Part shown: piece by piece, positions 1 through 64,000 of the stretch
Numbering within the stretch: the stretch's first letter is position 1
Layout of the letters: each line of letters starts with the position of its first letter
DNA from: Cytophagales bacterium
Lineage (GTDB): Bacteria > Bacteroidota > Bacteroidia > Cytophagales > Cyclobacteriaceae
DNA: 64,000 nt
Assembly: GCA_017303795.1 (NCBI GenBank)
Contig: JAFLBR010000015.1
Span: 1-64,000, forward strand
Reading direction: 5' to 3'
Made by a program: the position numbers and the translations under genes
Notes under the pieces: model-generated
What the model saw: the letters and a program-made list of their open reading frames with translations, nothing else
Databases searched by the model: none
Told to the model about the DNA's origin: nothing

Positions 1-161
1 CAGTCGGTTGAACCTAACCCTGGCAGGTTGCTCCTCAGCAGAGCCTACTTCTGTTTCAGTTCAACAATGCAAAATTCAATTCACTAATCTATATTTACAA
101 CCTGTCAAAATTCTCAGCCACTTACCCCCGGATAAATAAAATTTACAATTCGATTAAAAAC

Positions 162-193
162 AGAAAGTCCGCCTAAACCAAGGCGGACTTTCT
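162..193 (-). terminator. Rho-independent terminator
   Basis: A perfect 13-bp inverted repeat (162-174 paired with 181-193) with a 6-base loop. Read on the minus strand it is followed by a T-rich stretch, so it ends transcription of the lipoprotein gene that stops at 211. The remaining bases 1-161 show no gene. Confidence 0.85.
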
Positions 194-210
194 TATTCAA
201 CCACACCAAT

Positions 211-1068
211 CTACTTCTTTACTTCATACCGCACCGAGCGGCCATTTTTATTGGTAAGCGTTACCATATTATCGCAAGTACCATCGCCATAGTCAATTGT
301 CAGTTCGCGCAAGCCGTGTGTTACGAACTTAATACCACTTACAGGAATGAATACACCTTCGGCAGCACAGGTTCTGGTGTAAACAAGCGGCTCCTGAATT
401 TCAATAGAATACCCACGACCATTTCTGAATGTACCTTGCGCGGTACCGTAAATGATCAAACGATCCAATACATTGTTTTCATTACGTTCGTGTTCGCGTC
501 TGCGATTTACTTCGCGGGTAGCTACGCGCCCATCAGGCCAGGTTACCCGGCCACCAGTCAACACTACATCAAATACAGAACGTTCTGCTGTATAACTCAC
601 TACCGTTACCGTGCGACTGCCTTCAATTTGAAAATCATTGATTGTATAATCTTCAAATGCGATAGACCATGACGAACCGGCAATATTCCATGCGCCTGAG
701 TGTGTTACTACTATCGCACCCGTGCGCACGTTACCACGCGGGTCAGTGCAGCCATCGCCAAAATCAATTCTTAATGTTCCTGAGGTTCCGTTACCTTCAT
801 ACGTAATAGTAGCGCAGGTTAATCTTTCGTCAGTTGCTTTTTTACCATTCGATGCGCCCTCTGTGCTGGCGAAAGCTTCGCCTACTAAATCGTCCGCATC
901 ATCAAAGTAGGCATCTTCAATGGCATCTAACGAAGCATCTTCTGTATCTTCGGATGAGAAGTCAGGTGATTCGTCCTGATCACAAGCTGCAAGTGTAAAC
1001 ATAAAGGCAGCAATAAATACATAGAACAGATTATTCATGTTCGTATGTAATGATGTTTTTGTTTTCAT
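211..1068 (-). CDS. Lipoprotein of unknown function
   Basis: 285-residue protein with an N-terminal hydrophobic segment (about residues 13-28) ending in a lipobox LAAC, with Cys29 as the predicted lipidated residue. The residues after Cys29 are strongly acidic (many D and E up to about residue 62), which resembles the acidic lipoprotein export signal described for surface lipoproteins of Bacteroidota. The mature part is rich in beta-strand-like sequence and contains two similar stretches with the core DFGDGC (about residues 103-108) and DYGDGTC (about 259-265), suggesting two related beta domains. A second possible start is Met11. No family was recognised. It is the last gene of a minus-strand series and is followed by a strong terminator. 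Confidence 0.75.
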   Translation of the reverse strand: MKTKTSLHTNMNNLFYVFIAAFMFTLAACDQDESPDFSSEDTEDASLDAIEDAYFDDADDLVGEAFASTEGASNGKKATDERLTCATITYEGNGTSGTLRIDFGDGCTDPRGNVRTGAIVVTHSGAWNIAGSSWSIAFEDYTINDFQIEGSRTVTVVSYTAERSVFDVVLTGGRVTWPDGRVATREVNRRREHERNENNVLDRLIIYGTAQGTFRNGRGYSIEIQEPLVYTRTCAAEGVFIPVSGIKFVTHGLRELTIDYGDGTCDNMVTLTNKNGRSVRYEVKK

Positions 1069-1224
1069 AGTCGTGTTAAGTTTGTTTTTGCAGCTTAGAG
1101 ATAGGGCTGTAAGAAAAGTTTAACGCGATTGAAAAATAATTCTTCATTTCGTTTGAGTACGGTTATACAAAAAACCGAGTTAGACAAGGGTGGTTGAATA
1201 AGGTTTAATGAGTTGAATCTTTTT

Positions 1225-1265
1225 CCGACACCCCTCTCCCAGGGGAGAGGGGACGGGGGTGAGGG
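1225..1265 (-). repeat. Dispersed GC-rich palindromic repeat, copy 1
   Basis: A 41-base GC-rich element containing a 10-bp palindromic stem (1231-1240 with 1243-1252) and ending in a CCCTCACCC motif when read on the minus strand. It begins directly after the stop codon of the minus-strand gene at 1267. A closely similar sequence, about nine matches in ten by eye, occurs at 35912-35953. It may act as a hairpin terminator. Confidence 0.7.
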
Positions 1266-1266
1266 T

Positions 1267-1425
1267 TTAGTCCTTCTCAGATTCTTCTTCTTTCTCCACT
1301 AACTCAATCGTGTCTTCTTTTTTCTCAAACAAATGTCTTGGTGGTGGAATACCAATTCCTGCCAAAGCCAGCAAAAGGAGAAACGCGAGTAGCGTAACTC
1401 GTAAAGTTTTTTTAATGCGCGACAT
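1267..1425 (-). CDS. Small single-pass membrane protein
   Basis: 52-residue open frame. It starts at ATG 1425-1423 with a purine-rich AAGAGG about 8 bases upstream, which is a clear ribosome-binding site and the main reason to accept so short a gene. The protein has basic residues at 3-9, a hydrophobic segment (about 10-25), a PPPR turn at 27-30 and a charged tail rich in K and E. That pattern fits a signal anchor with an acidic/basic tail. It lies between two other small minus-strand genes. No function can be assigned; the stop codon abuts a dispersed palindromic repeat. Confidence 0.6.
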   Translation of the reverse strand: MSRIKKTLRVTLLAFLLLLALAGIGIPPPRHLFEKKEDTIELVEKEEESEKD

Positions 1426-1500
1426 AATCAAACCTCTTAAGGTGATTAATGATTTTTAAAAATGGATTGAAATCCTGATCAGATGAGATCAGGTAAAAGG

Positions 1501-1836
1501 CTACGCGCTTAATTCATCTTCCGTACCAAACGGAATAGTTTTTTGCAGAAGTGTGCGGGGTTGCGAGTGGTTTAACCACTGGGTTTGGTTGGATTTTATC
1601 TTACCCGCTACTGAAAAATCATTTGTTTGGTAGCAAGGCGAAACGTAATGGTTGTGCTGTTGCTTTTTTTGCCGAATCGAAACTGATTTTAACTTGAGTG
1701 TTGAAACCCATTCGGTTTGAATTTTTGGATGCGCAGAAGTTACCGAACCGGCATGGCCACTTACCGGACTTATCAACAGGATAAGTGCAAGAATGCTTTG
1801 TGTAAATAACCGAATAAGCCGCGCGTTCTTAATCAT
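1501..1836 (-). CDS. Small exported protein of unknown function
   Basis: 111 residues. The N-terminus is a typical signal peptide: basic residues, a hydrophobic run about residues 12-24, then a likely cleavage after the HAG at 28-30. The mature part of about 80 residues is rich in Q, N, S and T with one cysteine (in the SPCYQ stretch) and has no recognisable motif. The start lies 9 bases after the stop of the DinB-like gene, so the two are probably co-transcribed. It is a hypothetical protein; the signal peptide and tight spacing are the main support that it is real. Confidence 0.5.
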   Translation of the reverse strand: MIKNARLIRLFTQSILALILLISPVSGHAGSVTSAHPKIQTEWVSTLKLKSVSIRQKKQQHNHYVSPCYQTNDFSVAGKIKSNQTQWLNHSQPRTLLQKTIPFGTEDELSA

Positions 1837-1845
1837 GCTTCGAAG

Positions 1846-2412
1846 TTAAACGGTTGGTTTCACATTCCGGTTTAACCGAAGGCGGTTTATTTCTTGTGCC
1901 TGCTTAAAATGCCTTTTTTCGTGCGCTACCATTATATCAAAGGCTGTTTCTAATTTATAGACAATCATCCTGTTGGCTGGTGAGGAGATTACCGTGTGTC
2001 GCGCAAGCAGGTCTTCGCTGCTTTGGATAATCAGTTTTAATTCGTGCTGATGTGCTTCAAATCGGGTAACAATATCGCTGCGGATAGCGCTTAGTTCGGG
2101 TTCCCAAATCGGAAAGGTTTTAATCTTGCGCTTTTGTTCGGGTTGCACCGAATTCAAAATCAGGTTTCCGAAAAGCCGATTGATAAAACCAATCTGCCCA
2201 AAACGCGGAGTATAGTAAGTGTTACTCCGAATTTGTTCCAGCACCGGGTAGTACGTTTCATTTACTACAATCAAGTGTTGAATAATCTGCGCAATACTCC
2301 ACGTGGTGGCATTTGGTTTCCAGTTCGATTCATCGCCAGACAATGCATCGAAGTCCTGTTTAAAGGCTTGCGTAATTTCATCCAGCTCAGCACTCCAACG
2401 GTCGGTTTTCAT
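1846..2412 (-). CDS. DinB-superfamily protein
   Basis: 188 residues, the usual length for the four-helix DinB/YfiT fold. Three histidines are placed as expected for the metal site: His46 in the first long helix (QHL) and His164 and His168 near the end (AHEKRH). The early WSIAQIIQHL stretch is typical of the DinB_2 group. Members are metal-dependent thiol transferases (bacillithiol or mycothiol type) or of unknown substrate, so the substrate here is not known. It starts with ATG at 2412, is transcribed away from the histidine kinase gene at 2481, and leads a run of minus-strand genes. Confidence 0.8.
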   Translation of the reverse strand: MKTDRWSAELDEITQAFKQDFDALSGDESNWKPNATTWSIAQIIQHLIVVNETYYPVLEQIRSNTYYTPRFGQIGFINRLFGNLILNSVQPEQKRKIKTFPIWEPELSAIRSDIVTRFEAHQHELKLIIQSSEDLLARHTVISSPANRMIVYKLETAFDIMVAHEKRHFKQAQEINRLRLNRNVKPTV

Positions 2413-2480
2413 TTCCAGGTTGTTTTTATAAAAATACTCGAATTGCGATTATCTTGCCTGCACGTATAACACTTTACTAA

Positions 2481-3512
2481 TTGGCTATTTCTAAAAACTT
2501 ACCCGTTTCGCGTTTGCCGCTTGCTGGCGCAGTATTACTATGGACGGCCGCGTATGCCGCAGGGTTGCATTATTTTTTTACAATTGTATGGGAGGTAGCC
2601 GTTACCGATTCGGGATTGTTCAATTTGGTTACACTCAGTTCGGTGGTGCTGTTGTATGCGGTTATCGGCTACTTACCTCGTACGGGTATTTTTCAAATTA
2701 CATTGGGCGTGGCAGTGGTCTTTGCATTTCTTTCGCAATGGTTGGCGCAGCAGGCAACTGCGCAGTTAATAACCGATCCAGCCTATCTTGATTTTTTAAA
2801 TCAGTCCATGCCGGTGCGGTGGGCTATGGGCTTTATAATTTTAGTTTCAACAGGGGTAGCGTTTATTTTTTATTCACGCTGGCGCGAAGTTGCCGAGGCA
2901 CAAGCTCGCGAAACAGATACAAGACTGTTAGCCCGCGAAGCAGAATTGCATAAGCTTCAGTTGCAACTGCAACCGCATTTTTTATTTAATAGTCTTAACT
3001 CTATAAATGCGTTGATTCAGCTTAAGCCCGATCAGGCCCGCGAAATGGTGCAGCAGCTTTCAGATTTTTTACGACTTACTATTAGTCGGGCCGATGAACC
3101 GTGGATAACGTTTGCACAGGAATTGGAATATCTTAAAACTTATCTGGCGATAGAAAAAGTTCGGTTTGGCCACCGGTTGGAGATTAACATTCAGGCAGAT
3201 AATGAACTTAACGATTTTAGTATTCCCACGCTGGTGTTGCAACCGTTGTTGGAGAATGCCATCAAGTTTGGATTGTATGGCACTACCGGAAAAATAATTA
3301 TTCAGCTAATAGCCAAACAAACTAACAATGGCATGCAGATAGAAATCACCAATCCGTTCGATGCCGACATGCAACCTTCTACCGGAAGCGGCTTTGGTTT
3401 GAGTGGATTACAACGCAGGTTATACTTATTGTATGCCCGCAACGATTTAATGCAAACCCAACGCACACCCGAAATGTTTACCGTTAACCTGATAATTCCA
3501 CCGCGACCATGA
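2481..3512 (+). CDS. LytS/AlgZ-type sensor histidine kinase
   Basis: 343 residues. Four hydrophobic segments (about 13-33, 46-64, 69-88, 113-131) are followed by a short coiled stretch and a His_kinase domain of the LytS/YehU type. His166 lies in the motif QPHFLFNSL, the N-box is LLENAIKFG (Asn259), and a glycine-rich GSGFGLSGL closes the ATP lid. There is no separate extracellular sensor domain, so the signal is probably sensed in or near the membrane. The start is TTG at 2481: an in-frame stop lies immediately before it and there is no ATG until residue 110. The gene overlaps the following LytTR regulator by 4 bases (ATGA), showing an operon and a cognate pair. Confidence 0.88.
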   Translation: MAISKNLPVSRLPLAGAVLLWTAAYAAGLHYFFTIVWEVAVTDSGLFNLVTLSSVVLLYAVIGYLPRTGIFQITLGVAVVFAFLSQWLAQQATAQLITDPAYLDFLNQSMPVRWAMGFIILVSTGVAFIFYSRWREVAEAQARETDTRLLAREAELHKLQLQLQPHFLFNSLNSINALIQLKPDQAREMVQQLSDFLRLTISRADEPWITFAQELEYLKTYLAIEKVRFGHRLEINIQADNELNDFSIPTLVLQPLLENAIKFGLYGTTGKIIIQLIAKQTNNGMQIEITNPFDADMQPSTGSGFGLSGLQRRLYLLYARNDLMQTQRTPEMFTVNLIIPPRP

Positions 3513-4246
3513 TCAAAGCAATTTTAATTGACGATGAACCTTTGAGTCGGGAGATTCTGAAAAGTTATCTCATGCGCTTTCCGCAGATTCAGATTGCTGA
3601 CGAATGTAACGATGGCTTTGAAGGGGTAAAGGCTATTCAGCAACATCAACCCGATTTAATTTTTTTGGACATTCAAATGCCTAAGATTAATGGTTTTGAA
3701 ATGTTGGAACTGGTAAGCCCCATGCCCGCGGTAATTTTTATTACAGCGTTCGATGAGTTTGCATTAAAAGCTTTTGAGGCTAATGCCATTGATTATTTAT
3801 TGAAGCCGGTATCGGAAGATCGGTTCGCGAAGGCGGTGCAAAAGTTTTTAGATAAAACCGCACAAACCACACCGGCTACTGCAGGGTTACTCGATACCAT
3901 GGCGCAATCAACGGCACAGAACAATCGTATTGTGGTTAAAACCGGTAATAAGGTTAAGATTATTCCAGTGCACGAAATTCAATACCTGGAAGCCGATGAT
4001 GATTTTGTAAAGATTGTAACAGCCGAAGGTAGTTTTTTGAAAAACAAAACCATGTCGTTCTATGAGCAAACACTCGATGCCCAGCAGTTTGTGCGTGTAC
4101 ACCGATCGTACATTTTGCATATCAGTCAGATCACCAAGATTGAACCGTATCAGAAAGAAACGCATCTGGCAATTTTAAGAAACGGTCAACAGATTCCGGT
4201 AAGTAAAACCGGGTATAGTAAATTGAAAACTATCTTGGGTATTTGA
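3509..4246 (+). CDS. LytTR-family response regulator
   Basis: 245 residues. The N-terminal receiver domain (about 1-118) has acidic Asp8/Asp9, the phosphoacceptor Asp54 in FLDIQMP, the conserved Thr in FITAF and Lys in YLLKPV. The C-terminal LytTR DNA-binding domain (about 142-245) contains the typical IQYLEADDDFVKI and FVRVHRSYILH stretches. It is phosphorylated by the overlapping upstream kinase and binds direct repeats near target promoters. Target genes are unknown; the directly following Gre-like gene is translationally coupled and may simply be an operon partner. Confidence 0.92.
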   Translation: MIKAILIDDEPLSREILKSYLMRFPQIQIADECNDGFEGVKAIQQHQPDLIFLDIQMPKINGFEMLELVSPMPAVIFITAFDEFALKAFEANAIDYLLKPVSEDRFAKAVQKFLDKTAQTTPATAGLLDTMAQSTAQNNRIVVKTGNKVKIIPVHEIQYLEADDDFVKIVTAEGSFLKNKTMSFYEQTLDAQQFVRVHRSYILHISQITKIEPYQKETHLAILRNGQQIPVSKTGYSKLKTILGI

Positions 4247-4695
4247 TGGAACTGCGTAAAGAATTATTTGATTTATGTTGCGCTTACGCAGAGGCTCGTA
4301 TTCGCGTTGCGCTGGAAGCTATGCAACAGGCACAGCAGGCAGCCAATGCCGAAGAAAAAAGTACTGCAGGTGATAAGTATGAAACCGGTCGCGCCATGGC
4401 ACATCTCGAAAAAGAAAAAGCTGCCGCGCAATTGTTTGAAGCCAATAAATTGAATGAAGTGCTTCATAAAATAAACCCAGAAGTTGTAACAGCAAAGACA
4501 GTTCTCGGAAGTGTCATTATTACTGATAAAGGAAATTATTATCTCGCTATCAGTGCTGGTAAACTTCAGGTGCAGGGTAAAGAATTTATTGTATTGTCAG
4601 CGGCATCGCCTTTAGGCGCGCAACTTATTAACCGTGGGGCTGGTGATAAAGTAACGTTTCAGGGAAAAACCTTGTCGATTATATCCGTACTGTAA
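4246..4695 (+). CDS. GreA/GreB-like C-terminal domain protein
   Basis: 149 residues from ATG 4246, which overlaps the preceding stop codon (TGATG); an in-frame TTG at 4243 is less likely. The N-terminal half is helical with GDKYETGRAM and many Lys, Glu and Ala residues, as in the Gre coiled coil. The C-terminal part (about 95-149) has the Gre/FKBP-like pattern with ISAGKL, SPLGAQLINRGAGD and a closing strand. Proteins of this kind in Bacteroidota are, to my knowledge, often labelled 3-oxoacyl-ACP synthase, but no ketosynthase motif is present. It probably binds RNA polymerase through the secondary channel, as GreA or Rnk do; this is inference from motif resemblance. Confidence 0.65.
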   Translation: MELRKELFDLCCAYAEARIRVALEAMQQAQQAANAEEKSTAGDKYETGRAMAHLEKEKAAAQLFEANKLNEVLHKINPEVVTAKTVLGSVIITDKGNYYLAISAGKLQVQGKEFIVLSAASPLGAQLINRGAGDKVTFQGKTLSIISVL

Positions 4696-4720
4696 ACAAG
4701 ATTTTTTCAGTGCGCCTGTT

Positions 4721-4728
4721 TACCTTTG
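4721..4728 (+). promoter_or_regulatory. Candidate -7 box for menA
   Basis: TACCTTTG matches the Bacteroidota -7 consensus TAnnTTTG. The menA start codon is only 4 bases downstream, so the transcript would be leaderless or nearly so. No clear TTG is seen at the expected -33 distance, which leaves the assignment moderate. Confidence 0.45.
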
Positions 4729-4732
4729 CAGC

Positions 4733-5629
4733 ATGACGAAAGCATGGATTCAAGCCTTCCGGCTACGAACTTTACCGTTATCATTAGCATGCATAGGTAT
4801 GGCTGGTTTTCTGGCCGCAGCTGCTGGCAAGTTCAATGCATTGCTCTTTACCTTGTGTTGTCTAACAACAATTCTGTTACAAATCTTATCAAACCTGGCT
4901 AACGATTATGGCGATTCAATAAACGGAGCCGATCATGCCGGTCGTAAAGGGCCGCAACGTGCCGTACAGTCAGGGGCAATTACGGCAGCGCAGATGCGTA
5001 GCGCAGTGGTGTTGTTTGCATTTCTTAGTCTGGCCTGTGGATTGTTTTTATTGTGGACGGCCTTTGGCCCCAACTGGAAAGCATTAATCTTGTTTTTGGG
5101 TCTTGGCTTTTTGAGCATCGCAGCGGCCATTGGTTATACCGTTGGCAAAAAGCCGTATGGTTACATTGGCCTGGGTGATATTTCAGTATTACTTTTTTTT
5201 GGCCTGGTGGGGGTAATGGGTTCGTATTATTTGTTTACGCAACACGTAACCTGGAAAGAAATGTTACCGGCCCTGAGTTGCGGGTTGTTTTCAATTGCCG
5301 TGCTTAACGTAAACAACATTCGCGATATAGAATCGGATAAAGCTGCGGGCAAATATTCTATTCCGGTTCGCATCGGAAAAGAAAAGGCTGTAACCTATCA
5401 TTGGTTTTTACTGACAGCTGGATTGTTAAGTTCGGTTATTTATACGGTGCTTACTTATAATTCGCCCTGGCAGTTTCTGTTTTTGGCTACCGTGCCGTTG
5501 TTAGTGCGAAACGGAATGGCGGTTAGTAAAAATCCATCGCATCTGCTCGATCCTTTTTTAAAACAGATGGCACTATCGGCTTTAATTTTTGTTGTACTAT
5601 TTGGATTAGGTTTACTAATAAATATTTGA
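4733..5629 (+). CDS. menA: 1,4-dihydroxy-2-naphthoate polyprenyltransferase
   Basis: 298 residues, the normal length for MenA. It is an integral membrane UbiA-family protein with eight or nine hydrophobic helices. The first catalytic aspartate motif is seen as NLANDYGDS (about residues 55-63), and the second as NNIRDIESDKAAGK (about 194-207). It attaches the polyprenyl chain to dihydroxynaphthoate, the membrane step of menaquinone synthesis. The ATG start sits just behind a TAnnTTTG box. Other men genes are not in the window. Menaquinone would serve complex I (nuo genes at 48.9 kb) and the cbb3 oxidase whose maturation genes follow. Confidence 0.93.
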   Translation: MTKAWIQAFRLRTLPLSLACIGMAGFLAAAAGKFNALLFTLCCLTTILLQILSNLANDYGDSINGADHAGRKGPQRAVQSGAITAAQMRSAVVLFAFLSLACGLFLLWTAFGPNWKALILFLGLGFLSIAAAIGYTVGKKPYGYIGLGDISVLLFFGLVGVMGSYYLFTQHVTWKEMLPALSCGLFSIAVLNVNNIRDIESDKAAGKYSIPVRIGKEKAVTYHWFLLTAGLLSSVIYTVLTYNSPWQFLFLATVPLLVRNGMAVSKNPSHLLDPFLKQMALSALIFVVLFGLGLLINI

Positions 5630-5659
5630 TTAACCCATACAATTTAACCAACTTTAACC

Positions 5660-6376
5660 GTGGCCAAAGTTGAATTCAATATTGCTTGTTCGTTGTGCGA
5701 TCATTTAAAAGATTCGCTCTTTAACGGATTGAGTCCGGAAGATCTGAGCCGGATCAACAATCACAAAACCTGTGTTCAATACAAAAAGGGTCAGAACATT
5801 TTTTACGAAGGCACACGCCCTACCGGATTGTATTGCATGAATGCCGGTAAGGTAAAAGTGTTTAAGAATAATGTACAGGGTAAAGAGTTCATCATCTACA
5901 TTGCCAAGCCGGGCGATTTTCTGGGCTACCGTGCTTTATTAAGCGAAGAATTTTATCAGGCAACAGCCACCGTATTGGAAGACGCCAAAATCTGTTTCAT
6001 CCCAAAAGAGAATTTTTTTGAAGTGCTACAAAAAAATCCCGTTTTTATGAGACGCGTAGTAAAAGCCGTTTGTCATGAAATGGGCGTGATGGAAGAAAAG
6101 CTTGCCGAGCTTGCACACAAATCCGTTCGCGAACGCCTCGCAGCTAATTTATTAATGTTGAAAGAAACCTATGGTATGGAAGGCGAAGGCAGTTCGCTTA
6201 TCGATCTGGCGCTTTCGCGCGAAGATTTGGCCAGCATTGTAGGTACTGCAACTGAAACGGTTATTCGCCTTTTATCCGATTTCAAATCGGATGGTCTGAT
6301 TACTTTCGAAGGCAAGAAAATCCGGGTACTGGATGCAAAAAAATTAGCCAAACAGGCCGACTTGATTGTAGCCTGA
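5660..6376 (+). CDS. Crp/Fnr-family transcriptional regulator
   Basis: 238 residues from a GTG start (5660). A cyclic-nucleotide-binding fold (about 20-140) precedes a winged helix-turn-helix with SREDLASIVGTATETVIRLL (about 186-205). N-terminal Cys10 and Cys13 (CSLC) and Cys112 (KICFIP) match three positions where E. coli FNR has cluster ligands; Cys38 and Cys59 are further candidates. The recognition helix keeps E-x-x-x-R but has Ile where FNR has Ser212, so the half-site may differ from TTGAT. It precedes stress-protein and CcoI/CcoS genes, a usual arrangement in Bacteroidota, and probably controls micro-aerobic respiration. Confidence 0.88.
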   Translation: MAKVEFNIACSLCDHLKDSLFNGLSPEDLSRINNHKTCVQYKKGQNIFYEGTRPTGLYCMNAGKVKVFKNNVQGKEFIIYIAKPGDFLGYRALLSEEFYQATATVLEDAKICFIPKENFFEVLQKNPVFMRRVVKAVCHEMGVMEEKLAELAHKSVRERLAANLLMLKETYGMEGEGSSLIDLALSREDLASIVGTATETVIRLLSDFKSDGLITFEGKKIRVLDAKKLAKQADLIVA

Positions 6377-6385
6377 GCGCAAACC

Positions 6386-6397
6386 TGACAAAAGTCA
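6386..6397 (+). promoter_or_regulatory. Candidate Fnr-like operator
   Basis: A perfect palindrome TGAC-AAAA-GTCA sits between the regulator gene (ends 6376) and the usp-ccoI-ccoS genes. Its half-site TGAC with a 4-base spacer has the geometry of FNR-type sites (TTGAT-N4-ATCAA). It lies about 50 bases upstream of the candidate -7 box at 6443, a position suitable for activation. Confidence 0.55.
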
Positions 6398-6442
6398 TCT
6401 TTTTGTTTGATTCCCATCATTAGCAGAGCGTAGGGGTTGATC

Positions 6443-6450
6443 TACTTTTG
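6443..6450 (+). promoter_or_regulatory. Candidate -7 box for the usp-ccoI-ccoS genes
   Basis: TACTTTTG matches TAnnTTTG. It lies 22 bases before the ATG at 6472 and about 46 bases after the TGAC-N4-GTCA palindrome. No consensus TTG is evident at -33, as expected if an activator is needed. Confidence 0.45.
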
Positions 6451-6471
6451 GTATATCAAATCACTACAGTT

Positions 6472-7302
6472 ATGAAACGCATCTTAGTTCCCTGCGATTT
6501 TTCTGATCCGGCCGTTCAGGCTTTCAAGTTTGCAGTTGAAATAGCCCGCCAAAGTGGGGGCGAAGTGATCTTGCTGAATGTAATTGAACTTCCGGTAATG
6601 AGCGACAGCGTACTCATGCCATCACTCTCATTCGAAGAAGCCTTCATTAAAGATATGAAAGCCAACTCCGAAAAGAATTTTACTAAGATGAAATCAAAGT
6701 GGGCAGGCGATGTAAAGGTTACCACCCTGATTGAATATGGTAGCACTACTCCATCCATTCGCGATTTTGTTCAGGATAATAAAATTGATCTGGTGGTAAT
6801 GGGTACACACGGTGCTACGGGTATGAAAGAATTTTTTATCGGTTCCAATACCGAAAAAATTGTACGCACCTGCCCGGTACCAGTTATCGCTATAAAAGGG
6901 GCTACAAAAATTTCAGCTATTAAAAACATAGTATTTCCTAACGTGCTCGATCTCGATCAGGAAGAGTTAACGCTTAAAGTAAAAGCTTTGCAGAGTTTCT
7001 TCGGGGCATCGCTGCACGTGTTGTATGTAAATACACCTTCACGCTTCAGGCGCGATGTGGAAGTAAAAAAAGAAATGAAAGCATTTGCAAAGCGTTTCAT
7101 GCTGAAAGATTATTCGCTCACCATCTTCAATGACTATACGGAAGAAGAAGGACTCCGAAATTTCATATCTGAAACCAAGGCCGACCTGGTGGCTATGGCC
7201 ACGCACGGCCGCAGAGGACTGAATCATTTAATGAGCGGTAGCATTGCAGAAGATGCCGTTAATCATTTGCAATGCCCTATCTGGACTTATAAAATCAGTT
7301 AA
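6472..7302 (+). CDS. Tandem universal stress protein
   Basis: 276 residues from ATG 6472 (MKRILVPCDFSD); the in-frame TTG at 6448 overlaps the promoter box and is unlikely. Two UspA domains are joined: residues 1-145 with KRILVPCDFSDPA and the nucleotide-binding VVMGTHGATGMKEFFIGS, and about 150-276 with VAMATHGRRGLNHLMSGSIAE. Both carry the G-2x-G-9x-G-S/T pattern of ATP-binding UspA proteins. It is the first gene after the Fnr-like regulator and probably responds to low oxygen or starvation together with ccoI and ccoS. Confidence 0.9.
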   Translation: MKRILVPCDFSDPAVQAFKFAVEIARQSGGEVILLNVIELPVMSDSVLMPSLSFEEAFIKDMKANSEKNFTKMKSKWAGDVKVTTLIEYGSTTPSIRDFVQDNKIDLVVMGTHGATGMKEFFIGSNTEKIVRTCPVPVIAIKGATKISAIKNIVFPNVLDLDQEELTLKVKALQSFFGASLHVLYVNTPSRFRRDVEVKKEMKAFAKRFMLKDYSLTIFNDYTEEEGLRNFISETKADLVAMATHGRRGLNHLMSGSIAEDAVNHLQCPIWTYKIS

Positions 7303-7313
7303 TCGCCAGCGGT

Positions 7314-8072
7314 GTGAAAAAACAAATCCTTTTTCCTGTCGATTTTCAATCGGGAGCACATCTGGCCGATTATGCCAATCTGTTTGCTCATGTTGATAAA
7401 AAGATTTTCATGGGTTTCTTTCTGCGCGACTTTGTAAAATCGGCAAGGATTAAAAATACCGAGGCAGATAAACAGGTATTACAACAAAATCTGCAACAGG
7501 AAGCCGATCAGTTGAAACTGGACTTTGATATTTTAAAAAGTAACTCCAACGCAAATCTGTTGTTAAACCAAAGTCGCTTTGCCGATTTGGTTATTGTTAA
7601 TCCGCTAACAAGCGAAAATATTCTACAGCTAAACCATCTTTTTCCCGATCACTTTTTTGACCTGGTGGCTTGCCCAGTATTCCTTTCGGAAGATGTAATG
7701 CGGCCCTTTGATGAAATTTTGGTTTTGTTTGATTATGACCAATCGGGTTTGGTGGCTTTAAAATCTTTTCTGTCTTTTTTTGGCAAAGTAAGCAGCAATA
7801 AAAAAGTAACGCTGCTCACCGTAAGTCCGGATGATATGCCTGAGATTCATCTCGAGAAGTATTTAGTGAGCTATTTGCAAAAGTTTTTTAAAGATGTGGG
7901 CATTGTGCCGCTCAGCAGCAAGGATCTTGCTCAGCAGGTAATGGGGCATGCCACCAAACTTACACGCCCGGTTTTAGTAATGGGCCGTACAGCTATTGAT
8001 TTATTGAATAACGAAGAGTTGGCAGGGCAGGTAACGGATCATCACATCTCTGTTTTTTATTCAAACGTGTAA
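7314..8072 (+). CDS. Divergent universal-stress-like protein
   Basis: 252 residues from GTG 7314, 11 bases after the previous gene. The overall order of two alpha/beta domains is as in tandem UspA proteins (KKQILFPVDF at the start, FDEILVLFDYDQSGLVALK at about 132-150), but the glycine-rich ATP loop is missing from both halves: VIVNPLTSENIL and LVMGRTAIDLLNN stand in its place. It is therefore probably a non-nucleotide-binding partner of the upstream protein. The gap to ccoI is 2 bases, so the genes are translationally linked. Confidence 0.75.
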   Translation: MKKQILFPVDFQSGAHLADYANLFAHVDKKIFMGFFLRDFVKSARIKNTEADKQVLQQNLQQEADQLKLDFDILKSNSNANLLLNQSRFADLVIVNPLTSENILQLNHLFPDHFFDLVACPVFLSEDVMRPFDEILVLFDYDQSGLVALKSFLSFFGKVSSNKKVTLLTVSPDDMPEIHLEKYLVSYLQKFFKDVGIVPLSSKDLAQQVMGHATKLTRPVLVMGRTAIDLLNNEELAGQVTDHHISVFYSNV

Positions 8073-8074
8073 CC

Positions 8075-10462
8075 ATGGAAACGCTCGTAACACAGGTTGT
8101 AAAATGTTACCATTGCGGCCAACCGTGCGAAGAAGAAGTATTAAAATTGGAAGAGAAATCGTTCTGTTGTTACGGATGCAAAACGGTTTACGAAATTCTG
8201 AATCAAAATAACCTTTGCGAGTATTACGCTTTTGATAAAAATCCAGGTGTAAACCTGCGCCATGTAAGTGACGAAACCTATGCATATTTAGATGAAGCCG
8301 CAGTAAAAAAACAATTACTTGAATTTGATTCCACTTCGTTTGCACGAATCAGATTTTATGTTCCTAACATTCATTGTATTTCCTGTATCTGGTTGTTAGA
8401 GAATCTACAGAAACTACAAACCGGAGTTTTGAAATCAGAAGTAAATTTTTCGGGTAAAACAGTTCGAATAGATTTTAATCCGGAATTGGTTTCGTTAAGT
8501 AAACTGGGTCGGTTACTGGCATCGCTCGGCTATGCACCGCGCATTAATCTGAACAAACAAGACAGGCCGGTTGCGCCTGCTTCACAGCAATTGGTAATAA
8601 AACTAGCTATTGCAGGGTTTGCTTTTGGCAATGTAATGTTGTTAAGCTTTCCGGAATATCTGGGCCTTAACGAGAGTGATGTTGCTTTGCAACGATTATT
8701 CTCGTGGATAAATATTGGATTAGCCATACCCGTAATGTTTTACAGTGGCAATGAATACTTTACCAACGCCTGGAAAAGTTTTAAGCAGCGGCAGATCAAC
8801 ATTGATGTTCCGATTGCTGTTGGTTTGCTCGCGTTATTGTTACGCAGTGTATATGATATTGTCAGTCAAACCGGTGCTGGCTATCTGGATTCCTTAACGG
8901 GTTTGGTTTTCTTTTTATTGATTGGCCGTTGGTTTCAAAGTAAAACCTACGACAGCCTTGCGTTCGATCGGGATTATAAATCTTATTTTCCATTGGCCAT
9001 TCAAAAATGGGTGCAAAATGAATGGCGCGCTGTTGTTGTGTATGAGTTGGAGCCACAAGATGTAATTCGGGTGCGCAACATGGAAATTGTACCGGCCGAT
9101 TCCATCTTGAAAAGTGATGAAGCCTATTTCGATTATAGTTTTGTTACAGGCGAGTCGAAGCCGGTGAAAGCTGTGCGCGGAGAACTTGTTTATGCCGGTG
9201 GAAAATTAGTTGGCCAGCCGGTTGAGTTGGTTGTGCAAAAGAAAACAGCCCAAAGCCAGTTAACCAGTTTGTGGAACGAATCGGCCTTTCAAAAGCCAAA
9301 TGAAAGTGTTTATAAAAAGATAATAGATAGAGCAGCCCGTAGATTTACCTGGATTGTATTGTTACTGGCAATTGGTACGGGCGTATTCTGGTTTTATTAT
9401 GATGCTTCGCGCATGTGGCTGGTGCTTACTTCTGTATTAATGGTGGCATGCCCATGTGCATTGGCGCTGGCAACTCCGTTTACGTATGGTAACATGCTGC
9501 GCGTATTTGGTCGTTATGGTTTTTATTTAAAGAATGCCGATGTTATTGAACAAATGGCCACAATCAATACACTGGTGTTTGATAAGACCGGAACTATTAC
9601 ACACGGGGCCTCGGCTGTAAATTTTGTTGGCTTTCTTACGGCACAAGAATATGGCTGGATAAAACTGATTACATCTACCTCAACCCATCCGCTTAGTAAT
9701 CTTATTGCCAAACAAATTTTAAATAAATCGGATGCTGTGATTGCCGAGCTAAAAGAATTCCCCGGTAAGGGCATACAAGCTGTTGTTGCCGGAAAAAGTA
9801 TTCGGTTGGGTTCGGCTTTGTTTACAGGCAATGAAGGTGGGGGTGAAGCAGCATCACGGGTTTTTGTTTCCATAGATGGATTGGCGCGTGGGTATTTTGA
9901 AATCGAGACCTCAGTTCGGCCTGCGATAAAAAGTTTAGTGGCGCGTTTGGGTACTCAGGTTAAGGCTTTGCTTTCGGGCGATCAACCCATAGAAGCCGGA
10001 CGAATGCGGGCTGTATTTCCGGCAAGTGTGCAATTGTTATTCAATCAATCGCCCCACGATAAACTTAATTTCATTTCCGATCTGCAAAAGCAAACCCATA
10101 AGGTGATGATGATTGGCGATGGTTTGAATGATTCAGGCGCGTTGCAGCAAAGTGATGTGGGCATTGCCGTTACCGATGACACCGGAGTGTTTACGCCAGC
10201 CAGCGATGGTATTCTGGCTGGGAATATGCTCGGTAAACTGGATTCGTTTTTACGGTTGGCGAAACGATCAACTGTAATTTTAAAAACCGGATTCGTAATT
10301 TCATTTTGCTACAACGCTATCGCGCTGAGCGTGGCCATGAGTGGTTTTTTAACACCGCTTATTGCGGCCATCTTAATGCCGATAAGCAGTGTAAGTGTAG
10401 TTGGGTTTACCTCGCTTGCTGTTAACTGGGTAGCACGAAAAGAATTTAAATCAAACTTATAG
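8075..10462 (+). CDS. ccoI: Copper-exporting P1B ATPase for cbb3 oxidase assembly
   Basis: 795 residues. The order is an N-terminal zinc-ribbon-like metal-binding domain (CYHCGQPC at 11-18, CCYGC at 31-35), an HMA-type domain with HCISC at 100-104, membrane helices, the actuator TGES (about 358-361), the CPC membrane copper motif (about 457-459) in MVACPCALALATP, the phosphorylated Asp503 in DKTGTIT, and the hinge GDGLNDS (about 681-687). The long N-terminal Cys-rich domain marks the FixI/CcoI subfamily, which supplies copper to the cbb3 oxidase in the membrane. It is followed after 3 bases by ccoS, which confirms the assignment. Confidence 0.93.
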   Translation: METLVTQVVKCYHCGQPCEEEVLKLEEKSFCCYGCKTVYEILNQNNLCEYYAFDKNPGVNLRHVSDETYAYLDEAAVKKQLLEFDSTSFARIRFYVPNIHCISCIWLLENLQKLQTGVLKSEVNFSGKTVRIDFNPELVSLSKLGRLLASLGYAPRINLNKQDRPVAPASQQLVIKLAIAGFAFGNVMLLSFPEYLGLNESDVALQRLFSWINIGLAIPVMFYSGNEYFTNAWKSFKQRQINIDVPIAVGLLALLLRSVYDIVSQTGAGYLDSLTGLVFFLLIGRWFQSKTYDSLAFDRDYKSYFPLAIQKWVQNEWRAVVVYELEPQDVIRVRNMEIVPADSILKSDEAYFDYSFVTGESKPVKAVRGELVYAGGKLVGQPVELVVQKKTAQSQLTSLWNESAFQKPNESVYKKIIDRAARRFTWIVLLLAIGTGVFWFYYDASRMWLVLTSVLMVACPCALALATPFTYGNMLRVFGRYGFYLKNADVIEQMATINTLVFDKTGTITHGASAVNFVGFLTAQEYGWIKLITSTSTHPLSNLIAKQILNKSDAVIAELKEFPGKGIQAVVAGKSIRLGSALFTGNEGGGEAASRVFVSIDGLARGYFEIETSVRPAIKSLVARLGTQVKALLSGDQPIEAGRMRAVFPASVQLLFNQSPHDKLNFISDLQKQTHKVMMIGDGLNDSGALQQSDVGIAVTDDTGVFTPASDGILAGNMLGKLDSFLRLAKRSTVILKTGFVISFCYNAIALSVAMSGFLTPLIAAILMPISSVSVVGFTSLAVNWVARKEFKSNL

Positions 10463-10465
10463 GCC

Positions 10466-10618
10466 ATGCTGATTATTGTTTTACTTATCTCCATTTCGCT
10501 TACCATTGCCATTCTGTTTCTGGTGGCTTTTGTGTGGAGCATGCGCAGCGGCCAGTTTGACGACACGTATGGCCCATCGGTAAGAATGCTGTTTGACGAT
10601 AAAAAGAAAAAAGAATAG
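10466..10618 (+). CDS. ccoS: cbb3-type oxidase assembly protein CcoS
   Basis: 50 residues. One membrane helix (about 2-24) is followed by the CcoS signature: a Trp-Ser-Met-Arg-Ser-Gly-Gln-Phe-Asp-Asp stretch (24-33) and a lysine-rich tail. CcoS/FixS proteins are about 50-70 residues and are needed to place cofactors in CcoN. It starts 3 bases after ccoI. The structural genes ccoNOP, often found next, are absent here. Confidence 0.9.
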   Translation: MLIIVLLISISLTIAILFLVAFVWSMRSGQFDDTYGPSVRMLFDDKKKKE

Positions 10619-10650
10619 CCCGTTTATAAAAGAGTGCCTACCTTTTAGGC

Positions 10651-11121
10651 ATGGAAATACTTTGGTTTGTTGTAGGGGGCTTGTTAATTGTGATTGGAAT
10701 GGCCGGTTGTTTTTTACCGATACTACCGGGCCCACCGCTTGCCTTTCTTGGGCTTTGGATCCAACAACTTAAAGAGCCAAATCCTTTTACCTCTAAATTT
10801 CTTTGGATCTGGTTTGGAATAACATTGGTAGTTACGGCTATTGATTACTGGGCACCTGTTTATGCAACTAAAAAATTTGGTGGTAGCAAGGCGGGTATCT
10901 GGGGATGTATGATTGGATTATTGCTTGGTTTTTGGATGGGCCCATTTGGAATTATTATTGGGCCATTGGCCGGAGCGTTTATTGGTGAGTGGGTGAACAA
11001 CCATGATTCTTCTAAGGCGATGCGTGCGGCACTGGGTTCGTTTATCGGTTTTTTACTCAGCACCCTCTTGAAGTTGATTGTATGTGTGGTTATGTTTTGG
11101 TATTGGGTGGTGAGTTGGTGA
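10651..11121 (+). CDS. DUF456 membrane protein
   Basis: 156 residues, strongly hydrophobic, with about four membrane helices and the glycine- and proline-rich loops typical of DUF456: FLPILPGPPLAFLGLW (about 22-37) and GPFGIIIGPLAGAFIGEW (about 97-114). The function of this family is unknown. A TACCTTTT sequence (10639-10646) four bases before the ATG resembles the -7 box and suggests its own promoter separate from the cco genes. A strong terminator follows at 11157. Confidence 0.85.
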   Translation: MEILWFVVGGLLIVIGMAGCFLPILPGPPLAFLGLWIQQLKEPNPFTSKFLWIWFGITLVVTAIDYWAPVYATKKFGGSKAGIWGCMIGLLLGFWMGPFGIIIGPLAGAFIGEWVNNHDSSKAMRAALGSFIGFLLSTLLKLIVCVVMFWYWVVSW

Positions 11122-11156
11122 AGAGAGTTTAAAGCCGAAAATCAGTATACAAAGAA

Positions 11157-11187
11157 AGCGGGCGATGGATTTTCTCCATCGCCCGCT
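11157..11187. terminator. Bidirectional terminator
   Basis: A perfect 13-bp stem (11157-11169 with 11175-11187) and a 5-base loop between the convergent DUF456 and CHAT genes. The T-richer tail is on the minus strand (TTTCTTTG), so it best serves the CHAT gene, but it can stop both. Confidence 0.85.
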
Positions 11188-11208
11188 CTTATCAAGGGTA
11201 AGAAAATT

Positions 11209-14200
11209 CTACTGCTGCCCGATCATCATAAACGGAGCCCAATAATAAGGTTCAGGGTATTCCACACGCAATTCTTTCTTGGCATCAATAAAACTCTGAC
11301 GCATGTTGTTGGTGGCCAACCATTTTCTATAAAAGTTAATGATCAGTTTTTGTGTAGCATCATCATCCACTTTAAACATACTCATAATCAATACTTTTGC
11401 TCCTGCCACCAGGAAGGCCCGTTGCAAGCCATACACACCTTCACCGTTTTCAATTTTTCCTAACCCGGTTTCACAGGCACTTAACACTACCAGGTCAGTC
11501 TGGTCGAGGTTTAGACTCATGGCTTCAGCGGCTGTGAGGATACCATTCGAAATGTTGTAGTTATACCTTGTTTCATTAAAAATATCGCCCGCGCCCGAAA
11601 ACAAGAGTCCGGTTTTTAGCAATGGGTTATCAGCCATGGCAGCTTCGCTTTCGGTTAACTGATCTAACTCATTTTGTTCTATAGCTGGTGTGTAAAAGCC
11701 GTGGGTAGCAAAGTGTAAAATTTTAGGGCTTGCCACTTCTTTTACTTTATCTTCACTGGCAAGGCTCTCCACATACTCATCTGTTGCGTAGCTTTTTTGT
11801 TTGAGTAAAACTTGTAATTGCTCTACCTCTCGCTCGGTACCTGGCAAAGATGCCCAATTGCCGGTTGAAGCCGTTAAGTAAAATTTAGGATTACCAAACA
11901 TGGTGGCGGTATTGGAAGCAGCGGAAGATCGTGACTTTACTTTATTCAGATATAAGTCTTTCGTATTGCTTACCAACACGATGTTGGCATTGTCTATAAT
12001 ATACTTTCCATCCGGGGTAGGAATGGCCTCCAGATTAATCTGGTTATACACACCATCGGCTGAAAGATAGATAGTAGTTACAGTGCCAATCCCTTTTTGA
12101 ATCGGCTCCCAGAATACTTTATACGAGTAGCGGTCTTCTACTTTACCGATAATGGAGTTTCGATAATTGGCAAAATATCTTTTATCTAATCGATTACCCT
12201 CTGGCATCAGAATCGCTTTTGGCCTTGCATTATCATTCTTTACATAGAGTGCCACATACACTACCGAGTCGGTAAACGTATGATTAAAATGACGATACCG
12301 AACCATCTCAATGGCTACTTCATTTTTGTTGATGGCTTTCTGTACATCAGCATATTTAATTTTTTTATTGTCGAAGCTCTGGCCAAAGAGTTCTGACTTC
12401 TGACTGATTTCACGTTCCAGTTTTTCAGCTTCGGCTGTCATCAGGTTAATATCAAAACCATTGTCGGCCAACTGTTGCGTACTCATTGAAAGCGCATTGG
12501 TTAATTCTTCTTTCTTTTCAATCCACAAATTATAGGAAGTCTTCAGTGCTTCATCGGTACTGTTCAAAATGCGTTCGCGGATTTTGATAGAAGTGCTTAA
12601 TAATAGTGCTTTGGTAAGCAATTGGTAATCGTACACCTTTCCACTTAGATCTTTGAAATCCTCCAGTTGACTAAACGCAAGTGTATTGTAAAACTCGAAG
12701 TCGCCTTTAATGGTATTCCAGTATTTAGCTTTTTCACGCTCACTCAAAGCCGGAAAAATTTGTTTGATGTAAGCCTCATAATTGTTGAGTGCCTCTTCAA
12801 TATTTGCTTTGGCACGTTTATATTCTTTCTCCATGTAATACACCTTGGCTTGCTTGGAGAGAATCTTTACATATTCTGGGTGAGTTTTGCTGAAGTAATC
12901 TTCATAGATTTTTTTTGCTTGAACATAAAACTCTTCTGCACGCTTATAATTTTTGGTGGCATAATAGACATCCCCTGTCAGCGCATAAATGTTAGCGGCA
13001 TTGATGTTGGTCTTAGTTCCGGTCTTAGCGCGCCAGATGGCTTCGGCCTGAGTAAGTACACTGAAAGCTTCCGGGTATTTCTTTTGCGAAATATAAAGTG
13101 AGGCAACATTCTTTAAGATATCGGCATACTGTGGATTCTGGGTTCCGAGTTTGGTGCCCATTATCGTTCTCGCTTCAAAAAGTAATTTTTCAATTTCTGC
13201 TGGTTTATCGCCTTTGTGGAATTTAGTCATACCCAATAGCGAAAGCGATTTGGCAACTTCAATGTGATTGCGGCCAAATTGTTTTTCAAGACTGGCCAAC
13301 ACTTTAACCAACATTTTCTCCGCATTTTCATAGTCACCAATTGCAAAGTCAATATCGGCCAAAAGTTTTTGAGTGGGGGCAGTTTTGGTAGAACGTTCGC
13401 CATACACTGCGGTGGCGATTTTGTTTACTCGCTGCGCAACTTTTTCAGCTTCGGTATAATCACCCTTTGCCAGTAGTAATCTTCCTTTATCTACTAATGG
13501 ATCAATCAACCGAACAGAGTTGCTGCCGTATAGTTTTTCAGATTCGATAATAAGATTATTCAGAATCTTTTCGGTATCAGTATATTGACCAAGCTGAATC
13601 TTTAAAGAAGATAACTCGCGTGCGGTGCTCAATTCATCAAGTCCCATGAGCTTGTCAGCCTTTCTGATTATTTTTCCCGAACGTTCTAAATTGGCTGCGG
13701 CTTCATCAAACAATCCCATTACGCCATAGAGCGTGGCTTGGGTTTCAATTGCTTTTACGATAAAGATTTTTTTGTCTTCATCTTTTCTGAACTTGTCAAG
13801 AATTTTTAAACTCTTCGCAAGGTTTTCATCTGCTTTTTCGTATTCGCCCAGTTTGATTTCAAAGCGGGCAATTTGGGTTAGCTCATCCGCATACTGATGG
13901 CTATCATCCTGGAATTTTGCACGTGCCACATATTCTGCTTTTTCAAGAACCTTATTAGCTTCTGCATATTTATCGGTTAGTTCATACAGCGTAGCCATAT
14001 GATTCAGAATCTGTAAATGATCTTTATGCCACGCATCAATTTCTTTTGATATAATCTTGGTATAACTTTCATCATAGATTTTAGCGGCCTCGCTAAGCTT
14101 GTTGGTGTTGTCCAGATAGAAGTTGGCCAGATGAAGACGTGCAAGGTGAGTTTCCGGACTTTCGGCACCAAACAAATTGGATTTTATTTCTATAATGTCA

Positions 14201-15435
14201 TTGAGATATTTCTCAGCATTCACATAGTTCTTTTTATAAACAGCAAGTCCGTATAAAAAGTCGATTACGTTTGCCGTAACCATATTATTGCGTGGTAGAG
14301 AGGTTGTGTTTGAAATGAGATTGTTCGCTTGAGTCTCCAGATTTTTCGTCCGGTCTTTATCCATCTTCGCATCAAACTCAACAGCCTTGAGCCGCACATT
14401 ATAAATGCTTTTTGAATCGTAATTTTTAGCAATCATTTTTTCATATTCCAACTTCACATTGAGATATCGGGCTGAACTGCCCTCCAGTTGAAGTTGACGG
14501 AGGTAATCCTCGTAAATGAGAATACCTAGATAGTGTGCTCCGTTGTGCTTATTTTTCAGGTCATTAAGCAGTCTTGAGAACTCAGCTTCTTTGGGTAACT
14601 TGGAAGCAGACTCCAAACCATTTTCCAATAACCAGTTGGCAAACGCATACTGATTTCTGATATACTCATGGCTGAATTGACTTAAGTTTTTTTTCGTTGA
14701 ACTTGCATTATTTCTAAAAACTATATCTGCTGAGTCATAACTACCTTTCATTCTAAAGGCATTAGCCAATAAATAACGTGCATTTGAAAACTCCCGATAG
14801 CGAACCGTTAGCTCTTCATCAGATAGCCTTCTACTTTTAAGATTCCCTTTATCATCTACAAAGGTTTCTTGCTTAACCGCCCGCTTGGCATAAAACCTTT
14901 CCAATTCATTTAATAATTCAATAGCTTGTGTATAATACCCTTGCCCGGTTAGAGTCTCGGCCAAAGCCAGTTCATATCGGCCCTTGGCTACATCTTTCAT
15001 AAAATCGCCACCTTCCAGTACCCGCTTCGCTTGCTCTAAGTACTCGCGCGCCACGCGATAAGCTCCATTCATATTGTGTAGTTCAGCAGCTTCCACTAAA
15101 ATTAATCCATACGTTTGGCTGTTTTCCAGGTTAATGCCCTTACTAGTGGAAACACCTTGTTGCACATTGCTTTCAAACTCTGCGATATAGCCCGAAGCCA
15201 GATTATACTTTGCCAATCGCATATAATAGGTTGGCGTATACACATTTTGCTGGCCCAGTTTTTTGAATGCTTTCTTTTTGAATTTATTCAAGCCTGAAAT
15301 GGCCTTGCTGTAATTACCCGAAGTGTAGGAAGCTTCGGCTTTGTTTAGAAGCTTATCGTATTTGGCTTGCGCCATTACCATTGCCGGACTAATCCATAAA
15401 AGCAAAATCACCACTTTCCCCATTAATCGTATCAT
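11209..15435 (-). CDS. Exported TPR-CHAT domain protein
   Basis: 1408 residues from ATG 15435; this start gives a clean signal peptide (hydrophobic 6-20, cleavage after the MAQA at 21-24). A longer frame back to 15576 would put 47 extra residues before the signal and is unlikely. A long tetratricopeptide region (about 30-930, repeats of the AxxxYxKAExxxxKAL kind) is followed by a coiled segment and a C-terminal CHAT caspase-like protease domain (about 1080-1408). The catalytic dyad is intact: His1245 in LHFATHGFY and Cys1321 in LSACETGLGK. CHAT proteins cleave protein partners; this one would act in the periplasm or outside. Substrate unknown. It is followed by its own terminator. Confidence 0.88.
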   Translation of the reverse strand: MIRLMGKVVILLLWISPAMVMAQAKYDKLLNKAEASYTSGNYSKAISGLNKFKKKAFKKLGQQNVYTPTYYMRLAKYNLASGYIAEFESNVQQGVSTSKGINLENSQTYGLILVEAAELHNMNGAYRVAREYLEQAKRVLEGGDFMKDVAKGRYELALAETLTGQGYYTQAIELLNELERFYAKRAVKQETFVDDKGNLKSRRLSDEELTVRYREFSNARYLLANAFRMKGSYDSADIVFRNNASSTKKNLSQFSHEYIRNQYAFANWLLENGLESASKLPKEAEFSRLLNDLKNKHNGAHYLGILIYEDYLRQLQLEGSSARYLNVKLEYEKMIAKNYDSKSIYNVRLKAVEFDAKMDKDRTKNLETQANNLISNTTSLPRNNMVTANVIDFLYGLAVYKKNYVNAEKYLNDIIEIKSNLFGAESPETHLARLHLANFYLDNTNKLSEAAKIYDESYTKIISKEIDAWHKDHLQILNHMATLYELTDKYAEANKVLEKAEYVARAKFQDDSHQYADELTQIARFEIKLGEYEKADENLAKSLKILDKFRKDEDKKIFIVKAIETQATLYGVMGLFDEAAANLERSGKIIRKADKLMGLDELSTARELSSLKIQLGQYTDTEKILNNLIIESEKLYGSNSVRLIDPLVDKGRLLLAKGDYTEAEKVAQRVNKIATAVYGERSTKTAPTQKLLADIDFAIGDYENAEKMLVKVLASLEKQFGRNHIEVAKSLSLLGMTKFHKGDKPAEIEKLLFEARTIMGTKLGTQNPQYADILKNVASLYISQKKYPEAFSVLTQAEAIWRAKTGTKTNINAANIYALTGDVYYATKNYKRAEEFYVQAKKIYEDYFSKTHPEYVKILSKQAKVYYMEKEYKRAKANIEEALNNYEAYIKQIFPALSEREKAKYWNTIKGDFEFYNTLAFSQLEDFKDLSGKVYDYQLLTKALLLSTSIKIRERILNSTDEALKTSYNLWIEKKEELTNALSMSTQQLADNGFDINLMTAEAEKLEREISQKSELFGQSFDNKKIKYADVQKAINKNEVAIEMVRYRHFNHTFTDSVVYVALYVKNDNARPKAILMPEGNRLDKRYFANYRNSIIGKVEDRYSYKVFWEPIQKGIGTVTTIYLSADGVYNQINLEAIPTPDGKYIIDNANIVLVSNTKDLYLNKVKSRSSAASNTATMFGNPKFYLTASTGNWASLPGTEREVEQLQVLLKQKSYATDEYVESLASEDKVKEVASPKILHFATHGFYTPAIEQNELDQLTESEAAMADNPLLKTGLLFSGAGDIFNETRYNYNISNGILTAAEAMSLNLDQTDLVVLSACETGLGKIENGEGVYGLQRAFLVAGAKVLIMSMFKVDDDATQKLIINFYRKWLATNNMRQSFIDAKKELRVEYPEPYYWAPFMMIGQQ

Positions 15436-15594
15436 TGGCTTTGTCTGTTTACGTGAGTTTTTTTGGATAACCACCTGAATGTTTTGAAACACGGATGTTA
15501 ATCCTGATTTAAAATTTTTTAAGGAATTTAAAATTACAAATTCTTTTGGCTGTTGCCACTTTAATAACAACCCCATAACGGTGTGGTAAAAGTT

Positions 15595-17718
15595 CTATCT
15601 ACCTGATAATAAGGTATTCAGAATTTCGCGGGCCGATTCGGCTACGGGCGTGCCGGGTCCAAATATTCCAGCTACACCAGCTTTTCGTAAAAAATCGTAA
15701 TCGCCAGGAGGAATTACACCACCTGCAACCACTTTAATATCGGGGCGGCCCAACGATTTTAAAGCTTCAATCAATTGCGGAACCAATGTTTTATGGCCAG
15801 CCGCCAAGCTACTGGCACCAATAACATGCACATCGTTTTCGGTTGCTTGTTTGGCAACTTCTTCGGGGGTTTGAAACAACGGCCCGATGTCCACATCAAA
15901 ACCCAAATCGGCAAAACCAGTGGCAATTACTTTTGCACCACGATCGTGACCGTCTTGCCCCATCTTAGCGATGAGTATGCGTGGCCTGCGCCCATCCAAC
16001 TCCGCAAAGCGGTCGGATAACGCGCGAACTTCAGCTACCGATTTTTGATCTTTCATGGCGCCCGAATATACACCCGAAACGGTTTGAATGGTGGCGGTGT
16101 AACGACCAAAAGCTTTTTCCATAGCCTGCGAAATTTCGCCCAGCGTAGCGCGATGCCGGGCTGCTATAATGGCAAGCTCCAGCAAATTGCCGTTACCGGA
16201 TGCTGCTGCTTGTTGTAAATTATTCAGCGCAGTGTGTACGGCTTCAGTATTGCGCTCGGTTTTTAAGGTTTTTAGTTTTTCAATTTGTTCTTGCCGCACT
16301 GCGGTGTTATCCACTTCCAGTATTTCAAAGTCGGGCAGTGCGCTGGTTTGAAAACGATTTACACCTACAATAATTTCTTCACCTGAATCTATTCTAGCCT
16401 GCCGGGCAGCCGCTGCTTCTTCAATGCGTAATTTTGGAATACCGCTTTCTATAGCGCGTGTCATTCCGCCAAGCGATTCAACTTCTTCTATTAATTGCGA
16501 AGCCGCGTTAATCAGTTGTTCGGTTAAGTATTCTACATAATACGATCCGCCCAACGGATCAACAACTTGCGTAATGCCGGTTTCATTTTGCAGATACAAT
16601 TGTGTGTTGCGTGCAATACGTGCCGAAAAATCTGTTGGTAGTGCGATGGCTTCGTCCAACGAATTGGTATGCAGCGATTGTGTTCCACCCAATGCCGCAG
16701 CCAATGCTTCAATGGTTGTACGCGTAACGTTGTTGTAAGGATCTTGTGCGGTTAAACTCCAGCCCGAAGTTTGGCAATGCGTGCGCAACGCCATCGACTT
16801 AGGATTTTGCGGATTAAATTGCTTTACAATTTTTGACCACAACACACGCCCGGCCCGCATCTTGGCAATCTCCATAAAGAAGTTCATACCAATGCCCCAG
16901 AAGAAAGATAAACGCGGAGCAAAATCATCAATGGCAATGCCCGCTTTTAAACCAGCTTTAATGTATTCCAGCCCATCGGCTAATGTGTAAGCCAGTTCAA
17001 TGTGTGCTGGTGCTCCGGCTTCATGCATGTGGTAGCCACTAATGCTAATGCTGTTGAACTTCGGCATGTGGCGTGAGCAATACGAAAAAATATCGGCCAC
17101 AATGCGCATAGATGCGGCAGGCGGATAGATATACGTATTGCGTACCATAAACTCTTTCAGAATGTCGTTTTGAATGGTGCCGGTAAGTTGTTGTGGTTTT
17201 ACTCCTTGCTCTTCGGCAGCCACAATGTAAAATGCCATGATTGGAATAACCGCTCCGTTCATGGTCATGCTCACCGACATTTTATCTAATGGAATCTGAT
17301 CGAAGAGTGTCTTCATATCCAATACCGAGTCGATAGCTACACCGGCTTTGCCTACATCGCCTGCTACGCGCGGATGATCGGAATCATACCCACGATGCGT
17401 AGCCAGATCGAACGCAACCGAAAGTCCTTTTTGCCCGGCTGCAAGATTGCGTCTGTAAAAAGCATTCGATTCTTTAGCAGTAGAAAAGCCTGCATACTGC
17501 CTGATCGTCCACGGCCTTACGGTGTACATAGTGGCATACGGCCCGCGCAAATAGGGTGGAAGCCCGGCATCAAATTGTAGCCATTGATTTTTACTAAGAT
17601 CAAGTGCAGTGTATTCTGGTTTGATTTCAATTTTTTCAGGCGAAGTCCATGCGTTGTGATTAGTAGTGTCTGCAACGGTGGATGAACTTAGTTTTATTTT
17701 GGAAAAGTCTGGCTTCAT
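15595..17718 (-). CDS. mutB: Methylmalonyl-CoA mutase, large (catalytic) subunit
   Basis: 707 residues from ATG 17718, which overlaps the mutA stop (ATGA); an upstream in-frame ATG at 17748 lies inside mutA and is less likely. The N-terminal TIM barrel carries [18 protein letters not shown] and the substrate loop [18 protein letters not shown]. The C-terminal B12-binding domain (about 570-705) contains the base-off motif with histidine, [11 protein letters not shown], and the GASSLAAGH and GGVIPPGDY loops. It interconverts succinyl-CoA and (R)-methylmalonyl-CoA using adenosylcobalamin. It pairs with the short mutA. A MeaB chaperone gene is not in the window. Confidence 0.95.
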
Positions 17719-18800
17719 AACGCAACACGGGTTACAAATTTCTGCCACGATTTTTCTACCAGTTGATTGATCAGCGATTCCAGATAATATGAACCTGCCG
17801 TGGGATCGGCCACTCTTGATAGCTGTGACTCTTCACGCAGTACAGCCGAAACAAGGCGACTGGCACGATTGCCCGGTTCATCATCACTTTCAGGTTGTAC
17901 CGTTAAATAATTGCAACCGCCCGCAATAGCAGCCAATGCAGCCGTAGTAGATTTTATCAGGTTGCCATGTGGCTGAAAACTTTCTTTTATCCATGCTTGT
18001 GATGAAGCATGAATGTTAACCAGCCCAGCAGAAACGTTATAGGCTTGTAAAATAGTAGCCCAGCATTTTCTTAGCACTTTCAATTTGGCGATCGAAAGAA
18101 AAAAATCAGCATCAATGTTAATATGAAATGCAATCTGTGTAGCAATTACATCGGGCGAAAGCCCCTGATCGGTAAATGTATCTAATAATGTTACACCGGC
18201 TTCGAGTGCATCTACCAATTCGTCAATCGGGTTTGTATTTTGGTTGATACAAATTCCGGTTGTTGCAAATGTGGGCGCAGTACTTTTGAAAAATTGTGTA
18301 CTATTTTTGGGTTGCCGATAAAAAATACAACCCGAAATTTTTTGATTGCTTGTGGAAGCTAAAAATTGGAAAGCTTCTTTTTCGTAACCGGATTCAATCA
18401 GCAATGAAAGAGCACAATGTTCTAATGAAATCTCAGCAAGGAGTGTTTCATAATTAATTTCATCTTTTTCAATTATGAATAAAATTCCATCGGCTCCGGT
18501 ATTCAGATAATGTAGGGCGAGCGTATTGGCGTTTTTTTCGTTCGTTACATGTATGGCGGGCATATTTTGCCAGGCGCGTGCATCGGCTATTGCCGAAGGG
18601 GAGGTAGGTAACAATAACTCAGACTGATTTAGATCAGTTTTCTGGTAATAAGGCTGAATAACCAATTCTCCTTTGAAAACCTGCAATTTCTCGAAGGGAT
18701 TGGCACCATTTAGCTCCTGCCGGGCAGCTTCCGCCCAATCCTGTGCGCCAGGTGTTCGGAAATGAATTTCAGTATTGTCTTGGTATGATGATTTAATCAT
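17715..18800 (-). CDS. mutA: Methylmalonyl-CoA mutase, small subunit (short form)
   Basis: 361 residues. The N-terminus ([19 protein letters not shown]) and the sequence [18 protein letters not shown] near the end match the mutase alpha-barrel family. It is much shorter than well-known MutA proteins (over 450, often above 600 residues): it ends just after the DPTAGSYY motif and lacks the linker and the cobalamin-like C-terminal domain. MutA is not catalytic and supports dimer structure, so the loss may be tolerated. The 4-base overlap with mutB shows translational coupling and argues against a recent frameshift. Confidence 0.88.
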
Positions 18801-19005
18801 TGAATTCGATTGAAATTCAAGGTTTCAAGTTGAGGTATAGTTGTGAGTAAAACAATTTTTTTATGAATTTCAAGAGGTGAACTTCAAAAAAAATCTATCT
18901 AAAAAAGGCAAGCTGGATTTAATTTTTTGTTCTTTATTTTTTTTACACCTTTGTCTCCCTTCCCTAAAAAAATTGGGGAAAATTCATCAAACCGCTAGCT
19001 AATAA

Positions 19006-20433
19006 ATGGTAGTTGATTCTATAACTGTTTGGAGCGACTGTCTCGAAATAATTCGTCAGGAAGTGGACGAACAAAACTTCAACACCTGGTTTAAGCCAAT
19101 CAATCCTGTACGCACTACCGATGATGTGCTGACTATTCAGGTGCCTTCGCAATTTTTTTACGAATGGCTGGAGGAACATTATGTGCCTGTATTGAAGAAA
19201 GCTATTCATCAGGTGTTGGGTCCAAATGGCAGGTTGGAGTATTCGGTGGTGGTAGATAGTGGTAATAAGCAAACCCCACCCGTATTAGTTAACTATCCCA
19301 ATGGAAGTGGTGGAAAACGTAACGGTATGCAAACTGCCAATGGCATGCATGAAGATTATTCGCCATTCTCGTTTAAAGCACTTAATCCACAAACTGTTAA
19401 CTCCAGATTAAACCCTTCGTATTCGTTTTTAAATTTTGTTGAAGGCGATTGTAACCGGTTGGCACGTTCAGCAGGGGTTGCAGTTGCCAAGAAGCCCGGA
19501 ACAACATCATTTAATCCATTGATGCTGTACGGGGGGGTAGGTGTGGGCAAAACGCATTTGGTGCAAGCCATAGGTAACGAGATCAAAAAAAATCTGCCTG
19601 AGAAAATTGTGTTGTATGTAGATCAGAACGATTTCACCAACCAGTTTTTGAATGCACTTCAAAATCATAAAATACAAGAGTTTCAGAATTATTATCTGCA
19701 AGTAGATTTATTGATTCTGGATGATGTGCAGTTTTTGGCAGGTCGTGAAAAAACACAGGAAATGTTTTTCCACATCTTCAATCAACTGCATCAATCCGGC
19801 AAGCAGATTATTATGACGAGTGATTGCCCACCGCGCGATCTGAAAGGATTTCAGGAGCGTTTGCTTTCGCGATTTAAGTGGGGCTTAACAGCCGATTTGC
19901 AAGAGCCGGATTTTGAAACCAAGCTGGCCATTATTCATAATAAGATGCAATCGGATGGAATTGAAATTCCTACCGAAGTAGCCGAGTATCTGGCTTATAG
20001 TGTAGATACCAACCTGCGCGATATGGAAGGTGTGCTTAACTCCTTGTTGTTTCATGCTACGCTACTTAAAAAAGATATTGATCTTGAACTGGCCAAAGAA
20101 GTTCTCAAGAACATTGTAAAAGAAATTCAATCGGATGTAAGCGTAGATTACATTCAGAAAACAGTAGCCGATTACTTTAAAGTAAGTTTAGACCAAATGA
20201 AGAGCAAGGTGAAGAAGCGCGAAATCGTAATTCCGCGTCAGGTAGCCATGTACTTCTGCAAACGCTATACACAGCTAACGCTTGCGCTGATTGGTGAAAA
20301 CTTTGGCGGTCGCGATCACAGCACGGTTATTCATGCTCTTGAATCGGTTGAAGACATGATGAAAACCGATGCCAATTTCAAAAACAGCGTGGAAGATCTT
20401 ACTAAGAAATTCAAGCAACGCATGACGTCCTGA
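19006..20433 (+). CDS. dnaA: Chromosomal replication initiator DnaA
   Basis: 475 residues, normal length. Domain I (about 1-85) with WSDCLEIIRQEVDEQNFNTWF; a variable linker (85-130); AAA+ domain III with Walker A GGVGVGKTH (about 176-184), Walker B LLILDDVQF and the sensor LLSRFKWGL; domain IV with the DnaA-box signature GGRDHSTVIHAL (about 433-444). It binds DnaA boxes and opens the origin. A T-rich region with TACACCTTTG upstream (18944-18953) may be the promoter, although it departs from the consensus spacing. No dnaN or cluster of DnaA boxes is found beside it, so the origin is probably elsewhere. Confidence 0.97.
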   Translation: MVVDSITVWSDCLEIIRQEVDEQNFNTWFKPINPVRTTDDVLTIQVPSQFFYEWLEEHYVPVLKKAIHQVLGPNGRLEYSVVVDSGNKQTPPVLVNYPNGSGGKRNGMQTANGMHEDYSPFSFKALNPQTVNSRLNPSYSFLNFVEGDCNRLARSAGVAVAKKPGTTSFNPLMLYGGVGVGKTHLVQAIGNEIKKNLPEKIVLYVDQNDFTNQFLNALQNHKIQEFQNYYLQVDLLILDDVQFLAGREKTQEMFFHIFNQLHQSGKQIIMTSDCPPRDLKGFQERLLSRFKWGLTADLQEPDFETKLAIIHNKMQSDGIEIPTEVAEYLAYSVDTNLRDMEGVLNSLLFHATLLKKDIDLELAKEVLKNIVKEIQSDVSVDYIQKTVADYFKVSLDQMKSKVKKREIVIPRQVAMYFCKRYTQLTLALIGENFGGRDHSTVIHALESVEDMMKTDANFKNSVEDLTKKFKQRMTS

Positions 20434-20437
20434 TCTG

Positions 20438-21868
20438 CTATTGCAGATAGAACGATAGTTGCATTTCCTGCTTCGATCCATTTATCCCATACAAGTACAC
20501 CCGGCCTTTGTAGTTATTAAAAAACTCAATCACATCGGTTGGGTTTTTGACTTGTTTCCGGTTAATCTGAATAATAGTATAGTTCTCCGGAATCTGAATA
20601 CGTTTTATTAAGCCGTCCTTGATGTTAAACACCTTCACCCCGTAATCATTGGCTTCCATGCTGGCTCCTAAGGTAGCATCATTAAAAATTACGCGCTTGG
20701 TTACATTCGTATCACCTTTTTTATTGAGCAACGTAAGCGAAGCTGTACTTGATTTATTATTTCGTAAGTATGTTATGTTGATCTTATCACCAGGGTAGCG
20801 GTAAGCCAACTCTTCCTCAAAAGCACTTTCGCTGTTTATTTCTGTGTTGTTGATTTTGGTAATGATGTCACCTTCTTGCAAGCCTGCATTTACGGCCGCA
20901 CCACTACGTTCAACCTTTCCAATAATTACTCCTCTAAACTCTTTTACATTTTCATCTAATCCATACTTACGGGCATTCGCAAAGTCGTGCTCTACAACAT
21001 TGCCTCCAAAAATTGCTTTTTGAGGAGTGCCGTATTTGATCAGATCTTCAACCGATTTTTTAGCAATATCAATAGGCACTGCAAAAGCATAACCCGTATA
21101 AGAACCCGTGCGCGAAAGAATAGCAGTGTTAATACCCACTAACTCACCATTCTTATTTACTAATGCACCACCACTATTACCAGGGTTAATGGCGGCATCA
21201 GTTTGAATAAATGATTCAATCGGAAAACGATCGTCAACAATATTAATCTTACGTCCCTTTGCACTGACTACACCAACCGTAACGGTTGATGAAAGCGAGA
21301 ATGGATTGCCAACTGCAATTACCCATTCACCAACCTGCAGATTTTTAGAACTTCCAATCGTAATGGCGGGTAAGTTGGTCTCTTTTATTTTCAGCACCGC
21401 CAGATCAGTAGATGGATCGGTTCCTACTAACTCAGCTTCATATTGCTTCTTGTTATACAACACCTGAATTTTTTCGGCAGCTTCTATTACGTGATTGTTG
21501 GTTACGATATAACCATCAGCAGAGAAGATTACACCCGAGCCACTGCTAACCTGCGTTTGTGGTCCTGTGTTTCCAAAAAACCAATCCCACTGATTATAAG
21601 AGCGCCCTTGCGAAATACTGTTGATATAAACTACACTGGGCGTGGCTTTGGTAGCAGCATAACTGAAGTCAACCGTTTCGGCAGCCCGCGGTGTTTCTGT
21701 TGGCTCTACAATATTGGGGCGATAGGTTTCGGTGGGTGCATAATTGGTTACCTGAAATTGAGGCTGTTGTTGCTCGCGCACAGTTTTTTCTTGTAGATAT
21801 GAAAAGAAAACAAACGCCCCCGCCAGGCCAGAGATAAATCCAATCACGATAATCTTTACAGTATTCAT
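20438..21868 (-). CDS. HtrA/DegP-type serine protease
   Basis: 476 residues from ATG 21868; a frame extending back to 21949 puts 27 residues before the membrane segment and is unlikely. A hydrophobic anchor or signal (about 4-24) leads to the trypsin-like domain with His126 (VTNNHVIEA), Asp155 (STDLAVLKI) and Ser232 (NPGNSGGAL), all intact. A clear PDZ domain follows (about 290-380, AGLQEGDIITKIN), and a weaker second PDZ-like part closes the protein (about 400-476). It degrades or refolds misfolded periplasmic proteins. It ends 4 bases after the convergent dnaA stop. Confidence 0.93.
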   Translation of the reverse strand: MNTVKIIVIGFISGLAGAFVFFSYLQEKTVREQQQPQFQVTNYAPTETYRPNIVEPTETPRAAETVDFSYAATKATPSVVYINSISQGRSYNQWDWFFGNTGPQTQVSSGSGVIFSADGYIVTNNHVIEAAEKIQVLYNKKQYEAELVGTDPSTDLAVLKIKETNLPAITIGSSKNLQVGEWVIAVGNPFSLSSTVTVGVVSAKGRKINIVDDRFPIESFIQTDAAINPGNSGGALVNKNGELVGINTAILSRTGSYTGYAFAVPIDIAKKSVEDLIKYGTPQKAIFGGNVVEHDFANARKYGLDENVKEFRGVIIGKVERSGAAVNAGLQEGDIITKINNTEINSESAFEEELAYRYPGDKINITYLRNNKSSTASLTLLNKKGDTNVTKRVIFNDATLGASMEANDYGVKVFNIKDGLIKRIQIPENYTIIQINRKQVKNPTDVIEFFNNYKGRVYLYGINGSKQEMQLSFYLQ

Positions 21869-21999
21869 ACGCTTTTCAATTTCAGTTTTAAAACGAATCA
21901 GGTAATGAGATGTTTTCTGATTCGGTAAAGTTGACCAAACCTGCGACAAAAATTATCCCAAAATCTTAAAACCGGAATGTTTGTCAGTTTAGAAGTTGC

Positions 22000-22029
22000 T
22001 TGTACCTGCACCGGATAAGGTTATTTTTG
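22000..22029 (+). promoter_or_regulatory. Bacteroidota-type promoter of the GH3 gene
   Basis: TTG (22000-22002), a 19-base spacer, then TATTTTTG (22022-22029). Spacing and sequence agree with the Bacteroidota sigma consensus TTG-N19-TAnnTTTG. Transcription should begin near 22036, at or next to the ATG at 22037, which implies a leaderless message. Confidence 0.7.
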
Positions 22030-22036
22030 CAGTCCT

Positions 22037-23539
22037 ATGGGTATTCGTGCTGCGCTGGCCAAGCCGTTTGCAAAATACATTGCTGGCCAAACTAAAAAAT
22101 GGGCATCCCGGCCAGGGTTTTATCAGACTCAAACGCTTGAGCAACTGGTTTTTGCCGCTCGCCCAACTGCGTTTGGAACTGATCACGGTTTTGATGCGAT
22201 TAAAACTTATGATGATTTCAAAAAACAAGTTCCCGTTCGCGATTACGAAGACTTGAAGCCCTACATTGAACGTGTATTGAAAGGTGAGCCGGATATTTTA
22301 TGGACAGATAAACCCGCATACTTTGCTAAAACATCGGGTACCACTTCGGGTACCAAGTATATTCCTATCTCAAAAGAATCAGCGTCCACACATTTTATAA
22401 GTGCCCGTAATGCCACACTCAGCTATGTGCATGAAACCGGAAACTCCGCCTTTCTGGATGGTAACCTGATTTTCCTTTCGGGAAGTCCGGAGTTGGATGA
22501 AGTTGCCGGTATTAAAACCGGTAGATTATCGGGTATCAGCAACCATTTAGTGCCTGGCTTTTTAAGAACTAATCAAAAGCCCAGCTACACTACCAATTGC
22601 ATTGAAGACTGGGAAGAAAAATTAGAAAAGATTATTGACGAAACGCTTCACGCGAACATGACGCTTATCTCGGGCATACCACCGTGGGCGCAAATGTATT
22701 TCGATCGGATTGTAACACGCACCGGCAAGAAGATTAAAGATGTATTCCCCAATTTTTCGGTGTTTGTATATGGTGGTGTAAACTTTGAACCTTATCGCGC
22801 CAAGCTGTTTGATACCATTGGAAAACAAATTGATTCAATTGAAACCTATCCGGCATCAGAAGGTTTTATTGCTTATCAGGATTCGCAGCGGGCCGAAGGT
22901 ATGCTGATGCTTTTGAATAATGGAATCTTCTATGAGTTCATTCCTGCTGAAGAATATTTTAACGAAAAGCCTACACGACTTTCTATTGAAGAAGTGGAGT
23001 TGGGTAAAAACTATGCGTTGATTATTAACAGCAACGCTGGTTTGTGGGGTTATTCCATTGGCGATATGGTGAAGTTTGTTTCAAAAGATCCATATCGGTT
23101 GGTAGTGTCGGGTAGAATCAAACATTTTATTTCTGCTTTTGGCGAACACGTAATTGGCGAGGAAGTAGAAAAGGCAATGAAATTCACTACTCAGAAATTT
23201 CCGGAGGTAGAATTAGTGGAGTTTACCGTGGCGCCCAATGTAGCTCCTGTCGAAGGTATGCCGCACCATGAATGGTTCATTGAATTTGCCAATCCGCCAA
23301 AAGATTTGGAAGCTTTTGCGTTGGAACTGGATAACCAATTGCGTGGATTGAATGTTTATTACGATGATTTGATTGCGGGTAACATTTTACGTACCCTAAA
23401 AATCACTTCGCTTAAGCGCAATGCTTTTATCGAATACATGAAATCGCAAGGCAAACTGGGCGGACAAAACAAAGTGCCGAGATTAAGTAATGATAGGAAA
23501 CTTGCGGATGAGATTATTAAGTTTAGAATTGATTTGTGA
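22037..23539 (+). CDS. GH3-family acyl-adenylating enzyme
   Basis: 500 residues, full length for the GH3 (auxin-responsive promoter) family. The phosphate-binding loop KTSGTTSGTKYIPIS (about 95-109) and the later YPASEGFIAYQ and GLWGYSIGDMVKF stretches are typical. Plant GH3 proteins adenylate a carboxylic acid and join it to an amino acid; bacterial members are common in Bacteroidota and their substrates are unknown. It has its own promoter. The last codons and the stop lie in the left inverted-repeat arm of the adjoining four-helix-bundle cassette. Confidence 0.88.
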   Translation: MGIRAALAKPFAKYIAGQTKKWASRPGFYQTQTLEQLVFAARPTAFGTDHGFDAIKTYDDFKKQVPVRDYEDLKPYIERVLKGEPDILWTDKPAYFAKTSGTTSGTKYIPISKESASTHFISARNATLSYVHETGNSAFLDGNLIFLSGSPELDEVAGIKTGRLSGISNHLVPGFLRTNQKPSYTTNCIEDWEEKLEKIIDETLHANMTLISGIPPWAQMYFDRIVTRTGKKIKDVFPNFSVFVYGGVNFEPYRAKLFDTIGKQIDSIETYPASEGFIAYQDSQRAEGMLMLLNNGIFYEFIPAEEYFNEKPTRLSIEEVELGKNYALIINSNAGLWGYSIGDMVKFVSKDPYRLVVSGRIKHFISAFGEHVIGEEVEKAMKFTTQKFPEVELVEFTVAPNVAPVEGMPHHEWFIEFANPPKDLEAFALELDNQLRGLNVYYDDLIAGNILRTLKITSLKRNAFIEYMKSQGKLGGQNKVPRLSNDRKLADEIIKFRIDL

Positions 23540-23575
23540 TTAGTGATTTTTGATTGGTGATTTTAGATTTTAAAA
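23527..23575. repeat. Left inverted-repeat arm of four-helix-bundle cassette A
   Basis: Built of short GATTAGTGATTTTT-like units ending in GATTTTAAAA beside the gene. Its reverse complement aligns along most of its length with 23939-23986 (shared TTAAAATC, AATCA and TCACTAATCAC blocks). It includes the last codons of the GH3 gene. Confidence 0.7.
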
Positions 23576-23584
23576 AGAGTATCT

Positions 23585-23935
23585 ATGACAAATAAAGAGC
23601 TGGAAAATAGATTGATCGATTTTTCAGTTGTCGCAATTAGATTGATAAATGAACTTCCAGAAGATCGGGTTGTAAATCACCTTAGTGGGCAACTTTTACG
23701 GTCTACAACTTCACCAGCCTTGAATTATGGAGAAGCCTTAGGTGCGGAGTCAAAAAAAGATTTTGTTCACAAACTTGGTATAGTTTTGAAAGAACTTCGG
23801 GAGTCGTATAATTGCCTGAGAATACTTTCGGGAGCAAATTACCTACAAGCAGATCACGCCATATTGAAGGAATGTAATGAGTTGATTTCGATCTTTGTGA
23901 AATCAATTGAAACAACCAAACGTAATATGGAGTAG
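23585..23935 (+). CDS. Four-helix-bundle protein (23S rRNA IVS type)
   Basis: 116 residues. The four amphipathic helices and conserved LPEDRVVNHLSGQLLRSTTS and LGIVLKELRESYNCLRIL stretches place it in the family of 23S rRNA intervening-sequence proteins and Avd accessory proteins. The fold forms a pentameric, basic barrel in Avd. No rRNA gene and no reverse transcriptase is present here. The gene stands alone in the short space between the GH3 gene and dxr, with inverted-repeat arms on both sides, and reads in the same direction as both. Function unknown; nucleic-acid binding is inferred from the family. Confidence 0.85.
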   Translation: MTNKELENRLIDFSVVAIRLINELPEDRVVNHLSGQLLRSTTSPALNYGEALGAESKKDFVHKLGIVLKELRESYNCLRILSGANYLQADHAILKECNELISIFVKSIETTKRNME

Positions 23936-23938
23936 ATC

Positions 23939-23986
23939 CTTAAAATCAACAATCATAAGTCAATACTCACTAATCACTAATCAAAA
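23939..23986. repeat. Right inverted-repeat arm of four-helix-bundle cassette A
   Basis: Begins TTAAAATC beside the four-helix-bundle gene and ends with repeated CACTAATCA units directly against the TTG start codon of dxr. Complementary to 23527-23575, so a transcript across the cassette could fold into a long imperfect stem. Confidence 0.7.
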
Positions 23987-25147
23987 TTGGGTTTAATTAA
24001 AAAGAAAATCGCTATCCTCGGTTCAACCGGTTCTATCGGCACACAAGCGCTGGAAGTAATTGCCGCACATGCTGATGTGTTTGAAGTTGAAGTACTAACC
24101 GCGCAACGCAATGCTGATTTGTTGATTGAACAAGCAAAGCAGTTTAACCCCAATGCCGTTGTTATTGGTGATGATGCGCACTATGAAAAAGTAAAAGCGG
24201 CCTTGCTACCGTTGGATATAAAAGTCTTTGCTGGTGAAAATGCGCTTGCTTCTGTTGTGCAGATGGATTCCATCGATCTGGTGCTTACTGCGCTGGTAGG
24301 GTATTCCGGACTGAAGCCAACTATTAAAGCCATTGAAGCCGGAAAAAATATTGCCTTGGCAAACAAAGAAACGCTTGTAGTAGCCGGTGAACTGATAACC
24401 GCACTCGCAAAAGCGAAAGGAGTAAACATTTATCCGGTGGATTCTGAACACTCGGCTATTTTTCAATGTCTGGTAGGCGAGTTTCATAACCCAATTGAGA
24501 AAATTATTTTAACTGCATCGGGTGGGCCGTTTCGGGGAAAGAAGAAACACGAATTAATGCAGGTAACAAAAGCGCAGGCCTTGAAGCATCCCAACTGGAC
24601 GATGGGCGCCAAAGTAACCATCGATTCGGCTTCGCTTATGAACAAAGGGCTTGAAGTGATTGAGGCTAAGTGGTTATTCGGGCTAAAGCCAGAGCAGGTG
24701 GAGGTAGTGGTGCATCCACAATCCATTATCCATTCATTGGTTCAGTTTAAAGATGGTTCTATAAAAGCGCAACTGGGCTTGCCCGATATGCGTTTACCCA
24801 TTCAGTTTGCCATGAGCTATCCAAATAGAATTAAGAGCGATTTCCCCCGATTTGATTTTACACAGTATCCGGCCTTCACATTTGAAAAGCCCGATACCGA
24901 AACTTTTCGTAATCTTGCACTTGCTTTCGAGGCGATGGGGCGGGGCGGTAACATGCCTTGCGTGCTGAATGCAGCCAATGAAATAGCCGTGCAGGAATTT
25001 TTACAAGATCGCATCGGCTTTTTGCAGATGTCTGAGCTAGTGGAAAAATGTTTGAATAAAATGGATTATATCGCTAATCCTGCGTTTGAGGATTATGTGA
25101 ACACCGATAAAGAAACCAGAATTAAAGCTAAAGAACTTATTAACTGA
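23987..25147 (+). CDS. dxr: 1-deoxy-D-xylulose 5-phosphate reductoisomerase
   Basis: 386 residues, normal length. The NADPH-binding loop ILGSTGSIGTQAL (about 9-21), the active-site PVDSEHSAIFQCL and the flexible-loop region with ASGGPFRGKK, plus NKGLEVIEAKWLF and VVVHPQSIIHSLVQF, identify Dxr of the MEP isoprenoid pathway. The only reasonable start is TTG 23987, immediately after the right repeat arm of cassette A. The stop overlaps the rseP ATG (TGATG), so the two are one operon. Product isoprenoids feed menaquinone and cell-wall lipid carriers. Confidence 0.96.
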   Translation: MGLIKKKIAILGSTGSIGTQALEVIAAHADVFEVEVLTAQRNADLLIEQAKQFNPNAVVIGDDAHYEKVKAALLPLDIKVFAGENALASVVQMDSIDLVLTALVGYSGLKPTIKAIEAGKNIALANKETLVVAGELITALAKAKGVNIYPVDSEHSAIFQCLVGEFHNPIEKIILTASGGPFRGKKKHELMQVTKAQALKHPNWTMGAKVTIDSASLMNKGLEVIEAKWLFGLKPEQVEVVVHPQSIIHSLVQFKDGSIKAQLGLPDMRLPIQFAMSYPNRIKSDFPRFDFTQYPAFTFEKPDTETFRNLALAFEAMGRGGNMPCVLNAANEIAVQEFLQDRIGFLQMSELVEKCLNKMDYIANPAFEDYVNTDKETRIKAKELIN

Positions 25148-26514
25148 TGGAAGGAATAATTATGACGGCCCAGCTGCTGCTGAGCCTTTCAATTTTAATA
25201 GCGGTACACGAGTGGGGTCATTACATCACAGCCCGTATGTTCAACATCCGGGTAGAGAAGTTCTATCTCTTCTTCGATTTTCTTTTTCCCATGGCCAACG
25301 TGCTCAATTTCTCGTTGGTAAAATACAAGAAGGGTGATACAGAATTTGGCATTGGTTGGTTTCCGCTGGGTGGCTATGTAAAAATTGCCGGTATGGTGGA
25401 CGAGAGCATGGATAAAGAGCAACTGAAAGCTGCACCTGAACCATGGGAGTTTCGCTCTAAGCCAGCCTGGCAGCGCCTGATTGTAATGATGGGCGGTATA
25501 ATTGTAAATGTGATTGTAGGCATTCTGATTTTTATCGGGCTTACTTATGCATATGGCGACCGCTACATTCTAAACGATTATGTAAATGATCATGGGGGCG
25601 TTCAAGCGTTGGAACTTGCTGAACAAATTGGCATTCAAACAGGTGATAAGATTATTAAAATAAATGGTAAGGAGTTTGAGTATTTCGATGATACATCAAA
25701 ACCAAGTGTGCTGCTTTCAGAAAATTCTTCTTATACCATTTTGCGTGGCGCTCAGGAAATTGAGATTCCTATCCCGGAAAATTTTATTGAGCAATTCGAT
25801 AGAAAAGAAGCTTTGGGCATGTTTATTCTTCCAAGAAGAATTCCTTTGGTTGATGAGGTTTCTAAGGGCACCATGGCCGATCGTATCGGATTGAAGCAAG
25901 GTGATTTGATAATTGAAATGCAGGGACAACCAATTGCTTATCACGATGAATTAAAGGCAATAACACAAGACTTTAAAGGTGACTCACTGCGATTTTCGAT
26001 TAAGCGTGGAGATCAGGTGCTTTCGTTTAACGAATATTTTAAGGGTGAATCAAGCATTGGTTTTTATGTGCCCAATCAGATCGTTCCGATCGAAGGTGAA
26101 AAACAGGTAAACTACTCATTGGGTGAATCAATAGCTCAGGGTCCTGGCCGTGCGTTTGGTGTTATTGTAGTTCAGCTAAAAGCATTCAAGAAAATCTTTA
26201 CAGGACAGATTTCTCTGCGTAAATCATTATCAGGTCCGGTGGGCATGGCTAAAGCATATGGCGGCAAATGGGATTGGTATAACTTCTGGCGCATGACGGG
26301 CCTGCTTTCTATGGTGCTGGCGTTTATGAACTTCTTACCTATACCGGCCTTAGATGGCGGTTATGTAATGTTCTTGTTATACGAAATGGTTAGCGGCCGT
26401 GAGCCTTCTGAAAAATTCTTTGAGAATGCCATTAAAGTAGGTATGGCAATTTTATTGGTGTTGATGGTGTTTGTGTTTTATAATGATATAGCGAAGTTGT
26501 TTGCAGGGAATTGA
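25147..26514 (+). CDS. rseP: Site-2 intramembrane metalloprotease RseP
   Basis: 455 residues. The zinc-binding HEWGH (His21, Glu22, His25) is in the first membrane helix, and the third ligand region NFLPIPALDGG is in a late helix (about 397-407). Two PDZ-like segments lie between (about 130-215 and 220-300, e.g. IGLKQGDLIIEMQGQP). It cleaves anti-sigma factors or other membrane substrates in regulated proteolysis and may clear signal-peptide remnants. Translationally coupled to dxr; a strong terminator at 26539 ends the operon. Confidence 0.95.
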   Translation: MEGIIMTAQLLLSLSILIAVHEWGHYITARMFNIRVEKFYLFFDFLFPMANVLNFSLVKYKKGDTEFGIGWFPLGGYVKIAGMVDESMDKEQLKAAPEPWEFRSKPAWQRLIVMMGGIIVNVIVGILIFIGLTYAYGDRYILNDYVNDHGGVQALELAEQIGIQTGDKIIKINGKEFEYFDDTSKPSVLLSENSSYTILRGAQEIEIPIPENFIEQFDRKEALGMFILPRRIPLVDEVSKGTMADRIGLKQGDLIIEMQGQPIAYHDELKAITQDFKGDSLRFSIKRGDQVLSFNEYFKGESSIGFYVPNQIVPIEGEKQVNYSLGESIAQGPGRAFGVIVVQLKAFKKIFTGQISLRKSLSGPVGMAKAYGGKWDWYNFWRMTGLLSMVLAFMNFLPIPALDGGYVMFLLYEMVSGREPSEKFFENAIKVGMAILLVLMVFVFYNDIAKLFAGN

Positions 26515-26538
26515 TTTGTACAATTCTTAGTCTAAAAC

Positions 26539-26570
26539 AAAGGGCATCCAAAAGATGTCCTTTTTTATTT
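26539..26570 (+). terminator. Rho-independent terminator after rseP
   Basis: A 10-bp stem (26539-26548 with 26554-26563, one G-T pair), loop CAAAA, followed by a T tract. Ends the dxr-rseP operon. Confidence 0.85.
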
Positions 26571-26653
26571 TAAAAGCTAACTTTTAAAAGGGTATTATAA
26601 ATCATCGCTAAATTATTACTGCTTTTTGTTTATTTTTATTTGAGCGCACGCCA

Positions 26654-27493
26654 ATGTCAAAAAGTAAAACCATACACGTACAGGGAACAGTGATTACAAT
26701 CCTGCAGAATGAATCAAGTGATTTCGTTTCGCTTACTGATATTGCACGTTACAAAGATGTAGAGCGCACTGATACCATTATTCAGAATTGGCTTAGAAAT
26801 AGAAACACAATAGAATTATTGGGTTTTTGGGAACAATTGTACAATCCTGATTTTAACCCCCTCGAATTCGATGGGTTTAGAAAGCAGGCCGGACTGAATA
26901 GTTTTACCCTAGCACCTAAACAATGGATAGAAAAAACAAATGCAAAAGGCATTGTTTCGAAACCAGGCCGATACGGAGGAACTTTTGCCCACAAAGACAT
27001 AGCCTTTGAATTTGCCTCCTGGATTTCAATTGAATTTAAGCTATACATCATCAAAGAATTTCAACGACTGAAAGATGATGAAAACAACCGCCTTAAATTA
27101 GACTGGAACCTTCAGCGCACGCTCGCCAAAGTAAATTACCATATACATACTGATGCCATTAAAGAGAATTTGATTCCCAAAGAATTAACCAAAAGCCAAA
27201 CGGTATTTATTTATGCCAATGAAGCAGACTTACTAAATGTAGCCTTGTTTGGAACCACGGCAAAACAATGGCGTGAGGCAAATCCAAAGGCAGATGGAAA
27301 CATCAGAGATGTTGCCACGCTGGAGCAATTGGTAGTGCTTTCAAACCTGGAGAGTATTAATGCCGTGCTAATCCATCAGGGGTTGCAGCAAACAGAGCGG
27401 CTCATTCAACTGAACAAGATTGCCATCACGCAAATGAAATCGCTTGTAAATCGTTCTGATAGAACTAAAGGAATTAATAGAGGCTCTACTTAA
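26654..27493 (+). CDS. KilA-N domain protein
   Basis: 279 residues. The KilA-N DNA-binding domain covers about 10-135, with the usual SLTDIARYKDVERTDTIIQNWL start, the WLRNRNTIELLGFWEQLYN core, and GGTFAHKDIAFEFASWIS. The C-terminal half is helical and unlike phage antirepressor tails that I recognise. KilA-N genes are mostly from phages and large DNA viruses; chromosomal single copies are common in Bacteroidota with unknown role. It stands alone between two terminator-like hairpins, with no other phage genes near, so it is either a domesticated phage gene or a small accessory regulator. Confidence 0.85.
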   Translation: MSKSKTIHVQGTVITILQNESSDFVSLTDIARYKDVERTDTIIQNWLRNRNTIELLGFWEQLYNPDFNPLEFDGFRKQAGLNSFTLAPKQWIEKTNAKGIVSKPGRYGGTFAHKDIAFEFASWISIEFKLYIIKEFQRLKDDENNRLKLDWNLQRTLAKVNYHIHTDAIKENLIPKELTKSQTVFIYANEADLLNVALFGTTAKQWREANPKADGNIRDVATLEQLVVLSNLESINAVLIHQGLQQTERLIQLNKIAITQMKSLVNRSDRTKGINRGST

Positions 27494-27502
27494 GAAGAGC
27501 CT
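27481..27502 (+). terminator. Terminator-like hairpin after the KilA-N gene
   Basis: A 7-bp stem (27481-27487 with 27496-27502) whose loop contains the stop codon. There is no T tract, so termination strength is uncertain. Confidence 0.35.
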
Positions 27503-27517
27503 AAAGTTGTTGGACAC

Positions 27518-29497
27518 CTACTTCTGCTTCGAAATCTCAAACTCCACCCTGCGGTTCAATTGTTTGTGGTCGTCTGTTATTTCTTGAACTATTGGTTTTG
27601 AGCTACCATATCCAATGGCGTCAATACGAACTGTACCAATCTTAAATTCAGTCACCAGATAATTTTTAATAGCATCGGCTCTTGCCTGCGATAACCTTAA
27701 GTTAGCTTCTTCTTTGCCAGCCGAATCGGTATGGCCAGAGATTTTTAAATGCAGTTCCGGATGGTCAATCAAAAAATTCGCAATTTTATCCAGGTCGGTA
27801 TGCATTTCGGGCAAGATATTGGCCTTTCCATTTTCAAACTCCAATGATTGAAATGCAATCTTGCTTTCAATCGGTTCCGCAATTTTGTTTATCTCTGTTT
27901 CACCATCCATAAAGAAAATCTCTTCAATGCGGAAGAAGTCATCCCCTTGTATAATCAACAGATAGTTACGTTTATTAATCAAGCTAAAATCGAACGTGCC
28001 ATCCTCCCGAATGTATTTGGGTGCAACTTCCACACCTTCATCCAAATCAATCACCGACACAATTCCCTTCACTGGTTTTCCTGCCGGATATTTCAAGCTG
28101 CCTTTAAGTTGTGTAATCGCTAAGGGTTGTGCTTCCATCGGCACCGGAAAAGAATACAGATCCAGATTTTTAATATCCTCTTCGGTTGAGCGTGCGTAGT
28201 ATAAGTTTTTAGATCGCGAGTCAATCGTAAAATAATACTCGCTGCCACCACCGTTTACCAAAGGCCCGGTGTTGTACGGCTCAGTCCAACCGCCTTTGTA
28301 CCAATTCGATTTATAAATATCAAACTCACCAAAGTTGAGCGGATGGCCGTTCGAACTGAAGTACAAAACATTATAGGTATGATGAAAGAACGGACTGACT
28401 TCGCTTTGTATTGTGTTGATGATCGGGCCTGCATTCTGCGCTTTACCCCAAACACCTTTTTTATCTTTTACAGAAAAATAAATATCCGACAGACCAAAAC
28501 TTCCAGCGCGGTTTGAAGCAAAGAACAAGGTATCGCCCGAGTGTGTAAGCGATGGGTGCGAATCCCAACCGGCACTGTTAATATTCGGCCCCAGGTTTTT
28601 AACATCGCCCCACGTGCTATCGGCTTTTAATATGGCTACGTATAAATCGCAGTTACCCAAACCATCTGGCGATTCGCAACGCGCAAAGTAAAGTGACTTA
28701 CCATTTTTACTCAGGCACGCAGACCCTTCATTGTACTTTGTGTTAATACTTTTGAAAGGCTGCGCATCATCCCAGTAATCTTCCGCCTTGCGACTAAAAA
28801 ATAAATCTTCGTTGTAAGTACGATCCATGTTTTCATTTCGCTTGGAGGTAAACAGAATCATATCATCGGTATTACCCACAGTGGGGCCGTAATCTTCCTT
28901 ATCGGAATTAATGTAACCACCCATATTGATCAACACTGATTGTGGCGGGCGCAGTGTATCTATGTCTTTACGATACTCAACCAGTTTGTAATAAAAATCA
29001 AGCGGCACATAGTTTTCTTTTTTGTCCGGATCAATCATTTGTTGCCGCTTATAAATTTCATTGATGTTCAATCCTTGCTGATGATGTTTTAATACAAGTT
29101 TGTAAAGCAACAGGGCTTCACCGGGTGGGCCTTGCGTTTCACTTAATCGCGCAAGCCGCCAGATCATCGCTACATTTTTGCTGAAGTTCTCGATGCCAAA
29201 GTTTTTTACGTAAGCTTTTAGCTCCGCATACATCTGGCCTTCAGCGCCTGGCTTATCGAGCGCCCGGATTTTTTGCAGCTTCGCATTATCCTGATAGAAA
29301 GGAATTTTATTTACGTTCGGAAACCGAAATATGTCAGACTGACTGTAAGAGGAAAGCGTGTCGTTTAATTGCACCACACCGCCTTTCTTGAAACCTTTTT
29401 TATCTTTTTGAGCGTAAACAGGAGTGCCACACGCAATTAACCACACTAAAAGCGCTAATAAACAAGGTTTTGTATTTAGCTTAGGGAAAGGATACAT
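27518..29497 (-). CDS. PD40/OmpA-domain outer-membrane protein
   Basis: 659 residues. A hydrophobic leader (about 12-29) ends with the likely signal peptidase site VYA-Q; Cys23 in the leader could alternatively be lipidated. The central part holds several PD40 beta-propeller strands (GKSLYFARCESPDG, GDTLFFASNRAGSFGLSDIYFS, NVLYFSSNGHP). A short Ig-like region follows, and the C-terminal OmpA peptidoglycan-binding domain (about 545-659) shows LKISGHTDSAGKEEANLRLS and NRRVEFEI. Such proteins tie the outer membrane to peptidoglycan; relatives with this order include PorE-like T9SS components, but the identity with those is not shown here. Confidence 0.88.
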   Translation of the reverse strand: MYPFPKLNTKPCLLALLVWLIACGTPVYAQKDKKGFKKGGVVQLNDTLSSYSQSDIFRFPNVNKIPFYQDNAKLQKIRALDKPGAEGQMYAELKAYVKNFGIENFSKNVAMIWRLARLSETQGPPGEALLLYKLVLKHHQQGLNINEIYKRQQMIDPDKKENYVPLDFYYKLVEYRKDIDTLRPPQSVLINMGGYINSDKEDYGPTVGNTDDMILFTSKRNENMDRTYNEDLFFSRKAEDYWDDAQPFKSINTKYNEGSACLSKNGKSLYFARCESPDGLGNCDLYVAILKADSTWGDVKNLGPNINSAGWDSHPSLTHSGDTLFFASNRAGSFGLSDIYFSVKDKKGVWGKAQNAGPIINTIQSEVSPFFHHTYNVLYFSSNGHPLNFGEFDIYKSNWYKGGWTEPYNTGPLVNGGGSEYYFTIDSRSKNLYYARSTEEDIKNLDLYSFPVPMEAQPLAITQLKGSLKYPAGKPVKGIVSVIDLDEGVEVAPKYIREDGTFDFSLINKRNYLLIIQGDDFFRIEEIFFMDGETEINKIAEPIESKIAFQSLEFENGKANILPEMHTDLDKIANFLIDHPELHLKISGHTDSAGKEEANLRLSQARADAIKNYLVTEFKIGTVRIDAIGYGSSKPIVQEITDDHKQLNRRVEFEISKQK

Positions 29498-29630
29498 CGC
29501 TTAGATCATCGAAAAATCGAACAATTTTAACTCATAACCAAAACGCTGGCATACTGATTGACCTTTTAGCGATCGATCAAATAATAATTGGAGACACCCT
29601 TTTTTTGTGTCAAATTGGCACTGCATGACT

Positions 29631-32087
29631 ATGTTTAAATCTCTCGCAATAACACCCATGGTTCAGGAAGATTCTGATGAAATGATTCAGTTAATTAATC
29701 CTGAGCAGGAGTCGGACTTAAAACCGGAAGATCTTCCTGAAGAATTATCAATACTTCCAATAAAAAATACCGTGCTGTTTCCCGGTGTAGTTATTCCAAT
29801 TACCGTTACGCGCCAGAAGTCTATTCGTTTAATAAAGAAAGCTTATCAGGGCAACCGCATTATTGGTGTAATCGCTCAGAAAAATAAACAAGCTGAAGAG
29901 CCGGGTATTGAAGATTTATATCGGTTTGGTACCGTTGCCCGCATTATAAAAATGCTGGTGCTGCCCGATGGGAATACAACCATCATCATTCAGGGTAAGA
30001 ACCGGTTTCAGATAAACGAATATGTGCAGGAGGAACCGTTTATGACGGCCCGCATTGATTTGCAAGCCGAACTTTTGCTGGACTTAGAAAGCAAAGAAGT
30101 AAAGGCTTTGGTGCAATCGTTAAAAGATGCCGCCACAAAAATTCTGAAACTCAATCCTGAAATTCCACAAGAGGCACAAGTAGCACTTGATAATATTCAG
30201 AGCACGGGTTTCCTCATTCATTTTCTTTCTTCTAACCTGAATGTGGATGTAGCCGATAAACAGAAAATCCTCGAAACGAATAACATCATTGATCGCGGTA
30301 CGCTTTTGTTGCAATACATGCTGAAGGAAATTCAGATGCTGGAGATCAAGCATGAGATTCAGAAAAAAGTACACACGGATATTGATCAGCAACAGCGCGA
30401 TTATTTCTTGCGCCAGCAAATCAGAGTACTGCAAGACGAATTAGGGTACGATGGCCCCGATAAAGAAATTGAAAAACTACGCAAGCGTGGTGGCGAAAAG
30501 AAATGGCCCAAGGCTGCAGCCGATCATTTCAATAAAGAGTTGGATAAATTGCAACGCATTAATCCACAAGCTGCCGAGTTTCCGGTGGCCATGAATTATG
30601 TTGAGTTTATGCTCGACTTGCCGTGGGATGAGTGCACTACGGATGATTTTGATCTGAAGCGTGCGCGTAAAATTCTGGATAAAGATCACTTTGGTTTAGA
30701 GAAAGTAAAAAACCGGATTCTGGAATACCTGGCTGTGTTAAAGTTGAAGCAAGACATGAAAGGCCCCATACTTTGTTTGTATGGCCCACCTGGTGTAGGT
30801 AAAACTTCGCTGGGTAAATCAATTGCCAAATCATTACAGCGTAATTACATCCGCATGTCATTAGGCGGTGTACACGATGAGGCTGAGATTCGCGGGCATC
30901 GCAAAACCTATGTGGGTGCTATGCCCGGAAAAATTTTGCAGAACATCAAAAAATCAAAATCATCGAATCCGGTTTTTATTTTAGATGAGATTGACAAAGT
31001 ACGTTCCGATTTCAGAGGCGATCCGTCTTCTGCGTTGTTGGAAGTATTAGATCCCGAACAAAACAATGCCTTTGGCGATAACTACCTGGAAGTAGAGTAC
31101 GATTTATCGAAAGTACTTTTTATCGCTACCGCCAATTCGTTAGATACCATTCATCCCGCTTTGCGCGATCGCATGGAGATAATTGAACTTACCGGTTATA
31201 CGGTAGAAGAAAAATTACAGATCGCTATAAAGCATTTGGTGCCCAAGCAACTTGCAGAGCATGGCTTGAAAGCGAAGGACATAAAATTCAGCAAAGAAGC
31301 TTTGTTGAAAGTAATTGAAAGTTACACGCGCGAGTCAGGCGTGCGGAATCTGGAACGTAAGATTGGTTCAGTAGTGCGCAGCATTGCCAAGTCGGTGGCT
31401 ATGGAAGAAGCGTTTGAGAAAGAAATTACTCCGGCCCACGTAATAAAAGTTTTGGGTGCCGAAATATTTGATGAAGAACTTTACCAGGGAAATGAAATTG
31501 CTGGTGTGGTAACGGGTTTAGCGTGGACGCAGGTTGGTGGCGATATTCTTTTTGTCGAATCGAGTTTAAGCAGGGGCAAGGGACAGCTTACTATTTCAGG
31601 ACAATTGGGCGATGTAATGAAAGAATCCGCAGTCGCAGCACTTTCGTATCTTAAATCAAATGCCGAAGCGCTGGGTATCGATCATCGATTGTTTCAGCAG
31701 TACGATTTACATATTCACGTGCCTGCTGGTGCGGTGCCTAAAGACGGGCCTTCAGCCGGTATAACCATGCTTACTTCGCTGGCTTCAATTTTTACCCAAC
31801 GTAAAATTAAAAACAAACTTGCTATGACGGGTGAAATAACCTTGCGTGGTAAAGTATTGCCCGTAGGCGGAATCAAAGAAAAAATTCTGGCAGCCAAACG
31901 CAGTGGCATTAAAGAAATTATCCTGAGCGAAAAGAACAAACGCGATATTGATGAAATTGAGAAGACCTACATTAAAGGACTTACTTTTCATTATGTTACT
32001 TCCGTAGAAGAAGTTTTGAAAATCGCTTTGCTGAAAGATAAAGTAGCGAAGCCGGTAGAGTTTGTGTTGCAAGAAACGAAACAGTAG
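29631..32087 (+). CDS. lon: ATP-dependent protease Lon
   Basis: 818 residues from ATG 29631; GTG 29607 and ATG 29658 are other possible starts, and the first residues are variable in this family. The N-terminal substrate domain begins at about 35 ([19 protein letters not shown]). The AAA+ module has Walker [14 protein letters not shown] and Walker [11 protein letters not shown]. The protease domain carries the Ser-Lys dyad: Ser708 in [11 protein letters not shown] and Lys749 in VGGIKEKIL. It degrades damaged and regulatory cytosolic proteins. The next gene is a four-helix-bundle cassette and then hslU, another ATP-dependent protease component. Confidence 0.96.
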
Positions 32088-32112
32088 CCGGTTACCGGTT
32101 GCAAGTTACCGG
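32088..32112. repeat. Left inverted-repeat arm of four-helix-bundle cassette B
   Basis: Starts directly after the lon stop codon and consists of CCGGTTACCGGTTGCAAG-like units. Its reverse complement matches 32540-32562 at about 18 of 23 bases by hand alignment. Confidence 0.7.
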
Positions 32113-32136
32113 TCTTGAAGGATTAAAAGTTAGAGT

Positions 32137-32523
32137 ATGAAAAGTTATAGAGAACTTGATATTTATAATGATTCAAAGCGACATGCCATTGAGATTCACA
32201 AAATGTCTTTGTCGCTTCCAAAATTTGAATTGTACGAAGAAGGTAGCCAGGTTAGGCGTTCAGCCAAAGCTGTTACTTCCGCAATTGTTGAAGGCTATGG
32301 AAGAAAAAGATATAAAGCTGACTTTATCAAACATTTGGTTTATTCCCAGGCAGAATGCGATGAAACAATTCTGCATTTAGATTTTCTACACGAAACCCAA
32401 TCGCTCAAAGATTCCTCAATCTATCACAAATTACATGGTGAATACGATGTATTGAGTAAACGAATAAATAAATTTATTCAATGGGTTGAGTCAAACTGGA
32501 ACGATTTTGACAACTCTAAATAA
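32137..32523 (+). CDS. Four-helix-bundle protein (23S rRNA IVS type)
   Basis: 128 residues. MKSYRELDIYNDSKRHAIEIH, RRSAKAVTSAIVEGYGRKRY and FIKHLVYSQAECDETILHL are typical of the intervening-sequence (TIGR02436-like) family; the N-terminal helix differs from the copy at 23585, so the two are distant paralogues and not a recent duplication. The ATG at 32137 follows a repeat arm by 24 bases. It lies between lon and hslU on the same strand. Function unknown, as for its relative. Confidence 0.88.
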   Translation: MKSYRELDIYNDSKRHAIEIHKMSLSLPKFELYEEGSQVRRSAKAVTSAIVEGYGRKRYKADFIKHLVYSQAECDETILHLDFLHETQSLKDSSIYHKLHGEYDVLSKRINKFIQWVESNWNDFDNSK

Positions 32524-32539
32524 TTCAGGACTAAATCTA

Positions 32540-32562
32540 CTGGCAACCGGCAACTGGTAACC
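32540..32562. repeat. Right inverted-repeat arm of four-helix-bundle cassette B
   Basis: CTGGCAACCGGCAACTGG-like units complementary to the left arm at 32088-32112. A further partial unit (ACCGGCAACAAG, 32584-32595) is found just before the hslU start codon. Confidence 0.7.
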
Positions 32563-32599
32563 AATACAATTTTAAATTTAACGACCGGCAACAAGTAAA

Positions 32600-33991
32600 A
32601 TGGATTCAACCTATCTCACTCCTCAACAAATCGTAAAAGAGCTCGATAAATATATTGTAGGTCAGTACGAAGCAAAACGTAATGTGGCTATTGCGTTGCG
32701 TAATCGTTGGCGCAGAATGAATGTGAAATCGGAATTACAAGGCGAAATTGTTCCCAACAATATTCTCATGATCGGTGCTACTGGTGTTGGTAAAACCGAA
32801 ATCGCCAGAAGGTTGGCAAAGATTGCCGATGCACCGTTTGTAAAAGTGGAGGCGTCTAAATTTACCGAAGTGGGTTATGTGGGGCGCGATGTAGAAAGTA
32901 TGGTGCGCGATCTCGTGGAGCAATCGGTAAACATGGTGAAGGCCCGCAAGAAGGAGGAAGTGAAAGAAAAGGCTGCGCTGGCGGTAGAAGAAATTATTCT
33001 GGATGCCCTCATTCCGCCCATGCGAAGTAAACCTGCTGGCTTTGCAGTTGCAACTGAAGAGAATGGGGAAGTACCTACAACCGATGTGGAGTTGAACGAA
33101 CGCACACGTAATCTTTTTCGCGATAAGATTAAGAATGGTGAACTCGAGGATCGAAAAATTGAAATAAACATTAAAGGAAGTGGCAACCCCGGTGTGGGAA
33201 TGATTGGCGCAGGTATGATGGACGAAGTTTCTATGATGAACCTGCAGGATATGCTAAGCGGTATGATGCCAAAGAAACCTAAGAAGCGCAAAGTAACGGT
33301 TGGCGAGGCGCGTAAAATTTTATTGGAAGAAGAGGCGGCTAAGCTTATTGATATGGATGAGGTTAAAGATGAAGCCATCCGCAGAGCCGAAGATGCCGGA
33401 ATTATTTTTATTGATGAGATTGATAAGATTGCTTCAGGTGCTTCCAAAAAAGGCGGTGGCCCCGATGTAAGTCGCGAAGGTGTGCAACGCGATTTGTTAC
33501 CCATTGTAGAAGGTAGCACGGTAAACACCAAGTATGGTGTAATAAAGACTGATCATGTGTTGTTTGTAGCGGCTGGTGCATTTCACATTTCAAAACCTTC
33601 CGATCTTATTCCCGAATTGCAGGGAAGATTTCCGATTCGGGTGGAACTTACTAATCTCACTAAAGAAGATTTTGTTCGCATTTTAAAAGAACCGAAGAAT
33701 GCCCTTACCAAACAATATCAGGCCTTGTTTGAAGCCGAAGGTGTAAAGGTGGAGTTTGATGATGAGGCTGTGGATGAAATTGCCAAAACTGCTTTCGAGA
33801 TAAATGCTGAAGTTGAAAATATTGGAGCGCGCAGGTTACACACTGTAATGAGCAGGCTGCTGAATGAATTTTTGTTTGATGTGCCCGATAAAATAAAAGC
33901 CGATACTCAAATTGCAATTACCCGGAAACTGGTTCAGGAAAAACTAAGCGGGTTGGTTAAAAACCGAGACCTTAGCGAGTATATTTTGTAA
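32600..33991 (+). CDS. hslU: ATP-dependent protease ATPase subunit HslU
   Basis: 463 residues, normal for HslU. The start LTPQQIVKELDKYIVGQYEAKRNVA region, Walker A GATGVGKTE (about 59-67), an intermediate I-domain (about 115-245) and Walker B IIFIDEIDKIA are present; the C-terminal SEYIL tail is the type that docks into HslV pockets. It unfolds substrates for the HslV peptidase. hslV is not adjacent, which is a less usual arrangement than in proteobacteria. The repeat cassette separates it from lon. Confidence 0.96.
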   Translation: MDSTYLTPQQIVKELDKYIVGQYEAKRNVAIALRNRWRRMNVKSELQGEIVPNNILMIGATGVGKTEIARRLAKIADAPFVKVEASKFTEVGYVGRDVESMVRDLVEQSVNMVKARKKEEVKEKAALAVEEIILDALIPPMRSKPAGFAVATEENGEVPTTDVELNERTRNLFRDKIKNGELEDRKIEINIKGSGNPGVGMIGAGMMDEVSMMNLQDMLSGMMPKKPKKRKVTVGEARKILLEEEAAKLIDMDEVKDEAIRRAEDAGIIFIDEIDKIASGASKKGGGPDVSREGVQRDLLPIVEGSTVNTKYGVIKTDHVLFVAAGAFHISKPSDLIPELQGRFPIRVELTNLTKEDFVRILKEPKNALTKQYQALFEAEGVKVEFDDEAVDEIAKTAFEINAEVENIGARRLHTVMSRLLNEFLFDVPDKIKADTQIAITRKLVQEKLSGLVKNRDLSEYIL

Positions 33992-33993
33992 GC

Positions 33994-35022
33994 ATGAGGG
34001 TTGCGTGCATCGTACTTTTGTTCAGTTGTTCAAACCTGTTGGCGCAACCACATTCAGATTCTCTTCGCAGTAATTATGTGCAACGTTTTCCGGATAAATT
34101 TTTTATCTGGCCGGTTATTAAACAGCGCAGTTTGTTTTTTGATGTCAGCCAGCGTTCTAATCGAACGAATGTATTGAACTATCGCCCGAACAATTCGTTT
34201 GGTGTTGGCCTTGGTTTTTATTTGTTCGAAGTGGCTTTTGAAGTAACTTCCTCTATTCCGTTAAACGAAAAGAGTAGAAATACCTATGGCGAATCGGATG
34301 TGCGCGATCTGCAAATAAACTTTCTGGCTAAAAATTTTGGTGGCGATGTATTCCGGCAGAGTTATTCTGGGTTTTATGTGGCCGATCCCAATCAGTTGGT
34401 TTCAACCGATGACGAGTATGCCAAGCGACCGGATATTGAAATGACTAACACGGGTGTAAACGGGATTTATATTTTTAATCACGAAAAGTTCTCGTTGAGA
34501 TCGGCTTACAATTATTCTGAACGCCAATTGAAAACCGGTGGTTCTTTTGTGGTAACCGGAACGTTAAACACGCTTCGGTTAAAGGCCGACTCAACTATCC
34601 TCGGTTCGCGTTACCGCGATTTTTTTCCGTTGGGTGGTTCGTTCGATCAAATGCATTATACAACTTTTGCACTTGCTCCGGGTTATACCTTTAGTCTGGT
34701 GTATCGTTCATTTTTTCTGAATACTTCTTTGGCGATTGGCCCTGCGCATCATTGGATTTATTACAAACCTGCTGGCGCGCGCGAGCAGTTTGATATTTCT
34801 ATTAACACCTATGCAGACATACGCATGGCATTGGGTTATAACAGCGATCGGTTTTTTGCAGGTATGAGTTACGTTACCCAATCACGCGATATTCGTTTTG
34901 ATGACATCCGGTTTACCAGCAATAGTTCTGTGTTCAGGATTCTGGCGGGCTTTCGCTTTCGCGAAGTTGGAATCTTAAAAAAGCGGGCTGTGGATCTGGT
35001 GCCGTTGGATCTTGTTCATTAA
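33994..35022 (+). CDS. DUF4421-type outer-membrane beta-barrel protein
   Basis: 342 residues. A short signal peptide (residues 1-18, cleavage near LLAQ) precedes a series of alternating strands ending in aromatic residues, as expected of an outer-membrane barrel. The sequence around FPDKFFIWPVIKQRSLFFD and NSFGVGLGFYLFEVAFEV matches the DUF4421 family of Bacteroidota. The start is 2 bases behind hslU. Function unknown. Its end overlaps the stop region of the convergent HxlR gene by 4 bases. Confidence 0.8.
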   Translation: MRVACIVLLFSCSNLLAQPHSDSLRSNYVQRFPDKFFIWPVIKQRSLFFDVSQRSNRTNVLNYRPNNSFGVGLGFYLFEVAFEVTSSIPLNEKSRNTYGESDVRDLQINFLAKNFGGDVFRQSYSGFYVADPNQLVSTDDEYAKRPDIEMTNTGVNGIYIFNHEKFSLRSAYNYSERQLKTGGSFVVTGTLNTLRLKADSTILGSRYRDFFPLGGSFDQMHYTTFALAPGYTFSLVYRSFFLNTSLAIGPAHHWIYYKPAGAREQFDISINTYADIRMALGYNSDRFFAGMSYVTQSRDIRFDDIRFTSNSSVFRILAGFRFREVGILKKRAVDLVPLDLVH

Positions 35023-35426
35023 TCATCCTCGTTCATAATGGTTTTACGATGATTAACACCCCAGTTCACTATGGCATTAATCAAGCTCCGTAACGTTTTG
35101 CCATAAGGTGTTATCGCATAATCCACCGTTATGGGTTTGGTGGGAAGTACCGTGCGTCTAATCAGTCTATTGATTTCCAGGTCTTGCAACTCCTTCGATA
35201 ACATTTTGGCGCCAATACCCTCTACACTGCGCAGCAAATCCATAAACCGCATGTTTCCTTTAAACATCAGTGCGGCCAGAATCTGAATTTTCCATTTGCC
35301 GCTCAGAATTTCCATTACATCGCGTGCAGCCAGTATTTTCTGATTTTGTTCGCTACAGCTGATTTCGGTATGGTGATCTGCGGTAACTTCTTCTGCTGGA
35401 ATCAATACATCATTCATACACTTCAA
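35019..35426 (-). CDS. HxlR-family transcriptional regulator
   Basis: 135 residues. The winged-helix HxlR domain spans about 30-125, with the classic VMEILSGKWKIQILAAL, MRFMDLLRSVEGIGAKMLSKEL and DYAITPYGKTL stretches. Cys24 in the ISCSEQ stretch precedes the domain, the place where redox-sensing members keep a cysteine. ATG 35426 is used; ATG 35417 is also possible. It is divergent from a DoxX-like gene, a common pairing in which the regulator represses its neighbour; two palindromes in the shared spacer are the likely sites. Confidence 0.9.
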   Translation of the reverse strand: MKCMNDVLIPAEEVTADHHTEISCSEQNQKILAARDVMEILSGKWKIQILAALMFKGNMRFMDLLRSVEGIGAKMLSKELQDLEINRLIRRTVLPTKPITVDYAITPYGKTLRSLINAIVNWGVNHRKTIMNEDD

Positions 35427-35459
35427 ATTTCAGTAATAAACCAAAAACATGGACTATTA

Positions 35460-35493
35460 GTTTCCTCAAGGAAACCAGTTTCTAAAAGGAAAC
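35460..35493. promoter_or_regulatory. Tandem palindromic operator for HxlR
   Basis: Two similar 16-base sites: GTTTCC-TCAA-GGAAAC (35460-35475) and GTTTCT-AAAA-GGAAAC (35478-35493), centres 18 bases apart. They lie in the spacer between the divergent HxlR and DoxX-like genes, which fits two dimers bound side by side. Confidence 0.65.
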
Positions 35494-35549
35494 CCATAGC
35501 AATTGTAAACTATCAACACTCCAGATTTGCAGCCACAAAACATTTAAGT

Positions 35550-35903
35550 ATGAAACGAAACAAAATTATCTATTGGGTAGCCACCGGTTTAGTTGCTGCC
35601 GGCATGGCCATGAGTGGTATCATGTACCTGACCACCGAAGAGATGAAGGTTAATTTTACGCAGATCGGGTTTCCTGTTTATTTTATGATGCTGCTGGGCA
35701 TTGCAAAATTATTGGGTGCAATTGCATTGGTGGCACCTCTTCCAATCAATATTAAAGAGTGGACGTATGCGGGCTTTGGGTTTACGTTTATTGGTGCAGC
35801 ATGGACACACCTTTCTACGCAAACCCCGTGGTTTGCACCAGTTGTTTTTTTAGGGTTGTTGATAACATCATACTTTTTTTATAAGAAAGTAAGAGTGATT
35901 TAA
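35550..35903 (+). CDS. DoxX-like membrane protein
   Basis: 117 residues from ATG 35550. The frame is open back to 35346, but that part overlaps the divergent regulator and its operator and is not coding. Four hydrophobic helices with GIMYLTTEEM, FPVYFMMLLGIAKLLGAIAL and WTYAGFGFTFIGAAWTHLS are typical of the DoxX_2 group. Such proteins are induced by electrophile or oxidative stress in several bacteria, often under an HxlR regulator. Function in detail unknown. Confidence 0.88.
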   Translation: MKRNKIIYWVATGLVAAGMAMSGIMYLTTEEMKVNFTQIGFPVYFMMLLGIAKLLGAIALVAPLPINIKEWTYAGFGFTFIGAAWTHLSTQTPWFAPVVFLGLLITSYFFYKKVRVI

Positions 35904-35911
35904 AAATCTTT

Positions 35912-35995
35912 CCCTCACCCCCTTCCCCTCTCCCTGGGGGAGAGGGGTGGCGAGGAACGAGCTTGCCTGCGGCAGGCAGGGACAGGGTGAGGGCT
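35912..35995. repeat. Dispersed GC-rich palindromic repeat, copy 2
   Basis: An 84-base element bounded by CCCTCACCC and its inverse GGGTGAGGG. It contains two palindromes: CCCCTCTCCC with GGGAGAGGGG (35924-35947), shared with 1225-1265, and TGCCTGC-G-GCAGGCA (35964-35978). It extends into the stop codon of truA and fills the whole space between truA and the DoxX-like gene. Confidence 0.75.
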
Positions 35996-36806
35996 AAACT
36001 TTTTTCCAATTTCCATCAGAATAAATCGCATCAAAATTTGTTCGCACCGGTTGTTGCAAGTATGGATAATCAACTTTACTCAAAAACAATCCTTGCGGAT
36101 AAGCCGGATCCCAAATTTGTGGCGTTACTTTCTCAATGAAGTAGCTTTCAAACTCATCCACGCTAAGTGTACCCGCACCAATCTTTATCAGTTTACCCAT
36201 TAGCAGTCGAACCATTCGCCCCAAAAAGCGATCGGCCGAAATCTGAAATCGTAATCGATCACCTGACTCGTTTATAAATAGATTAGCTACTGATACTTTG
36301 CACCGTGTGTGTTCATAGCCATCGGGTGTTTTGCAAAACGCACGGTAGTCATCGTATCGCGTAAGCAAGGCAACGGCTTGCTTCATTTTATCTAACTGTA
36401 AGGTGGTGTTATCCACTTGAGTGCTTACCAGATTTAAGAACGGGTCTTTGTAAGTATGAATAAAATAATCGTACTGGCGCTGTGTAGCATCAAATCGCGC
36501 ATGTTGATTACTTTCCACAGGTATGATCTCATAAATGGCAAGATCGGGTGGCAACACTTTGTTTAATCGAAACAACAAATCAAAATCCCAGCGCGTAACA
36601 ATATCAGTATGAAAATAAAATTGGCTGGCGTGCACATGCGTATCGGTACGACCGCAGCCCATAATGCTCACAGGCTCTTTCAGAATTTCGCTTAGCGCAG
36701 ATTCAATTACTTCCTGAATACTAGGAGCATTAGCTTGCCGCTGCCAGCCGTGGTAGCCAGTACCCAGAAAAGCCATGTGGAAAAAGTAGCGAGTGGAGGT
36801 TGGCAC
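35994..36806 (-). CDS. truA: tRNA pseudouridine(38-40) synthase
   Basis: 270 residues. The start is GTG at 36806; an internal ATG (36776) would remove the first beta strand (RYFFHMAFLG), so GTG is preferred. The catalytic Asp55 lies in GCGRTDTHVHA, and GWQRQ and DYRAFCKTPDG are typical. It makes pseudouridine at positions 38-40 of the tRNA anticodon arm. Its stop codon overlaps a palindromic repeat that could act as terminator. Confidence 0.94.
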   Translation of the reverse strand: MPTSTRYFFHMAFLGTGYHGWQRQANAPSIQEVIESALSEILKEPVSIMGCGRTDTHVHASQFYFHTDIVTRWDFDLLFRLNKVLPPDLAIYEIIPVESNQHARFDATQRQYDYFIHTYKDPFLNLVSTQVDNTTLQLDKMKQAVALLTRYDDYRAFCKTPDGYEHTRCKVSVANLFINESGDRLRFQISADRFLGRMVRLLMGKLIKIGAGTLSVDEFESYFIEKVTPQIWDPAYPQGLFLSKVDYPYLQQPVRTNFDAIYSDGNWKKV

Positions 36807-36964
36807 TTAAGTATTTGGAATTAAAAATTTAATAAACAATTCTAACGACAAACCAACGTGGGTTTCTCCGTATTAAATACTTGGTTTTCCCCGTTGCGCA
36901 AGATATGCCTTTTGATTCTATGTTTGAAGAATGCTATTGCGGCCCATATTCTAAAAATGCCTAA

Positions 36965-37651
36965 ATGAAAATATTCATAATCTGTATTTTAATAGTTTTT
37001 TGCTTTTGCGCTTTGAATGATTCCGATCAAGGCACATTCAGGGGTGCCATTTATTATCAGTATAAAAGCACAGATTTGAATGGTGATAAGTTATTCTTTC
37101 CAATCGAACAGGAAGTTGAGTATTACGACCAATTTTATCGAGTAAATCGAGTTTTGAAGGGAGAAATTATAGAAATGATTGGTGATAAGGGTGTGTTATT
37201 AGATACAAAAGTTGATTCATTGTATGAGATTGACTATGCCAATCAACAAATCCGTAAACTTGCCATAACCCAAGAGGATGAGATTGAGGAACTGGAATTT
37301 AGAAAGTTGAACGAAGTATTTTTACTTGATCATTTGTGCGATGAGTTTGAAATAAAGTATGTTTATAAGATGAGTTATATGAATAACTATATTTCTACTC
37401 GCAGTCCGGATACCTTAACATGCAGATACTTTATTGCGCGTGACTTAAAAATTGCTAATCCTGTACGTTTTGCCAAATTACAAGGAAATCATAATACAAA
37501 ATTGTTAGATGGCAGATTTACCCGAGTTCCACTGAAGATAATTACTCAAAAAGCGAATGGCAGCCAAGTTATCATAGAAGCCATTAAAATTGCTCCAAGT
37601 GAAGCCGGTGTTTTTGATATGATTAGTAAGAAATTTATGCGCAAAAATTAG
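36965..37651 (+). CDS. Exported protein of unknown function
   Basis: 228 residues. Residues 1-16 form a hydrophobic signal; Cys13 and Cys15 (FCFCA) make a lipoprotein possible but the site is not canonical. The rest is beta-rich, with a closing motif IKIAPSEAGVFDMISKKF that recalls LolA-like or DUF4412/GLPGLI-type exported proteins, without clear assignment. The gene is AT-richer than its surroundings (line 37081-37140 is about 35% G+C by hand count). A remnant of a related gene end lies downstream at 38445. Confidence 0.6.
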   Translation: MKIFIICILIVFCFCALNDSDQGTFRGAIYYQYKSTDLNGDKLFFPIEQEVEYYDQFYRVNRVLKGEIIEMIGDKGVLLDTKVDSLYEIDYANQQIRKLAITQEDEIEELEFRKLNEVFLLDHLCDEFEIKYVYKMSYMNNYISTRSPDTLTCRYFIARDLKIANPVRFAKLQGNHNTKLLDGRFTRVPLKIITQKANGSQVIIEAIKIAPSEAGVFDMISKKFMRKN

Positions 37652-37686
37652 TATGGCTATTCTATATAACTATTCATTGAGTTGTT

Positions 37687-38442
37687 ATGCAATCAGTTAA
37701 AGTTAAAATATTGATTTTGGTAATCTCTGCTCTAAATAATAATGTTAGGGCGCAAGGCAAAGATGTTATTATTGAAAAATATATCGCTGCCGTTGGTGGA
37801 GTAGAAAAATGGAAGACTTTGCAAAGTGTTGTCCTCTCCATGACTCAATACCCAAAGGAGGAGAGAGTTATTAAGATCCCTTCAATTCATAACAATCAGG
37901 TAAATGATCGCTGGATATCCATTTCGAAGGATGGAGATTCTTCAACGGTGTGCTTCAATGGGAAAAATTATTGGCGTCAAGTTAAAGGAGGGGCACCTGA
38001 ATCGTTTGATTTTTATGCGCCAGTGTATGTTAAATATGCACGGCTAGGCGAACCTACTCATATACTAAATGCCGATTCAATTAAGCTCGAAGGAACCGTT
38101 GATTTTATCGCTGGCGACAAAAAGGTAATGTGTTATAAAATGGCACTTTTTGTCGATGGAAGTCGTTATTACTACTTTATTAACACAATTACTTACTATC
38201 TTGAAGGTTACACGCGAGGCGATCCAGGGGATCCGGTAACCTCCTTTAATGATTATAAAAAAATTAACGAATTATTAGTTCCATTCGAAGAGATTATCTA
38301 CAGAGGTAAGAACATTGAGTCTAGATTTGTAACAAACCTGATTTACTTCAATAGAAATGTACCAAGTCAAACGTATGATTATCCTAAAGGGACAACGAAT
38401 ATTATATCAACTAATTTATTGTTTAACTTAATCCAACAATAA
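37687..38442 (+). CDS. Exported LolA-like fold protein
   Basis: 251 residues. A signal peptide (about 1-22, cleavage near VRAQ) precedes IIEKYIAAVGGVEKWKTLQSV, a start often seen in exported lipoprotein-sorting-like (LolA fold) proteins of Bacteroidota. Regularly spaced beta strands follow (ISISKDGDSSTVCFNGKNYW, KVMCYKMALFVDGSRYYYF). The partner is unknown. It is in the same AT-rich stretch and orientation as the gene before and the thioredoxin-like gene after. Confidence 0.6.
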   Translation: MQSVKVKILILVISALNNNVRAQGKDVIIEKYIAAVGGVEKWKTLQSVVLSMTQYPKEERVIKIPSIHNNQVNDRWISISKDGDSSTVCFNGKNYWRQVKGGAPESFDFYAPVYVKYARLGEPTHILNADSIKLEGTVDFIAGDKKVMCYKMALFVDGSRYYYFINTITYYLEGYTRGDPGDPVTSFNDYKKINELLVPFEEIIYRGKNIESRFVTNLIYFNRNVPSQTYDYPKGTTNIISTNLLFNLIQQ

Positions 38443-38444
38443 AA

Positions 38445-38525
38445 AGTGTAATCGAGTCTTTTAAAATTGCTAAAGAAGAGATAGGGAATTTTGATATGTT
38501 AAGTAAAGAATTCAGAAACAATTGA
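38445..38525 (+). pseudogene. Remnant of a paralogue of the 36965 gene
   Basis: Read from 38445, this frame gives VIESFKIAKEEIGNFDML then SKEFRNN and a stop. It aligns with the last 25 residues of the 36965-37651 product (IKIAPSEAGVFDMISKKF). There is no start codon or upstream frame, so only the 3' end of a gene remains, directly behind the stop of the 251-residue gene. Confidence 0.6.
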
Positions 38526-38576
38526 TGAAATGCACCAAATTATCGATGTTACTTAAGGAATAAAACTAGTGATTCA

Positions 38577-39986
38577 ATGAGGGATAGATGTTTGGCTTTT
38601 TTCTTTGGATTATTTTTGTCTTTCCATTACACGGCTGGTCAATCGACTATTACGATTTATAATTTGAGTAGTAATAATTTTTTTGGTTTCTATTACGGTA
38701 ATGAGTTTAACGACCTTGAAAGTTCAATAAAACTAAGACAAAAAGATTTATTTGGTGGATATTCGAGTCGCTATTCAATAGCTACAGATGTACCATTGGT
38801 AGTAGTATTCACGAATGGAAGTGCTTTGAATGGAAGCCCTGTTTTACTAAGTCCTGGGGACACTTGCGAAGTACATGACAACGGGCGTGGCGGCTTTGAT
38901 TTCCGAAGCAAGATTAATAGAAATGGTGACTTTGGAATCCTCAATAAAATGGAACAGGAATACGGTTTCGTTTTGCCTGAAAATTTGGGGCTCAATCTCT
39001 CAAATAGGTTAGATGTAATGTATATTGTTGATCGAGTTAGATCGGCATACGTAAATCGAAAAATGTTTATCAAAGATTATGAAAAGACACATCTCATATC
39101 CAATGAATACAGAGTCGCAACCGAGAAACTCATTCATCAGAAGTATGCTATAAGTTTACTATTTCCGTTTTACCTACCACAAGATTCTGCTGGTTATAAC
39201 TTTGAGAATCTGCCTGCGGAGTATTATACTATACTCAATGACGGAATTGAAGGTGTATTTGATGATTCGCAGATACACTTGAACTCATATCAATTGGTAC
39301 TTTGGAATTATTGTAAATACTTATCCAGAAATTCACTCAATACAAGTGATGAATTTGTGACGATGTTTAAGAATGCAGAGCAGAATTTTTCTGGAAAGTC
39401 AAGAGAATTCCTGATGTTCCTTATTTTAAAGAAATATACTGGTAAGGGATTGCCTGATTTTCAGCAAAATGCGGAAACGTTTTTAAGAGAATATCCTGAA
39501 TCGGATTACCGGGAATACTTGCTCCGTCTTATTCCAAATGATTTAACAACTGAAATGATAAAGCTGGCTAACGAAAAGTTAACGGCTTATAATGGGACTG
39601 ATATAACTTGGAAGGAGATCATAAACAGAAGTAAGGGCAAGGTAATATACATCGACTTTTGGGCGAGTTGGTGTAAGCCTTGTCTTCAGGAGATGCCTCA
39701 CTCAGCAAGTTTGAGTAATTCTTTAAAGGATAGAGATGTGACATTCCTTTACATATCCTTAGATAGGAATAATGATTCCTGGATAAGAGCATCTAATAAG
39801 CTAAAGTTTGATTCTGGTCAGCATTTTTTGTTCAAAAGTGAGTCGGGGCTCAGGGACTTATTTGCTCTACAGGCTATTCCAAAATATATCATTATAGACA
39901 AGAAGGGTAATATCTATTCCCCAGATGCACCTCGTCCTTCTGATCCACGCCTTTACAATACTTTATTGAAGTTATCTACGGAATAG
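38577..39986 (+). CDS. Exported thioredoxin-like (TlpA-type) protein
   Basis: 469 residues. A signal peptide (about 1-21, TAGQ) leads to a region of about 300 residues without known motifs, rich in helices. The C-terminal thioredoxin domain (about 345-469) has WCKPC (Cys366 and Cys369) in YIDFWASWCKPCLQEMP and a cis-Pro loop AIPKYIIID. It probably reduces or isomerises disulfides in the periplasm or is coupled to nutrient uptake, as TlpA-like proteins of this plan are in Bacteroidota. It lies at the end of the AT-rich stretch. Confidence 0.82.
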   Translation: MRDRCLAFFFGLFLSFHYTAGQSTITIYNLSSNNFFGFYYGNEFNDLESSIKLRQKDLFGGYSSRYSIATDVPLVVVFTNGSALNGSPVLLSPGDTCEVHDNGRGGFDFRSKINRNGDFGILNKMEQEYGFVLPENLGLNLSNRLDVMYIVDRVRSAYVNRKMFIKDYEKTHLISNEYRVATEKLIHQKYAISLLFPFYLPQDSAGYNFENLPAEYYTILNDGIEGVFDDSQIHLNSYQLVLWNYCKYLSRNSLNTSDEFVTMFKNAEQNFSGKSREFLMFLILKKYTGKGLPDFQQNAETFLREYPESDYREYLLRLIPNDLTTEMIKLANEKLTAYNGTDITWKEIINRSKGKVIYIDFWASWCKPCLQEMPHSASLSNSLKDRDVTFLYISLDRNNDSWIRASNKLKFDSGQHFLFKSESGLRDLFALQAIPKYIIIDKKGNIYSPDAPRPSDPRLYNTLLKLSTE

Positions 39987-40131
39987 TACAAATTTTATAA
40001 GCAGTTTCAAATTCAGATAGTTGCGCCTCTAAAATAATACTATTTGTTCCACACCGTATTATTCTACATTTTCGTTATTCACTTATCTGTTAAATCGAAA
40101 ATCGTACTCCCTAAATCATAAATTTTTAACA

Positions 40132-40989
40132 ATGAAACCACTTGCCTTTTTTCTGCTGCTGCTGCTTGCAAATTTTACGTTTGCCCAATCCGGAAAAGTG
40201 TTGGACAGCGAATCGTTGCCCAGCAAAATTTTAGGGGGTAATCGCAAATATGCCGTTTACCTGCCACCCGATTATGAAACTTCTAAAAGAAGTTACCCGG
40301 TGTTGTATTTGTTGCACGGTGCAGGCGATGACCAAACCGGCTGGGTGCAGTTTGGTGAGGTGCTGAATATTACCGACAAAGCAATTGCCGAAGGCACAGC
40401 CACCCCCATGATTATTGTCATGCCCGATGCCAAAACCGGCCAGATGGGCTACTTCAATAGTATAAAAAATGATTGGCGGTATGAAGATTTCTTTTTCGAT
40501 GAGTTTATCCCTTATATCGAAAAGACTTACCGCATAAAAAGTGAGAAGCGGTTTCGCGCGGTGGCCGGACTTTCCATGGGCGGTGGCGGCTCATTTATGT
40601 ATGCGTTACATCGCCCCGAAATGTTTTCATCGGCTTGTCCGTTAAGTGCTTATGTAGGGCCGCTAACTATAGATGATTTGAAAAACTTTCTGAATCGTAC
40701 CAATACCAAAGCTACCGATGCAGAGTTGGAAGCGTATTTTAAAAAACATAATGCAATCAATCTAGTAAACGACATCAAGGACGACCAGAAGAAAGCCGTG
40801 CGGTGGTATATTGATTGTGGTGATGATGATTTTCTGTATGAAGGCAACTCGCTTATTCACATTGCGATGAAGAAAAAAGAAATTCCGCACGAGTTCCGCA
40901 TCCGCGAAGGCGCCCATACCTGGACGTACTGGCGTACTGCGTTACCCGATGTGTTGCATTTTGTTTCGCAAGCCTTTCATCAATATTGA
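40132..40989 (+). CDS. Exported esterase of the esterase D/feruloyl group
   Basis: 285 residues. Signal peptide 1-18 (FTFAQ). The alpha/beta hydrolase core shows YPVLYLLHGAGDDQTGW (oxyanion region, about 60-76), the nucleophile Ser148 in AGLSMGGGG and the catalytic His262 in EGAHTW; an Asp in IDCGDDDFLY is the likely acid. The substrate is probably a carbohydrate ester such as acetyl- or feruloyl-xylan, though simple esters are also hydrolysed by this family. G+C returns to normal here (line 40321-40380 is about 53% by hand count). Confidence 0.88.
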   Translation: MKPLAFFLLLLLANFTFAQSGKVLDSESLPSKILGGNRKYAVYLPPDYETSKRSYPVLYLLHGAGDDQTGWVQFGEVLNITDKAIAEGTATPMIIVMPDAKTGQMGYFNSIKNDWRYEDFFFDEFIPYIEKTYRIKSEKRFRAVAGLSMGGGGSFMYALHRPEMFSSACPLSAYVGPLTIDDLKNFLNRTNTKATDAELEAYFKKHNAINLVNDIKDDQKKAVRWYIDCGDDDFLYEGNSLIHIAMKKKEIPHEFRIREGAHTWTYWRTALPDVLHFVSQAFHQY

Positions 40990-41016
40990 TTTATTTGTTT
41001 GAAATAGTTTTAGCTC

Positions 41017-42690
41017 ATGAGGAAAATTCTTTTTGTTTTAATGATCGTGGGAACGAGTGTTTCTGCACAAGACGTGGTGTTGGATGTTTTAAAAGAAGAA
41101 CTTAATCGCGAAGTAAAAGAGTTTGCGAAAGTTGAATCGCCCCCGTATTACCTGGCCTATCGGGTAAACGATGTTTCCTATACCCAAATAGAATCTTCCT
41201 TTGGTAGCCTGGTACAATCGTACAGCAACCGCAACCGGTTTTTGTTTACAACGGTGCGCGTAGGCGATTATACATTTGATAATACACACCCCTCGGAAGA
41301 GGGCCGTTGGGGTGGTGGCGATGAGATGAGTGGAGCTGGTAACGCCATGCAAATTCCGGTTGATGATTCGCGCGAAGCCATTCAATATTCAATCTGGCGC
41401 GTAACACAAAACAGTTACAAACAAGCCCGCGAAACATTGAAGTCGTTAAAGAATAGTCCGGCAAGCGAAAAAAATAAATTACCAGATTTCTCTAAAACTA
41501 CGCCCGAACAATTTGTAGAACCTCCGTTGCCAGCCGATTGGTATAAACTGGCCGAGTGGCAGGATAAGGTACGCAAGTATTCCGCTCCGTTTCAAAAGAA
41601 TGCCGACATGGTTTCAGGCGATGTAAGTCTACAATTGGTAAGTGAACGAAAATACTTTGTATCATCTGAAGGTACCAGTGTGGTACAAAACCAACGCTAT
41701 GTGTATCTGATGATCAATGGAAATATTCGGGCAAAAGATGGCGACATTGTACCGTTGCATAAATCGTTTTTTGCATTTACACCAGAAGGCTTGCCAAACG
41801 ATGAGGTAGTGTTGCAAGAGGTTGATAAGCTCATTAACATTTTAGCAAAACTAAAAGATGCACCATTAGCTGAGCCATATACCGGACCTGCCATATTGGA
41901 TGCTCAGGTAGCGGGAGTTTTCTTTCATGAAATTTTCGGCCATCGCATAGAAGGCGAGCGCTTGCGTAATGATATGGATAGCCAGACGTTCAAAGAAAAA
42001 ATTAATCAACCAGTATTGAATAAAAACCTGAGCGTTACTTTCGATCCGACAATGAAGGAGTTTCAGGGTAAACCGTTAAACGGATTTTATCGCTATGATG
42101 ATGAGGGGGTAAAAGGCCAGCGTGTTGTAGTGGTTGATAACGGTATCTTGAAAACATTCTTAATGTCGCGAACTCCATTGGAGTCAGTGAAAACTTCTAA
42201 CGGGCATGGGCGGGCAGATGCCAATAGCGATCCGGTATCACGACAATCCAACTTGATTGTAGAAGCTAACAAGTCTGTAGCCTTTCAGGATTTAAGAAAG
42301 ATGTTGATTCAGGAGGCTAAGAAGCAAGGCAAAAAATACGGCTACTATTTTAAAGATGTGGTGGGGGGCTTTACTACAACCGATCGATTTAATCCAAACG
42401 CTTTCAATATTTTTCCAACGGAAGTGTATCGCGTTTACACCGATGGTCGCGCAGATGAATTAGTGCGGGGTGTGGATCTGATCGGTACACCGTTGGCTAT
42501 GTTTGCTGAGATAACCGCAGCCGATAAGCAGTCAGCAATTTTTACGGGCTTTTGTGGTGCAGAATCAGGCAGTGTTCCCGTTACAGCCATTTCCCCTTCT
42601 TTGTTTGTGCGCAGAATCGAAACGCAGAAAAAGCCACAGGCAGACATTGAATCTACCATTTTGAAAACACCAACTACTAACGAATATTAA
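41017..42690 (+). CDS. Exported TldD-like metalloprotease
   Basis: 557 residues. Signal peptide 1-18 (SVSAQ). The TldD/PmbA fold is shown by HEIFGH (His304, Glu305, His309) and the third zinc ligand Cys513 in FCGAESGSVP, matching the TldD active site. Cytosolic TldD/TldE process peptides such as microcin B17 and CcdA; this version is exported, so it works in the periplasm. It is followed 2 bases later by a TldE-like gene, which suggests a heterodimer as in TldD/TldE. Substrate unknown. Confidence 0.88.
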   Translation: MRKILFVLMIVGTSVSAQDVVLDVLKEELNREVKEFAKVESPPYYLAYRVNDVSYTQIESSFGSLVQSYSNRNRFLFTTVRVGDYTFDNTHPSEEGRWGGGDEMSGAGNAMQIPVDDSREAIQYSIWRVTQNSYKQARETLKSLKNSPASEKNKLPDFSKTTPEQFVEPPLPADWYKLAEWQDKVRKYSAPFQKNADMVSGDVSLQLVSERKYFVSSEGTSVVQNQRYVYLMINGNIRAKDGDIVPLHKSFFAFTPEGLPNDEVVLQEVDKLINILAKLKDAPLAEPYTGPAILDAQVAGVFFHEIFGHRIEGERLRNDMDSQTFKEKINQPVLNKNLSVTFDPTMKEFQGKPLNGFYRYDDEGVKGQRVVVVDNGILKTFLMSRTPLESVKTSNGHGRADANSDPVSRQSNLIVEANKSVAFQDLRKMLIQEAKKQGKKYGYYFKDVVGGFTTTDRFNPNAFNIFPTEVYRVYTDGRADELVRGVDLIGTPLAMFAEITAADKQSAIFTGFCGAESGSVPVTAISPSLFVRRIETQKKPQADIESTILKTPTTNEY

Positions 42691-42692
42691 TT

Positions 42693-44336
42693 ATGAAGAA
42701 GCGTATCTTCTTTTTTATAGGTCTTCTTGTTCTGGTGCAGCATGCATTTGCACAACCGAATGTAATTCAAAAAGCCATGCAAGACGAGATTGATCGCAGC
42801 ATGAAAGAATTGCAGTTAAATACTTTTGAGAAACCTTGCTATGTAAGTTGTTCGATCAACGATGTTACCGTTTACGCCATTACTTCGGTATTGGGTGGTG
42901 TAGTTAACTCAAGCGAATTAAAAAACAGAGTGAAAGGAAATCGCGTGTTGGTAGGTACGTATGAATTGAATGACGAAAGCCTCGATAACAATTTGTTTTC
43001 ATCGCCTGAAATGAACGACATTCAGGTTCCATTAGATGATGATTACCTCGGGGTACGCAGGGCGCTATGGGTTTCGATTGATAATGTGTATAAGAATGCA
43101 GCGCGGCAACATGCTAAGAATGTAGAAACGTGGAAAGAGCAGAAAAAACCTTTGGAAGAAATTCCACATCGGGTGTTTGCGAAATTACCAGCGGTAAAAA
43201 TTCAGAATAATCAAAACTTTGCCGCTTTCGATAAAAAGAAATGGGAAGCCAATCTGCGCCAGCTTACACAACTATTTGTAAAGTCGAATTACCCGGCATC
43301 CAACCTTTCGCTTAACTACATTCAGGGTTACGACTATTTTGAAAGTAGCGAAGGCACATCTTTGAAGTTGCCGGTGCAGCGTGCCACGTTGCAGTTAGCC
43401 ATTATTGGTCGCGATGAAGCAGGCGAACTGGTATTTGATCAGGCAGTTTGGGCAGCCACTCATCCCGATGAATTACCTACAGTGGCACAACTTGAGGCTG
43501 ACATTGAAGGCCGCTTAAAGAAATTAGAAGAAAGAAAGAAAACCACAAAGTTTGATGACGACTACACGGGTCCGGTTTTGCTGGAAGGTAGTTCAGTGGC
43601 TGATTTTATGTCAGCATTGTTATTTATGGGGCGCGAGCGTTTGATGTACGATAACAACATTCCTAGCCTTACGGGATTCAGAAACGATACCCGCAACTCA
43701 ATGGAATCGCGCATTGGAAAAAATGTGACTTCTACCAATTTATCAGTAAAAGCATGGGCTCATAAAAAAGAACATTTAGGCGTAAAATTATTAGGTGCAT
43801 TCGAGGCTGACTCAGAAGGTGTGGTGCCGCCCGATGAACTTACGCTTATCGATAAAGGTATGCTGAAAGATTTATTGAACGACAGAACGTTAACATCAAC
43901 TACTCAAACAGCTAATGGTCATCGCGATGGCCCGGGCGTAATTCAGATTTCGGTAAGTGAACAATACAACTCGAAACAATTAAAGGAAAAATTAATCGCC
44001 CAAGCCAAAGAAGTTGGACTTGAGTATGCCATTATTATTCGTAATGAAAACTTTGGCCGTATAGGCTTATTCAATGTGTATAAGGTTAATCTGCAAACAG
44101 GGGCCGAAGAGTTTCAACGGCAGGCGCGATTCAGTTCACTTTCGTTACGCAACCTCAGAAAAGTTTCTGCTACAACAGGCGAGGCGGCCTTCAACCAGCC
44201 TGGTTTTGGTGCCGAAGGTGGGTTTACCTCTTATATCGTTCCGCAAGGTTTGTTAATTGGCGAGGTTGAAATTGTGCGAGCTGAAATTCCATCTTACAAA
44301 GAAGATGAATTTGTAAAGGACCCGCTAAAACAATAG
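42693..44336 (+). CDS. Exported TldE-like non-catalytic partner
   Basis: 547 residues. Signal peptide 1-21 (HAFAQ). It resembles the upstream TldD-like protein along its length but where that has HEIFGH it reads MSALLFMGRERLM, so the zinc site is lost. This is the situation of TldE, which lacks metal ligands and supports TldD. The gene begins 2 bases after the TldD-like stop, consistent with one operon and one complex. Ends in a short linker before an independent promoter-like box at 44393. Confidence 0.85.
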   Translation: MKKRIFFFIGLLVLVQHAFAQPNVIQKAMQDEIDRSMKELQLNTFEKPCYVSCSINDVTVYAITSVLGGVVNSSELKNRVKGNRVLVGTYELNDESLDNNLFSSPEMNDIQVPLDDDYLGVRRALWVSIDNVYKNAARQHAKNVETWKEQKKPLEEIPHRVFAKLPAVKIQNNQNFAAFDKKKWEANLRQLTQLFVKSNYPASNLSLNYIQGYDYFESSEGTSLKLPVQRATLQLAIIGRDEAGELVFDQAVWAATHPDELPTVAQLEADIEGRLKKLEERKKTTKFDDDYTGPVLLEGSSVADFMSALLFMGRERLMYDNNIPSLTGFRNDTRNSMESRIGKNVTSTNLSVKAWAHKKEHLGVKLLGAFEADSEGVVPPDELTLIDKGMLKDLLNDRTLTSTTQTANGHRDGPGVIQISVSEQYNSKQLKEKLIAQAKEVGLEYAIIIRNENFGRIGLFNVYKVNLQTGAEEFQRQARFSSLSLRNLRKVSATTGEAAFNQPGFGAEGGFTSYIVPQGLLIGEVEIVRAEIPSYKEDEFVKDPLKQ

Positions 44337-44392
44337 CCGATTAGAAAGTTAATAAGTCGGCAAACACCCTACCAGTACCAGTTCTTCTCTGT

Positions 44393-44400
44393 TACCTTTG
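44393..44400 (+). promoter_or_regulatory. Candidate -7 box for the WG-repeat gene
   Basis: TACCTTTG matches TAnnTTTG and ends 4 bases before the ATG at 44405. No TTG is seen at the expected -33, so the call rests on the single box and its repeated placement in the window. Confidence 0.4.
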
Positions 44401-44404
44401 TGCT

Positions 44405-47002
44405 ATGAAGCGGACGCGGTGTTTTTGTTTGGCAGTAAGTGTGCTGATTCTTTTCGGTTCATCCGCTCTACATGCTCAACTTAAACAGGCGCGGGTTGCG
44501 CAAAACCGGTTGCAAGCCGGTAAATGGGAGAGTGCTTACCGTGGATTAAAAAAATCTATTCGAAAAGATTCTACTGATCTGGAAAGTCAGGTAGTTCTTA
44601 CTCAATGGTTTTTGGCAGCCGGTAATCCTGATTATCAGGTGGACTCTGCCGATTATTATCTGCGAAAGTCATCATTATTATTTGATTCACTTTCTATTCG
44701 TGAACGCGAGCGGGTTCAACGATTTCCAATTGATAGTGTGGTGCTGTCCTCACTTCGTTTGCAGATTGACAGCCTTGCTTTTGAAGAAGCGAAACAGATT
44801 AATACCGAACAGGTTTATATCCGCTACCTCTTGCGGTTTCCACATGCGAAACAAGTTACGCGTGCTATTGAGTTACGCGATGAAGTAAGTTACCTCGGTG
44901 CGATGAAGGAAAACACCTATCCGGCATTTCAGCAGTATCTGCAAAAGTATCCCAACTCATTACGCGCAGCGGAGGCAAAATCGCGCTACGAAAAATTATT
45001 GTTTGAGGAAAAAACGCGTGATAAAAAGTTAACAAGCTATCGCGCCTTTGTAAGTCAATATCCACAAAGCCCATATTCATTGCAGGTGCATAGGCAGATT
45101 TTCGAAATCATGACAGCCTCTGGTCAACCGGAAAGTTTTAGACAATATCTTTCCGCCTATCCAACTACGCAAAGCGCAAAGCAAGCGCGGGATATTTTGT
45201 TTCACTTGTACAAAGAGTGGGAAGAAAAAATTCCTGAAACTATTCTTACAGATTCGCTTCGGAATGTATTGGCACTGGATAAGCAAAGCTGGATAACTAT
45301 TTATAAGAATGGACTATTTGGTTTTATGGATCAAAGTGGCAACGAAGTGTTAGCATCGCAGTTTGATGATGTAGAAGAAGACTACAAATGCGAAGCTATT
45401 CAGGACGATGTGCTTACGCTGAAAGAAGGCGTATTCAGCCGAACCGGAAAAAAACTTGCTGATGCAAATGCGCAGGTAACAGCTATTGGTTTTGGTTTTT
45501 TGAAAGTAGTGAATAAGAACTGTACACAATTGATTCATAAATCGGGTTCTGAAATTGTTTCATCTTGTTACGATGATTTCAAATTAGCAGGCGAAAATTT
45601 TATCGTAGCCTATCGAAACAAAGAAGCCGATTTGTTTACGCTTGCCGGCCGTCAACTAACAATATCGGGTTTAACCGATGTCCGCGAGATTGAAGATGTG
45701 CTGGTGCTTACACGCCTCGGAAAAAAAATTCTGGTAACGCCACAACAACTGGCTGTGCTTGCCGATGGTCAGCTATTAAGCGATCAATTTGTTTTTGATG
45801 ATGTGGTGGCATTGGCCAAAGGATTATTGTTGGTGCGTAACGGAGCGCTGGAAGGAATCATCAATAGCAAGCTTGAATTTACCGTACCGCTGGATCGGCA
45901 CACGCTAGTACAAACGCCATTCGCACTGTTGGAAACCCGACCCACCGGAACGCTGGTACATGGGTTGTCGCAAGAATTAAATGGCAAACTCTGGCACAAG
46001 GTTTCGTATCACCAACAATGGCTGTTGCTGAATTCAGAAGGACGTACCCAACTATATCACATACCTTCAAAAAAAATGGCTGCGGTTAAAGCTGATAGCG
46101 TTTGGTTTGAACAACGGCTGGCGTTTGTTCAATCCGGAAGTGCGGTTCAGGTGTTTCTTTCGGCTACGCGGACTATTGATCTTACACCAGATTCAAAAAT
46201 CAAATTCATATCTGCGCGCGATTCTGTTCAATATTTCTATACGGAAAATCGTAACAAGCGAGCCGTGTTTAATCTGGCAGATGGCGAACAAAAATTCACA
46301 ACCGATTTTGAGTTAATTGAATCGATTGGAAATTATTTTGTAGTAACCAAAGCTGGCAAGAAAGGCGTGTTGAATGCACAAGGTAAAGTGGTGGTGCCGG
46401 TTGAAATGGAAACACTGGTGGTAAATCCGGAAGGGCAACTTTCCTTATTGAAGAACCGGAAATTCGGGCTTTACGATTTCAAGCTGGGCAAATTGATTAA
46501 ACCGGAATTTGAGCGTAATCTGGTTCTGCTTAACGCTACCTATCTGATTGCTTTCCGCGAAGGCATGTATGGAATTATGGGTTGGGATATGAAACCCGTA
46601 ACGCCTTTTGAATACGATGAAGTAGTGTTCTGGCAAGGCGATCGGATTTGGGTAAAACAAAACCGGCAGTGGATGCTGGTGGATTTCAAAACAAATGAAG
46701 TACTGATCGATAAAGTGCGTGCGTTTACATGGATTAGAAAAAGTGCAACCGAAAATGTTTTGCGTATTCAGCGCGAAAACTTTTATGGAATAATCAGTAG
46801 TACAAAAGGTATGATTATTCCACCAACTTTTCATGAGGTGATTAACCTTGGCACTGGCGATCAACCTTTCTATTTCACTGAAAAGCAAGTGGAGGAAGCC
46901 GGTATTTACGTAGTAATTTATTACAATGCCGAGGGTAAACTGGTGCGCAGGCAAGCACTGGAAGAAGACGAGTACGAGAAGTTAATTTGCGATGCAAACT
47001 GA
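44405..47002 (+). CDS. Exported WG-repeat protein
   Basis: 865 residues. Signal peptide about 1-25 (SALHAQ). The N-terminal third (about 26-285) is helical with repeated YLxKYPxS and tetratricopeptide-like segments. From about 297 on there are WG-type repeats of roughly 40-60 residues (WITIYKNGLFGFMDQSGNEV, YFVVTKAGKKGVLNAQGKVV, LIAFREGMYGIMGWDMKPVT), as found in beta-propeller-like WG proteins. The function of these exported proteins is unknown; protein binding at the cell surface is likely. A strong hairpin follows immediately. Confidence 0.85.
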   Translation: MKRTRCFCLAVSVLILFGSSALHAQLKQARVAQNRLQAGKWESAYRGLKKSIRKDSTDLESQVVLTQWFLAAGNPDYQVDSADYYLRKSSLLFDSLSIRERERVQRFPIDSVVLSSLRLQIDSLAFEEAKQINTEQVYIRYLLRFPHAKQVTRAIELRDEVSYLGAMKENTYPAFQQYLQKYPNSLRAAEAKSRYEKLLFEEKTRDKKLTSYRAFVSQYPQSPYSLQVHRQIFEIMTASGQPESFRQYLSAYPTTQSAKQARDILFHLYKEWEEKIPETILTDSLRNVLALDKQSWITIYKNGLFGFMDQSGNEVLASQFDDVEEDYKCEAIQDDVLTLKEGVFSRTGKKLADANAQVTAIGFGFLKVVNKNCTQLIHKSGSEIVSSCYDDFKLAGENFIVAYRNKEADLFTLAGRQLTISGLTDVREIEDVLVLTRLGKKILVTPQQLAVLADGQLLSDQFVFDDVVALAKGLLLVRNGALEGIINSKLEFTVPLDRHTLVQTPFALLETRPTGTLVHGLSQELNGKLWHKVSYHQQWLLLNSEGRTQLYHIPSKKMAAVKADSVWFEQRLAFVQSGSAVQVFLSATRTIDLTPDSKIKFISARDSVQYFYTENRNKRAVFNLADGEQKFTTDFELIESIGNYFVVTKAGKKGVLNAQGKVVVPVEMETLVVNPEGQLSLLKNRKFGLYDFKLGKLIKPEFERNLVLLNATYLIAFREGMYGIMGWDMKPVTPFEYDEVVFWQGDRIWVKQNRQWMLVDFKTNEVLIDKVRAFTWIRKSATENVLRIQRENFYGIISSTKGMIIPPTFHEVINLGTGDQPFYFTEKQVEEAGIYVVIYYNAEGKLVRRQALEEDEYEKLICDAN

Positions 47003-47044
47003 GGTTTACAACCTTTTGTGCTGCCGCGTAAAAGGTTGTAACCT
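47002..47044 (+). terminator. Hairpin terminator after the WG-repeat gene
   Basis: A long stem of 15 pairs with one bulged T (47002-47017 with 47030-47044) and a 12-base loop, starting in the stop codon of the WG gene. The T tract is weak, but stem strength is high. Confidence 0.6.
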
Positions 47045-47124
47045 TAATGCTTCACACACCATTCACAAAAGATTAATTTAATTAAAGACACATTGTGCGT
47101 ATTATTGAGAAAAATTAGAAAGTT

Positions 47125-48762
47125 ATGAAGCGCCTTGGTTTCTTCCTTTTACTTAGTATCTCTTGTCAGATAGTTATCGCCCAAACCCAACCCAAACTGG
47201 TGGTGGGCATTGTGGTCGATCAAATGCGGCAGGAATATTTCTACCGGTACGAATCTAAATTTGGAGCGAACGGATTTAACCGGTTTGTAAAACAAGGCTT
47301 CATGCTAAAAAATGCACACTATAATTATGTGCCCACCGAAACCGGGCCGGGTCATGCCTCCATCTATACCGGAACAACTCCGGCTATTCATGGTATAGTA
47401 GCTAACGATTGGTACGATCGCACTTTAAAAAAAGATGTGAATTGCGTGGGCGATGATCAACAGAAGCCCGTTGGTACAGAACGTGGTGGAAAAGTTTCTC
47501 CGGCAAGATTACTCAGCACTACTATTACAGATGAATTAAAGTTTGCTACCCAAATGCGCGCAAAGGTTGTTGGGGTATCTATAAAAGATCGGGGTGCTGT
47601 ATTACCAACTGGCCACATGCCCGATGGTGCCTATTGGTACGATGGTTCAACCGGTAATTTTATCACCAGCACTTATTACAAAACTGAATTGCCTGCATGG
47701 GCACAAAAGTTTAATCAACAAAAATTAGCCGATCAGTATCTTGCAATAGAATGGAAACCGTTGTTGCCAATTGAGCAATACACTGAAGTAAGTGCGGATG
47801 ATTCACCTTACGAGTGGAGGTGGAAGGGGAAAGAAAAAGCAACGTTTCCCTACAATCTTAGCGAGTTGCGAAAAGAGAATGGTAATTATGATCTGGTTGG
47901 TAATACGCCTTGGGGTAACACCATAGTTGCCGAAATGGCCAAAGCGGCTGTGGCAGGCGAGGGCTTAGGTAAAGATGAGATCACAGATTTTTTAGCGGTA
48001 TCATTTTCCAGTACCGATCGCATTGGGCATGGTACAGGCCCTAACTCACTTGAGTTAGCAGATACTTATGTGCGATTGGATAGAACACTCGAAGACTTTT
48101 TCGCTTATCTCGATAAAGAAGTGGGCAAAGGAAACTATACCGTATTTCTTACTGCCGATCATGGCGTGGCTGAAGTAGCCCAATACATGAAAGACAAACG
48201 TGTGCCTGCCGGTTATTTCAGGCCTGCCTATGTAGAAGCCGGACTAAATGAATACTTACAAAAGTATTTTCCTGGTAAAACCATTGTAGAAAAAGTAACA
48301 ACCGAGCAGGTGTATATTAATCAACAAGCATTTGAAGGCGATCCGCGTACTACCGGAATAGACTTGTTGGTAGCTACCGAGCTGATCACAAAATACCTGA
48401 TGTCAACCGATGGTATTGCACAAGTTTATACAACGACAACATTACGCCAAGCCAGTGCCGATGAAGATGGGATTCGAGGAAAAGTTGTGCGTGGATTCCA
48501 TCCTAAACGCAATGGCGATATAGCTTTTGTGTTAGAACCCGGCTGGTACTCGTGGGGTGGTGTTACAGGTTCTACCCACGGTTCGGCTTATACCTATGAT
48601 ACGCACATTCCGATTGTGTTTTATGGTAATGGTATTAAACCCGGTTCGTCCTCACAATTTCATACCATAACCGATATTGCCCCTACGCTTTCGGTATTGC
48701 TGAAAATTAAATTTCCGAACGGTGCTACAGGCCAGCCGGTAACGGAGATTTTGGATAAATAA
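47125..48762 (+). CDS. pafA: PafA-type alkaline phosphatase
   Basis: 545 residues. Signal peptide about 1-19 (IVIAQ). Active-site residues match the PafA pattern of Bacteroidota: metal ligand Asp32 (VVDQM), nucleophile Thr73 in TETGPGHASIY, Asn94 in ANDWYD, and Lys154 with Arg156 in VSIKDRGAVLPTGH. Later ligands appear in TADHGVAEV and STHGSAYTYDTHIPI. It removes phosphate from many organic monoesters in the periplasm without needing phosphate starvation in other species. A short hairpin (48799-48815, 6-bp stem) lies downstream. Confidence 0.93.
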   Translation: MKRLGFFLLLSISCQIVIAQTQPKLVVGIVVDQMRQEYFYRYESKFGANGFNRFVKQGFMLKNAHYNYVPTETGPGHASIYTGTTPAIHGIVANDWYDRTLKKDVNCVGDDQQKPVGTERGGKVSPARLLSTTITDELKFATQMRAKVVGVSIKDRGAVLPTGHMPDGAYWYDGSTGNFITSTYYKTELPAWAQKFNQQKLADQYLAIEWKPLLPIEQYTEVSADDSPYEWRWKGKEKATFPYNLSELRKENGNYDLVGNTPWGNTIVAEMAKAAVAGEGLGKDEITDFLAVSFSSTDRIGHGTGPNSLELADTYVRLDRTLEDFFAYLDKEVGKGNYTVFLTADHGVAEVAQYMKDKRVPAGYFRPAYVEAGLNEYLQKYFPGKTIVEKVTTEQVYINQQAFEGDPRTTGIDLLVATELITKYLMSTDGIAQVYTTTTLRQASADEDGIRGKVVRGFHPKRNGDIAFVLEPGWYSWGGVTGSTHGSAYTYDTHIPIVFYGNGIKPGSSSQFHTITDIAPTLSVLLKIKFPNGATGQPVTEILDK

Positions 48763-48877
48763 CAATCCAGACCTTTCAGATATTTCTACTACGATAATAA
48801 GACCTGGAGGGTCTTAAAGAAGAAACCGGCATTGATAATTTAAAAAATAGATTGGTGTAACTAATCGCGCGCGTTCG

Positions 48878-48885
48878 TACTTTTG
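48878..48885 (+). promoter_or_regulatory. Candidate -7 box for nuoABCD
   Basis: TACTTTTG matches TAnnTTTG, three bases before the nuoA ATG at 48889. A TTG at 48852 is 23 bases upstream, slightly too far. Confidence 0.45.
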
Positions 48886-48888
48886 GGT

Positions 48889-49371
48889 ATGCTTGCCCCT
48901 GAAGGTTTTCTTTTTCAATTCATCTTATTCCTTGCAGGCGGGCTTGTCTTTGTGCTGGGCGCACTTTTTGTTTCGCGGTTAATCCGGCCCAATCGCCCCA
49001 GCATTCAAAAGCAAATGCCTTACGAAAGTGGCGAGATGCCACAAGGCCCGGCATGGGTACAGTTTAACTTACGCTTTTATGTTCTCGCGCTCGTCTTTAT
49101 TCTTTTTGAAGTAGAAGTTGTGTTTATGTTTCCGTGGGCAGTGGTGTTTGGCGATGCACAACTGCACGAACAAACCGCGGGCAGTTGGGGTTGGCTTGCC
49201 TTTGGCGAAATGTTGATTTTTATTTTGATTCTCTTTTTAGGATTAATCTATGCCTGGAAGCAAGGACATCTGGATTGGGTAAAATCCAAACCCGCGGTGC
49301 GTGATGTAAAATCACCTGTACCAGCCGATAAGTACGAAGCCATTAATGAAAAATATAAACGCAAGGCATGA
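48889..49371 (+). CDS. nuoA: NADH-quinone oxidoreductase subunit A
   Basis: 160 residues from ATG 48889; the in-frame TTG at 48883 falls inside the promoter box. Three membrane helices (about 8-28, 65-85, 100-122) and the conserved loop [20 protein letters not shown], then [15 protein letters not shown] with the acidic residues of subunit A. It sits in the membrane arm of complex I near the quinone site. It overlaps nuoB by 4 bases (ATGA). Confidence 0.96.
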
Positions 49372-49889
49372 AGGGTTTACTCGATCAGCAATTTGAAAAC
49401 GGTGGCGTTATCATTACCAAAGTAGATGATCTGCTTAACTGGTCGCGGTTGTCATCACTTTTTCCCATGACGTTCGGGTTGGCTTGCTGCGCGATTGAAT
49501 TTATGAGCACCGGTAGTACCGTATATGATATGGATAGGTTTGGTATGGTACCGCGCGCCACACCACGCCAGTCCGATGTGATGATTGTATCGGGCACGGT
49601 AACTTTTAAAATGGCCGACCGCATCAAACAACTTTACGAACAAATGGCCGAACCGCGCTATGTAATTTCGATGGGTTCGTGTTCAAATTGTGGCGGGCCG
49701 TATTGGCAACATGGCTACCATGTGGTGAAAGGCGTAGATCGCATTGTGCCGATAGATGTGTATGTGCCCGGTTGCCCACCGCGGCCTGAGGCTTTGATTG
49801 GTGGCATTTTAAAACTGCATGAAAAAATCCGGAATGAGAGCAGAGTGAAGCCAACTGCACTGGAAAATTTAATTGATCGCAATGGATAA
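49368..49889 (+). CDS. nuoB: NADH-quinone oxidoreductase subunit B
   Basis: 173 residues. The ligands of the terminal 4Fe-4S cluster N2 are present: Cys40-Cys41 (LACCAIEF), Cys105 (MGSCSNCGG) and Cys136 ([11 protein letters not shown]). It passes electrons to the quinone. It overlaps nuoA by 4 bases at its start, and its stop lies inside nuoC (8-base overlap). Confidence 0.97.
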
Positions 49890-50355
49890 TGCACGACTGA
49901 TAGAATTGGTGCGGAGTGTTGCGGGCACTGTGGAGGAAGTCAAAAACACTACGCCATTAAGCCTTTCGATTGATGCTTCGGCTTTGATTTTAGTTTGTGA
50001 GCAACTCCATAAAAATCCCGAAACCTATTTCGATATGCTCACCTGTGTTAACGGTGTGGATAATGGCCCTGAAGCCAATACCATGGAAGTAATCTATCAA
50101 CTTTACTCTATTCCGTTCAATCATTCGTTAATGTTGAAAGTAATTTTGCCGCGCGAAAATCCGGAAATAGAAAGCGTAACTTCCATTTGGAAGTCGGCTG
50201 ATTGGTTAGAACGCGAAGTATTTGATATGTTCGGAATAGTTTTCAAAAATCACCCTGACTTACGTAGAATTTTAATGCCAGCCGATTGGAATGGTTATCC
50301 GTTGCGCAAAGATTATAAACACGAAGAAACCTATCGGGGAATAAAAATCGATTAG
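49882..50355 (+). CDS. nuoC: NADH-quinone oxidoreductase subunit C
   Basis: 157 residues from ATG 49882, overlapping nuoB by 8 bases; a TTG at 49873 is less likely. The 30-kDa subunit signature is seen: [13 protein letters not shown], then [19 protein letters not shown] and [19 protein letters not shown]. It is part of the peripheral arm. It is not fused to nuoD, unlike in enteric bacteria. Confidence 0.96.
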
Positions 50356-50359
50356 TAAG

Positions 50360-51574
50360 GTGAAGGAAACGCAATACATATTCTCACCCGATAATCTGGT
50401 TGCTTCCGAACCCAACAAGTTCGATGCATCTAAGCTGAAGTCTGAGGAAATGATCATCAACCTCGGGCCGCAGCATCCATCCACACACGGTGTGTTACGA
50501 TTAGAAGTATTGAGCGATGGCGAGATTATTAAAGATGTAGTGCCGCACATTGGTTATCTCCACCGTTGCTTCGAGAAGCATGCCGAAAGTTTGCCCTTCA
50601 ACCAGATTATTCCATTTGTTGATCGCATGGATTACCTGGCCGCTATGAATTCTGAACATGCTTACGCGATGGGTGTTGAAAGAATGCTCGGCATAACCAA
50701 TCAGATTCCCAAACGTGTGGAATACATTCGGGTATTGGTAGCAGAACTCAATCGGATTGCTTCACATCTTATTGCAGTTGGTACGTTTGGTTTAGACCTG
50801 GGTGCATTCACTCCGTTTTTCTGGATCATGCGCGATCGCGAACATATTCTGCGCTTGCTGGAGTGGGCGAGTGGTGCTCGCATGTTGTACAATTACATTT
50901 GGGTAGGTGGTTTGTTTTATGATCTGCCCGTTGGTTTTGAACAGCGTTGCCGCGAGTTCATTACCTACTTTAAACCTAAAGTAATTGAACTGGAACAACT
51001 GCTGGTTGATAATAAAATATTCATCGATCGTACTGCGAATATCGGTGTGCTTCCGCTTAACCTTGCTATCAACAGTGGCGCAACGGGGCCGATGTTGCGG
51101 GGCTCCGGGCTTCGGTTTGATTTGCGAAAAGTAGATGGCTATTCCGTTTACCCGGAACTTGATTTCGACATTCCGATTGGTGAAGGCAAGATGGGCGCAA
51201 CAGGCGATTGCTGGGATCGTACCTGGGTGCGCGTGCGCGAAATCCATGAGTCGTTACACATCATGCAGCAATGTATTGATCAGTTGGAGGGTGAACACAA
51301 ACGCACGCGCGAGTTCGACCCGCAGACATTGGTTCCGAAAAAAATCCGCCCGCAGGCGCAAGAGATTTATGTGCGGGCCGAAAACCCAAAAGGTGAATTA
51401 GGTTTTTACTTTCGCACTGATGGTAAAAGCGATATTCCTTTCCGGTGCAAAGTAAGAGCATGTTCGTTTGTAAACCTTTCCATCTTACCCGAACTTTGCA
51501 AAGGTGTTTTAATTGCCGATCTGATTGCCATACTGGGCTCAATCGATATTGTATTAGGCGAAGTAGATCGCTGA
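50360..51574 (+). CDS. nuoD: NADH-quinone oxidoreductase subunit D
   Basis: 404 residues from a GTG start (50360), 4 bases after nuoC. The 49-kDa subunit motifs [37 protein letters not shown] and [12 protein letters not shown] are present, with the ending [11 protein letters not shown]. It forms the quinone-binding pocket with subunit B. The remaining nuo genes (E-N) do not follow; the next gene is nnr. Confidence 0.97.
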
Positions 51575-51578
51575 AGCC

Positions 51579-53066
51579 GTGATAAAACTTTTTACATCCG
51601 AACAGATTAAAGCGTGGGATGCCTACACCATCCGCGAAAGCGGTATTACTTCTTTTGAGTTGATGCAACGCGCCTGCAGTGCGTTTGTATCTTGGTTTAC
51701 CGAGCGTTATGATGCTTCGCACAAAGTAGGTGTGGTATGTGGTACTGGTAACAATGGTGGCGATGGTCTGGGTATTGCTTTGTTGCTGCGCGAATGGAAT
51801 TACCCCGTTGAGGTTTTTATTGTTCGTGGTAAAAATTCAACCTCCGACTTTGATGCAAGTCTTAAACTGCTGGAAGGTAAACTTGTAGCGAAAGAGATTT
51901 CTTCAGCACATGAAATCCCAACAGCTTATACAATTATAATCGATGCGTTATTTGGTACGGGTTTGTCGCGCGATTTAACCGGGTTGCATGCTGAAGTAAT
52001 CAACAAACTAAACCAACTCGATGCAATTAAAATTGCAGTGGATGTGCCTTCCGGGTTGCGTGTAGATTCACCTTCATCGGGCGAAATTTTCAGGGCCGAT
52101 CAAACGGTAACGTTTCAAACACCTAAGCTTGGTTTTTTACTTCCGCAAAGTAATTCGTTTGTGGGCGAGTGGCACGTGGTGGATATTGGTTTGAGTAAAG
52201 TCTTTGCAAAACAAACGCCTACAAAATATTTTCTCACCAATCTCAAATCCATAAAACGATTAATAAAACCACGTACCCGGTTTAATCATAAAGGCAACTT
52301 TGGTCATGCGCTGTTAATTGCCGGCTCAACAGGAAAAATGGGTGCTGCGGTTTTATCGGCCCGTGCTGCATTGCGTGCCGGAGTTGGCTTGTTAACTGTT
52401 CATGTCCCAGCAAATGGCAATGTAATTTTGCAATCGGCTGTGCCCGAGGCTATGACTACACAAGATCAGGCTGCTGATTTTTTTTCAGGCCGTGAGATCG
52501 AATCTTTTTATAACGCAATAGGCATTGGCCCCGGTTTAGGCCAGGCACCTGAAACGCTTGTCGGATTTGAGCAGGTGTTAAATCAATATTTAAAACCTAT
52601 TGTGCTGGATGCCGATGGGCTGAATATGCTTGCAGCTAAACCCGCGTTGCTGGCAAAGGTTCCTGCAGGCAGTATTCTTACACCACATCCGGGCGAATTC
52701 AAAAGATTGGTAGGCGATTGGCAAAACGATTTTGATAAACTTGAAAAGCTCTCGGTACTGGCTCAAAAAATAAAATCTGTGGTCGTGTTGAAAGGTGCTT
52801 ATAGTGCTGTGGCGTTGGCCGATGGTTCAATTTATTTTAATCCAACCGGTAATCCTGGTATGGCAACGGGTGGCAGTGGCGATGTACTTACTGGAATTAT
52901 TACCGCATTGCTGGCGCAAGGTTATTCTGCACCCGATGCAGCTCTGATTGGAGTTTATGTACACGGGCTTGCTGGCGATCTTGCCGCGCGCGAGATCGGT
53001 GAAACCAGTTTGATTGCCGGTGATCTCGTGAATTACCTTCCGGCTGCGTTCAAAAGGCTCGTTTAA
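51579..53066 (+). CDS. nnr: Bifunctional NAD(P)HX epimerase/dehydratase
   Basis: 495 residues from a GTG start (51579), 4 bases after nuoD. The N-terminal YjeF_N epimerase domain (about 1-215) has GVVCGTGNNGGDGLGIA and VDVPSGLRVDSPSSG. The C-terminal ribokinase-like dehydratase (about 225-495) has FGHALLIAGSTGKMGAAVL, ILTPHPGEFKRLVG and the ATP-site GMATGGSGDVLTGII. It repairs hydrated NADH and NADPH. The very tight spacing to nuoD links nicotinamide repair to NADH oxidation in one transcript. Confidence 0.95.
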   Translation: MIKLFTSEQIKAWDAYTIRESGITSFELMQRACSAFVSWFTERYDASHKVGVVCGTGNNGGDGLGIALLLREWNYPVEVFIVRGKNSTSDFDASLKLLEGKLVAKEISSAHEIPTAYTIIIDALFGTGLSRDLTGLHAEVINKLNQLDAIKIAVDVPSGLRVDSPSSGEIFRADQTVTFQTPKLGFLLPQSNSFVGEWHVVDIGLSKVFAKQTPTKYFLTNLKSIKRLIKPRTRFNHKGNFGHALLIAGSTGKMGAAVLSARAALRAGVGLLTVHVPANGNVILQSAVPEAMTTQDQAADFFSGREIESFYNAIGIGPGLGQAPETLVGFEQVLNQYLKPIVLDADGLNMLAAKPALLAKVPAGSILTPHPGEFKRLVGDWQNDFDKLEKLSVLAQKIKSVVVLKGAYSAVALADGSIYFNPTGNPGMATGGSGDVLTGIITALLAQGYSAPDAALIGVYVHGLAGDLAAREIGETSLIAGDLVNYLPAAFKRLV

Positions 53067-53154
53067 CTTAATTTTTGCAAAAAAATTGTGACCTGCTTTA
53101 AACTTTTGGCTTACATCGTGCATCTAAACAGTACTAATTCGCGTAATAAGCCTT

Positions 53155-53505
53155 ATGAACCTGAAGAAAGCCATATTTTTAATTGCCATTGTAGCGGTAG
53201 CTCACTTGAGTTATGGCCAGGTGCGCGAGGAAAGTTTTGGCGCTCCAGATCCAATCAAACAGGTACAGGTTTATCCCAATCCGGCTATCGAATTTTTAAG
53301 TCTTAAGTTCGAAGCGCCACAAGCCAAAAAGGTCAAGTTAACTGTTCATAACATTCTGGGTAACACCTTAGAAGTAGAAACAGAAGTTGTGGATGAACAC
53401 GAGATCAAGTTGAAAGTAAAAGAATTGGCAACCGGTTATTATTTTGTATCGGTGCGCGATGAACAAGCCAACTTGCGGGGCACCTATAAGTTTCTGAAAA
53501 GGTAA
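53155..53505 (+). CDS. Small exported protein with T9SS-type sorting domain
   Basis: 116 residues. Signal peptide 1-21 (LSYGQ). Almost all of the mature protein is one domain of the type IX secretion C-terminal family: VQVYPNPAIEFLSLKFE, LTVHNILGNTL and ELATGYYFVSVRDE, ending in basic residues KFLKR. There is no passenger domain, which is unusual. It may be a carrier-free CTD, a periplasmic protein of the same fold, or a remnant. Confidence 0.75.
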   Translation: MNLKKAIFLIAIVAVAHLSYGQVREESFGAPDPIKQVQVYPNPAIEFLSLKFEAPQAKKVKLTVHNILGNTLEVETEVVDEHEIKLKVKELATGYYFVSVRDEQANLRGTYKFLKR

Positions 53506-53560
53506 TTCCACCTTATTTTAATCGTAACCTTTTTCTATTTTAAGGTCTTAAACTCAGGCC

Positions 53561-55006
53561 TTGAATCCGTTTGTAATTGCAGTTGATATTGGCACCACCA
53601 GCACAAAAGTACTTGCCGTAACCGCTACAGGCGATGTACTGTCGCAGCATCAGGTCTACTATCCTACATTTTATCCTCAACCTGGGTTTGCAGAACAAGA
53701 TGCCAATGAAATTCTCGCGGCAGTTATTTCAGGTTTAAAGGCAATTGAATCTCAGATCGATTTATCGAAAGCAGTTGCGTTAGCTTTTAGCAGTGCCATG
53801 CACAGTGTAGTAGCTGTAAATGAAAAATGCGAAACCCTTACTCCGCTTATTATCTGGGCCGATACCCGAAGCTCAGCGCAAGCAAAAGAACTGCGGCAAA
53901 CTGTTGTTGGAGTTGAGCTCCATCAGCAAGATGGTACACCCATTCATCCCATGTCGCCTTTATGCAAGTTGATGTGGTTACAGTTTAACGAACCTGAACT
54001 AAGTTCTCAGGCGTATAAGTTTATCTCTATTAAAGAATTTATTTGGTATCACCTTACGGGAGAGTTTAGTGTCGATTATTCCATCGCTTCGGCTACGGGG
54101 TTATTTGATATTCATAACCATGTCTGGAACAAAACAGCGTTAGAACTTGCAGGCATTACACCACAACAACTTTCAATTCCGGTTCCGGTAACGCATCAAG
54201 CCAAACTAAATGTTGTAAAAGATTTAGCGGGCTATCAGCACATTCCATTGGTTATAGGTGCCAGCGATGGTTGCCTCGCTCAACTCGGCAGCGATGCCAT
54301 GCAGCCCGGTGTGCTTACCGTAACGCTTGGTACCAGTGGGGCGGTAAGACGATCGGCCACCCGCAACTTGTCCGATCTGCAAAGCAGGTTGTTCAATTAT
54401 ATTTTAACCGACACAGAGACCGTAGCTGGTGGTGCAACCAATAATGGCACTGCTGTAATGGATTGGTTCGTAAAAGAATTTTCAGGTGCTGAAAAATTGC
54501 CCGCGATTGTAGCTCAGGTTTGCGAAAAAATTCCGGCTGGCAGCGAAGGCCTGCTGGCACTTCCCTTTTTGCAAGGCGAACGTGCCCCAGTTTATAATGC
54601 CGAGGCGCGAGGTGTTTTTTTTAACATCAGTATGCAACACACCCGACAACATTTTGCGCGAGCCTTACTCGAAGCCATTTGTTATGAATTAAAGTGGATT
54701 ACTGAAAGCGTTGAAATGGTTTGTGGGCCATCCGATAAGGTTGTTGTAAGTGGTGGCATTACTCATTTTCCGGAGTGGGTACAAATGTTGGCCGATGTTT
54801 TAAATCGCGAAGTGATTGTTGCATCCAATCATGATGCCTCTGCTATGGGTGCCGCGCGGCTGGCGTTTCAAACAGTACAAATATCTTTTGTAAGTGCTAC
54901 TCAGTCGCATACCATTTTTACTCCGCATGCAAATAATGCACAACTATATGCAGCGGGTTATACGCGTTTCAAAGCCTTATATCAGGCAATAGAGAAATTG
55001 TTTTAA
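53561..55006 (+). CDS. gntK: FGGY-family gluconokinase
   Basis: 481 residues from TTG 53561. FGGY kinase features: AVDIGTTSTKVLAV at the start, ADTRSSAQAKELR, LVIGASDGCLAQLGSDA and VTLGTSGAVR. The GTPIHPMSPLCKLMWL stretch (about 127-142) is typical of gluconate kinases within the family, as opposed to xylulokinases. It phosphorylates gluconate to 6-phosphogluconate. The next gene encodes 6-phosphogluconate dehydrogenase, which supports this substrate. Xylulose remains possible. Confidence 0.78.
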   Translation: MNPFVIAVDIGTTSTKVLAVTATGDVLSQHQVYYPTFYPQPGFAEQDANEILAAVISGLKAIESQIDLSKAVALAFSSAMHSVVAVNEKCETLTPLIIWADTRSSAQAKELRQTVVGVELHQQDGTPIHPMSPLCKLMWLQFNEPELSSQAYKFISIKEFIWYHLTGEFSVDYSIASATGLFDIHNHVWNKTALELAGITPQQLSIPVPVTHQAKLNVVKDLAGYQHIPLVIGASDGCLAQLGSDAMQPGVLTVTLGTSGAVRRSATRNLSDLQSRLFNYILTDTETVAGGATNNGTAVMDWFVKEFSGAEKLPAIVAQVCEKIPAGSEGLLALPFLQGERAPVYNAEARGVFFNISMQHTRQHFARALLEAICYELKWITESVEMVCGPSDKVVVSGGITHFPEWVQMLADVLNREVIVASNHDASAMGAARLAFQTVQISFVSATQSHTIFTPHANNAQLYAAGYTRFKALYQAIEKLF

Positions 55007-55168
55007 CCGGATTTACTCCTAAAAATCCCTCTTTAGAGCCTAATCAAACGGTTGCGGGATTAGAATCCACGAAATCACCAAAAACTGGGTTTCTGTTGTG
55101 TGTGCAGATCGTTTACTTTGCTTTTGGCCAAGGCCTGAATAATTTTTTATTACTAAACTCTTCTCGTA

Positions 55169-56065
55169 ATGCAAATCGGTTTAATTGGATTGGGTAAGAT
55201 GGGATACAATCTGGCACTCAATTTTAAAAGCAAAGGGCATGAGGTGGTGGCGTTTGATGTGAATAAATCAGCTATGGAAAAAATTGCTGCTGAAAAAGTA
55301 GCCACCGCACCTACTATTGGTGATCTGGCTCAGACTTTACAAGGCCGAAAGGTGATTTGGGTTATGGTGCCTGCTGGTAACGTGGTAGATGTGGTGCTCA
55401 GTAATCTCAAACATTATCTTGCGCCCGATGATATTGTGATTGATGGTGGCAACTCACACTTTAAAGATACCCTTACACGTGCCCGCGATCTTGAAAAACT
55501 CGGTATTCATTATTTAGACTGTGGCACCAGCGGGGGAGTAACCGGAGCTTTGCAAGGTGTTTGTACCATGATTGGTGGTAAGAAAGAAGTGTTTGATTAT
55601 TGTGAGGCTTTATTCAAATCAATCTCGGTGCCCGATGGCTATTTGTATTGTGGTAAAAGTGGTAATGGCCATTTCACAAAAATGGTACACAATGGAATTG
55701 AATATGGTATGATGCAGGCTATTGCCGAAGGAATGGAAGTGCTGCACCGGCAAGATGCAGACATGGATCTGGCGGCAGTTTCAAAAGTATGGAACCACGG
55801 CTCGGTGGTGCGCAGTTGGCTAATGGAGCTTACGCAACGCGCTTTAGAAAAAGATAAAAATCTGGAATCGATAAAAGGTGTGATGCATTCCTCTGGCGAA
55901 GGCAAGTGGACGGTAGAAACTGCGTTGGAGATGGGCGTACCCACACCGGTAATTACGATGTCGTTATTGATGCGGTACCGTTCTCAGACAGAAGATACAT
56001 TCTCCGGTAAAATTGTGGCCGCACTTCGCAATGAATTTGGTGGCCATGCGGTTGAGAAAAAGTAA
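55169..56065 (+). CDS. gnd: 6-phosphogluconate dehydrogenase, short form
   Basis: 298 residues, the short form (about 300 against 470 in E. coli). The dinucleotide fold IGLIGLGKMGYNLALNF, the substrate loop VIDGGNSHFKDT and the catalytic GKSGNGHFTKMVHNGIEYGMMQ are intact. It decarboxylates 6-phosphogluconate to ribulose 5-phosphate; short-form enzymes often prefer NAD. It is downstream of gntK in the same direction. Confidence 0.92.
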   Translation: MQIGLIGLGKMGYNLALNFKSKGHEVVAFDVNKSAMEKIAAEKVATAPTIGDLAQTLQGRKVIWVMVPAGNVVDVVLSNLKHYLAPDDIVIDGGNSHFKDTLTRARDLEKLGIHYLDCGTSGGVTGALQGVCTMIGGKKEVFDYCEALFKSISVPDGYLYCGKSGNGHFTKMVHNGIEYGMMQAIAEGMEVLHRQDADMDLAAVSKVWNHGSVVRSWLMELTQRALEKDKNLESIKGVMHSSGEGKWTVETALEMGVPTPVITMSLLMRYRSQTEDTFSGKIVAALRNEFGGHAVEKK

Positions 56066-56141
56066 TAAATATCATGGGTATAAACCCCTGCCGCAGTTGG
56101 GATAACTAAGCCTTGATAAAACCTTGAATTAATAAAAGACT

Positions 56142-56369
56142 ATGGCAAATAATACCTTAACAGTTAGTGCTACAGATGGTGTAACTGCAGAAACCAGAGC
56201 GCAAATTGTTTCATATCGCGAGGCGGGTGTTTCTGAAATTGTTGTTTTGTTAACCAATACTAAACTTGTTGATGATGAAGATTTAGTAGACCTGGTTGAA
56301 ATGGAAATTCGTGAAATGTTATCATCGTATGACTATGATGGAGATAATGCTACGATAACGAGGAAGTGA
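56142..56369 (+). CDS. Small acidic protein of unknown function
   Basis: 75 residues, strongly acidic, with a long helix rich in D and E (DDEDLVDLVEMEIREMLSSY) following a beta-like start. No signal peptide or known motif. It ends with lysine and is followed by a terminator, which supports a real transcript. A cytosolic regulator or chaperone-type protein is possible but unsupported. Confidence 0.5.
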   Translation: MANNTLTVSATDGVTAETRAQIVSYREAGVSEIVVLLTNTKLVDDEDLVDLVEMEIREMLSSYDYDGDNATITRK

Positions 56370-56440
56370 TTTAGAACGGTATCTTTAAATTAGAACGTCA
56401 AACCTGTTACAAATTGTAACCGTAAGGAAATCCAGAAAAC

Positions 56441-56478
56441 AAAAGCGTCAGGACTATTTAAGTGCCTGACGCTTTTTT
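56441..56478 (+). terminator. Rho-independent terminator
   Basis: A perfect 12-bp stem (56441-56452 with 56465-56476) and 12-base loop followed by T residues. Ends the transcript that includes the 75-residue gene. Confidence 0.88.
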
Positions 56479-56538
56479 ATTGTGCAATCTAAACTTTAAG
56501 ATAATCTCATTTTGGGATTAAATGCTTCAAAACTGTAC

Positions 56539-56601
56539 GTGCCTTTGACTGTATAATTGTCAAATTATAATTGAAATTTAAAATTATGGTGCTAAAGGCA
56601 C
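56539..56601 (+). promoter_or_regulatory. Dyad-rich leader upstream of the T9SS surface protein
   Basis: In the 342-base gap before 56712, beyond the terminator at 56441, are nested dyads: GTGCCTTT (56539-56546) with AAAGGCAC (56594-56601), TTTGAC-N9-GTCAAA (56544-56564), and TATAATT-GTCA-AATTATA (56552-56569). They may form an operator or a folded leader. The remainder of the gap is AT-rich and shows no gene. Confidence 0.4.
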
Positions 56602-56711
56602 TTAAAAACGTGATTTAAACTTGCTGGAGCAACAAAAATAAAAAAGACCTTAATTTTTACAATTTGGTGTATTATTTGTCTTTTTGCGGAATTTGATATC
56701 CGAAAATACAA

Positions 56712-59700
56712 ATGAAAACGACATTATCGGGCGCTCATTCTGCCCGAATCCTTGAGAAATCAAACCTCATAAAACCAAAACAATTACATGTAATAATTCT
56801 GGCTTTTGTGCTGAATTTTTTATTCACTCTCGCCAGTGCTCAATCTGTAGCTAATTACGCCACTAGCCGAAACACCGCAATTAGCTATGTTTCAATAGCT
56901 TCCACCGGTAATTCTTTTGCCGGATGGCGTAATACCAGTTCACTTATTGAAGATGACAACCGAAGTGTTGCCACCAACATTGGATTTGATTTTTGGTATA
57001 ATGGGCAACGCTTCACACAATTTTCAGTTTCCACCAATGGATTCATTGATTTCTCCAATACAACTGCCGATGGCGGACCCGTTTGTACTGCTTATGGATA
57101 TTGTAATTCAGAGTTTTCAGTTTCGAGCAATGGTACCTGGCTGGCGCTTGCCCCTTTTTATGATGACATGACTACACAGGGTGGATCGGATCCGCTCGGT
57201 ACCAGTATTAAATATTTATTATCGGGTACCGCACCAAATCAGATTCTAACGATAGAGTGGATTGGTATGGCCGTTTACGGTAATACATCGCCCAATCTGA
57301 ATTTTCAGGTGAAACTGTATGAAACCTCCGGTCGCATAGAATTTATTTATGGCACGATGCAAGCTGGCACAAACACATTTTCTTATACGGTAGGAATTAA
57401 TGCAGCATCTATTAATAATCCTCCATTAACCACTCAGTTAAAGTCTCAACAAGCGGCCAACAGTGCAACCTTTAATAGTACGCCTCAAAATAATTTGAGC
57501 ACAATGCCTCAGACTAATTCCCGAATCAATTTTGTTGCACCTACGCCAACAACGGTTTCCGGAGCATTAAGCATTAATGCTATAACCAGAACCGGAATGA
57601 ACCTGACGTGGCCCAATTGGGCAACTAATGAGGTTGGTTATGTATTGTACTACTCAACCGATAATCTGAATTTTTTCTTTCACTCACAAACAGCAACAAA
57701 TGCAACATCAGCCGCAATAACCAACCTGCTTCCAGGCACTACTTATTATTGGCGGGTTTACGCAGTTACAGAAGGCACTCTGAGTAATCCATTGAGTAAT
57801 AATGCTACCACACTCGCACCCCGCACGGTTACTTCCGTTGGTTCGGGTAGATGGGATACAAATGGCACGTGGGATTGTAGTTGTGTTCCCACCCAAGGCG
57901 ATAACGTACTGATTCGTAATGGCCATACCGTTCAGATGCGTTCTGCAAACATGCAATGCAATGATCTTACGGTTGGGCAAGGAACGAGTGGGGTAGCCCA
58001 GTTTACAACCAATACAGCCTATACCTTAACCATTAACGGTAATCTTACCATCAACCCGGGCGCAAGCTTTACTCAGGCTACAACCTCTAATGCAACGCAT
58101 ACCGTTAATATTCGCGGTAACCTTGTTAACAACGGAACTTTAAATTTATCAGTTGATGGCGATAGCCGATGTGCTATTAATTTTTCCAATACGGCCGGAG
58201 ATCAGCTCGTAAGTGGATCCGGTACAAATACTTTCCATACCATCGCTTTGGATAAAGGCAATAAGTCAAACATTTTAGAAATAACCGCTGCAAATTTTTC
58301 CTGTAATGCTGATGCGCTCGCATTCACTTCGGGTGGCACATTTAAATTTTCTTCTTCTGGTACTAACACCTTTCAGCTTTTTAATACTACTCGAAATATT
58401 CCGGTTAACAATTCTATCTGGATGAACAGTGCTAATAGTGTAATGCAATTTGCAGCAAGCGTAAACCTGGAAGGAACCTTACGAATTGACATCGGAACTA
58501 TTCAGATTGGCGATGCTGCCGATGAAAGTCTGGTGTCCTTAGGTGGACAAGTGGAGGTTAATGGTGGTGTTTTGCAAATTGCAGGCCGGTATGCACCCGG
58601 CACAACTTCTATCTCAAGGTATCAGCAAACGGGGGGTACATTAATTTGTCCTGCTGTTTCTTCTACGTCAGGCACACTGGCTCCTTTTATGATGAGCATT
58701 CCGGGCTCTACTCTATCGGTATCAGGTGGTACAATCGTACTTCCGCGCAGGGGTGGATCAGGTACACAAAATCTGGGTTACAATACATCGGGTGTTTTAG
58801 CTGGCACGGTAACGGAAGGTACACTGCAGATTGGAAATGGCACAACGCCAACAGGGCAAACAATTTTAATTAATGCAGGTGCTCCTATTGGGAATTTGTT
58901 GCTGAACAGCCCAAATGTTACTGCGCAACTTACCGGCAATGATTTAACAGTGCTCAATAACATAACCATTACTACGGGTATTTTAAATGATGGTAGCCGC
59001 GCCATTACTTTTGGTGGAAACTGGTTAAATACCAATGGTACTTTTCAGGCTGCTCTAACCGGACAGGTTACCGCCAATGGTGGCAATCAATCCATAACAT
59101 CGCGCGGTAACGCATTTAATAATTTAACACTTAGTGGAACTGGCAATAAATCTTTGCTGGATAATATAACGGTTAATGGAAACCTGATCTTTAGCACGAA
59201 TGTAATTCCGGTTAGCGCAGGGTTTATTCTTTCACTTAGAGGAAATTGGATAAACAATGGCTCGTTTGTTCGTAATAGCGAAACAATTTTGTTTAATGGA
59301 ACGGGCGATCAGACAGTGGCTGGTAGTGCTGTTAGTTCACTTACCAACATTACAGTAAATAAATCAGGAGGGCGTGTTTTAGTAAACGGATTGGTAAACC
59401 TATATGGATTGTTAACCATGCAAACGGCAACCGAGTTTGATGCTGATGGAACCGGTAGCGGAGTACTAATATTACTTTCGCTGGGAGATGAACCGACAGC
59501 AGATGCAACCATTACAACGCTACCTGCTGGAGCAAGCATTACGGGTAACGTAACGGTGCAACGCTACATAGCTCCTGAAGTTCCCGGTGTTACGCGAGTA
59601 TATCGCTACATTTCAAGTCCGGTGTCAGGACGCTTTGTTTCAGATTGGCAAGACAATTTTCCTGTAACAGGAAATTTTTCTAATCCCAATACAGAATTTC

Positions 59701-61667
59701 CAATAGGTTCGGGCATTACCACCATTTGCGGTAGGCCGCTTGCACCAAATTCACCTTCTTTGTTTCGTTATGCGGAACCCAATACGGGTACAGGTGCATC
59801 TGATCTGGGCTGGGTGGCATACCCGCTTAGTGGATCAACAACAACAGCATCTATTGAAGTAGGTCGTGGTTATGCGGCTTTCATTCGCGAGTGTTCAAGT
59901 CCAACCATTGTAGATGTGCGTGGTCCGGTTAATCAAGGAAATATATCTTTCAATTCGTTGATATCGCTTACCAATAATGGTAACATCGAAGACGGTTTTA
60001 ACCTGGTTGGTAATCCTTATCCTTCGGCTATTGATTGGAAGTCGGCAACTGGCTGGACTCGTAGCGGAATTTCATCTGTAATATATGTGCGCGATAATGG
60101 TGGTTCAGGTGGATTTGTTACTTACGATTACACCGATAGCGATCCGATGGTATTGGCCACCGGCCAGGCTTTTTGGGTGCGCGTAACTTCACCTACTCCC
60201 AATTTTAGTATTAATGAACAAGCCAAAACAACCAATGCTGGTGTGCTTTACAGAACTGCATCCGAAAACAAACTTGTCATTTCAATGTCAAAAGATAATG
60301 TAACTGACCATGCTGTCATTAAACTTAATCCGGAGTCAGTGGTCAGATTGGATGATTATGATGGACCAAAAATGGATAATGCACTCTTCGATATTTCAAC
60401 CTTATCGGAAGAAGGCATAAGCATGGCAGTAAATTCATTAAACCAGATTGCATGCGGTCAGGTATTACCTATTCGCATAAAAGATATAACATCGGGCACC
60501 TATCAACTTTCATTTAATCTGAAAGGTGTGTTTGAAAATTATCGCACAGAATTGTTTGATCGGTTTACCAATACAACAACTTCTTTAACCGCAGGCACAA
60601 CGTATTCCTTTGTGGTAAATACAGTTGCCGCTTCAAAAGCAGCCGATCGATTTGAACTACGGTTTGCTACAATAGCCGTAAATCGTGATCTCGAAATTTC
60701 TGCTAAGTCTTCTGTATGCGAGGGTGAGGATGTAAACATTACTGTAGCCAATTCGCAAAACGGAATGGAATATTATGCGGTAATCGATAATCATGTAGTA
60801 AGCGATACGCTTGCGGGTATGGGTAGTGGAATTACATTAAAGGTTCCGGCATCAAGACTTCAAGGTGAATCTCAGATAACGATTATGGCAGCTCGTGTTT
60901 GTGGCGGAGTTTTTGAAATGAACACTCATGTTCAGGTAAATGTAGCGGCTCCATTACAACCAATGGTACTATCAACAGTTGCAGCTTGTAAATCGGGTAG
61001 TGTGTTATTACGTGTAGAACCACCAGCTTTTGGTTCTATAGCGTGGTATGATAACCCTACTGGTAACATGGTGTTGGCAACGGGAACAACCTTCCATACA
61101 CCTATACTTACCAAATCAAAAACGTATTATGCGGCTGTGGTTACAGATGGGGGTTGCGAAAGCAGCAGGGTAGCGGTGGTTGCACCCATTACTGTGTTTG
61201 ATGATGTAATCCTACAACAGCGAGGTGATTCATTAATTTCAAATTATACTTCTGGAAACCAATGGTACCATAATGGTAATTTGATTAAAGCCGCTACCGG
61301 AAATAGAATTCTGGCAATACAACCTGGCATCTACCAGGTGGTTGTGCAGGTATCGTTGCAGTGTACAACCAGTGCCGAAATTGAAGTGGAGGATATTGTA
61401 ATGGGTGATCAAAGGGATGTAGCGATTGGGATGATTGCAGCACCTAATCCGGCTGAAGATTTTATTCAGGTTGTTACCGATAACCTTTACAACAATGAAG
61501 TTTTTCTGGTGAATGCACTTGGGCGCCCGGTACTTTCAGCAATGCTACAAATTTCCGATGATCAGAAGGAGGTTCAACTTCAATTGAATGGACTGCCTGC
61601 AGGATTTTATTACTTGCGCGGCAACAGGCAGGGTAAAGATGTTTATCTGAAAATCATTAAGAACTAA
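56712..61667 (+). CDS. Large T9SS-secreted surface protein
   Basis: 1651 residues. The signal peptide has a long N-region and a hydrophobic core (about 25-43, LASAQ). The next part (about 50-275) is a beta sandwich-like region with SVSTNGFIDFSN. A fibronectin type III domain follows (about 280-368, LLPGTTYYWRVYAV), then a G8-like stretch GRWDTNGTWDCSCVPTQGD and many right-handed beta-helix-like strands. The last 74 residues (from PNPAEDFIQVV) form a type IX C-terminal sorting domain, so the protein is exported to the surface or medium. Possible adhesin or surface-layer component; substrate unknown. Confidence 0.9.
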   Translation: MKTTLSGAHSARILEKSNLIKPKQLHVIILAFVLNFLFTLASAQSVANYATSRNTAISYVSIASTGNSFAGWRNTSSLIEDDNRSVATNIGFDFWYNGQRFTQFSVSTNGFIDFSNTTADGGPVCTAYGYCNSEFSVSSNGTWLALAPFYDDMTTQGGSDPLGTSIKYLLSGTAPNQILTIEWIGMAVYGNTSPNLNFQVKLYETSGRIEFIYGTMQAGTNTFSYTVGINAASINNPPLTTQLKSQQAANSATFNSTPQNNLSTMPQTNSRINFVAPTPTTVSGALSINAITRTGMNLTWPNWATNEVGYVLYYSTDNLNFFFHSQTATNATSAAITNLLPGTTYYWRVYAVTEGTLSNPLSNNATTLAPRTVTSVGSGRWDTNGTWDCSCVPTQGDNVLIRNGHTVQMRSANMQCNDLTVGQGTSGVAQFTTNTAYTLTINGNLTINPGASFTQATTSNATHTVNIRGNLVNNGTLNLSVDGDSRCAINFSNTAGDQLVSGSGTNTFHTIALDKGNKSNILEITAANFSCNADALAFTSGGTFKFSSSGTNTFQLFNTTRNIPVNNSIWMNSANSVMQFAASVNLEGTLRIDIGTIQIGDAADESLVSLGGQVEVNGGVLQIAGRYAPGTTSISRYQQTGGTLICPAVSSTSGTLAPFMMSIPGSTLSVSGGTIVLPRRGGSGTQNLGYNTSGVLAGTVTEGTLQIGNGTTPTGQTILINAGAPIGNLLLNSPNVTAQLTGNDLTVLNNITITTGILNDGSRAITFGGNWLNTNGTFQAALTGQVTANGGNQSITSRGNAFNNLTLSGTGNKSLLDNITVNGNLIFSTNVIPVSAGFILSLRGNWINNGSFVRNSETILFNGTGDQTVAGSAVSSLTNITVNKSGGRVLVNGLVNLYGLLTMQTATEFDADGTGSGVLILLSLGDEPTADATITTLPAGASITGNVTVQRYIAPEVPGVTRVYRYISSPVSGRFVSDWQDNFPVTGNFSNPNTEFPIGSGITTICGRPLAPNSPSLFRYAEPNTGTGASDLGWVAYPLSGSTTTASIEVGRGYAAFIRECSSPTIVDVRGPVNQGNISFNSLISLTNNGNIEDGFNLVGNPYPSAIDWKSATGWTRSGISSVIYVRDNGGSGGFVTYDYTDSDPMVLATGQAFWVRVTSPTPNFSINEQAKTTNAGVLYRTASENKLVISMSKDNVTDHAVIKLNPESVVRLDDYDGPKMDNALFDISTLSEEGISMAVNSLNQIACGQVLPIRIKDITSGTYQLSFNLKGVFENYRTELFDRFTNTTTSLTAGTTYSFVVNTVAASKAADRFELRFATIAVNRDLEISAKSSVCEGEDVNITVANSQNGMEYYAVIDNHVVSDTLAGMGSGITLKVPASRLQGESQITIMAARVCGGVFEMNTHVQVNVAAPLQPMVLSTVAACKSGSVLLRVEPPAFGSIAWYDNPTGNMVLATGTTFHTPILTKSKTYYAAVVTDGGCESSRVAVVAPITVFDDVILQQRGDSLISNYTSGNQWYHNGNLIKAATGNRILAIQPGIYQVVVQVSLQCTTSAEIEVEDIVMGDQRDVAIGMIAAPNPAEDFIQVVTDNLYNNEVFLVNALGRPVLSAMLQISDDQKEVQLQLNGLPAGFYYLRGNRQGKDVYLKIIKN

Positions 61668-61697
61668 AAGAAAGCTATCAATTGATCAGGCAAGTAT

Positions 61698-61736
61698 TGT
61701 CATTCCGGCTCCGCACCAATCGGTGCCGGAATGACA
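61698..61736. terminator. Bidirectional terminator
   Basis: A hairpin with a 10-bp outer stem (61698-61707 with 61727-61736), a 5-base bulge and a 5-bp inner stem (61713-61717 with 61722-61726). It sits between the convergent T9SS protein and M28 peptidase genes. Confidence 0.75.
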
Positions 61737-61770
61737 GAGTAATTTTGATACGATCTTATTGAAAAGAAAT

Positions 61771-62976
61771 TTAAAAAGTAACGTTAAGCGTTATTACTTC
61801 TTCTTTGCGTTTCACTTTTACCGGAATGGTCTGGCCTTTTTCAAATTTGCCCAACGCACCCATGTAATCGTTAATGTCTTTTATTTCAACATCACCAATT
61901 TGAGTAATCACGTCTCCGGTTTGAATACCAGCCTGCTGGGCCGGCCGGCCTTCGGTAACACCATCTACTAAAAGGCCGGGCTTATCGGATGTATAGCTGG
62001 GCATTACACCCAATGTAACTTTAAAGGAAGTGCGTGCTGACATAGTTTTTTGTTTAGTAGTAAGGAAAGTAAGTTTTGGTGCATTCTCTAATTTTTCAAT
62101 TACTGCGATGATTAAATCGAGTACTTCTTTTTCACCGGCATAGTTTATCTTATCCGAGTCATCCGATGGCTTATGGTAATCGCTGTGCGAGCCCGTGAAG
62201 AAGTGTAGTACCGGAATGTTCTTCAGGTAAAATGAAGCATGATCGGATGGACCTACACCCGATGAATCTGTTTTGATAGTTAACGGTGTTGACACATTTT
62301 TTAAGAGTGGTTCCCACACGGGGCTGGTTCCTGTTCCGCTAATGGAAATAACTTTATTATCCGGCAAACGGCCAATCATATCCATGTTAATCATGTAACT
62401 CACTTTACTCATATCGATGGTCGGATGTTCTGTAAAGTATTTCGATCCGTAAAGACCTAACTCTTCGCCACTAAAACAGATAAACAGAAAGTTACTTTTC
62501 TCTTTCACTTTGTTTTGTGAAAAATAACGCGCCAGTTCCAAAACACCCGCCACACCCGAAGCATTATCATCAGCACCATTATGAATTTTTCCTTTCGGAT
62601 TGGCATCTAATGAACTTCCGTTTTCGCCAAAGCCTAAGTGATCGTAATGCGCACCAATAATAATTGTCTTATCCGCGTTGTTATCCAGATAGGCAATGGC
62701 ATTATGTGCTTTGCCTTCATCGCCTGTGCCGTGCACACCAGCCTTAAAAGGAAATGCTTGCTGAAAGTTTTGTTCGCCTTTGGGCGTAAGCTTCAGGGCT
62801 TTGAATTCTTTTTCGATGTAGGCAATAGCTTTTCGTTCGCCTTCCGAACCTGAAAACCGACCTTCCATATCATCAGCGGCAAGCACGGTTACATGGGTTT
62901 TGATTTTCTTCTCTTCAATCTTCTGGGCATATATTCCGGCAACGGGAATTAATAAGGCAATAAGGAGCAGGCGCAT
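61771..62976 (-). CDS. Exported M28-family aminopeptidase with PDZ domain
   Basis: 401 residues from ATG 62976, which gives a clean signal peptide (IYAQ); a start at 63015 would add 13 residues before it. Zinc ligands of the M28 fold are visible: GAHYDHLGFG, HNGADDNASGVAG, the catalytic Glu pair FSGEELGLYG, NMDMIGR, and PSDHASFY. A C-terminal PDZ domain (about 320-401) has VTEGRPAQQAGIQTGDVITQIG. It trims peptides in the periplasm or outside the cell. It is convergent with the T9SS protein gene. Confidence 0.92.
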   Translation of the reverse strand: MRLLLIALLIPVAGIYAQKIEEKKIKTHVTVLAADDMEGRFSGSEGERKAIAYIEKEFKALKLTPKGEQNFQQAFPFKAGVHGTGDEGKAHNAIAYLDNNADKTIIIGAHYDHLGFGENGSSLDANPKGKIHNGADDNASGVAGVLELARYFSQNKVKEKSNFLFICFSGEELGLYGSKYFTEHPTIDMSKVSYMINMDMIGRLPDNKVISISGTGTSPVWEPLLKNVSTPLTIKTDSSGVGPSDHASFYLKNIPVLHFFTGSHSDYHKPSDDSDKINYAGEKEVLDLIIAVIEKLENAPKLTFLTTKQKTMSARTSFKVTLGVMPSYTSDKPGLLVDGVTEGRPAQQAGIQTGDVITQIGDVEIKDINDYMGALGKFEKGQTIPVKVKRKEEVITLNVTF

Positions 62977-63107
62977 TTTTGTATGATTTTTTTGAATACA
63001 CAAAGTAACTTCCATTTCTACAACAAAATTACCTCTGGCAGGAGTTTTTTTAGGGTTATAACACCAAACGCGTTATTTTTGATAACCTTGAATTTATCCT
63101 GTATAAA

Positions 63108-63941
63108 ATGAAAGCACCTAACCTTGTTCTGCTTACCGATTTTTCACCACTTTCTAAAGTGGCCATGTTGTATGCGCTTAAAATGGCGGCTCCGCTGGGT
63201 GCCAATTTTACCATACTTAACATTGTGCGGGTAGATGGTATTCCAAAAGCGAACCTAAAAACAAAGCAATTGGAAAAAACCATCACGCAGATTGCGCAGG
63301 AGGAAGGGGATAGCTTGGTGGCTGAGCTACGTGCGCAGGTAAAAGGCAATTACACGCTTACATTCAAGCCCGTAAAAGCCCGCACGGTATCAGAAATGGT
63401 GCGCAAGTATGTAACCAATAATCCAACCAACATGGTGGTAATGGGTTTGCAAGGTACATCGGCCTTAAAAAAAATGGGGCGCCTGGGTGGTACCACGGTG
63501 TCGGTTATTGATGAATGCCCGGTGCCAGTGTTGGCCATACCAGCCTATGCGAAGTACAGCAACATGAAAAACATTGTGTATGCTACCGACATGAAGAACA
63601 TTAAGAAAGAGCTTGATATTATTGTGGAGTTTGCCAAAATCTTTGGCTCGTTTGTACACATGATTCATGTTTCACCGGCCATCGATAAAAAAATTGAAGC
63701 AGCAGGATTAGCCGTGGATGAAATTGTGCAGAAGTATGCTTACGATAAAGTGAAGTTCGAGTTGATTCTGGAAGATGATATTACCAAAGCTATTGGCGAT
63801 TACATTCAGAAAGTAAATGCCGATGTGTTAACTACGTTTACGCATAAACTCAGCCTCGAAGAAAAAATCTTTGGTAAAAGTGTTACGCGCAAACTGGCTT
63901 ATCAGGGTTCAATTCCATTGCTGGCCGTGAAGCGGAAATAA
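63108..63941 (+). CDS. Tandem universal stress protein
   Basis: 277 residues. Two UspA domains: 1-142 with VLLTDFSPLSKVAML and the loop VVMGLQGTSALKKMGRLGGTT, and 150-277 with IVYATDMKNIKKEL. The second half has a degraded loop (TTFTHKLSLEEKIFGKSVTRKL), so it may bind ATP in the first half only. A TATTTTTG box (63074-63081) upstream may be its -7 element. It is a distant relative of the tandem USP at 6472. Confidence 0.88.
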   Translation: MKAPNLVLLTDFSPLSKVAMLYALKMAAPLGANFTILNIVRVDGIPKANLKTKQLEKTITQIAQEEGDSLVAELRAQVKGNYTLTFKPVKARTVSEMVRKYVTNNPTNMVVMGLQGTSALKKMGRLGGTTVSVIDECPVPVLAIPAYAKYSNMKNIVYATDMKNIKKELDIIVEFAKIFGSFVHMIHVSPAIDKKIEAAGLAVDEIVQKYAYDKVKFELILEDDITKAIGDYIQKVNADVLTTFTHKLSLEEKIFGKSVTRKLAYQGSIPLLAVKRK

Positions 63942-63942
63942 A

Positions 63943-63969
63943 AAACGTCAGATTGAAAACCTGACGTTT
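63943..63969 (-). terminator. Terminator at the window end
   Basis: A 9-bp stem (63943-63951 with 63961-63969) with a 9-base loop. The long T tract follows it on the minus strand, so it probably ends a minus-strand gene lying beyond the window; it could also stop the stress-protein gene. Confidence 0.65.
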
Positions 63970-64000
63970 AAAAAAAACTGTCAATACAAAGTTAAAATTC

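Follow-up and report, generated by a model that had tools for sequence, protein, structure and literature searches.

The window (the whole 64-kb stretch of DNA analyzed) contains, between a GH3 gene and dxr, a gene for a four-helix-bundle protein that is flanked on both sides by arrays of degenerate 7-nt units in inverted orientation. We refer to this arrangement as cassette A, and its features are as follows.

23529..23573, + strand: left arm of cassette A; GATTAGT-like degenerate 7-nt units, GH3 stop codon inside; inverted repeat I1
23585..23935, + strand: four-helix-bundle gene of cassette A; 116 aa; PF05635, TIGR02436
23940..23984, + strand: right arm of cassette A; ACTAATC-like units, ending just before the dxr start codon; inverted repeat I1

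Cassette A fills the gap between GH3 and dxr

A preliminary description had proposed that long, inverted complementary arms built of repeated units surround this gene. Repeat searching recovered the arms as 45-nt sequences, 366 nt apart, that are 82% complementary, and the unit could be refined to a degenerate heptamer (GATTAGT/ACTAATC-like). Lag-7 arrays extended over positions 23510-23586 on the left (maximum, 29/42 matches) and 23931-23996 on the right (maximum, 28/42 matches). The GH3 stop codon (23537-23539) lies within the left arm, the TTG start codon of dxr (23987) directly follows the right arm, and the interval from stop to start is wholly occupied by the hairpin. When the 150 nt upstream and the 150 nt downstream of each PF05635 gene were compared by local matching, cassette A (locus L004) obtained a complementarity score of 29; the maximum was 15 in 121 control pairs taken elsewhere in the same locus set. 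Folding of the transcript, a check proposed earlier, placed the arms in a predicted closing stem (minimum free energy, -121.2 kcal/mol; z, -4.25), and 0 of 100 shuffled sequences reached so low a value.

The open reading frame (ORF) matched PF05635 (46.5 bits; cutoff, 33.8) and TIGR02436, "four helix bundle protein" (74.5 bits; cutoff, 24), in agreement with its earlier assignment to the family named after 23S rRNA intervening sequences (IVSs). The NCBI model names PF05635-type proteins only "four helix bundle protein," and solved structures of relatives exist (2gsc and 2rld). Its earlier placement outside rRNA also held: the ORF lies between GH3 and dxr, and no Rfam match was found in the 64-kb window. 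Comparison with the orthologue in genome G068 gave a dN of 0.052, a dS of 0.644, and a dN/dS ratio of 0.08; the cassette A protein is under purifying selection. A terminator or attenuator reading was set aside because a constrained gene separates the two arms by 366 nt. We also rejected a known anti-phage defense gene, as no PADLOC model matched the four PF05635 proteins of this genome at an E value of 0.01. A basic protein as a sign of nucleic acid binding was unsupported, since family proteins are not strikingly basic (pI of 6.3 for cassette A and 7.1 for cassette B, described below; median of 7.9 among 151 family proteins).

Elsewhere in the window, a KilA-N domain gene (26654-27493; PF04383, 77.7 bits) lies downstream of the dxr region; this domain is often met in phages. 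Positions 53155-53505 encode a 116-aa protein that consists mostly of a Por secretion-system C-terminal sorting domain (PF18962, 47.6 bits).

Four cassettes in one genome

PF05635 was matched four times in the genome of the window (G000; 24 contigs, 4.87 Mb in total), namely, by cassettes A and B and those at loci L001 and L002. Each is flanked by arrays that have a period of about 7 nt and a unit of their own (gene names at these cassettes come from reading the translations). Cassette B is sited after lon.

32084..32113, + strand: left arm of cassette B; GGTTACC-like units, by eye; direct repeat D2 of L003
32137..32523, + strand: four-helix-bundle gene of cassette B; 128 aa; PF05635 76.4 bits, TIGR02436 84.2 bits
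32537..32563, + strand: right arm of cassette B; GGTAACC-like units, by eye

In G077, an 85% identical orthologue of the cassette B gene occupies the same junction, with GGTTACC-type arms on both sides. The L001 cassette has AGTCCTT-like units and 46-nt arms (87% complementary) in the fadB|fadA gap, and the L002 cassette has GTCGATA-like units and sits between two parts of metH. No stem was found by the repeat finder between the arms of cassette B or L002, which were read by eye, and the complementarity scores of these two cassettes (14 and 13, respectively) were not above the control maximum of 15, which counts against the hairpin-element reading given below. The cassette B stem is weak in the G000 copy. 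At L002:459-1836, the metH-like homocysteine methyltransferase is split into two ORFs with the four-helix-bundle cassette between them; argC|argD and suf are similar operon gaps.

Inverted heptad arrays are a general feature of PF05635 loci

PF05635 is present in 300 of 392 Bacteroidota genomes, often several times per genome, and in 52 of 60 genomes of the family of the window (Cyclobacteriaceae). A cultured relative, Indibacter alkaliphilus, has a cassette of this type (L102). The preliminary description had suggested examining the flanks of other family members. Inverted repeats were found in all three samples examined (62 loci, the best 80 of at least 590 matching stretches, and 28 loci), with gene strand and start assigned by simple rules throughout, and inverted heptad arrays around PF05635 genes are a general architecture.

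For the first sample (L001-L033 and L064-L092, with the mis-parsed L084 kept at its score of 8), the median inverted score was 17, compared with 10 for the same-strand comparison, 10 for cross-paired flanks (372 pairs; 95th percentile, 15; maximum, 29), and 9 for the 121 control pairs from elsewhere in the same loci (maximum, 15). All 121 of those controls were exceeded by 38 of the 62 loci; the other 24 did not exceed the control maximum, which counts against the pattern. Autocorrelation of the flanks was 0.381, 0.350, 0.339, and 0.298 at lags of 7, 14, 21, and 28, respectively, and 0.265 to 0.300 at other lags.

The second sample, made up of 80 named loci (the best 80 of at least 590 matching stretches), had a median score of 18 versus 9 in 144 controls; 65 of these best 80 exceeded the control 95th percentile (13) and 16 exceeded the control maximum (23). 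Same-strand scores for these best 80 had a median of 10.5 and a 95th percentile of 29, a heavy tail that counts against the pattern and implies that some loci also contain same-strand arrays. Seventeen loci among the best 80 come from records labelled as outside Bacteroidota or unclassified (two Ignavibacteria). Their autocorrelation at lags of 7, 14, 21, and 28 was 0.395, 0.367, 0.361, and 0.308, and 14 of the 17 exceeded the control 95th percentile (L129, L133, and L167 did not). Units in records labelled as non-Bacteroidota included TCGGAAC (Geobacter), TTAAGGC (a Clostridia metagenome-assembled genome [MAG]), and GTACTTC (an Omnitrophica MAG). Going by record titles, MAGs included, we take the armed cassettes to be distributed over at least 10 phyla. 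In the third sample (30 loci from a search by phylum, 28 of them usable after L314 and L320 were dropped), the median score was 15 versus 9 in 56 controls (Mann-Whitney P = 1.7e-10) and autocorrelation at the same four lags was 0.357, 0.333, 0.325, and 0.287; 10 of the 28 loci were above the control maximum and 18 were not, the latter counting against the pattern.

The unit sequence varies from cassette to cassette, and no fixed inverted ends occur within the family. Left arms are polarized in composition, with G exceeding C in 77 of 91 stems and falling below it in 9. In 44 of the 91 stems, the left arm closes all three reading frames with stop codons, against about 28 expected from mononucleotide shuffles, with the proviso that such shuffling destroys the causative periodicity. 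At L066, L025, L071, and other loci, the four-helix-bundle frame extends into the right arm, and the protein ends in translated repeat units.

Most cassettes lie in gaps between codirectional genes

Among the 135 cassettes with enough flanking sequence (of 141 parsed, with L084 left out), 116 had both neighbors in the same direction as the cassette; in the others, only the downstream neighbor (11), only the upstream neighbor (3), or neither (4) was codirectional, or no ORF was found (1). A stem score of at least 16 and codirectional neighbors were combined in 76 of these cassettes; the start of the left arm was no more than 10 nt from the upstream stop codon in 51 of the 76, and the end of the right arm was equally close to the assumed start in 34. 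Several junctions recurred in the 62-locus sample: fadA|acyl-CoA dehydrogenase (17 loci), fadB|fadA (16), argC|argD (6), upstream of lpd (4), the suf operon (3), and metH (2), the gene names again being read from translations. An Rfam scan of 40 PF05635 loci placed none of them inside rRNA.

This placement bears on a reading at the RNA level, in which the arms would pair in the polycistronic mRNA, RNase III would cut the stem, and the cassette would be released so that the neighbors are expressed separately. Such processing is possible but on balance rather unlikely as the principal explanation. The predicted fold of cassette A that closes on its arms (z, -4.25) and the codirectional, intercistronic placement of 116/135 cassettes are consistent with it, and RNase III excision is described for the Coxiella rRNA IVS in the available portion of PMC4990558. 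The mismatches in the stems speak against it: in 91 stems (L084 left out), 112 were of the sense G-U type, 156 of the antisense type, and 470 of other types. As near-equal numbers of sense and antisense types are expected from arm composition and no sense excess was seen, there is no sign that sense-RNA pairing is the feature being kept; templated arm-to-arm correction at the DNA level would be an alternative. RNA-level release is compatible with the explanation preferred below, of which it would form the expression side.

The same junction occurs in different states in relatives

The preliminary description had called for a search for cassette-free sites, and such sites are present at the GH3-dxr junction in congeners. 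We found dxr in 33 of 39 genomes (own genome included) and examined 30 loci, in 20 of which GH3 was within reach. Among these 20, three junctions (own genome, G068, and G077) held an intact four-helix-bundle gene with arms and two a decayed one (L040, and L055 with AATGCTG-like arms by eye). Other cargo consisted of nucleotidyltransferase/HepT-like pairs at four junctions, some with broken frames, family 2 glycosyltransferases at four more, and one DUF433/DUF5615 pair. The remaining six had no cargo and a gap of 11 to 87 nt; three of the six are congeners. Cargo was identified by Pfam for one representative per class and for the L050 nucleotidyltransferase, and by resemblance for the others. 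The congeners' junctions with unrelated cargo are L036, L037, L039, L045, L046, L047, L048, L050, and L051. The GH3-dxr junction behaves like an insertion hotspot. At L043 (G061; approximately 2650-2920, minus strand), where GH3 is out of reach and which is hence outside the count of 20, a nucleotidyltransferase-like fragment adjoins a four-helix-bundle gene fragment and the heptad array of a right arm, as though two kinds of cargo had come together at a single junction. Neither of the two adverse outcomes named in the preliminary description, a uniform junction without complementarity and other family flanks without inverted repeats, occurred.

The comparison of the fad junctions covered 27 of the 30 genomes from the genus (own genome included), with "hairpin" and "short gap" distinguished by eye. 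At fadB|fadA, 16 genomes have the gene with its arms, 5 have a heptad hairpin that lacks the gene, and 6 have a short gap (23 to 55 nt); for fadA|acyl-CoA dehydrogenase in the same genomes, the numbers were 11, 9, and 7 (short gap of 5 to 89 nt). After lon, a gene-less heptad hairpin is found in G068, cassette B in G000, and the 85% identical orthologue with like arms in G077. No target-site duplication could be defined, because cassette arms run into the neighboring stop and start codons at the GH3-dxr and fad junctions.

Arm units tend to follow the protein

At fadB|fadA, the arms of a cassette paired with each other (median score, 18; 13 loci) better than with arms from other species at the same junction (median, 9). 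The corresponding medians at fadA|acyl-CoA dehydrogenase were 14 and 9 (10 loci), with L208, L210, and L222 failing; in these three, since the reading frame continues across the right arm, the sequence compared was a piece of the downstream gene. Left out of this test, as too short or wrongly parsed, were 3 of the 16 loci at the first junction and 1 of the 11 at the second. Protein groups at one junction, 20 to 35% identical between the two main groups, have different arm flavors.

We also compared locus pairs that share no flanking-gene family (L084 left out). Arm similarity had a median of 25 at a protein identity of 70% or more (10 pairs), 14 at 60 to 70% (35 pairs), 12 at 50 to 60% (303 pairs), and 10 below 50%; several of the top pairs with "different flanks" are different junctions of one fad operon, which counts against this trend. 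L130 and L138 have no flanking-gene family in common, and their homology takes in the gene together with arm stretches of 48 nt and 36 nt and goes no further. In G083, a protein resembling that of cassette B (47%) lies at another site with B-like arms by eye. From these comparisons, the arm unit tends to follow the protein subfamily. Heptad number can differ between close relatives: L073 (G083) and L085 (G072), whose cassette genes are 88% identical, differ in this respect.

Hairpins might alternatively be kept by the host between cistrons, as mRNA punctuation or stabilizers, with the four-helix-bundle gene as a resident or guest, mostly vertical descent, and fast turnover of the arms. Gene-less hairpins in operon gaps, recurrence of the same junctions across the family, and purifying selection on the gene would all fit, and yet we consider this unlikely: short gaps exist at the same fad junctions in 6/27 and 7/27 genomes, unrelated protein subfamilies and flavors occupy one junction, and L130 and L138 share gene and arms without a common flanking-gene family.

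Gene-less arrays of two genomes tend to resemble resident cassettes

In 601 kb of G000, 13 lag-7 clusters were found at a threshold of 26 of 42 matches, 4 of them being arms that belong to cassette A or L001; at other lags, the number of clusters was 0 to 4. When 10 gene-less arrays of G000 were matched against 61 cassettes, a cassette of the same genome (L001 or B) was the top match of 5 and among the top two of 8, with an expected chance of about 4/61 that an own cassette ranks first. Cassettes A and L002 had no match of this rank. For G083, three arrays best matched L085 of its close relative G072, with its own L073 second, two best matched its own L086, and four matched neither L073/L085 nor L086. 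In these two genomes, gene-less arrays thus show a tendency, as judged from their units, to resemble a resident cassette. Hairpins at the fad junctions had a median score of 16.5 against their own cassette and 11 against others; the own cassette was the best of 26 for only 3 of 14, which counts against the resemblance, and L209, L220, and L228 clearly have another flavor than their own cassette.

Self-complementarity exceeded the best of 40 shuffles in 17 of 23 gene-less arrays (one place counted twice). At a threshold of 28 matches, lag-7 arrays numbered 9 per 601 kb in G000 (3 of them cassette arms) and 5 per 400 kb in G083; the only two PF05635-free genomes compared had 0 (G012) and 1 (G030). 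G047 has seven PF05635 genes and no lag-7 array at this threshold in 400 kb, which counts against the association and, in this genome, speaks against the gene-less hairpin as an obligatory companion of a PF05635 gene. A long tandem array of CAATACT-like heptamers (G000:C8:78420-78671, in L199) reaches 42/42 lag-7 matches; the nearest PF05635 gene is not adjoining and lies about 2.5 kb away.

Simple-sequence slippage could build heptad arrays in noncoding gaps, the gene being there by coincidence. Heptad number does vary between the close relatives G083 and G072 (L073 and L085), and the accessible part of PMC4679880 deals with heptanucleotide repeats and polymerase slippage. We regard this explanation as highly improbable given the excess of inverted over same-strand scores (medians of 17 and 10), the left-arm polarity (77 versus 9 of 91 stems), the scarcity of arrays elsewhere (the 13 clusters per 601 kb, 4 of them arms of two cassettes), and the link between flavor and protein.

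A transposase acting in trans, for example of the Y1/RAYT type, would make the four-helix-bundle gene a passenger of mobilized heptad hairpins. G000 has five Y1_Tnp matches, four of them over the cutoff, and RAYT-mobilized REPINs are a known analogue. Against this, no heptad array lies near the five Y1_Tnp genes, where one T-rich window appeared at the lowest threshold, and flavor tracks the four-helix-bundle protein, so that we hold mobilization of this kind to be quite doubtful. A RAYT origin of the hairpins was rejected as unsupported, heptad arrays being absent beside the Y1_Tnp genes of G000.

A probable hairpin element carrying its gene in the loop

We lean, with some reserve, toward reading cassette A as a copy of a widespread hairpin element made of inverted, degenerate 7-nt arrays with a PF05635 gene in the loop. 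The best reading by analogy is that the cassette would work like an ORF-bearing rRNA IVS but be housed in operon gaps and accompanied by gene-less satellites. Gene and arms would travel and persist together as a unit. The protein may recognize hairpins of its own flavor and promote their copying or retention, and gene-less hairpins would then be satellites or relics. Complementarity of the arms would be kept by selection, by arm-to-arm templated correction, or by both, while units would drift via gain and loss of heptads; expression of the cassette probably rides on the host operon. The IVS-like interpretation of the preliminary description is thereby retained as far as the protein family, the arms, the cassette-free sites, and the flanks of other family members are concerned, whereas the stems gave no excess of sense G-U mismatches (112 versus 156) in its favor.

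More tentatively, and with more doubt than conviction, PF05635 genes may define a large, unrecognized class of mobile elements, "heptad hairpins," with lineage-specific flavors and gene-less satellites, of which rRNA IVSs would be the members residing in rRNA. Under this same tentative proposal, the arms would vary in sequence and be constant in their 7-nt rhythm, G-rich left polarity, and self-complementarity; if true, recognition of ends by rhythm and pairing instead of sequence would be a new principle. How arms remain complementary and heptadic despite sequence turnover is a mechanistic puzzle. If many PF05635 genes are the core of hairpin elements, a very common orphan family is placed in a context, and ideas on how rRNA IVSs arose and spread become testable outside rRNA.

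Comparison with known systems

REPINs are mobilized by RAYTs and have ends of fixed sequence. The cassettes resemble the REPIN/RAYT system in combining a driver-like gene with inverted-repeat flanks and with gene-less hairpins elsewhere, whose sharing of flavor with a resident cassette is mixed (an own cassette first or second for 8 of 10 arrays in G000, but best for only 3 of 14 hairpins at the fad junctions); they differ in carrying no Y1 transposase, in that no heptads lie near the Y1_Tnp genes of G000, and in having arms with a rhythm but no fixed sequence. Inverted-repeat transposons and MITEs differ from the cassettes, whose ends have no fixed sequence within the family. Avd, a component considered here in connection with diversity-generating retroelements (DGRs), is described as a homologue of PF05635 in the available text of PMC10053308, and the L001 protein gave a weak match to the Avd model (24.8 bits; cutoff, 80); a DGR was rejected, as G000 gave no reverse transcriptase match (RVT_1, PF00078). 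Intergenic direct repeats of the heptamer TAACTGA are reported from Beggiatoaceae, cyanobacteria, and five Bacteroidetes (MacGregor 2015, PMC4679880, as far as the accessible part goes). They are likewise intergenic 7-nt arrays, but are direct repeats of a single fixed unit, and the text of that paper contains neither "S23" nor "four helix bundle."

The accessible parts of PMC10910872, PMC11637426, and PMC5787105 merely name the protein. We recognized no account of heptad arms around four-helix-bundle genes outside rRNA in the open-access literature, the Coxiella repeats being nearest. The heptad-armed cassette is real and general and, in the open-access literature searched, undescribed as such, and by resemblance it may be regarded as a variant of the IVS. 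It is not classed as an rRNA IVS because all 40 loci scanned lie outside rRNA and because excision from mRNA is putative here; the cassettes sit between protein genes (GH3 and dxr for cassette A), and their arm sequence varies from copy to copy. The likeness to the ORF-bearing 23S rRNA IVS (S23) lies in a PF05635-type ORF held within a stem of complementary ends, at about 430 to 450 nt. In Coxiella, as given in the available excerpts of PMC4990558, the 23S IVS has a 28-bp terminal stem and is excised by RNase III, and the likeness extends to tandem heptamers, for there GACAGAT units in strain-variable number precede the S23 ORF.
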